25,376 nt of DNA from a virus. The stretch spans positions 1-25,376 of the IMG/VR virus record IMGVR_UViG_3300045977_000195, one strand, 5' to 3'. Position numbers and translations under genes: made by a program. Numbering within the stretch: position 1 is the stretch's first letter; each line of letters begins with the position of its first letter. Shown here one piece after another: positions 1-25,376 of the stretch. The notes beneath the pieces are model-generated. The model was not told where the DNA came from. It saw only the letters and a list, made by a program, of their open reading frames with translations, and ran no database searches.

Positions 1-67
1 GCGGCTTGAGCAGCCCACAGTGGCTACAATAGCCAGGACCAAACATCAGCCGCTCGAGATCACTCAC
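1..67 (-). CDS. Partial small zinc-ribbon-like protein (3' end outside window)
   Basis: The frame opens with GTG at 67-65, which overlaps the TGA of the preceding gene (66-64) as GTGA. A strong ribosome site, GGAGAAGG, lies about 4 nt upstream of the GTG. Only about 22 residues are inside the window, beginning MSDLERLMFGPGYCSHCG. The CSHCG knuckle suggests a zinc ribbon. The gene belongs to the leftward early operon and runs off the left edge. An alternative ATG at 46-44 in the same frame has no good ribosome site. Function is unknown. Confidence 0.55.
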   Translation of the reverse strand, partial: MSDLERLMFGPGYCSHCGLLKP

Positions 68-552
68 GACCCTTCTCCAGCGTAACGCTCGACCACCTCG
101 GCGCCGGGGAATTTGCGTTTGATCGCACCGATCGTCAGAAACGCCTGGGAGCTTGCCATCAGCGTCGCCACCTCGTCCGCGGTCACCATCACGACGTCCT
201 GGCCGTGCAGCTCGCGCACACGTTTGCCGGCGTACTTGTTGAGCGCCACCGCGACCTTGAACCCAGTCGTCGGACAAGATCCCAGGACGTAGCTGTCGTC
301 GGGGATCTGCGCCTCCTCGAGCGCTCGAGCACACGCCGCGTAGCCGCGCACCAGGGCGGCGCCCTGATCGATGATGTCGCGCGTCTCGCCGGTGACACAC
401 GCCTCGTGAAACAGCTCCTTCTGTTCGTGGAGCGCGATCGCCAGCTCCAGGTCAAGCGATCGCAGTGCAATCATCGTCCACCTGGCCTCGAATTGCTCCG
501 CAGCCGATGACGTCTCCTGGTGCCACTTGTTGAGGATCTGTGTCGGGGTCAT
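64..552 (-). CDS. Hypothetical phage protein, 162 aa
   Basis: The chosen start is ATG at 552-550, giving MTPTQILNKWHQ. It is preceded by GGGAGGGAAG at about 2-4 nt and overlaps the TGA of the upstream gene as ATGA, which indicates translational coupling. A start seven codons further upstream would lack this context. The protein is soluble, largely helical and acidic in its N-terminal half. It has no signal peptide and no motif I recognise. It is the second-last gene of the leftward operon downstream of the primase. It may be a small accessory protein of early infection, but no function can be assigned. Confidence 0.75.
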   Translation of the reverse strand: MTPTQILNKWHQETSSAAEQFEARWTMIALRSLDLELAIALHEQKELFHEACVTGETRDIIDQGAALVRGYAACARALEEAQIPDDSYVLGSCPTTGFKVAVALNKYAGKRVRELHGQDVVMVTADEVATLMASSQAFLTIGAIKRKFPGAEVVERYAGEGS

Positions 553-764
553 CGCTTCCCTCCCCGCAACCAATAGCGGATGTCAGACACGACGCTCTCC
601 ACCTTTTCAACCACCACGATGACCTCCTCCGATCGCATCGCGACCCTGGTGTCGCCGCCTGATCCGGTGCCGACACTCTCCACCTCGAACGGATTGATGT
701 AGCGCTCGTTGGTGGCGATGTGCTCGCCGGTGTTCGTGAAAACTTTCTCAGTCACCCTGATCAT
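549..764 (-). CDS. Small beta-rich protein, FlbD-like pattern, 71 aa
   Basis: It starts at ATG 764-762 with GGGGGAAG upstream, overlaps the preceding gene by 17 nt and the following gene by ATGA. The sequence INPFEVESVGTG, then TRVAM, then VIVVVEKVESVVSDI follows the pattern of short FlbD-type proteins: hydrophobic strands, a T-R-I/V strand and a closing V.E..e.V helix. This is pattern resemblance only. FlbD-type proteins are small cytoplasmic proteins and no flagellar role is implied here. The 67-aa protein at 17847-18050 shows a similar layout. Confidence 0.72.
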   Translation of the reverse strand: MIRVTEKVFTNTGEHIATNERYINPFEVESVGTGSGGDTRVAMRSEEVIVVVEKVESVVSDIRYWLRGGKR

Positions 765-954
765 GCTGCTTCCCCCACGGTAACAACCACCCCAACAGCC
801 GACCGCGCCGGCCGCGGATGTCGATCACATTCGGATGCCGCGCGAGCCATTGCCGTTCGTACTCCTCCTCCTCCTTGACCCACGCCTGGGCACGCGCCCA
901 GCCGACCGGATCCTCGGTTTTTAGACGCTGCTCCAACTCAAAAATATCGGCCAT
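748..954 (-). CDS. Hypothetical small acidic/basic protein, 68 aa
   Basis: The start is placed at ATG 954-952 (MADIFELEQRLK), because GGGAGGA lies about 4 nt upstream. An in-frame GTG at 975 has no comparable site. The first half is helical and rich in Glu (WVKEEEEYERQW). The second half is basic (IRGRRGRLLGWLLPWGK) with a hydrophobic patch that might contact membrane. It is the first gene after the AT-rich stretch downstream of the primase. Function unknown. Confidence 0.72.
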   Translation of the reverse strand: MADIFELEQRLKTEDPVGWARAQAWVKEEEEYERQWLARHPNVIDIRGRRGRLLGWLLPWGKQHDQGD

Positions 955-981
955 TTTGTCCTCCCTATTCGACACGCCGAC

Positions 982-1080
982 GTGACTGACTGACGCAAAA
1001 TTCTCTATTCTCTCCTACTCTCTCTTTTTACCCTTTTTTATTGATTCTTCCATTAAATTGAAAATACAGTCATTCGTCAC
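982..1080. repeat. AT-rich intergenic stretch with flanking GTGAC/GTCAC repeats (candidate origin)
   Basis: Between the primase stop and the next gene lies a markedly AT-rich, pyrimidine-rich segment (about 995-1066) in an otherwise GC-rich genome. GTGACTGACTGAC (982-994) stands on its left and CAGTCATTCGTCAC (1067-1080) on its right, roughly as an imperfect inverted repeat. CAGTCATT recurs at 1160-1167 and 1190-1197 inside the primase 3' end, and ATGACTGA (the inverse of the 7-base core) at 1133-1140. The layout is compatible with a melting element plus initiator sites next to the primase-helicase. A purine-rich mRNA leader is the alternative. Confidence 0.4.
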
Positions 1081-3923
1081 TAAAACCTGGTTCTGCCTTT
1101 CGGATCAGGACGTTGCCTCGGATGACGGGCGGATGACTGAGTTTTTGGAGAGGCCCTTTCAGTCATTGGGCCTTTTTCATCTCCGTCATCAGTCATTGCT
1201 CCGTCATCGTCTCCGTCACTGTTGTAGAAGAACGATTTCGTGGGGTGCTTTTCCTGCTCCGACCGTGCCAGTGTGACAGGGGTGTAATCGACCCAGGCCG
1301 GCGGCATCACCTGGTTGGGGTTCTCGCCTTCAGCGCTCACGTTGGTGGTCTTGCCGGCGCGCCACTTGTCGCTCGTGATGGTGTTCTTCCAGTGCTTGAG
1401 CCCATCGGGGTTGAGTTTGATGCAGCCGTAGTACCTGGCGCCGCTCTTCCGCATGCGCGCCTCGGCGTCGTTGATCGCGACGCGCTTGTCGCCCATGAGT
1501 GCAACGGACTGCACGAGGCGTTTGGGCGAGGGCACGCGATCAGTGCCGTACGTCTCGTCCCAATAGCTGGCAAACGCTGCGTAGACGTCGGGCTGCGACA
1601 CGACCCCATTGGGCTCACACTCGATGCACTCAGCAAAGAACCCGATCGCGACGTTGCTGTCGCGCTGGATCTCCTCGGCTGCCGCCTGGGCCTCGAGCGG
1701 GATCTCGAGCCGGCGATCGGCGAGCACCTTCTTGAGGCCTTCGACGGCCCAGGCGAGCACGCCAGGCATTTCGTGCTTGATGACGTAGTGAGCTGGGCTC
1801 GCGCATTTGTCCTTGGCCGCAATCCCCGCGGTACCGATCGGATTGTTTTGCACGAACACCTGGCGGCAATGCACCAGGATCAGACGGTTGGTGATCGCCT
1901 TGGTCGCCTCGCGGAACGTCGGCGGGTGATTGGTCGCCCAGGCGATCGGCCCCAGGTAGCGCCGATTAACATGCGGGCCGTTCTTGATGTTGAGCCCGAT
2001 GATCTCGCGGCTGATGATCGATTTGACGACGTCGCTGAGGTGTAGCTTGCCTTCAGTGAACACCTCGTGGACCACCCAGGCTAGGCGCCGGATGAAGGCC
2101 GACGTCCCATGCGGGTTCTCGAGCGCCGAGAGCGGCAGCGCGATCACCTCGCCGCCGTAGAGCGCAGTGATGACCTCGAGGAGCTGCGACTTGCCGGCGT
2201 TCGATGGGCCGATGAACACCAGCGCACGCGTGAGGTTCTTGTCGATCATGTTGACCAGGCCGATGCCGAGCACGCGCTGAAGCATTGCGACGTATTGCTT
2301 GCGAACCGCGGGCTCGCGATCGCCCAGGATCTCGTCCAGCATTTGCAGCCAGACCTTGCAGGGCGCCTTGGCGTCGTAATCGTACGGCACCCGCCAGGTG
2401 ACGTAGTGCTCGGGCTGCGCGATCTCGAGCATGCCGGTCAGTGGATAGAGCATGCCGTTGGCGACGGGCACCTGGGCGTCGTGCTGGTCGAACTTGATGT
2501 TGCGCCGGCAGACCTCGGGCTGCACCAGGATCCACTCACGCGTCTCGTTGCGGAGCTTGGTGTTGCTGACCCAGTCGAGCGCCTGGATGCCGATCTCGAT
2601 CTCGTTGTTGAGCTGGCGCTTGAGATCCTTGTCGTCCACGATCGACCAGCTCCCGCCGGCGTACCAGTAGGCGCCCTCGTTCGTGGTCATGATGCGTTCG
2701 CCGCGCTCACGCAGCGCCTCGAGCACAGCCTTGCCGAGCACGATGTGCATCTGTTTTTTCTTGGCGTCCTTCGGCGGCGGATCCTTCGGCTTCCGCTTCG
2801 CGCGAGCTGCGCCCATGTCGATCACGTTCTCGGCGTCGGCGCCGTCAGGTTGCTCAGCGGATTCTTTTGATGCGGTATCCTTTGGGGTGTAGCGCGGATC
2901 TTTAATCCACGTTTCGCACATGCCCCTGATGGTTTTCGCCTCTTCCCGCCAATCCCAATTTCCGGTACCACTCTTTTTCTGCGTTGCTCCGAGCACCTTT
3001 TCGACAACATCATCGACTGACATGCCCTGGTTGAGCAGTGCAGCTGTGACCGACAAGTGTGTTGCGTGGACGCCGCTGTCGCCGGCGCCGCCGTACGACA
3101 TTGCCGCGAGACGCGCATCGACATCGATCGGAGCCTGGTAGCCTTGCTCCTGGGCGACGCGCACAAAAGGGTTAGAGGAGGAGGGTGACGCGCCGGATCT
3201 GCCTACAGGACTGACACTGTCAGATCCGGCGCGCCGCTCGAGGATTGGTTGCTGTCTGGGGTTTGACCGATCCCCCAACCAGGCCCCGAGATCTTCAAGC
3301 GTGTACCTGGGTCCGTCGAGGTATTCGCATCGAACGTCGACCCAGCTATCGAATTTTGTGTTGTGGCTCCCCGGCAGTCGCATGAGGCGCGAGATCTCGC
3401 AGACTTGCGGATCTCCAGCGACGACGTCGCACACCAGCTTCAGTAACTCTTCAATCCGTTCCTGGTTCGCTTGCGCGTCGATCGCCTTGTCGAGCAGCCA
3501 ATACAGATGACGACCATGTCCACTGTGTACGATCGCGGTGGGTTTGCGTGACAGTCGCGCGATCGCTCTGTCAATCTCCTCGCTGGTCGCGTTGACCCCT
3601 TTGTAATCGATATCGGCCCAGATGCCCACACACTCCAGGCAATTTTTCTTGGATCGTGTGTCGGCTATCGTACATACGCAGAAGAACATTCCGCGCAGCT
3701 TAACGTCGTACGTCTCAACGAAATTGACGAGCTGGGCCGCGTCCCTGGTCGTGAGCCGATACTCAGGGCGCTGCCCTTCTGGCGGCGGTTTGTCGTTGGC
3801 GAGGCTCGAGAGATAGACCTTGCCGGTGGTTCGTCCGTCGCCAAACAGCGCCAGAATGAACGCAACGGCCGGATGCACATCGGCGCCCTCGCCGGATGCG
3901 TCAGCCTTCTTGCCCTTTTTCAT
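1080..3923 (-). CDS. Primase-helicase: prim-pol plus SF3/D5-type helicase, 947 aa
   Basis: This is probably the replication initiator enzyme of the phage. The N-terminal part carries a prim-pol-like core: DID at residues 104-106, HSGHGRH at about 133-139 and the LPGSHNTK segment at 183-190, matching the catalytic triad region of archaeo-eukaryotic/RepB-type primases. A Ser/Pro-rich linker (about 225-255) follows, then the D5 N-terminal region. The SF3 helicase domain has Walker A GPSNAGKS (572-579), a Walker B-like WVVHE (616-620) and the sensor-1 Asn in WATNHPP (662-668). The C-terminus is low complexity and ends KGRTRF. The ATG at 3923 has only a weak ribosome site (GAGA), so translation may depend on coupling or on the upstream hairpin. 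The gene follows the exonuclease and a conserved phage protein in a replication/recombination cluster. Family assignment is confident; exact biochemical activities are inferred. Confidence 0.93.
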   Translation of the reverse strand: MKKGKKADASGEGADVHPAVAFILALFGDGRTTGKVYLSSLANDKPPPEGQRPEYRLTTRDAAQLVNFVETYDVKLRGMFFCVCTIADTRSKKNCLECVGIWADIDYKGVNATSEEIDRAIARLSRKPTAIVHSGHGRHLYWLLDKAIDAQANQERIEELLKLVCDVVAGDPQVCEISRLMRLPGSHNTKFDSWVDVRCEYLDGPRYTLEDLGAWLGDRSNPRQQPILERRAGSDSVSPVGRSGASPSSSNPFVRVAQEQGYQAPIDVDARLAAMSYGGAGDSGVHATHLSVTAALLNQGMSVDDVVEKVLGATQKKSGTGNWDWREEAKTIRGMCETWIKDPRYTPKDTASKESAEQPDGADAENVIDMGAARAKRKPKDPPPKDAKKKQMHIVLGKAVLEALRERGERIMTTNEGAYWYAGGSWSIVDDKDLKRQLNNEIEIGIQALDWVSNTKLRNETREWILVQPEVCRRNIKFDQHDAQVPVANGMLYPLTGMLEIAQPEHYVTWRVPYDYDAKAPCKVWLQMLDEILGDREPAVRKQYVAMLQRVLGIGLVNMIDKNLTRALVFIGPSNAGKSQLLEVITALYGGEVIALPLSALENPHGTSAFIRRLAWVVHEVFTEGKLHLSDVVKSIISREIIGLNIKNGPHVNRRYLGPIAWATNHPPTFREATKAITNRLILVHCRQVFVQNNPIGTAGIAAKDKCASPAHYVIKHEMPGVLAWAVEGLKKVLADRRLEIPLEAQAAAEEIQRDSNVAIGFFAECIECEPNGVVSQPDVYAAFASYWDETYGTDRVPSPKRLVQSVALMGDKRVAINDAEARMRKSGARYYGCIKLNPDGLKHWKNTITSDKWRAGKTTNVSAEGENPNQVMPPAWVDYTPVTLARSEQEKHPTKSFFYNSDGDDDGAMTDDGDEKGPMTERASPKTQSSARHPRQRPDPKGRTRF
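1151..1177 (+). terminator. Weak terminator-like hairpin antisense to the primase 3' end
   Basis: AGGCCC (1151-1156) and GGGCCT (1168-1173) can pair, and the downstream arm runs into five T residues at 1173-1177 on the plus strand. It lies inside the primase gene and would act only on antisense transcription, for which I see no promoter. The stem is short and it may be a by-product of the CAGTCATT repeats in the loop. Confidence 0.2.
3189..3233. repeat. Perfect 13-bp inverted repeat within the primase linker
   Basis: CGCGCCGGATCTG (3189-3201) and CAGATCCGGCGCG (3221-3233) are exact reverse complements separated by 19 bp. Nested inside is a second perfect palindrome, CTGACA-C-TGTCAG (3211-3223). 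The two share CAG at 3221-3223, so they could form alternative hairpins. The element sits in codons for the Ser/Gly/Pro-rich linker between primase and helicase domains, where protein constraint is low. Its TGACA/TGTCA half-sites are the same as those in the plus-strand promoter operators. Confidence 0.7.
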
Positions 3924-3966
3924 GATCAGTCTCGGTCGCGTGGGGTTAAATCACGGCATTAAGGCC

Positions 3967-3989
3967 CCCAGGCCAACAGCAGGCCTGGG
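3967..3989. repeat. 8-bp hairpin upstream of the primase gene
   Basis: CCCAGGCC (3967-3974) pairs exactly with GGCCTGGG (3982-3989) around a 7-nt loop. It lies in the 82-bp gap between the 256-aa gene and the primase. On the transcribed strand it is followed by GGCCTTAATG rather than a run of U, so it is not a typical terminator. A processing or attenuation hairpin is possible. Confidence 0.5.
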
Positions 3990-4005
3990 AGCCCCGTAGG
4001 CGCGT

Positions 4006-4776
4006 TTAGAAGCGAGTCTTAGACTTTCCCTTGGCGGGCGCCTTTGACGTCTGCCTGGCCGCCTGTGTGGCTGCCGGCGTGGCCTTTGGCGGCTGCTTGG
4101 CGGCCGGTGGTGCTACCAGCTCGGGCTGATCGTCCTCCACCTCGTCGCTGCGGTCATCGCGATCGAGCGAAGCGAAATCATCCTTCGCTTCCCAGCCGAC
4201 GATCTTGAAGGTGGGGAATTTCACCTTTCCGTATTCGTCGTGCTTGTAGCTGCCCTGACCGATCTCGATGATCGGAAAATCATCGGGCCGCTGCCGCATC
4301 TGCGCGCCGTACTTTTTGCACAGCTCACCGATCGCATTGAGGCCGCCGGTGCTCGAGGTGGCGAACGTGTACAGCTCGCCATCGCTGTCTTGCAGGATCA
4401 GCAAATTGGTTTTCTGCCAGGGATCACGCGAGGTGCCGTCCTCCTGGGACTGCCATTGATCCTCGTCCATGTCGCCTAGCTCGTTGCGCTTTGGCGCCTG
4501 GTAGCCGGTAGCGACGCGGCCGCCGACAAAATCGGTCGGCTTGTTGTCCCACCAGCGCTGCCAGCCAATCACCAGGTTGTCCATGTTGGCGGTGAACTGT
4601 GTGCCGTCCTCGATCGGCTCGTCGTCCTCGCCGGCGGTCCAATCACCTTTGCTGAATTTCAGCAGCTTGCCGATGATCGCGGTTTGTCTGACGCTGTTGC
4701 CGTATGCGGTGAAGGGGTTCTCGCCTGTCGTTGCCAGCTCCCTGCTACCGTTTTGCCTTTCCAGTTCTTTTGACAT
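4006..4776 (-). CDS. Conserved phage replication-cluster protein, possible DNA-binding, 256 aa
   Basis: The start is ATG 4776-4774 (MSKELERQNG), chosen because AGGAGA lies about 5 nt upstream. An in-frame ATG at 4809 lacks such a site. The core (about residues 30-195) resembles a conserved phage protein family, usually annotated hypothetical, as I remember it: GKLLKFSKGDW, WQRWWDNKP, GYQAPKRNELGD, SRDPWQKTN, FATSSTGGLNAIGELCKKYG and KVKFPTFKIVGW. The C-terminal third is a disordered acidic, then Ala/Pro/Lys-rich tail ending KSKTRF. Its place between the exonuclease and primase, with a structured core and flexible tail, fits an ssDNA-binding or recombination-partner role, but that is inference. 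The -TRF ending is shared with the primase. Confidence 0.85.
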   Translation of the reverse strand: MSKELERQNGSRELATTGENPFTAYGNSVRQTAIIGKLLKFSKGDWTAGEDDEPIEDGTQFTANMDNLVIGWQRWWDNKPTDFVGGRVATGYQAPKRNELGDMDEDQWQSQEDGTSRDPWQKTNLLILQDSDGELYTFATSSTGGLNAIGELCKKYGAQMRQRPDDFPIIEIGQGSYKHDEYGKVKFPTFKIVGWEAKDDFASLDRDDRSDEVEDDQPELVAPPAAKQPPKATPAATQAARQTSKAPAKGKSKTRF

Positions 4777-5884
4777 TGCTGTCTCCTGCTTGCGTTCGGC
4801 CTGGCTCATGCGCGGCCGGATCAGAGCTGTCTGCTCCGATTAGGATGAGCAGTCGATCGGTCGGCTCGCCGACCGTGTTGTACTGCCCGATATCCACACC
4901 CGCGGCCTCTGCGGCTTCGCGGATCTTTTTGTTATCCCATGATTCTCGACCTTTGACGCTGGACCAGCTCACGATGCCTGGTACCTTGCGGATGCCCTTA
5001 TCGCGCAGCCGGCTTTTCAGCTCATCCTGCTTGGCGCGCATCAGCGCATCACATGCGTCGCGACTATGCTCTGCCCCTTTGACAGCTCGGGCGAGATCCT
5101 CGATCTCCGAGACAAATTGCTTGTCGAGTTTTACGTCATTATCTGCAAACGGCAGATTCCGACGCTCGATCCCGCATGCGCGCGTAAATGGGCAGTGTCT
5201 GCATTCGGCGCCGCCGGCGATCCAACCCTCCGGCGGGAGCTTGTCGACCGATGTTGCGCGCATGATGCGCTGCGCGCGGTCTTGCGCCGACTGGTAGATC
5301 CGCTCGTCATATGCGACGACGAACTCGGTGACCTCCGACCAGAATGATGCGTCGATGTACGACAGCAGCGCATGCGTCGGTCGGTGTGGGGTCTTGGTGC
5401 GGATCAGGCCGAGCTGCACCTGGGTCTGATAGGTGTGCTGGCTCTTCGCTTCAGCCAGGTTCGTACGCGGGTCACTAGACTTGCACTCGAGCGTGACGCA
5501 GTCGCCGCAGTCGGCCGTGATCGCCTTGCGCTCGAGTGGTGTGAGCCGCACGGCCAGGCCGTCCGGTGTCGCGCTCAGATGTTTGTGTGCAAATGTTTTC
5601 TGCGAACGCCCAGCGAACAGCAGGCGCCGGCCGAATTTCTTCCGCATCGCCGGCACCCAAAGCATGCGCTCGATCACGCTGCCGCGCTTCCTGGCGCCCC
5701 AGCTCTCGGTAAATTCAGGATCCCGCTCGACGCCCAGCTCGGTGCCTTCGTTCTTGCGCCAGTACGTCTGGCGAATGCAGGCGCCGATCTCGGAGGCACC
5801 GACCGTCGAGGCGCGATCGCTCGAGCTGAAGGCCGGCTCGGCGTGCGAGACGTAGGCGTCGATAGCAGTCTTGATGATTGTCAT
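4745..5884 (-). CDS. Cas4/RecB-like PD-(D/E)XK exonuclease with Fe-S cysteines, 379 aa
   Basis: The start is ATG 5884-5882 with GGGGGA about 5 nt upstream; an upstream TTG extension is unlikely. Motifs in order are ASEIGACIRQTYW (about 30-42, with C36), ATPDGL (D108), TLECKSSD (E133 and K135, the E-x-K of the PD-(D/E)XK fold), QTQVQLGL (153-160) and the cysteine cluster ECRHCPFTRAC (C228, C231, C237). C36 plus the three late cysteines match the four-Cys iron-sulphur arrangement of Cas4/AddB-type nucleases. A charged helical region (about 250-320) and a C-terminal SWSSVKGRESWD...PTDRL block follow, as in YqaJ/Cas4-like phage exonucleases. Likely role: end resection for recombination-dependent replication, with the neighbouring 256-aa protein. 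Confidence 0.88.
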   Translation of the reverse strand: MTIIKTAIDAYVSHAEPAFSSSDRASTVGASEIGACIRQTYWRKNEGTELGVERDPEFTESWGARKRGSVIERMLWVPAMRKKFGRRLLFAGRSQKTFAHKHLSATPDGLAVRLTPLERKAITADCGDCVTLECKSSDPRTNLAEAKSQHTYQTQVQLGLIRTKTPHRPTHALLSYIDASFWSEVTEFVVAYDERIYQSAQDRAQRIMRATSVDKLPPEGWIAGGAECRHCPFTRACGIERRNLPFADNDVKLDKQFVSEIEDLARAVKGAEHSRDACDALMRAKQDELKSRLRDKGIRKVPGIVSWSSVKGRESWDNKKIREAAEAAGVDIGQYNTVGEPTDRLLILIGADSSDPAAHEPGRTQAGDSNVKRTGKAKR

Positions 5885-6011
5885 GCGAATCCCCCGCTGT
5901 GACGGCGTCCACGTTAGATGGCGAGCCGTCCAAGTCAAGTTGCCGTGATGCGGTGGCTCGGCACCGCTGTGGATACCAGGCCTTGTGGTTAGATCGGTGC
6001 TGACGAATCAG

Positions 6012-6338
6012 TCACGACCAGGGAGGGGACATCCTATGTCGTACGCACTCGTCGCTTACGTCAGCGTCTCGCTCGGCGCCTGCATCGGCATTCTTGTTGC
6101 CGGCATTTGCAGTGCGAGCGGCGATCCGTGAGCGAAACCTTTTTCGAAAGTCTCTTCGATCGCGCGCGAGATCAATGCGATCGAGAAGAGGTTCTGTGTA
6201 ATAGCCGAGCCCGTAGCCGATCAGGATGCCGGCCAGGAGCTGGTAGTCCACGAGCCACTGGTAGAGCCACCAGCTCTGCTTATGCGCGTCCCACCACCAG
6301 CTCAGCTGATGGAGTTGAAAGGTGATCTCGTCAATCAC
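6012..6338 (-). CDS. Small membrane-associated hypothetical protein, 108 aa
   Basis: The only plausible start is GTG 6338-6336, overlapping the TGA of the upstream gene by 8 nt, consistent with coupling. The N-terminal third is Trp/His-rich (HQLSWWWDAHKQSWWLYQWL). It is followed by one likely transmembrane segment (LLAGILIGYGLGYYTEPLL, about 34-52) and a strongly basic juxtamembrane stretch. The last 35-40 residues look unstructured and are overlapped by an opposite-strand ORF with a strong ribosome site. Function is unknown; a membrane-anchored accessory protein is plausible. Confidence 0.6.
   Translation of the reverse strand: MIDEITFQLHQLSWWWDAHKQSWWLYQWLVDYQLLAGILIGYGLGYYTEPLLDRIDLARDRRDFRKRFRSRIAARTANAGNKNADAGAERDADVSDECVRHRMSPPWS
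6036..6131 (+). CDS. 31-aa one-helix membrane peptide, antisense to the leftward operon
   Basis: The ATG at 6036 is preceded by GGGAGGGGAC at about 5 nt, one of the strongest ribosome sites here. The product has one hydrophobic segment (ALVAYVSVSLGACIGILVAG, residues 4-23) and a short polar end. It is the only plus-strand gene candidate within the leftward operon. It overlaps the 3' end of the 108-aa gene. I see no convincing -35/-10 pair, though GAATCAGTCACG upstream recalls the GTCAC leader element found before other plus-strand genes. Confidence 0.5.
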   Translation: MSYALVAYVSVSLGACIGILVAGICSASGDP

Positions 6339-6672
6339 GCGGCGGCCCGTCTGGCATCTTCTCGCTCACCATGTCGATCGCGTTCGCGATCGTATGCATC
6401 TGCTCGCCGATGTCCGCGAGCTGCACCGCGATGTTGTCGAGGCCGGCGCGGAGCTGCTGCGCCAGGATGCCGGCGCCGTAATCGGCCGCGGCCGTGTACA
6501 TGAACGCGACCACCAGCTCGGGATGTTTCGTTGCGTAGCCTTTGCCAAATCGCTCATCGACCAATTGCTTGGCGTGAAACATGTAATGGTCGGCCGTCGT
6601 CACCGCCTGCTCGAGCAGTCGTTGACTGCTGATGTCGATCGGGTGTTCGCCGCGATCGGGCAAAATTGTCAT
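6331..6672 (-). CDS. Hypothetical helical phage protein, 113 aa
   Basis: The ATG at 6672-6670 has GGAGAGATCTC immediately upstream, with GGAGA about 6 nt away. The protein is soluble and mostly helical, with ADHYMFHAKQLVDERFGKGYATKHPELVVAFMYTAAADYGAG in the centre and an amphipathic C-terminal helix (LADIGEQMHTIANAIDMVSEKM). It begins just downstream of the terminator that closes the PEP-CTERM pair, so its transcription needs read-through or a local promoter. No family recognised. Confidence 0.72.
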   Translation of the reverse strand: MTILPDRGEHPIDISSQRLLEQAVTTADHYMFHAKQLVDERFGKGYATKHPELVVAFMYTAAADYGAGILAQQLRAGLDNIAVQLADIGEQMHTIANAIDMVSEKMPDGPPRD

Positions 6673-6690
6673 GAGATCTCTCCGCTAAAG

Positions 6691-6719
6691 AAAAAGGGCG
6701 GGGTGCCACACCCCCGCCC
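6691..6719 (-). terminator. Rho-independent terminator after the PEP-CTERM pair
   Basis: Read on the minus strand, GGGCGGGGGTG and CACCCCGCCC form a GC-rich stem (one bulged base) with a very short loop, followed by TTTTTCTTT. It starts 13 bp after the stop of the 230-aa PEP-CTERM gene. This is a textbook intrinsic terminator inside an otherwise continuous minus-strand gene array. Confidence 0.8.
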
Positions 6720-6731
6720 CCTCGCCACAAC

Positions 6732-7424
6732 TTACGCAGCAGCAGCTTGATTTTCGTCAGGCTGTTGCTGTTTCTTTTTTCGTTGACGCGATAGCCACCA
6801 CAGCCCACCGAGCCCTGACACAAACAGCGGCAGCGCTCCTGGGATTGGCACGTTGCTCACCTCGAATGGTGTTGGCGTGAGCACACCCGCGATGCCGACC
6901 GCGCCTGTGCCGCTGCCGTCAGCCAACAAGATGTCGACTGCCGCCAGAATACTCAGGCCGTTAAATGTCTCGGTCGCGAACCCAAATCCCTGAAAGTCAG
7001 TGATGTTGAAGCTCACGGTCGAGCCGCACGTTGCAGATCCGCCTGGTCCGCAGTCCGCAGCAATCGCATCCGTGAAATACTTAAACGGAGAGTTGCTGTA
7101 GCCGTTCTGCGAGCTGAGCGGCGCTGTCAGGTGTGTCCCCACGGTGAATGGGAAAACGCCTGCACCAAACGTGACGGTCGTCGGGTCAATCCTGCCGGTA
7201 CCGAGCAGCGTGGTCGTGAAGAGAAAGTGACTCCCGGTATCGATCAGGAAATTCGGATCCATGTTGATGTCGATGTCCACAGTGGAGCACGCGACGTTCA
7301 GACATGTCGCCGTAGCGGTGCCAAAGTTTCCAGTGCCGAATGCTTCGGACTGGGTGAACGTGGCGGCTTGAGCTGGCAGAGCGAGCCCTGCCAGCATCGT
7401 CGCAGCAAGCATCAGGCGGCGCAT
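6732..7424 (-). CDS. Secreted PEP-CTERM sorting-signal protein, 230 aa
   Basis: The start is ATG 7424-7422 with a perfect AGGAGG 5-6 nt upstream. The frame stays open upstream of this, but the extra residues are non-homologous Arg-rich sequence. A Sec signal peptide is clear (MRRLMLAATMLAGLALPAQA, cut after AQA). The mature part is Thr/Gly/Ser-rich and beta-like, with four cysteines (41, 46, 125, 133). The C-terminus carries the exosortase signal: VPIPGALPL (192-200), a hydrophobic stretch to about 211, then RQRKKK, plus a short polar extension. Proteins of this type are exported, processed by a host exosortase and tied to exopolysaccharide or the cell surface. No exosortase is in the window, so any processing would rely on the host. 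It overlaps the upstream PEP-CTERM gene by 13 nt. Confidence 0.88.
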   Translation of the reverse strand: MRRLMLAATMLAGLALPAQAATFTQSEAFGTGNFGTATATCLNVACSTVDIDINMDPNFLIDTGSHFLFTTTLLGTGRIDPTTVTFGAGVFPFTVGTHLTAPLSSQNGYSNSPFKYFTDAIAADCGPGGSATCGSTVSFNITDFQGFGFATETFNGLSILAAVDILLADGSGTGAVGIAGVLTPTPFEVSNVPIPGALPLFVSGLGGLWWLSRQRKKKQQQPDENQAAAA

Positions 7425-7981
7425 GGCGCCTCCTGTTCTGTGACGACCTTCTTGCGCCTGCGTGCGAGCCAACCGAGCCCGCCCAGGCCGCCGGCAAACA
7501 GCCACACGGCCGCCGGCAGAGGCACCTCTGAGACAGCGAAGGTTGCCAAGTTTCCGCCGTAGCCACTGGTGCCGCCGGCGAAGCCTTCGATGTTCAGAAA
7601 GTAATCGCCGGCCGCCAAGATGGCGGATCCTGCGAACCCCTGGCAGTTGACGATGAACCCGCAAGGCGAGCTTGCGAGCACAGGTCCGATGACCGTTGCG
7701 CCAGGAAGAGCTGGCGTGCCGGCGATGACGGATCCGGTGAAGAACCCGATCACATCGGATGGTTGCGCGAACACGTTGGTCACGCTCGCGATCGTCAGCG
7801 TCGCTGACTGCGTGAGGTGGAACGTGTACTGATCACTGAAGAATCCAACGAGCGAACCGAGCGAGTGATTAAACGCGCCGGCAGCTGACGTTGGATCCGC
7901 TCCGAAATCAGTAATCGTCGCGGCAGACACCGACCCGCTAAGGCCGATCGCCGCGACGGCAGCTAGTACAAGTTTTCGCAT
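7412..7981 (-). CDS. Secreted PEP-CTERM (VPLPA-type) sorting-signal protein, 189 aa
   Basis: The start is ATG 7981-7979 (MRKLVLAAVAAIGLSGSVSA) with AAGGAGAT about 6 nt upstream. Residues 1-20 form a signal peptide. The body contains patterns common in PEP-CTERM proteins: SDQYTFHLTQSATLTIASV (about 49-67) and AAGDYFLNIEGFAGGTSGYGG (about 123-143). Two cysteines lie at 107 and 113. The sorting signal is EVPLPAAVWLFAGGLGGLGW (152-171) followed by LARRRKK and a short tail. It lies directly after the 174-aa gene and overlaps the second PEP-CTERM gene. A moron-type surface-altering function is inferred: the pair is unrelated to replication yet embedded in that operon and closed by its own terminator. 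Confidence 0.9.
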   Translation of the reverse strand: MRKLVLAAVAAIGLSGSVSAATITDFGADPTSAAGAFNHSLGSLVGFFSDQYTFHLTQSATLTIASVTNVFAQPSDVIGFFTGSVIAGTPALPGATVIGPVLASSPCGFIVNCQGFAGSAILAAGDYFLNIEGFAGGTSGYGGNLATFAVSEVPLPAAVWLFAGGLGGLGWLARRRKKVVTEQEAPCAA

Positions 7982-7998
7982 AGAGATCTCCTTCTCTC

Positions 7999-8523
7999 TC
8001 AAAACACCCGATCGGGTTTGGACGCCGATCGGGATCTCAGGATCACCTCGCGGATGATCTCGAATACTGTGGGCTCCTCGCCCAGGTTACTGTCGTCAAA
8101 GGGCTCGAGCCCGTTGCGCTCGCGCAGGCGCGCAATCGAGCTGGCGATGATTGAGAGCGCCAGGTGACGCGTGTCGAGGTCGGCCTCGCGCAGCCAGGCG
8201 GCCTGGCGAACATGGCGGATCAGATCCTCGCCGTTCTCGAGTGTCATGTGGCGCAGCGCTTTGCGAAGATCCTGCCAGCCGTGCATGAGCCGGCGATCGG
8301 CGTACGATTCCTTCAAAGATCGTCGACGAAGCGCTCGCCATTGCGCCATTTGGCGCGCCTGGTCGCGGAGCTTCTTCTCGGTTGCGGTGGGGATCAGCGG
8401 CGCGTCGCGCTCGCTCTTGTAGATCTTCGCCTGGCGCTTCGCCTCTGCGCGCAGTTTCGCCTTGCCGGGACCATGCATGAGCTGGTCGCCGAGCTGCGAA
8501 AAGAAATCAGGCTGTTGCTCCAC
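7999..8523 (-). CDS. Hypothetical helical protein, 174 aa
   Basis: It starts with GTG 8523-8521 (MEQQPDFFSQL), with AGGAGC about 9 nt upstream, and overlaps the VRR-NUC gene by 17 nt. The protein is highly charged and helical. A basic region (KAKLRAEAKRQAKIYKSERD, then RDQARQMAQWRALRRRSLK) is followed by a C-terminal helical domain. The basic N-terminal half could bind nucleic acid, but I recognise no family. Its overlap with the nuclease gene suggests joint translation. Confidence 0.75.
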   Translation of the reverse strand: MEQQPDFFSQLGDQLMHGPGKAKLRAEAKRQAKIYKSERDAPLIPTATEKKLRDQARQMAQWRALRRRSLKESYADRRLMHGWQDLRKALRHMTLENGEDLIRHVRQAAWLREADLDTRHLALSIIASSIARLRERNGLEPFDDSNLGEEPTVFEIIREVILRSRSASKPDRVF

Positions 8524-8893
8524 TGCGGAGTGCTCCTATGACACCCAGGAACCCTAGCGCCTCGTCCAGGGTCTTGGCAACGAAATATGGATGACCCAAC
8601 CTTAAACATTTAGCCTGGAAGCCTGCCTGAGCGTCGGACTGGCGGCCGTTCAGCGTCTTAAGCTCGAGCCAAGCACAGCGACCTTTCTCGAGCATGATGC
8701 ACAGATCTGCGACGCCGGCGGTCATGCCCTCGGCCTTCATCCTGGCGCCGTAGCGGTGTGATCGCTTGCCGGCGTTGGGGATTGCAAACCAGTTTAGATC
8801 GCGCCGACCGTACGTCCGCAGATGCCGCAGCACCTCGAGCTGGAGCCGGTGTTCGCTTATGTCGTCGCCGATGCCGGCTGCCACCGCACGCAC
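8507..8893 (-). CDS. VRR-NUC domain nuclease, Holliday-junction-resolvase-like, 128 aa
   Basis: The compact PD-(D/E)XK fold is visible: an N-terminal helix with E14, Q18 and E20, IPNAGKRS (38-45), the catalytic block TAGVADLCIM (58-67, D63), and WLELKT (75-80, E77 and K79) followed by Q-rich FQAKCLRLG. VRR-NUC proteins cut branched or flap DNA and are common in phage replication modules. The start is GTG 8893, overlapping the GcrA-like gene by 37 nt; a second GTG three codons later is possible. The length is typical of stand-alone VRR-NUC proteins. Confidence 0.88.
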   Translation of the reverse strand: MRAVAAGIGDDISEHRLQLEVLRHLRTYGRRDLNWFAIPNAGKRSHRYGARMKAEGMTAGVADLCIMLEKGRCAWLELKTLNGRQSDAQAGFQAKCLRLGHPYFVAKTLDEALGFLGVIGALRSGATA

Positions 8894-9303
8894 CCGATCT
8901 TCATGTGCGCTTCACAGTACGAGCGACCTTCGACCGAGACGGCGCCGCAGTACAGATACGGAGTGCGATCGCCGAAAGGCCAGCGGCAGCTGTTAGAGCG
9001 CAGCTCCTCGATTTTCAGCGTGCCCTTGCCGACGATCGTCGGCCTGGGTGGTGGCGCGTGAAACACCGGGAGCTTGGGACGATGCTCGAGCCGCACCTCC
9101 GGCTTGCGCGGGAGGTAGCCGCCCTTTTTCTTTTTGCGTGTCGGCACGTTTAATCGCTTTCCGATTCCGATCGCCATGTTCTTAGAGATCGGGATCCCAA
9201 ATTCGGCAGAGAGAGTCTGCGCGATCTTCTTGTATCGGTGCTCTTCTGGGTCAGCCACCAGTTGGAGAAATCTCGCCTTGAGCTGCTCGGTCCACACGGT
9301 CAT
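8857..9303 (-). CDS. GcrA-family transcriptional regulator, 148 aa
   Basis: GcrA is an alphaproteobacterial cell-cycle regulator that joins sigma70 RNA polymerase and acts at promoters with methylated GANTC. The N-terminal part matches: WTEQLKARF (4-12), KKIAQTLSAEFGIPISKNMAIGIGKRLNVP (25-54), the helix-turn-helix with the characteristic NMAIGIGKRL helix. A basic Lys linker (57-60) follows. The C-terminal domain has the hallmark SCRWPFGD (105-112), YLYCG (116-120) and GRSYCEAH (126-133). AAGGA lies about 9 nt upstream of ATG 9303. It overlaps the HTH gene by 53 nt and is second in the leftward operon. It could redirect host polymerase or cell-cycle promoters during infection; that is inference. 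Confidence 0.92.
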   Translation of the reverse strand: MTVWTEQLKARFLQLVADPEEHRYKKIAQTLSAEFGIPISKNMAIGIGKRLNVPTRKKKKGGYLPRKPEVRLEHRPKLPVFHAPPPRPTIVGKGTLKIEELRSNSCRWPFGDRTPYLYCGAVSVEGRSYCEAHMKIGCVRWQPASATT

Positions 9304-9532
9304 TGTGGTTAGTCCTTTTCCTGTTCCTGATCTTCATCGCCCATAGCGAGATCGGCGGATCGAAGCCTCGATCGCGCAGCTCGTCGCGCAGGATGACGAA
9401 GGTGTTGGCGGGAAATTTCTTCCGGCGCCAATTACTCACTGCCTTATGTGACGCACGCGGAATGAGGGCGGCGACAGCATGGTTGCCCCCGAGAAGATCG
9501 ATCGCTTGCGTTGTCGAACGGATTGCTTTCAT
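9251..9532 (-). CDS. Cro/YdaS-like helix-turn-helix repressor, 93 aa
   Basis: The start is ATG 9532-9530 (MKAIRSTTQA). A 113-aa reading from 9592 would run through the promoter region. Residues 8-50 look like a lambda-type HTH: QAIDLLGGNHAVAALI, turn, then ASHKAVSNWRRKKF as recognition helix and PANTFVILRDEL. The C-terminal 30 residues are basic and probably flexible. It is the first gene of the leftward operon and faces the plus-strand operon across a divergent promoter with repeated half-sites, the position of a phage switch regulator. The predicted transcription start coincides with the ATG, so the mRNA may be leaderless. Confidence 0.83.
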   Translation of the reverse strand: MKAIRSTTQAIDLLGGNHAVAALIPRASHKAVSNWRRKKFPANTFVILRDELRDRGFDPPISLWAMKIRNRKRTNHNDRVDRAAQGEISPTGG

Positions 9533-9538
9533 GCGCTG

Positions 9539-9567
9539 TGTATAGCCTGGAAGAATTAAGTTGTCAT
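9539..9567 (-). promoter_or_regulatory. Leftward promoter of the HTH/early operon
   Basis: On the minus strand, ATGACA (9567-9562; 5 of 6 to TTGACA) and TATACA (9544-9539; 4 of 6 to TATAAT) are separated by exactly 17 bp. Transcription would start at about 9532, the A of the HTH start codon, giving a leaderless message. Confidence 0.6.
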
Positions 9568-9588
9568 CCACCCATTGTGGACTATGCT
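9561..9588 (+). promoter_or_regulatory. Rightward promoter of the plus-strand operon
   Basis: TTGTCA (9561-9566) and TATGCT (9583-9588) stand 16 bp apart. The -35 box physically overlaps that of the leftward promoter. The predicted start (about 9595) falls within a GANTC site, GAATC at 9593-9597, and gives a leader of about 20 nt before ATG 9615. Confidence 0.5.
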
Positions 9589-9592
9589 CCAC
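9567..9592. promoter_or_regulatory. Operator with three alternating TCCAC/GTGGA half-sites
   Basis: TCCAC (9567-9571), GTGGA (9577-9581) and TCCAC (9588-9592) form two overlapping perfect inverted repeats with 5- and 6-bp spacers. They cover the spacer and -10 of the rightward promoter and touch the leftward -35. The adjacent HTH protein is the obvious candidate ligand. Confidence 0.55.
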
Positions 9593-9614
9593 GAATCGGG
9601 TCGGGGTGTGTCAC

Positions 9615-9860
9615 ATGAACATGACCAGCATTCCAGGTGTGCCGTCGCGCGATCAGATCCGCCCCGGCATGGCCTTCTACATCGGCAGTGGGCCGAAAGG
9701 CACGATCTGCGGTAACTGCAAAAATTTCGGCTACTACGACGAGCACGAGCGCGAGTGGTACGAAAAGCGTTGCGGTCAATATCGCAAGATGACTGGCAAC
9801 CATGGCCCCGTGATCGATAGCGGCTACCGGAGCTGCAAATATTTTGAAACGAAATCGTGA
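9615..9860 (+). CDS. Small four-cysteine metal-binding protein, 81 aa
   Basis: The start is ATG 9615 (MNMTSIPGVPSRDQ). Earlier in-frame codons would lie inside the promoter. Four cysteines are arranged as CGNC (32, 35), C53 and C74 in GTICGNCKNFGYY...KRCGQY...SCKYF, suggesting a zinc or Fe-S site. It is the first gene of the rightward operon and therefore likely among the first made from it. The ribosome site is only a weak G-rich run (GGTCGGGG). Function unknown. Confidence 0.75.
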   Translation: MNMTSIPGVPSRDQIRPGMAFYIGSGPKGTICGNCKNFGYYDEHEREWYEKRCGQYRKMTGNHGPVIDSGYRSCKYFETKS

Positions 9861-9922
9861 TCACAGCGCAGCGTCGAGGCGTGCATGGCGCACGCGCAAA
9901 CGCATGCAGAGGAGCAGAGACA

Positions 9923-10318
9923 ATGCAGACACCAACGATCGTACGACCGTCGAGGGAGCAAGGCCTGCCGACGCCGCCGGCGTCGCTGCCGGAGCATCGG
10001 GCGAAACAGGTCGAAGCAGGCCTGGCGACATTCCAGAGCGTGATCGCTGAGCGCGACACGGCCGAGCGCAAATTGCGCGATGCGGTGTTGAAGATCGAAG
10101 GCATGGAGGTGCAGCTCAGTTCGCTCCAGGGTGTGATCAACATGATGGAGTCGTCGTATCTGTCGACCAAGCTCGATCTCGAGAAGCGCGTGCATCAATG
10201 TCAGCACGAGCGCGACGAAGCGGTGTCGCGCACGGTGATGCTCGAGACGATCATCAAGAGCATCCAGCTCGTCATCGAAAACAATTTGCCGGCAGAGCTG
10301 CCGCCACATGTTGGCTAA
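9923..10318 (+). CDS. Coiled-coil protein, 131 aa
   Basis: The start is ATG 9923 (MQTPTIVRPSREQ) with AGAGGAGC about 10 nt upstream. The longer frame from 9857 adds non-helical sequence. A Pro-rich N-terminus (about 30 residues) precedes a long coiled coil (HRAKQVEAGLATFQSV through QLVIENNLPAEL) rich in Glu, Lys and heptad Leu/Val. It may form oligomers or bind another phage protein; no family is recognised. Confidence 0.72.
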   Translation: MQTPTIVRPSREQGLPTPPASLPEHRAKQVEAGLATFQSVIAERDTAERKLRDAVLKIEGMEVQLSSLQGVINMMESSYLSTKLDLEKRVHQCQHERDEAVSRTVMLETIIKSIQLVIENNLPAELPPHVG

Positions 10319-10832
10319 CAAACCAAAGCGCTGCGACGGTCTGCCTTGGGGCATGCCGTGCCCAGCGCTCGAGGATGGCACCTGGCCGGAAGGATGCGAT
10401 TGCCAAATGGCACTCAACCATCCACGCGACGACAGCACGATCGCGCTCGCGCTGGTCGCGTGCGTGATCGCGGCGATCGCCATCATCGCGATGACCTTTT
10501 TCGTGCTCGGCGCTGCAGCTGCAGACAACGATGTGCGTGAAGAGTGTCTTACGCGCGAGCAAGCTCGCGCACGATATCCTGGGCGATGGCTATACTGGCG
10601 AACGTCTCGACGTTGCTGGTACGCCCAGGAAGGCCGCAAAGCCTCCAACCCCAACCACCCGTCACGGCCGGCGCGGCCCACGATTAAAACCGTGCGCTGG
10701 AACGAGTACAACGAACTCGATGCAGCGGCCGACCGTGACACCTTTTTCGATGGCGCCCCGATTCCGATCTGGCGCCTGGCGCCGATACCCCACCCGCGGT
10801 TCGTGCCCTGGGAGCAGCGGATAGGCCTATAA
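10308..10832 (+). CDS. Single-pass membrane protein with YW...RRCWY motif, 174 aa
   Basis: It overlaps the preceding gene by 11 nt. An N-terminal Cys/Pro region (CDGLPWGMPCPALEDG...CDC) precedes one transmembrane helix (about 44-70, IALALVACVIAAIAIIAMTFF). A following domain contains REQARARYPGRWLYWRTSRRCWYAQ (about 83-107). As I recall it, a similar LYW-x-RRCWY pattern appears in small rhizobial proteins, which supports the host guess. The C-terminal part is basic and Pro-rich. Probably an inner-membrane protein of unknown role. Confidence 0.72.
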   Translation: MLANKPKRCDGLPWGMPCPALEDGTWPEGCDCQMALNHPRDDSTIALALVACVIAAIAIIAMTFFVLGAAAADNDVREECLTREQARARYPGRWLYWRTSRRCWYAQEGRKASNPNHPSRPARPTIKTVRWNEYNELDAAADRDTFFDGAPIPIWRLAPIPHPRFVPWEQRIGL

Positions 10833-10918
10833 AACAAGGGGTTTCAGGGGCCGTAATGACTGGTTGACAGGGGTGTCATTTTGGCCGTATTCTCCCATAG
10901 TCACAGAGGAGATCGGCC
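10831..10918 (+). promoter_or_regulatory. Promoter/operator cassette A for the DpdA-like gene
   Basis: AAAACAAGGGGTTT (10831-10844) lies 33 bp before TTGACA (10864-10869). An 18-bp spacer leads to TATTCT (10888-10893), then GTCACAG (10900-10906) and a GAGGAG ribosome site. The -35 is embedded in TGACA-GGGG-TGTCA (10865-10878), a perfect palindrome and likely operator. The same layout with nearly identical spacing recurs at 14991-15077. Confidence 0.75.
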
Positions 10919-11812
10919 ATGAAGAAAACAGCGATTTACGGACTGCCCCTGAACCCGATGCCGTTGCTCAACGAGCTGAAGGGCGCCTCGTTCTGCGTGT
11001 CCTACGCAACCCGCGACAAGCTCGGCAAGCAGCTCGAGCAGGCGATCGAGCTGGTTGGTCAGGACGGCATCCTCCTGGTCGACAACGGTGCGTTCTCGCA
11101 CTGGCAGAGCGGTGGCGCGATGACTGAGGAGTACATCGAGGCTTACGAGATCTGGGCGGAAGAGATCCTCGAGCGCTGCCCGCAGGCCGTCGCAGTGATC
11201 CCCGACGTCATCGGCGGCACGATGGAGCAGAACGCCGAGCTGGTCGAAACCACGCTGCTCGATCTCGATCGCGCCATGCCGATCTGGCACATGCACGAGC
11301 CCATCAGCTACCTGATCGGCCTTTGCGAGCGCTTCAACTACATCGGGTTCGGCTCCACGATGGACGCGCCTGGCTCGGCCGCCTGGCACGCACGCATCAA
11401 GGAAGCCTTCGACGCGATCGAGGCCTGGGAGAAGGACGCCGGCGAGGTTCGCCCGCGGATCCACATGATGCGCGCCCAGTCGTTCGCACATCAGTACGCG
11501 TTCGACAGCAGCGACAGCACCAACGTCGCGGTCAATCACAACCGCCAGCTCAAGAAGAGCGGCGAGACGATCAAGGCCTTCGCCGGCCGCATCGACAGCA
11601 AGATCCAGGCGAGCTGCGACGGCCGCGACAGCGACCACCAGGAGAAGCGCCCGCTGCTCGGCCACCTCGAGGACAAGGCGATGCAGCTCCAGTGGTTCCT
11701 GCGCGATGCCGGCTACCTGGTCGATTGGGACAACAGCGCCGAGCGCGCTGCCAAGCACGCCCAGGCCGACGCCTGGCTCGAGCAGTATTTCGCCAACGAA
11801 CAAGCAGCTTGA
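10919..11812 (+). CDS. dpdA-like: TGT/DpdA-like deazaguanine transglycosylase, 297 aa
   Basis: This appears to be a TIM-barrel enzyme related to tRNA-guanine transglycosylase. The DpdA subfamily swaps guanine in DNA for a 7-deazaguanine. Visible signposts are LLVDNGAFSHW (52-62; D55 in the position of the DSG/DNGAF motif), VIPDVIGGTMEQN (93-105; D96), PIWHMHEP (121-128), NYIGFGS (140-146), RIHMMRA (180-186) and YAFDSSDSTN (193-202; D196, D199, the candidate nucleophile region). No four-Cys zinc site of the classic bacterial TGT is present. The length fits compact phage DpdA-type proteins. GAGGAG precedes ATG 10919. It has its own promoter, a near-copy of that of the PP-loop gene. No preQ0 synthesis genes are in view, so substrate would come from the host or from elsewhere in the phage. 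A tRNA-directed role remains possible. Confidence 0.72.
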   Translation: MKKTAIYGLPLNPMPLLNELKGASFCVSYATRDKLGKQLEQAIELVGQDGILLVDNGAFSHWQSGGAMTEEYIEAYEIWAEEILERCPQAVAVIPDVIGGTMEQNAELVETTLLDLDRAMPIWHMHEPISYLIGLCERFNYIGFGSTMDAPGSAAWHARIKEAFDAIEAWEKDAGEVRPRIHMMRAQSFAHQYAFDSSDSTNVAVNHNRQLKKSGETIKAFAGRIDSKIQASCDGRDSDHQEKRPLLGHLEDKAMQLQWFLRDAGYLVDWDNSAERAAKHAQADAWLEQYFANEQAA

Positions 11813-11862
11813 CCGGGATGTCAGGCTGGCCTATTGAAAGAGTGTCACAGCAGGAGAGAGCA
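11809..11862 (+). promoter_or_regulatory. Weaker third copy of the promoter/leader cassette
   Basis: TTGACC (11809-11814) overlaps the stop codon of the transglycosylase gene. TGACC-GGGA-TGTCA (11810-11823) is an imperfect version of the cassette palindrome. TATTGA (11832-11837) stands 17 bp downstream, followed by GTCACAG (11844-11850) and AGGAGA. It may be an internal or degraded promoter for the following small genes. Confidence 0.5.
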
Positions 11863-12069
11863 ATGACCAAACGCCCCTACGACAATTTCCTTCACACCCT
11901 CGAGCTGGCCGACGCGCACAACACGCCGGCCGCGCAGCGCAGCGTCTGGCAGAATTTGCTGGTCGCCAAGGATGATCTCGAGCGCGCGCGCGCCGAGAGC
12001 AATCGCCGCACGATCGAGTGGTTCTTCACCGCGCATCAGAATCCGTTCCCGAAAGGCAAGGGGAGGTAG
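11863..12069 (+). CDS. Hypothetical helical protein, 68 aa
   Basis: ATG 11863 (MTKRPYDNFLHTLELADAHN) is preceded by AGGAGAGAG about 5 nt away. It is a soluble, helical, basic protein with NLLVAKDDLERARAESNRRTIEWFF in the second half and a PFPKGKGR end. The frame extends far upstream through the transglycosylase gene, but that part is shadow sequence. Function unknown. Confidence 0.75.
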   Translation: MTKRPYDNFLHTLELADAHNTPAAQRSVWQNLLVAKDDLERARAESNRRTIEWFFTAHQNPFPKGKGR

Positions 12070-12071
12070 AC

Positions 12072-12329
12072 ATGGCCGAGCAAGATCTCAAAAAGTGCAA
12101 CACGCCGGATGCGGTCGTCACGACGATCCTTCAGGCCGCCGGCGACATGCTGAACGACGCCGAAAACCTGGACAGCTCTGGCATGAATGGGGAGCCCTAC
12201 CGGATCCTCGCGCACGAGCTGGACGTCGCCATGGGTCGGGCCGTCCGCCGCATCATCGCGAGCGGCTACCCCGTCAACCCCGAGCTGCGCGACCTGGTCC
12301 CGCGGGTGAAGGTGGTGAGGATCAAATGA
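12072..12329 (+). CDS. Hypothetical small protein, 85 aa
   Basis: ATG 12072 (MAEQDLKKCNTPD) follows GGGGAGGTAG, only 2 nt after the previous stop. The protein is soluble and helical, with TTILQAAGDMLNDAENLD and a C-terminal basic helix (AMGRAVRRIIASGYPVNPELRDL). The stop overlaps the next start as ATGA. No family recognised. Confidence 0.75.
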   Translation: MAEQDLKKCNTPDAVVTTILQAAGDMLNDAENLDSSGMNGEPYRILAHELDVAMGRAVRRIIASGYPVNPELRDLVPRVKVVRIK

Positions 12330-12529
12330 TCGGCACGCTCATGACTGTCGCCATCATCGTCGCGGCGGCGTATTTCGGCGCCGCTGCAATCTTCTTCCTA
12401 GCGCTCGCGCTGTACTGGTCGATTGTCGTTCCCGCGTACTGGGTCGGCGACCAGGTCGCATATTTGGTCTGCCGCTGTATTGGCAGGCCGTACACACGGC
12501 ACGATTACTCGAGGCCTCTGGGGACATGA
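12326..12529 (+). CDS. Small hydrophobic membrane protein, 67 aa
   Basis: The ATG at 12326 overlaps the preceding TGA (ATGA). Residues 4-40 form one long or two adjacent membrane segments (LMTVAIIVAAAYFGAAAIFFLALALYW, then IVVPAYWVG), followed by a short basic tail with two cysteines. The stop overlaps the methyltransferase start. It is one of several tiny membrane proteins in this operon. Confidence 0.7.
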   Translation: MIGTLMTVAIIVAAAYFGAAAIFFLALALYWSIVVPAYWVGDQVAYLVCRCIGRPYTRHDYSRPLGT

Positions 12530-13068
12530 GCCAGCGCATCAGCGGCTACGCCCGCAGGGCTGACGATCTCTACGAGACACCCTCGTGGGTGACATCGGCC
12601 CTGCGGCCGCACATGCAGAACGGAAAGCGATCGGTCCTGATTTGGGAGCCCGCCTGCGGCAATGGCGCGATCGCCGACGTCCTCAAGACCTGGGTCGGCT
12701 GCGGCGTCCACGCGACCGATCGGAGCATGGGTCTGGATTTCCTGAAGCTCGACACTGGCATCTGCGACTGGGTCATCACCAACCCGCCCTACGACCAGGC
12801 AGAGGCCTTCATCGACAAAGCGCTCGATGCCGTCGCGCATTGCAACGGCCGCGTCGCCATGCTGCTGCGCGTCGATTTCGACAGCGCCAAGACGCGGCAG
12901 AGATTATTCGGGCGGAATCCGTTCTTTGCGAAAAAGCTCGTGCTCACCTCGAGGATCCGGTGGATCCCAGGCACGAGCGGGAGCCCGAGCTTCAATCACG
13001 CCTGGTACATCTGGGATCTGAACTACAACGAGCTGGACGGTGCCAGGCTCGTCTACCACGAGAGGTGA
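12526..13068 (+). CDS. Class I SAM-dependent N6-adenine-type DNA methyltransferase-like protein, 180 aa
   Basis: Motif I is EPACGNGAIADVL (41-53), where bacterial N6-adenine methyltransferases have E-P-x-x-G-x-G. The catalytic motif IV is TNPPYDQA (85-92). DDLYETP (13-19) is typical of phage proteins of this kind (x-x-Y-x-T-P). At 180 aa it is short and shows no target recognition domain, so it may act with low specificity, need a partner or be non-enzymatic. It is coupled to its upstream gene by ATGA. With the transglycosylase and PP-loop genes nearby, a role in phage DNA modification is plausible. Protein or RNA substrates are not excluded. Confidence 0.8.
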   Translation: MSQRISGYARRADDLYETPSWVTSALRPHMQNGKRSVLIWEPACGNGAIADVLKTWVGCGVHATDRSMGLDFLKLDTGICDWVITNPPYDQAEAFIDKALDAVAHCNGRVAMLLRVDFDSAKTRQRLFGRNPFFAKKLVLTSRIRWIPGTSGSPSFNHAWYIWDLNYNELDGARLVYHER

Positions 13069-13071
13069 GAC

Positions 13072-13203
13072 ATGCTGCTGCTCGGACTGGGTCCGTCGTT
13101 GCTGGCGATCGCGCTGTTCATCGCCGCCTGGGCGCTCATCGGCCTGGCGGTGTTTGGCATCGCCTGGTGCGTGCGCGCCGCATATCGGAGGGCAACCAGA
13201 TGA
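13072..13203 (+). CDS. 43-aa one-helix membrane protein
   Basis: ATG 13072 has GAGAGGTGAG about 4 nt upstream. The product is nearly all hydrophobic (LLAIALFIAAWALIGLAVFG across residues 10-29), with a basic C-terminus (RAAYRRATR) predicted to stay in the cytoplasm. The TGA overlaps the next ATG (ATGA). Confidence 0.68.
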   Translation: MLLLGLGPSLLAIALFIAAWALIGLAVFGIAWCVRAAYRRATR

Positions 13204-13466
13204 AGATCCACCCATGGGCCGACGTCTGCGCGAACGCCGACGACTGCATCAAGAAGGGCGCCAACGTCTACCAGCTCTGGAATTGCCAGCACTGCGGCGC
13301 CAAGCAGGCAATGCCCGACCCCAACGTGTTCTACATGTTCGGTGATTGCGAGGAGTGCGGCAAACGCACCGACATCAAGAGCGCCGGCCACAATTTCCGC
13401 TGCGAGTTTCTGTCGAACAACAAGGCGATGATGGATCGCACCTTCGGGAAAGAATCCGATGGGTAA
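13200..13466 (+). CDS. Zinc-ribbon protein, 88 aa
   Basis: ATG 13200 (MKIHPWADVCANADDC) follows GGAGGG about 8 nt away. Two CxxC knuckles, NCQHCGAKQ (about 29-37) and DCEECGKRT (about 49-57), form a probable treble-clef or ribbon site, with further cysteines at 10, 16 and about 68. It is small, soluble and cytoplasmic, and may be a nucleic-acid- or protein-binding adaptor. Confidence 0.75.
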   Translation: MKIHPWADVCANADDCIKKGANVYQLWNCQHCGAKQAMPDPNVFYMFGDCEECGKRTDIKSAGHNFRCEFLSNNKAMMDRTFGKESDG

Positions 13467-13566
13467 GCAGAAACACAAGATCGCTGCCGTGCGGCTGTTC
13501 CTGGTGATCTGCTGCCCGCTGCTTCTCGTCTTTCCGTATTTTCGGCAGCTGTGGAGGGAAGAGTGA
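13459..13566 (+). CDS. 35-aa one-helix membrane peptide
   Basis: The ATG at 13459 overlaps the preceding gene by 8 nt. The sequence is a basic N-terminus (MGKQKHK), a hydrophobic core (AAVRLFLVICCPLLLVFPYF) and a short polar tail (RQLWREE). The stop overlaps the next start (TGATG). There is no strong separate ribosome site, so coupled translation is likely. Confidence 0.6.
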   Translation: MGKQKHKIAAVRLFLVICCPLLLVFPYFRQLWREE

Positions 13567-13733
13567 TGGGTAAGCAGGCCGTCTGCGTGAAATGCGGCAA
13601 GCGCTTTCCGGCGATCGTGCCGGATTACGCCAGCGACGTCACATGCTTTCGCTGCGCCCAGCTCGAGCACGAGCGCCAGGACGCTGAAGCGAAGAAAAAA
13701 CGGGAGGTGAGCAATGAGCCGCGAACCAGTTGA
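13566..13733 (+). CDS. Small zinc-finger protein, 55 aa
   Basis: ATG 13566 (MGKQAVCVKCGKRFP) follows GGAGGGAAG about 5 nt upstream. Two CxxC pairs (C7/C10, and C27/C30 in VTCFRC) define a compact zinc finger, followed by a charged helix (LEHERQDAEAKKKRE). It shares the MGKQ start and surrounding bases with the gene just upstream. Confidence 0.68.
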   Translation: MGKQAVCVKCGKRFPAIVPDYASDVTCFRCAQLEHERQDAEAKKKREVSNEPRTS

Positions 13734-14031
13734 GTATCTCAAGATCAAAGTGAAGCGTATGATCGGGCTGCGGCGAAATCAGCCGCACTTGCATCGCTAC
13801 TGGCTGACCGACGACGAGGGCAACATGCTGTTCGTCATATGCTCAGACAAATACGTTGGCTGGGACCAGGCCGACGTCGCTCGAGAGAGACTGCGCGAGG
13901 TGAACCTGGTCGTCGGGCGCATCGTCAGGGCCGAGCGCGAGATCGCCGTAGCGCTCGAGCAAGTGAAGAACATCGGCCCAACCATCCAGACAATCACAAG
14001 GGCAGCCCGTGAAGCAGGCGTTATTAAATAG
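13714..14031 (+). CDS. Hypothetical protein, 105 aa
   Basis: ATG 13714 (MSREPVEYLKIKVKRM) has GGGAGGTGAG 4 nt upstream and overlaps the preceding gene by 20 nt. A basic beta-rich N-terminal part (RYWLTDDEGNMLFVICSDKYVG) is followed by a long helix (DVARERLREVNLVVGRIVRAEREIAVALEQVKN). No family recognised. Confidence 0.75.
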   Translation: MSREPVEYLKIKVKRMIGLRRNQPHLHRYWLTDDEGNMLFVICSDKYVGWDQADVARERLREVNLVVGRIVRAEREIAVALEQVKNIGPTIQTITRAAREAGVIK

Positions 14032-14119
14032 CTACCCGATCGTCATCATCGCGCTCGGCCTGGCGATGACCGTCGTCTGGATCGCGCTGCTCTGCTACGC
14101 AGCCTGGGGGCTGCTGTGA
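14009..14119 (+). CDS. 36-aa one-helix membrane peptide
   Basis: It starts with GTG 14009, overlapping the preceding gene by 23 nt. After MKQALLNSY the sequence is hydrophobic to the end (PIVIIALGLAMTVVWIALLC and beyond). The stop overlaps the next GTG (GTGA). It is supported by the hydrophobic pattern and tiling overlaps only. Confidence 0.5.
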   Translation: MKQALLNSYPIVIIALGLAMTVVWIALLCYAAWGLL

Positions 14120-14496
14120 AGCTCGGTCCTGACTACAGGATGCCGAAAGCTCGCTGCGTGAATTGTGGGCATAAGGTTGACGGCACGTTCGGTGTCACTA
14201 CCGACGATGACGACACAGAGGTAAAACCCAAGCCTGGGGATTTTACGCTCTGCATCCTATGTGGGCATCTGATGGTTTTCGCGGAGGACATGACCCTTCG
14301 TGAGCCGACCGACAAAGAAAAGATCGAGATCGCGGGCGCCGAGAGCCTCATCGCCGCCTCGACCGCGCTCGACCTTCTTAAGCAGGAGCAGCCCGATGCA
14401 AAACATCGAACAGCAAAACCTCATGCGCGATCTGCTCGCCGCAGTCGACAAAAACCGGCCAATCAAAACGCACGACGTCATCCGCGTCCTGACTGA
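14116..14496 (+). CDS. Two-CxxC metal-binding protein, up to 126 aa
   Basis: It starts with GTG 14116 (MKLGPDYRMPKARCVNCG), following GGGGG about 6 nt away. CVNCG (14-18) and CILCG (46-50) with an acidic insert between them suggest a zinc ribbon. A helical region follows (KEKIEIAGAESLIAASTALDLL). The last 33 residues (basic, Arg/Pro-rich) lie entirely within the next gene, in another frame, and look like shadow sequence. The functional protein may be about 93 residues, or the tail may be genuine overlap coding. Confidence 0.68.
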   Translation: MKLGPDYRMPKARCVNCGHKVDGTFGVTTDDDDTEVKPKPGDFTLCILCGHLMVFAEDMTLREPTDKEKIEIAGAESLIAASTALDLLKQEQPDAKHRTAKPHARSARRSRQKPANQNARRHPRPD

Positions 14497-14650
14497 TGCG
14501 CTGACGCAATGCGTGATCGCGCACGCGCGCGATCGCGACGGTGCCGAGAGCACCATGGCCGGCATCGTCATGCTGATGGATCAGCAGCTCCTGGCGGCAG
14601 ACTTTACCGACCCGCCGCCCGAATACGTCCCACCAAGCACGAGGCATTGA
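14396..14650 (+). CDS. Hypothetical helical protein, 84 aa
   Basis: ATG 14396 (MQNIEQQNLMRDLLAAVD) has AGCAGGAGCAG upstream, with AGGAG about 7 nt away. The overlap with the preceding gene is 101 nt, unusually long. The protein is helical (DVIRVLTDALTQCVIAHARDR, then MAGIVMLMDQQLLA) with a Pro-rich C-terminus. Function unknown. Confidence 0.72.
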   Translation: MQNIEQQNLMRDLLAAVDKNRPIKTHDVIRVLTDALTQCVIAHARDRDGAESTMAGIVMLMDQQLLAADFTDPPPEYVPPSTRH

Positions 14651-14652
14651 CC

Positions 14653-14985
14653 ATGAGAACACGAGACAGGCTCGCCGCTGAGCTTCGCAAGGTTGCCGCG
14701 GTCGCGTCACCCGATCACGCAGCGAAATACGAAGCCTTCGCTGTGCGTGCAGCAAAGGGCGAGTTCGATGATTACGCAGACACCTACGTCTGCCCGATCA
14801 CGCAGCTGTACACCGAGCTGATGAAGGCCGGTTTCAACAAGTTCGCAGCTCGCGTCGCGAACGGGGAGTTCGACGCTACCAAGGAAGAGAGCGACGAGTG
14901 GGCGCGTAGCCCATCAGGCCAGGATGCCGCAAAGCGCCTGCCGCCGGAAATGCGAAAGCTCCTCGGCCTGGATCTGCTGAATTAG
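14653..14985 (+). CDS. Hypothetical protein, 110 aa
   Basis: ATG 14653 (MRTRDRLAAELRKVAAV) follows GAGG about 9 nt upstream, 2 nt after the previous stop. It is soluble and helical, with repeated A-KGEFD / ANGEFDATKEESDEW segments (about 35-45 and 72-85) that look like a short internal duplication. It is the last gene before promoter cassette B. Confidence 0.74.
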   Translation: MRTRDRLAAELRKVAAVASPDHAAKYEAFAVRAAKGEFDDYADTYVCPITQLYTELMKAGFNKFAARVANGEFDATKEESDEWARSPSGQDAAKRLPPEMRKLLGLDLLN

Positions 14986-14990
14986 CCTGC

Positions 14991-15077
14991 AAAATAAGGG
15001 GTTTTTGACCCTAAACTCCGTTGTTGACAGGGGTGTCAAAATGGCCGATAACCCTGGGGTCACAACGGAGTTGAGCC
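14991..15077 (+). promoter_or_regulatory. Promoter/operator cassette B for the PP-loop gene
   Basis: AAAATAAGGGGTTT (14991-15004) lies 33 bp before TTGACA (15024-15029). A 17-bp spacer leads to GATAAC (15047-15052), then GTCACA (15059-15064) and CGGAG before the ATG. TGACA-GGGG-TGTCA (15025-15038) is identical to cassette A. The -35-to-ATG distance is 54 bp against 55 bp in cassette A. Confidence 0.75.
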
Positions 15078-15854
15078 ATGAACGAAGCGACCCGCACCTC
15101 ACCGATGATCGTCTCTTACGGAATGGGCGTCGACAGCACCGCGGTGCTCGTCGGCCTGGCGCAGCGCGGTGAGCGCCCCGACGCGATCCTGTTTGCGGAC
15201 ACCGGCTCGGAGAAGCCTGAGACGTACGCGTACCTCGCCACGATCAATGCGTGGCTCGAGACGGTCGGTTTTCCCCAGGTCACGGTCGTGAAGAACCCGC
15301 GGCTGAAGAGCGGCGACAAGAGCCTCTACGAGGCTTGCCACCGCACCCAGGTTTTGCCGGCGCTCGCCTACGGCATGCACCAGTGCTCGATCGTCTGGAA
15401 GCTCGACCCGCAGATGTGGTTCGTGCGCGGCAACCGCAACCAAGGCATCAAACCCTGGCAGCCGGCCGTCGACGCCTGGGCGCGCGGCGAGCTGGTCACC
15501 TTCTGCATCGGCTACGACAATGGCGATCGCGATCGCAAGCGCTGCTCGCAAGCGTTCGGCAAGACCCAGGAAGGTTTCCAGAATCGTTACCCGCTGATCG
15601 AGTGGGGCTGGGATCGCGAGGAGTGTGAGCGCCAGATCGCAGCGGCCGGTTTGCCGGTCCCGGTGAAGAGCGCCTGCTTCTTCTGCCCCGCATCAACCAA
15701 ACCAGAGATCGATAGCCTGGTTGCCAAGCACCCAAACCTGGTTGCGATGGCGATCGAGCTGGAGACACGCGCGAAGGAAAAAGGCCTGAAGAGCGTGAAA
15801 GGCCTGGGCCGTCGTTGGGCCTGGGGAGACTACGTCAACAACACCGCAGCTTAG
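15078..15854 (+). CDS. PP-loop ATP pyrophosphatase, PAPS-reductase/DndC-like, 258 aa
   Basis: The N-terminal SYGMGVDSTAVLVG (13-26) is the PP-loop that binds ATP in adenylating enzymes such as PAPS reductase, DndC and QueC. LFADTGSEKPETYAYL (38-53) is the following conserved block. A middle region has C87, GMHQCSIVWKLDPQ (99-112), C143 and C156. YPLIEWGWDREECE (171-184) and KSACFFCPASTKPEI (197-211) are typical of phage and mobile-element PAPS-reductase-like proteins; C200 and C203 could bind a metal or cluster. The family activates a substrate by adenylation or moves sulphur. No sulphate-assimilation genes are present. Sharing a promoter cassette with the DpdA-like gene suggests nucleic-acid modification instead. 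The exact substrate is unknown. Confidence 0.82.
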   Translation: MNEATRTSPMIVSYGMGVDSTAVLVGLAQRGERPDAILFADTGSEKPETYAYLATINAWLETVGFPQVTVVKNPRLKSGDKSLYEACHRTQVLPALAYGMHQCSIVWKLDPQMWFVRGNRNQGIKPWQPAVDAWARGELVTFCIGYDNGDRDRKRCSQAFGKTQEGFQNRYPLIEWGWDREECERQIAAAGLPVPVKSACFFCPASTKPEIDSLVAKHPNLVAMAIELETRAKEKGLKSVKGLGRRWAWGDYVNNTAA

Positions 15855-15875
15855 TCACAGCAAGGAGAGACTGAC

Positions 15876-16067
15876 ATGAAGGCAATCAACTCAGAGGTGC
15901 TCGAGCGAGCACGCGAAACGGCCGACACCGCGGTACACACCGCCTTCGGCAAAAATCCTGGCAACGTCGCCTACGGATCCGGCGCGCACGATTACTGGCG
16001 CACAGTGTTCGAAGCGACCGTCGCAGCTCACATCATGGCCGATCGTATCGAGCGGGGGATCTACTGA
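15876..16067 (+). CDS. Hypothetical protein, 63 aa
   Basis: ATG 15876 (MKAINSEVLERARETADT) is preceded by the GTCACAGCAAGGAGAGA leader (15854-15870), a member of the repeated leader family. It is a small soluble helical protein containing the FGKNPGNVAYGSGAHDYWRT segment. It overlaps the next ATG by one base. Function unknown. Confidence 0.75.
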   Translation: MKAINSEVLERARETADTAVHTAFGKNPGNVAYGSGAHDYWRTVFEATVAAHIMADRIERGIY

Positions 16068-16291
16068 TGAAGGACACGAGCATCAACATCGCAAAAGCAG
16101 GCATCCGCATTCAGCGCTACTCGGCGCTGTCGGAGCCGGAAGCGACATCGCACGTTCGTGTGTACCGCAGCTCGCCAGAGCGGATCGCGCTTCAGATCCG
16201 TCACGAGCGGAGCTTCGCTCACGCCGAGCTGCCGGCCGCCGCGGTCGACCAGCTCATCGCAGCGCTCCAGGCCGGTCGGGGAGAGATCTGA
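16067..16291 (+). CDS. Hypothetical protein, 74 aa
   Basis: The start ATG 16067 shares its A with the preceding TGA (TGATG). The predicted fold is beta-rich (INIAKAGIRIQRYSALSE, then HVRVYRSSPERIALQIRHER) with a closing helix (PAAAVDQLIAALQAG). It is coupled to its neighbours on both sides. No family recognised. Confidence 0.74.
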   Translation: MKDTSINIAKAGIRIQRYSALSEPEATSHVRVYRSSPERIALQIRHERSFAHAELPAAAVDQLIAALQAGRGEI

Positions 16292-16668
16292 TGGAACGTG
16301 CAGTCGCAATCAAAAAGCTCCGGCAGATGCTGGGCAACAAGTTCGCCTACGTCATCAACGCGAATGCGCCTGGCGCCGAGAAGCGCCAGGAGGCCTACGA
16401 GCTGTTCAAGAAGGTGAACGCCACCCGCGACGAACTAGCCAAGGAGCTGCAAGCTCGGTCGGCCGCGGTGCTCGCCGCGGATCCTGAGTACCAGCGGCTC
16501 AAGGAGCGCTACCACACTACTAGGCAGCACGCCGAGCAGCTCGGCGCCACGGCACGGCACTACAAGATCGAGGTCGGCCGCGACGAGAAGCTCTTCTTCC
16601 ATGTCGACGCGCAAGGCGACAGCTGGGAGGAGATCATCGCGAAGCTCAAAGCAAACAAGAAGCTCTGA
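16291..16668 (+). CDS. Coiled-coil protein, 125 aa
   Basis: ATG 16291 overlaps the preceding TGA (TGATG), with GGGGAGAG about 5 nt upstream. Residues 30-90 are a charged coiled coil (QEAYELFKKVNATRDELAKE through YQRLKERYHTTRQHAEQLG). The C-terminus KLFFHVDAQGDSWEEIIAKL may form a small domain. Function unknown. Confidence 0.74.
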   Translation: MERAVAIKKLRQMLGNKFAYVINANAPGAEKRQEAYELFKKVNATRDELAKELQARSAAVLAADPEYQRLKERYHTTRQHAEQLGATARHYKIEVGRDEKLFFHVDAQGDSWEEIIAKLKANKKL

Positions 16669-16683
16669 AGGGAGGTGAGACAC

Positions 16684-16899
16684 ATGGCACAGAAGCATCA
16701 GCCAACATACGACGAACGATGCGCGGAGCTGGCTGATTACTTTCTCGAGGATGAAGGCGGACTCAGCGCTCCGCGCTACATCAACGAGCTGGCCGCCGAG
16801 ATCCAGGCCACGGTCGAAAATTTCATCGAGCGTGAACGCCAGAACCTCGAGCCGCCAGATCCGCCTGGCTTTGAAGGCGGGTTTGCGGATAATCACTGA
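16684..16899 (+). CDS. Hypothetical acidic protein, 71 aa
   Basis: ATG 16684 (MAQKHQPTYDERCAELADYF) has GGGAGGTGAG about 4 nt upstream; a GTG three codons earlier lies within that site. The protein is acidic and helical (INELAAEIQATVENFIERERQ) with a Pro/Gly tail. It is the last gene of the rightward operon, before the converging terminator. Confidence 0.72.
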   Translation: MAQKHQPTYDERCAELADYFLEDEGGLSAPRYINELAAEIQATVENFIERERQNLEPPDPPGFEGGFADNH

Positions 16900-16949
16900 T
16901 CGTCGTGAGTCCCCGCCGGCATTACCCCGGCATCTAGGAGGCAGACGAT

Positions 16950-16985
16950 AAAGAGGCCGCCTTGTTTGCGACGAGGCGGCCTCTT
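16950..16985. terminator. Converging hairpin terminator
   Basis: AAGAGGCCGCC (16951-16961) and GGCGGCCTCTT (16975-16985) are exact 11-bp arms with a 13-nt loop. They lie between the ends of the rightward and the late leftward operons. T-rich flanks are short on both strands (CTCTTCGG, CTCTTTATC), so it is probably bidirectional but not a strong classic terminator. Confidence 0.7.
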
Positions 16986-17018
16986 CGGCTCACCGGTAAA
17001 GGGAGCTGCTCTCAGCGT

Positions 17019-17040
17019 GTCACAGCAGAGGAGCGATCGG
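17019..17040 (+). promoter_or_regulatory. Orphan GTCACAG leader element
   Basis: GTCACAGCAGAGGAG (17019-17033) matches the leader found upstream of plus-strand genes, complete with a ribosome site, but no start codon follows at a usable distance. The 178-bp gap 16900-17077 holds this remnant and the terminator hairpin. It may be the relic of a lost small gene. Confidence 0.4.
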
Positions 17041-17077
17041 GAAGATACCCTCGCCCAGACACGCCGACAAGCCTACC

Positions 17078-17410
17078 TCACCACTTGTACCATTTAGGCC
17101 TGGCGCCACCGCACTGCGATCGGTAGATCGCCGGCACGAGCCAGTTACCGGTCGTCGGGCCGGCCGGATCAAATCCAGGATCGCCTTTGCCGGTGCCGAT
17201 CGCGACGCGCGGGTCGCAGCTCGTCCTGCGCGCCAGGTCGAACGCTACTGCGATCGGCGGGACCGCGGCGAGCGGCACCTGGTAGATCGGCTGCGCCGGC
17301 GCCGGCGGCGATTCCTTGTAGATCCTGACCCTGGGCCTGGCGTCGCCCGTCGATGGAAAGGCCACCGCGATCAGCAGCAGCGTCGCAAAAAACATCCGCA
17401 AGTATTTCAT
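17078..17410 (-). CDS. Exported hypothetical protein, 110 aa
   Basis: ATG 17410-17408 (MKYLRMFFATLLLIAVAFPS) has AGGGGGAAG about 3-4 nt upstream. Residues 1-24 form a Sec signal peptide. The mature part is Pro-rich and basic (RPRVRIYKESPPAPAQPIYQ), with two cysteines and an aromatic basic end (RPKWYKW). Its place at the end of the late operon makes a lysis or envelope role possible, but no spanin, holin or endolysin motif is evident. Confidence 0.72.
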   Translation of the reverse strand: MKYLRMFFATLLLIAVAFPSTGDARPRVRIYKESPPAPAQPIYQVPLAAVPPIAVAFDLARRTSCDPRVAIGTGKGDPGFDPAGPTTGNWLVPAIYRSQCGGARPKWYKW

Positions 17411-17850
17411 AGCTTCCCCCTGTGAACCCGCAGCTCTGCGATCTCGAATGATTCGAGCGCTACCGGAAACGTAACGCGTACCTCCTGATCTGTCTCCAGC
17501 TCGAGCGCATCGAGCAAGCCTTTGGAGATGTCGGCGACGCGGCCGGTCTGCTCTCCCGGGCCCCAGTCGGCCGGCCTGGCGAGGAAGGCCTTGCCCGTCT
17601 CTGGGTTCTCGACCAGGGCCAACTCGGCGAGCAGCTCCTCGCGCGGGTTGACGTCGTAGTCCCACCGGCATGCGACGTAAAATTTGTCTGGGTTGAGGCG
17701 CCTGGCGAGCCCCGTCGTGCCTTCCGGTTGCTCCTCCAGGAAGAGCGAGGGCTGATCGTCCACGCTGTAGATAAACGCGAGCGCTTCGTCGGGCGCCACG
17801 CCGCTGTCGTCGGGCCCGCCAAACCAGCTCACCTTGCCGAGCACCATCAT
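17407..17850 (-). CDS. Phage protein with RlpA/double-psi-barrel-like features, 147 aa
   Basis: The start is ATG 17850 (MMVLGKVSWFGGPDDSGVAP), AGGAG about 7 nt upstream; MM leaves a one-codon ambiguity. VSWFGGPDDSGVAPDE (7-22) and TGRVADISKGLLDALELETDQEVRVTF (102-128) resemble the double-psi beta-barrel of RlpA/barwin-like proteins (G-R-x-x-D-x-S...L-x-L...V-x-V). RLNPDKFYVACRWDYD (51-66) is a further conserved-looking block. There is no signal peptide. It may act on peptidoglycan or be a structural tail component; the fold assignment is tentative. Confidence 0.75.
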   Translation of the reverse strand: MMVLGKVSWFGGPDDSGVAPDEALAFIYSVDDQPSLFLEEQPEGTTGLARRLNPDKFYVACRWDYDVNPREELLAELALVENPETGKAFLARPADWGPGEQTGRVADISKGLLDALELETDQEVRVTFPVALESFEIAELRVHRGKL

Positions 17851-18050
17851 TTGCGGCTCCTGATTTTTACGAACACCTCGTCGGGTGTTTCCTTCACGCA
17901 CACCGCGACCTCGAACACGCGCACGGTAGATCCGCCGCCTTTGCACTCGTTCGCCGCCGGCCGCACCATCGTGATGTAGTCGCTCTCGACCCAGATCGGG
18001 CCGCCATGCAGCTGCGTCAGCATGATGAGCGCGAGCGCCAGGTTTCTCAT
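17847..18050 (-). CDS. Small exported-looking FlbD-pattern protein, 67 aa
   Basis: ATG 18050-18048 overlaps the TGA of the LamG gene (ATGA), and its own ribosome site is weak, so translation is probably coupled. MRNLALALIMLTQLHGG could be a signal or anchor segment. The rest (IWVESDYITMVRP...CKGGGSTVRVFEVAVCVKE then PDEVFVKI) resembles the short FlbD-like pattern seen at 549-764. Two cysteines may pair if exported. Confidence 0.66.
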   Translation of the reverse strand: MRNLALALIMLTQLHGGPIWVESDYITMVRPAANECKGGGSTVRVFEVAVCVKETPDEVFVKIRSRK

Positions 18051-18751
18051 GGAATGAACGGCGCGATCGGCACTGTGATGGTCGCCGGTGAGCCGGTATA
18101 GCGCGCCTTGCCTTTGGTGATGCGAAGCTCGTCCATATTGAAAAAACCGTAGGTGCCGTTCCAGTAGCCAATGCAGAGCGGGCCGGTGTTTGCCGGGAAC
18201 GCCAGCGCTGACGTCCACTGCGCGCGGCGCGTGCCATCGAAATAGGTGCTGAACGTCGTGCCCTCTCGCTGCACGACATGGTGATGAAAGATGCCATCGA
18301 TCGCTGCGACACCCATGTCGCGACCTGAAGCAATATCCCAGCTCGCGCCATTGCTGCTTGCGTAGAATGCGTGAATGCCGGCTTGCAGATAGCCCATCAT
18401 CCAGGGTGTGTAGACGATGCCGCCATCGCGCATGAGCGTTGGCTTACCGTCGCCGGCGCCAGCGATGAGTTGGCAAAAATACTCGACCGTGAACGGGCCG
18501 GCTCCGAAATCGAAATCGACATGGCTGCCGGGACTGACGAGCTGGCCGTTGGCATTGAGCGATGCCGTGCCAAACTTTTTCGCGGCCGTCGTCAGCGTCG
18601 CCGCGGCGCCGCCGGCGTTCCAGGCACGCGCCGGATTTGCGCTGTCGAGGAAAGGGCCGTTGTAGCCATTGGCGCCGTCAAAGTGCAGCAGCGCGACCGT
18701 GTATGGGTCGCGCGTGGAGCCGAGCATCTTCTGCGACATGGCGACGAACAT
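18047..18751 (-). CDS. LamG/concanavalin-like phage protein, 234 aa
   Basis: ATG 18751 overlaps the tail-fibre stop (TAATG). VALLHFDGANGYNGPFLDSA (19-38), TLTTAAKKFGTASLN (52-66) and FTVEYFCQLIAG (86-97) are the opening of a LamG_3-type beta-sandwich. FFNMDELRITKGKARYTG (about 204-221) is its closing motif. Such domains bind glycans and occur in tail or decoration proteins. Directly after the fibre gene, it is likely a second receptor-binding or decoration component. Confidence 0.87.
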   Translation of the reverse strand: MFVAMSQKMLGSTRDPYTVALLHFDGANGYNGPFLDSANPARAWNAGGAAATLTTAAKKFGTASLNANGQLVSPGSHVDFDFGAGPFTVEYFCQLIAGAGDGKPTLMRDGGIVYTPWMMGYLQAGIHAFYASSNGASWDIASGRDMGVAAIDGIFHHHVVQREGTTFSTYFDGTRRAQWTSALAFPANTGPLCIGYWNGTYGFFNMDELRITKGKARYTGSPATITVPIAPFIP

Positions 18752-20262
18752 TATTTTACGTCCGCCATCCAGGTGCAGTTAACTCGGCCTTGCGAGTAAT
18801 AGTAGGAAAGCAAATCAACAGCGTTCGCGACCTGCGTGAGCTGCGGCTTGATCCCGCCAGGGAAATAATAGCCGTTCGCGCCACTGACCCACACGACAGT
18901 GCCGTTGCCGCTGGCGTTCTGATAAAACGAGATCACGCCTGACTGCCCTTCTTTGACATTTTGGACCGCCGCCATAACGCCGCCGGCGACAGCGCCATTG
19001 ACCATGAAGTTGATGCCGAGACTGAAGTTGGGCGTGTACGTCGTGCCTGACGGCGCGAGGATCACGATGTTCTGCGCGCCCCACAGCACGCTACCAGACA
19101 CAAGCTGCTTGTTGGCGGCATAGCTGTTAGCCCAAAGCTCGGCGATACTGCACATCGCATACGGGTCGGACACCCGCAGCCACGGCCCCCAGGTCGTGTT
19201 GACCATGCAGCGGTAGTAGTACTCCACAGGTGTCTGCGTGTAGGTCCACGCCTCTTGGATGACGAAGTTGGTGTTCCCGGCTAACACGCGCACATGATAA
19301 AAAGTCTCGCCAGGGACACCGGGACCGTTGACCGGATTTTGCACACGGTAGATGCCCGCAATGGTAAGTCCGTTGAGATCGAAGCCCGCAGCAACCGGCG
19401 CATCTAACTGTCCCCACCAGCTCTGTTGCCAGCCGATGCCACCTTGCCGCATGAAGATGTTCGCATCGGGCGCATCACCGATCTTGGTTGCCAAGCCGTT
19501 ATCGACGTACCCCTTGTTCGCGATGCCGTATTGCGTGCTGGGATCCTGGCCGACCGATGCCTTGCCGGTCGCGCGTTCGATGACGAACGGCACATCGATG
19601 ATCCCGCCGGCGTCGTCATACCTGGCGATCCCAAAGTTCGAGCCGACATTGCCGCCTGGCTCTGTGACGGCATCGCCAAAAGCAACGTGCCAGCGATTTT
19701 TGCCAGCGAGCTGGCCGAGCATGTAAGCGCCCTGGCCGGCGGCGGTTTTGTCGAGGAGAACAGCGGGGCCGGCCTTCTGGATCGTCAGATCGCCGGTCAT
19801 CGTGTCGCCGGCGACGTCAACGTACTTGGCCGGATCGACGTCGATGATCCACGCGCCCCAAGTGCCGCCGGTCTTGGCGCGGACGTACGTCATGTGAGCC
19901 GCGTCAGTCAGATCGCGCGCCTCGACCACGATGTCGGTGCCGTTGGTGAAAACCGTTCCAGCAAACGCGTGCGACGCGACCGGCGCATTCGTCGCGCTCG
20001 TTGCCGACCAGAACGAGCCAGGCATCCAGACATGGCTGTCGTAGTTCGTGACCTGTTGCGACGCCTTCTCGGCGCCCATGTTCTCGAGCGCATCGTCGGC
20101 GTTGGTCGCACCGGTGCCGCCGGCGACGATCGGGCGCGGCGTGTTGAGATCCTGCTCGACGTCGTGAACGAACGCGTTGTACTTGTTGCTCTCGATCGTC
20201 GTATCCGGCACGCCTTCGGTGCCAGGCGGTATGTGGTAGACGTCTGAACCGTCGCGCGGCAT
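18751..20262 (-). CDS. Tail fibre/receptor-binding protein with pyocin-knob-like repeats, 503 aa
   Basis: ATG 20262 follows GAGGTGACAC. The N-terminus (MPRDGSDVYHIPPGTEGVPD, then ESNKYNAFVHDVEQDLNTPR and VAGGTGATNADDALENMG) is a virion-attachment region common in phage fibres. Two pyocin-knob-like modules are visible: about 78-140 (HVWMPGSFWSA...TYVRAKTGGTWGAWIID) and about 310-385 (AGIYRVQNPVNGP...YYYRCMVNTTWGPWLRVSD). Between them are collagen-free beta segments with GDTMTGDLTI. The C-terminal domain (390-503) is the likely tip. It defines host range together with the LamG-like protein. Host specificity cannot be read from sequence. Confidence 0.9.
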   Translation of the reverse strand: MPRDGSDVYHIPPGTEGVPDTTIESNKYNAFVHDVEQDLNTPRPIVAGGTGATNADDALENMGAEKASQQVTNYDSHVWMPGSFWSATSATNAPVASHAFAGTVFTNGTDIVVEARDLTDAAHMTYVRAKTGGTWGAWIIDVDPAKYVDVAGDTMTGDLTIQKAGPAVLLDKTAAGQGAYMLGQLAGKNRWHVAFGDAVTEPGGNVGSNFGIARYDDAGGIIDVPFVIERATGKASVGQDPSTQYGIANKGYVDNGLATKIGDAPDANIFMRQGGIGWQQSWWGQLDAPVAAGFDLNGLTIAGIYRVQNPVNGPGVPGETFYHVRVLAGNTNFVIQEAWTYTQTPVEYYYRCMVNTTWGPWLRVSDPYAMCSIAELWANSYAANKQLVSGSVLWGAQNIVILAPSGTTYTPNFSLGINFMVNGAVAGGVMAAVQNVKEGQSGVISFYQNASGNGTVVWVSGANGYYFPGGIKPQLTQVANAVDLLSYYYSQGRVNCTWMADVK

Positions 20263-20270
20263 GTGTCACC

Positions 20271-21995
20271 TCAGAGCCCGAGCTGACGAAAGATCTCGTC
20301 GCGCTCTTGGTTAGCTTTTTCGGTCGAGATCTTGGCTTCGCCCCTGCGGCGCGGCGTGTTGAGTAGTGCCTCGGCGATCGCGGTGCGCCCGACGTCGCTG
20401 GAAAATTGCGGCAGCGCTCGGTTGCCGAGATACAGCTGACCTGGTCCCGACAACACAGCTCGTCCGACGCCAGCGGAAACGAATGGAGCTGCTGCGCCGA
20501 GCAGCGCGCCGGTGCCGGCGCCAACCGCGGCACCAGGCAGGCCGCCGGTCGCTCCAATCGAGCCGCCCAATCCGGCGCCGCCGACGATCGTCTGCCCGAT
20601 GTTAGAGAACACCGACCGCGGCGCCGTGCCTGACTGCGGGATTGGCTTAAGCACCTCGGCCGCAGCTCGCGCCAGCTCGTCGCTTTCGTTCTGGCCGCGC
20701 GCGTACTGGCTCGAGCGCCCCTGGCGCTGCGCGGCCTTGTAGGCTGCCGGCGAGACATGCTCGCCGCTCTGCGCTGCGGCAGCCTCGAGCCTCCGCATGT
20801 CGGCCCAGCGTGCGCGATTGACGTCCCAGGCCTCGCCCTCGGCCGCCGGCAGGCTGCGCCGCATGGCGCGGTCGAGCGCGCCGCGGGTGTCGCGCAATGC
20901 AGAGGCCAGCTCGGGATCTGCCTGGGCTGACTGCGCCTGGCGGCCGAGCCGCGAGCGGATCGCCTGGTACTCGGCGCCAGGCAACGTGCCCTGGTTGGCG
21001 ACCAGGCGATCGACAATCTCGTTGCGGATCTGCTCGATGTTCTGCGCGCCGGCCGCGCGCTGCGTCGGCAGGACGTTGGTCTGATAGTTACGCTCGGCCG
21101 CCAGCATGTCGGCCTGGAGCTGCGGATCCGATCGTAGTGTGCTGCCAGCCGACAGCCGATCGTATTCGTTGCTAAGCGCCTGGCGGCCGCTCTGGATGGC
21201 GCGCGGATTGGGCGCCACCTCGGCGCCGGCGGCCTGCGGCCCGAATGCCCGCTCCGTCACCGCGCGATCGAATGCTTGCGCCGTGCGCTCGTTGAGCTGC
21301 GCGGCGCGGTTGCCGGAGAACGGCATGTCTGCGGCCGCGGCTTCGGCATACTGGAGCGCCTTGGATCCGGTACGCTGGCCGGCTGTCATCGGGATCCCGG
21401 CCTCATCGAGCGTCGATACCATCGCAGCTCGTCCTGGCGTCGTGGGCGCGATCGGCGTGACCGCCCTGGCGCCGGCGACCCCGCCGGCGAGCGCGCCGCC
21501 GACGCGTGCCCAGGGCTCCCAGGGAGTGCCTTCGGTGAGCTGGCCGGCCGTCTCGGAGCCGATCGCCGGTGCCACGACGTTCAGCGCACGAGAAGCGATC
21601 TGACGGCCGACCCCGCCCACGCCGGCGCCAGGCAGGGCTGCGCCAGGCAGAAACTCACCGGCCGTGCTGGCGTATTTGCCGGCGCGCGTTTGTGGCTTGT
21701 AGAACTCGCCGGTCTGGCTCTCGATCGCCTTCTGGACGTCCTCGGAGCCGTAGGTCGGCTTCTGGTCCGCGCGCTCCTTGACGTCGACGCCCAGGATCCC
21801 GCCGAGCTTGCGCGAGGCCCAGTCAATGCCGCGTGCGCCGTACTCCGCGACGTCGCCAGGCAGGCCGAGCAACGCAGAGGTGCCGCGGCCGACGCCGCCG
21901 GCGAAGCCTTTGTAGACGTCCTCGAACTGGTCGACCTTCGGCGCCGGCGGCTCTTCCGGCAACGTGATCGGATCCTCGTAGAGGTCAAAGTTCAT
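20271..21995 (-). CDS. Internal virion/DNA-ejection-type protein, 574 aa
   Basis: The ATG at 21995 shares TGATG with the preceding stop, with GAGG about 7 nt upstream; a GTG one codon earlier is also possible. The protein is Ala/Gly-rich and helical. The N-terminal part has glycine-rich hydrophobic stretches (GKYASTAGEFLPGAALPGAG, then VGGALAGGVAGARA). The middle is a long charged helical region (about 250-430). Near the C-terminus is a glycine-zipper-like stretch (GGAGLGGSIGATGGLPGAAV and beyond, about 475-515). This architecture fits podovirus internal virion proteins that cross the envelope during DNA entry. The homology is architectural, not motif-based. Confidence 0.75.
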   Translation of the reverse strand: MNFDLYEDPITLPEEPPAPKVDQFEDVYKGFAGGVGRGTSALLGLPGDVAEYGARGIDWASRKLGGILGVDVKERADQKPTYGSEDVQKAIESQTGEFYKPQTRAGKYASTAGEFLPGAALPGAGVGGVGRQIASRALNVVAPAIGSETAGQLTEGTPWEPWARVGGALAGGVAGARAVTPIAPTTPGRAAMVSTLDEAGIPMTAGQRTGSKALQYAEAAAADMPFSGNRAAQLNERTAQAFDRAVTERAFGPQAAGAEVAPNPRAIQSGRQALSNEYDRLSAGSTLRSDPQLQADMLAAERNYQTNVLPTQRAAGAQNIEQIRNEIVDRLVANQGTLPGAEYQAIRSRLGRQAQSAQADPELASALRDTRGALDRAMRRSLPAAEGEAWDVNRARWADMRRLEAAAAQSGEHVSPAAYKAAQRQGRSSQYARGQNESDELARAAAEVLKPIPQSGTAPRSVFSNIGQTIVGGAGLGGSIGATGGLPGAAVGAGTGALLGAAAPFVSAGVGRAVLSGPGQLYLGNRALPQFSSDVGRTAIAEALLNTPRRRGEAKISTEKANQERDEIFRQLGL

Positions 21996-24808
21996 CACTG
22001 CGCCTCATAGCTGCTGTCGAGCGCAGGATTGCCGCCTTTGTAGCGAACCATCCTTCCGTTGCGCGTGCCGAGCGTGCCGATATCGGGCGCCGGCGGGTCG
22101 CTCGGCTTTTTCTGCCAGGCCGTGACCGGCTGATTCATGTTTCGCTGCACGCGTTCGAGATCTGAGCGCACGTTGTTCTCGGCTTCGGCCGCGCGCGCCC
22201 AGTAATTTTTCGGATCCTGGTTCGGATCCATCGCAGCGATCGACTGCTCGGTCTTGCTGCCTTCGATGTTGCTGATCGCGCCGCCGCCGCCCTTCAGTGA
22301 CTGGTAGCCCTGCAAGAAGCGCTGACCGCGCGTCTGCTCCCAGAGCTGGTTGAACGCGTACGCGTTGGATCCTGGGACGTTGCGCGCGACCATGCCGGCA
22401 GGACCGATCGCGTCGGCCGCGCCTGGGTGGTTTCGCATCGTCACGAACGTGTCGATCATGCGCTGGAGCTGCGGCACGGCCGAGCGCGCCGCCTCGATCG
22501 ACTTGGAGGCGTCCTCTGCCATCTTCGCCTTCCAGGTGTTCGGGTCGACACCGATCGGCACCGGCGTCGTATTCGGGATCCCGGTGCGCTGCGGGCTTTG
22601 CGGCGTGTTGAGCGTCGGGTCGAGGCCGCCGGCGCCGCCGGCCGGCACTGCCGGCTGCGCGATCTCGCCCTGGCGCCGCGTCTGCTCGGCAGCTCGCAGC
22701 GTCTCGCGCTGCTGCGCTTCCTCGAGCTGTCGCTTGGTGCCGCCCAGCTCAAATTCGCGTCGCTTGTTGAACTGGTCGTACCACTGCTTGAGCTGCGCGC
22801 CGTAGACCTCCTTGTCGAACAGCTCCTCGCGCTGCTTCTTCTCGTGCCACACCTCGAACTCGGCCTTCGCCTGCGCGCGCGCCTGCGGGCTGAGATCTGG
22901 GTTGTTGGCGTCCTCGAACGCGCGCCGAGCTTCTGGTCCGTAAGCTCTCGGCCGCGGCGGCGTCGGCTGCGGGCCGATGTCGGGATACTGCGTCGGGCCA
23001 GGCGCGACCGTGTCCGCCGGCGATGGCGGCCGCGGTGGCACGGCCGGCGCTGCGCCGACCTGGGCGAGCTGGGCGCCTGGTGCCCCGATCGGAGGCGCCG
23101 GCGCGATATCGGTGACAGTCGGCGACTGCGCCGGCGACACTGCAAGCGGCGGCCGGTCGATCGCCGGGGTGCCGATCGCGGCCGGAGGCGGCGGCTCGGC
23201 GCCATCGAGCCGGCCCATGGGGGCGACGGGCGATAGGGCATCGGAGGCCACGCCTGCGCGGCCCAGGGAGGCCGTAGGGCGCTGCGCCAGGATCCCGCGG
23301 TTGGTCATGCCCACGACATCGCGCAAACGCTCGTCCTGACCGTCCTCTGGGGCCGCCAGAGGCGCCTGCGGCTTCTCCTGCTGGAGGAGCGCCTGGGCGA
23401 CCAGGTCGCGCGTCTCGGGCTGCGGCGCGCCACCGACGCGGCCGCCGGCGCCCATGACGGTACCCTCGGCGCCGCCGCCGGCGCTGCGATCGGCGATCTG
23501 GGTGCTGCCGAAATCGGATCCGCGGCCGCCCAGGTAGGCTGCTGAGCGCTGCTGGAGGTACTGGTCTGCCGGTTTGAGGTAGCCGCGCAGGAATGCGTCA
23601 GCCGCGACGCCGGAGCTGTCGGTCGCATTCATTTTCGCGAATGTGCGGTTGTAGTCCGGTCGGCTCGTGTCTTGCAGCCGCTCGGCGACGTACTCGCTTT
23701 GGATCTTCGGGTCGCGCCAGTCGTAGCCGGGATATTTCTGCTCCATCCACTTGACCATGTTGAGCCACTCGTCGCCGCCCTCTTGGAAGAGGCCGTGCGA
23801 CATGCGTGCCTCGCCGGTGAAGCGTGGCTGATCGGGATGGCGTTCGGTGTAGTTGAACCGGCTCTCGTCGTACGCGTTGCGCTTGAGCCCCTCGATCGCG
23901 GGAGGTCGGAACCCCGCGCGCGAGAACACGGTGTCCATCGTGGCTTGGACACCGCCGGTGGTGCGCGGATTGCCTCGAGGCAACGGCACATCCGGCGCCG
24001 GAATCGGTTCGCCAGCTCCTGGCCCTGCAATGGAGGTAGCTCCACTGGGTCCAGCAACGGGTGTCAGGAGCTGCGCGATCCGATCGCGACCAGGCTGCTG
24101 ACCGAAAATTGTTTCACGAGAAGCAGCATCGTTCGCCGGCGCCGTGCTTGCCAGAGGAGCGAGTGGTGCGGCCGGCTGGGCGACCGGCGGCTGCACTGCT
24201 GGCTCGCGGCCTTGCTGCAAGGCGAGCATCGCCTCGTTCGCCTGGTCTTGGAGCTGCGTCTCCGGTGGCGGCGGCCCGCTGATGTCCGCGGTCTGCGTCG
24301 GTTGCGACGCCGGCGCCAGGCTGTCTGACGCGACGTCTGCGATGTCGCCCAGGCCGCTGCTGACCTCGCTGCCGCCGACCGCGCCGACGTCGACCGGGAT
24401 GTCGGGCCGTGGCGTTGGCAGCGGGATGTCGACCGGCATCGGCTCCGGCGTCGTGACGTCGACGCTCGATACTTGCTGGGTCGGCTTCGTCGGCTCGATC
24501 GGGACATCGGCGCGCGGCACCGGCTTGTACTCCGGTGGAGGAGCGCCGCTCTCCGGCAGCGATCGCCGGCTGGCTGCTTCCTTGTCACGCGCACGTTGCG
24601 CCTGCTCGGCGCGCGCGAGCGCGAGCATCTGCATGCCTTCGGCGAAGCTCTCGCCCAGGTACGTCAGCCCCTCGCCTTTGTTTTTCGGAAAGCCTTTCTG
24701 CCTGGTGGCGAGCGCTTGCGCGATCGCACGACGTTGCAGGAGCTGGTCGTAGGTGAGCCCGTCACCGCCCTGCGGCCAAAACAGGTAACCGCCATCCCCT
24801 AGTGCCAT
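21995..24808 (-). CDS. Internal virion protein with embedded tail-lysozyme domain, 937 aa
   Basis: ATG 24808 (MALGDGGYLFWPQGG) has AAGGTGG about 8 nt upstream, 1 nt after the previous stop. Residues 85-285 are Pro/Ala-rich and disordered. Residues about 288-430 form a phage tail-lysozyme-like domain: MDTVFSRAGFRPPAIEGLKRN, then AYDESRFN with E315 as candidate catalytic acid, MSHGLFQEGGDEWLNMVKWM and SEYVAERL. A second Pro-rich stretch (about 450-640) precedes a coiled-coil region (EFEVWHEKKQREELFDKEVY to RRQGEIAQ). A helical C-terminal domain (about 755-890) follows. Likely role: local peptidoglycan cutting during genome delivery. Linked to the 574-aa protein by translational coupling. Confidence 0.85.
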   Translation of the reverse strand: MALGDGGYLFWPQGGDGLTYDQLLQRRAIAQALATRQKGFPKNKGEGLTYLGESFAEGMQMLALARAEQAQRARDKEAASRRSLPESGAPPPEYKPVPRADVPIEPTKPTQQVSSVDVTTPEPMPVDIPLPTPRPDIPVDVGAVGGSEVSSGLGDIADVASDSLAPASQPTQTADISGPPPPETQLQDQANEAMLALQQGREPAVQPPVAQPAAPLAPLASTAPANDAASRETIFGQQPGRDRIAQLLTPVAGPSGATSIAGPGAGEPIPAPDVPLPRGNPRTTGGVQATMDTVFSRAGFRPPAIEGLKRNAYDESRFNYTERHPDQPRFTGEARMSHGLFQEGGDEWLNMVKWMEQKYPGYDWRDPKIQSEYVAERLQDTSRPDYNRTFAKMNATDSSGVAADAFLRGYLKPADQYLQQRSAAYLGGRGSDFGSTQIADRSAGGGAEGTVMGAGGRVGGAPQPETRDLVAQALLQQEKPQAPLAAPEDGQDERLRDVVGMTNRGILAQRPTASLGRAGVASDALSPVAPMGRLDGAEPPPPAAIGTPAIDRPPLAVSPAQSPTVTDIAPAPPIGAPGAQLAQVGAAPAVPPRPPSPADTVAPGPTQYPDIGPQPTPPRPRAYGPEARRAFEDANNPDLSPQARAQAKAEFEVWHEKKQREELFDKEVYGAQLKQWYDQFNKRREFELGGTKRQLEEAQQRETLRAAEQTRRQGEIAQPAVPAGGAGGLDPTLNTPQSPQRTGIPNTTPVPIGVDPNTWKAKMAEDASKSIEAARSAVPQLQRMIDTFVTMRNHPGAADAIGPAGMVARNVPGSNAYAFNQLWEQTRGQRFLQGYQSLKGGGGAISNIEGSKTEQSIAAMDPNQDPKNYWARAAEAENNVRSDLERVQRNMNQPVTAWQKKPSDPPAPDIGTLGTRNGRMVRYKGGNPALDSSYEAQ

Positions 24809-24809
24809 G

Positions 24810-25376
24810 TCATGCCACCTTCAAAATTTCGCCGAGCTTGCCGGCGTGGAGATACTTGCGGCCGCCGCGCTCCATGACTGCGTCGGGCCTGATCTTCTCG
24901 ACGTCCTGCGCCATCGGGCCGCGGAAGCGTGTGCCGCTCGGATCGCGCTTGTACTGGTAGTCGTAGATCTTCAGCTCGCGGTCCTGGCCTTCCTGGTCTG
25001 GCGTGAGCACTGAGCCGACGCGGATGATGTCCTCCTTCTCGCGGACGTCCGACATCAGGCCGAAACCGCCCTTCAGCAGTCCGCCGGCGAGGCCGAATAG
25101 CCCGCCCATCATCGCGTTCGCGTTGGCGCTCTGCTGCTTGTAGATCTCCAGGTCTTGCGAGAACCGGTTGTTGATCAGGCCGGCGACGTCGGTCGTCGGG
25201 ATCTGGTTGCTCGGCGTATTGACGAAGTTCGGGTTGTTGATCTGCGAGCCCGACAGCAGCGCCGAGATCTCGTTGATCGGTTGGTTCCGCATCGCATACT
25301 GCTCGTTCATGTACTGATTACGAGCCATGTTCTGCGCGTTGAAACCGGTTTGAGCTTGCGCGAGCTGCTGCGCGAG
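24810..25376 (-). CDS. Virion protein with C-terminal S74-like segment (5' end outside window)
   Basis: The frame is open to the right edge: upstream of the first ATG (25328) it continues in the same style (LAQQLAQAQTGFNAQN) with no stop, so the gene starts beyond the window. At least 188 residues are present. A Gln/Asn-rich helical part with NEISALLSGSQINNPNFVN precedes a Gly-rich hydrophobic stretch (MMGGLFGLAGGLLKGGFG). The C-terminus SDVREKEDIIRVGSV, KIYDYQYK, RFRGPMAQDVEKIRPDAV matches the peptidase_S74 intramolecular chaperone signature, including the SD-R-K self-cleavage region. A structural role just upstream of the internal virion genes is likely. Confidence 0.82.
   Translation of the reverse strand, partial: LAQQLAQAQTGFNAQNMARNQYMNEQYAMRNQPINEISALLSGSQINNPNFVNTPSNQIPTTDVAGLINNRFSQDLEIYKQQSANANAMMGGLFGLAGGLLKGGFGLMSDVREKEDIIRVGSVLTPDQEGQDRELKIYDYQYKRDPSGTRFRGPMAQDVEKIRPDAVMERGGRKYLHAGKLGEILKVA

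Follow-up and report, generated by a model that had tools for sequence, protein, structure and literature searches.

A phage-borne pair of genes for candidate exosortase substrates with class-matched sorting tails

PEP-CTERM/exosortase (EpsH) sorting was described from bacterial genomes that carry their own EpsH, in a report that does not mention phages (Haft et al. 2006, PMC1569441). In Zoogloea, Aquincola and relatives, aggregation depends on exosortase-type surface proteins, the flocculation-associated PEP-CTERM proteins (PMC9012009, PMC9850573). So far, exosortase sorting has been regarded as belonging to the host, as part of its surface and exopolysaccharide biology. The known phage morons and lysogenic-conversion genes that alter the host surface encode glycosyltransferases, lipoproteins or membrane proteins. 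Searches limited to open-access literature on PEP-CTERM or exosortase in combination with phage, prophage, viral auxiliary genes and soil viruses found no report of phage-borne exosortase substrates, in line with the little precedent remarked on in a preliminary description of this DNA.

The 25,376-base window analysed here, from a soil phage, is an IMG/VR virus record in its entirety and is classed linear; the presence in it of a phage-borne gene pair with sorting tails is confirmed. The phage genes share with the PEP-CTERM/EpsH system a signal peptide, a proline motif, a hydrophobic helix, a basic cluster, diverse ectodomains and several substrates per genome, but the substrates here are carried by phages without an exosortase. 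The flocculation-associated proteins differ in being host-encoded, and they show no ectodomain relationship over cut-off to the upstream gene of the pair, gene A. Like surface-altering morons, these are accessory genes at variable sites, and some of the phages carry an integrase (a tyrosine integrase in 10 of 50 phage records); however, no report was found of such morons being exosortase-sorted. In our reading, which is given a probability of about 0.6, gene A and its neighbour, gene B, are phage morons encoding exosortase substrates, and it is an exosortase of the host that brings these to the cell surface.

Layout and anatomy of the gene pair

Gene A (7412-7981, minus strand; 189 aa, FxDxF-family PEP-CTERM protein) and gene B (6732-7424, minus strand; 230 aa, predicted to be secreted) both start with ATG and lie head to tail with a shared overlap of 13 bp, so that the two adjacent, overlapping genes of the preliminary description are both present as open reading frames. 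Each has a Shine-Dalgarno sequence: AAGGAG at 7988-7993 (minus), 6 nt upstream of the ATG of A, and AGGAGG at 7429-7434 (minus), 4 nt upstream of the ATG of B and within the last codons of A. Because the start codon of B and its AGGAGG lie inside the 3' end of A, translation of the two genes is likely to be coupled. Directly 3' of B, a pattern scan and RNA folding identified a strong intrinsic terminator (6694-6719, minus), consisting of a GC-rich hairpin followed by a T-rich stretch (fold -28.6 kcal/mol, z -3.2). The terminator accounts for the lower edge (6691-6731) of the interval that had first been delimited. A pattern scan upstream of gene A found no sigma-70-like promoter.

Protein A is laid out as a signal peptide (about residues 1-20), an ectodomain (21-149) and a VPLPA-CTERM tail (153-177). 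Its predicted signal peptide has the n-region MRK, a hydrophobic core (KD 2.2) and a site between SVSA and A; a signal peptide is likewise predicted for B from sequence features, as had been claimed for both genes. The sorting tail of A (VPLPAAVWLFAGGLGGLGWLARRRKK; 7451-7525, minus) corresponds to the match to TIGR03370 (VPLPA-CTERM), which scores 32.8 bits against a cut-off of 25.35. The protein also passes NF038126, the FxDxF family of PEP-CTERM proteins, at 63.7 bits against a cut-off of 50, residues 8-176 aligning with positions 4-165 of the 165-position profile. It lies under the cut-offs of Pfam PEP-CTERM (17.2 versus 20.7) and TIGR02595 (12.1 versus 16), and it has weak profile similarity to NF033554 (PepA). 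Judged by curated sorting-domain models, A is a predicted PEP-CTERM/exosortase substrate.

Protein B has the same order of parts, a signal peptide, a proline motif, a hydrophobic stretch and a basic cluster (VPIPGALPLF...SRQRKKK). Its tail (VPIPGALPLFVSGLGGLWWLSRQRKKK; 6771-6851, minus) is of the same class as that of A and 53% identical to it. No NCBIfam model scored B over cut-off, the PEP-CTERM families reaching about 14 bits at best, and the VPIPGALPLF tail is not recognised by TIGR03370. The anatomy, the likeness to the tail of A and the neighbouring position suggest that this tail is a sorting signal. Both tails had been called textbook PEP-CTERM tails, which is a slight overstatement: A passes NF038126 and TIGR03370 but neither Pfam PEP-CTERM nor TIGR02595, and B passes no model, so that the profile search named beforehand as a refuting check is survived by A and not by B. 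A detector that requires both a signal peptide and a tail gave 1 positive among 5524 shuffled ORFs and 16 among 5524 unrelated real ORFs; with so low a background two adjacent positive genes are not explained by chance.

The possibility that B is a duplicate of A was ruled out, as there is no similarity between the ectodomains, in agreement with the earlier statement that the pair is not a simple duplication. A search with the B ectodomain against all fetched ORFs matched B alone, and no relatives of B were found in viral contigs or cultured phages.

Phage context, relatives and moron behaviour

The pair is located in a replication/recombination operon whose flanking phage genes have the same direction. 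Upstream lie a gene for a 174-aa phage protein, 17 bp from A (7999-8523, minus), a VRR-NUC-type endonuclease gene (8507-8893, minus; phrog_824, 1.5e-27; Pfam VRR_NUC 21.2 bits, just under the cut-off of 23.8) and a gene for a GcrA-like regulator (8857-9303, minus; PF07750, 42.2 bits, over cut-off). Downstream are genes for a 113-aa phage protein (6331-6672, minus; phrog_1231, 6e-9), a 108-aa, weakly holin-like protein with a membrane segment (6012-6338, minus; phrog_5308, E 0.0075), a RecE-like exonuclease of the replication/recombination module (4745-5887, minus; phrog_434, 3e-18) and a phage primase/helicase (1080-3923, minus; phrog_1829, 7e-38; Pfam D5_N). Phage genes thus flank the pair on both sides, and the window also encodes ejection proteins, tail fibres and a DNA methyltransferase. 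The GcrA-like gene suggests an alphaproteobacterial host; GcrA-like genes also recur near the tail-gene cassettes of other contigs. The primase, capsid and portal matched cultured phages at 23-35% identity, too remote for a host to be named.

Two further genes of the window are recorded here as separate observations. A phage queuine tRNA-ribosyltransferase-like gene (10919-11812, plus; phrog_887, 3.6e-31) is DpdA-like, and the phage DNA may on this basis be modified with 7-deazaguanines. A phosphoadenosine phosphosulfate reductase-like gene (15078-15854, plus; phrog_424, 6.6e-23) is of a kind common among phage auxiliary or DNA-modification genes.

In a related phage, L084, the genes for RecE (57% identity), SSB (47%), VRR-NUC (57%) and the 174-aa protein (40%) are ordered as in the window, but about 0.3 kb stands where the window has 2.1 kb containing A and B together with two small genes. 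At a different place, L084 encodes a further protein of this class. Since the pair is absent at this locus in a related phage and a class member occurs elsewhere, A and B behave as moron genes, that is, as accessory genes.

Viral scans placed relatives of A in 24 IMG/VR contigs besides the window, several of them near-identical copies, in varied gene contexts. The contigs of these relatives and of the partner families described below carry terminase, portal, capsid, endolysin, RecT and polymerase genes. A match to the FxDxF family at E ≤ 0.001 was obtained for all 16 A-family members scanned (A itself and 15 sampled viral relatives). The viral clade differs from NF038126 at large in being found only in phages here and in having three classes of tail, some members of one class (G) scoring below cut-off (40.7 versus 50 for the member in contig L003). 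Two scans of about 85,000 bacterial and archaeal genomes, which used short peptide patterns and so bound close relatives of A only, found none. These distributions identify the stretch as phage sequence and not as host chromosome misjoined to it, which the preliminary description had named as a possible fault.

They also bear on the idea that the genes are host genes, carried by chance or through misassembly, with no role for the phage. Morons are often host-derived, the NF038126 family is used for naming bacterial proteins, and L084 lacks the pair at this place, all of which would fit. Yet the same clade occurs in many unrelated phages and in none of the genomes scanned, the ectodomains are under purifying selection (see below), and phage genes of the same operon direction stand on both sides; we regard this explanation as very improbable.

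Partner families, tail classes and tail exchange

In other phages, A lies beside further secreted proteins whose tails are of this kind. They fall into family B1 (from L003; at least 87 viral contigs), family P3 (from L042; at least 187 viral contigs) and a third family (11 viral contigs). P3 (7476-8237 in L042) has a recurrent PCxICGxxQ motif and no Pfam match. No members of the A, B1 or P3 families were found in cultured phages and plasmids; two Sulfitobacter plasmid matches at E 0.7 were rejected as chance. The case that phage-borne, exosortase-type substrates are widespread among uncultivated phages is strengthened by these counts.

Three tail classes were distinguished: L (VPLPA-like, as in the window), E (PEPxxW) and G (VPGPxxGAGxPG). 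TIGR03370 covers the tail of A, in contrast to the PEPxxW and VPGPxxGAGxPG tails of other viral relatives, and the G tail matched none of the NCBIfam tail models at E 0.001. The G tails, of the form VPGPxxGAGxPG...RRR (L003 7264-7935, L090, L024 and others), have the anatomy of an exosortase signal, and a new sorting-signal model might be built on them. Bradyrhizobium-like bacteria probably have many G-type tails. A search for the host's tail class through plasmids bearing a G-type tail gave no match.

Each of A, B1 and P3 is found with all three tail classes. At least 13 changes of tail class are required on the B1 ectodomain tree (63 rows) and at least 6 on the A ectodomain tree (17 rows), the branches of which are poorly resolved. 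The DNA of L045 and L060 is 70-90% identical in the greater part of the ectodomain, with a drop to 45-50% where the tail is reached. The class is nevertheless concordant in 24 of 24 unique adjacent pairs despite their different ectodomain families, and no discordant adjacent pair was found among them. Under free shuffling this agreement would have a probability of 1.2e-10, a figure that overstates the significance because the pairs include related phages. A pair of adjacent ORFs in L006 proved to be a false detector call and was left out of the count.

The simplest reading of the agreement is that a single sorting enzyme, in a single host, has to accept both tails of a pair. Alternatively, it could come from recombination between neighbouring tails; in L062 (9001-10377), two neighbouring genes with unrelated ectodomains have tails that are 89% identical in DNA, as if one had been copied from the other, which suggests recombination in at least one case. 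The view that the tails behave as exchangeable, class-matched modules is strengthened.

These patterns also weigh on the main rival to exosortase sorting, namely that A and B are plain periplasmic proteins anchored in the inner membrane, where they might block the DNA entry of a second phage with no need of an exosortase. A signal peptide, an ectodomain, a C-terminal helix and a basic cluster would give this topology without any sortase, no exosortase was found in the 50 phage records, and known superinfection exclusion proteins are often located in the inner membrane or periplasm. However, such an anchor needs none of the three specific proline motifs, and it predicts neither the 24 of 24 class agreement between unrelated ectodomains nor the repeated exchange of the tail alone. 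We therefore consider it unlikely.

Ectodomains and the proposed surface role

Pairwise dN/dS values of about 0.05-0.13 indicate purifying selection on the ectodomains, in which about 30 columns are invariant over 16 viruses. This conservation is relevant to the proposal that the proteins are decoys, the phage substrate flooding the host exosortase and thereby keeping the surface proteins of the host from being displayed. Intact, class-matched tails are what a decoy would have, but a conserved ectodomain is not needed for it, and the proposal is very doubtful.

Besides a signal helix and a C-terminal helix, the AlphaFold model of A (pLDDT 76; ectodomain mostly 77-91) has a beta-sandwich, which is predicted with moderate to high confidence. 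The best solved match of the ectodomain is a collagen-binding/PPC domain (TM 0.69 by target and 0.39 by query; E 8e-5), and CBM6/CBM35 are also among the nearest solved folds. The Pfam PPC profile does not match A, so that the likeness to the pre-peptidase C-terminal domain is one of fold only. The B1 model (pLDDT 89) has weak matches to CBM29 and a flagellar sheath protein. With TM values by query of 0.3-0.4, the structural matches are weak, and they are resemblances and not family memberships.

A resemblance to carbohydrate-binding modules could also fit late-made proteins whose action comes with lysis or once they are released, such as the binding of exopolysaccharide debris or neighbouring cells. 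Several relatives place the gene within 50-850 bp of an endolysin gene, which would agree with such timing. Most relatives are not beside lysis genes, though, and the pair in the window belongs to a replication/recombination operon; a constant location beside lysis or packaging genes was rejected as a general feature, as the position varies. A late role is accordingly rated improbable.

The reading that we prefer remains sorting by the host. No exosortase was found in any of the 50 phage records, the window included, and a host enzyme is proposed to process the tails. A and B would be co-translated from a single message ending at the terminator and would be exported by Sec by means of their cleavable signal peptides, the C-terminal helix and basic cluster then holding them in the inner membrane. 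The host exosortase would cut at the proline motif, and the ectodomains would be moved to the outer surface or into the exopolysaccharide, where they would form a coat on the infected cell or cross-link its surface. The most likely benefit would be that further phage adsorption is blocked or aggregation is changed. We infer superinfection exclusion, or a change of matrix or biofilm, as the purpose. The interpretation in the preliminary description is partly supported by the present analysis, namely as to exosortase-type sorting tails on a genuine phage; its suggestion that the host surface is remodelled to exclude other phages or alter biofilm is still a proposal. A broader version of this reading is given about even odds: uncultivated environmental phages would carry a large repertoire of surface proteins from several families, with modular tails swapped to fit whichever exosortase the present host has and VPGPxxGAGxPG as a new exosortase signal, and would use the host enzyme to redecorate the infected cell.

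If phages do make class-matched substrates, this would be a new way for them to alter the surface of environmental bacteria, and the exchanged tails would amount to a natural tail-swap experiment for exosortase specificity. The tail class may then help to predict the hosts of uncultivated phages, and hundreds of unstudied genes for surface proteins would be at hand. The recurrent pairing with unrelated partners makes the idea of surface remodelling directly testable. As a minor observation, three consecutive exosortase-type genes, all with G-class tails, are present at 4559-7608 of contig L066.
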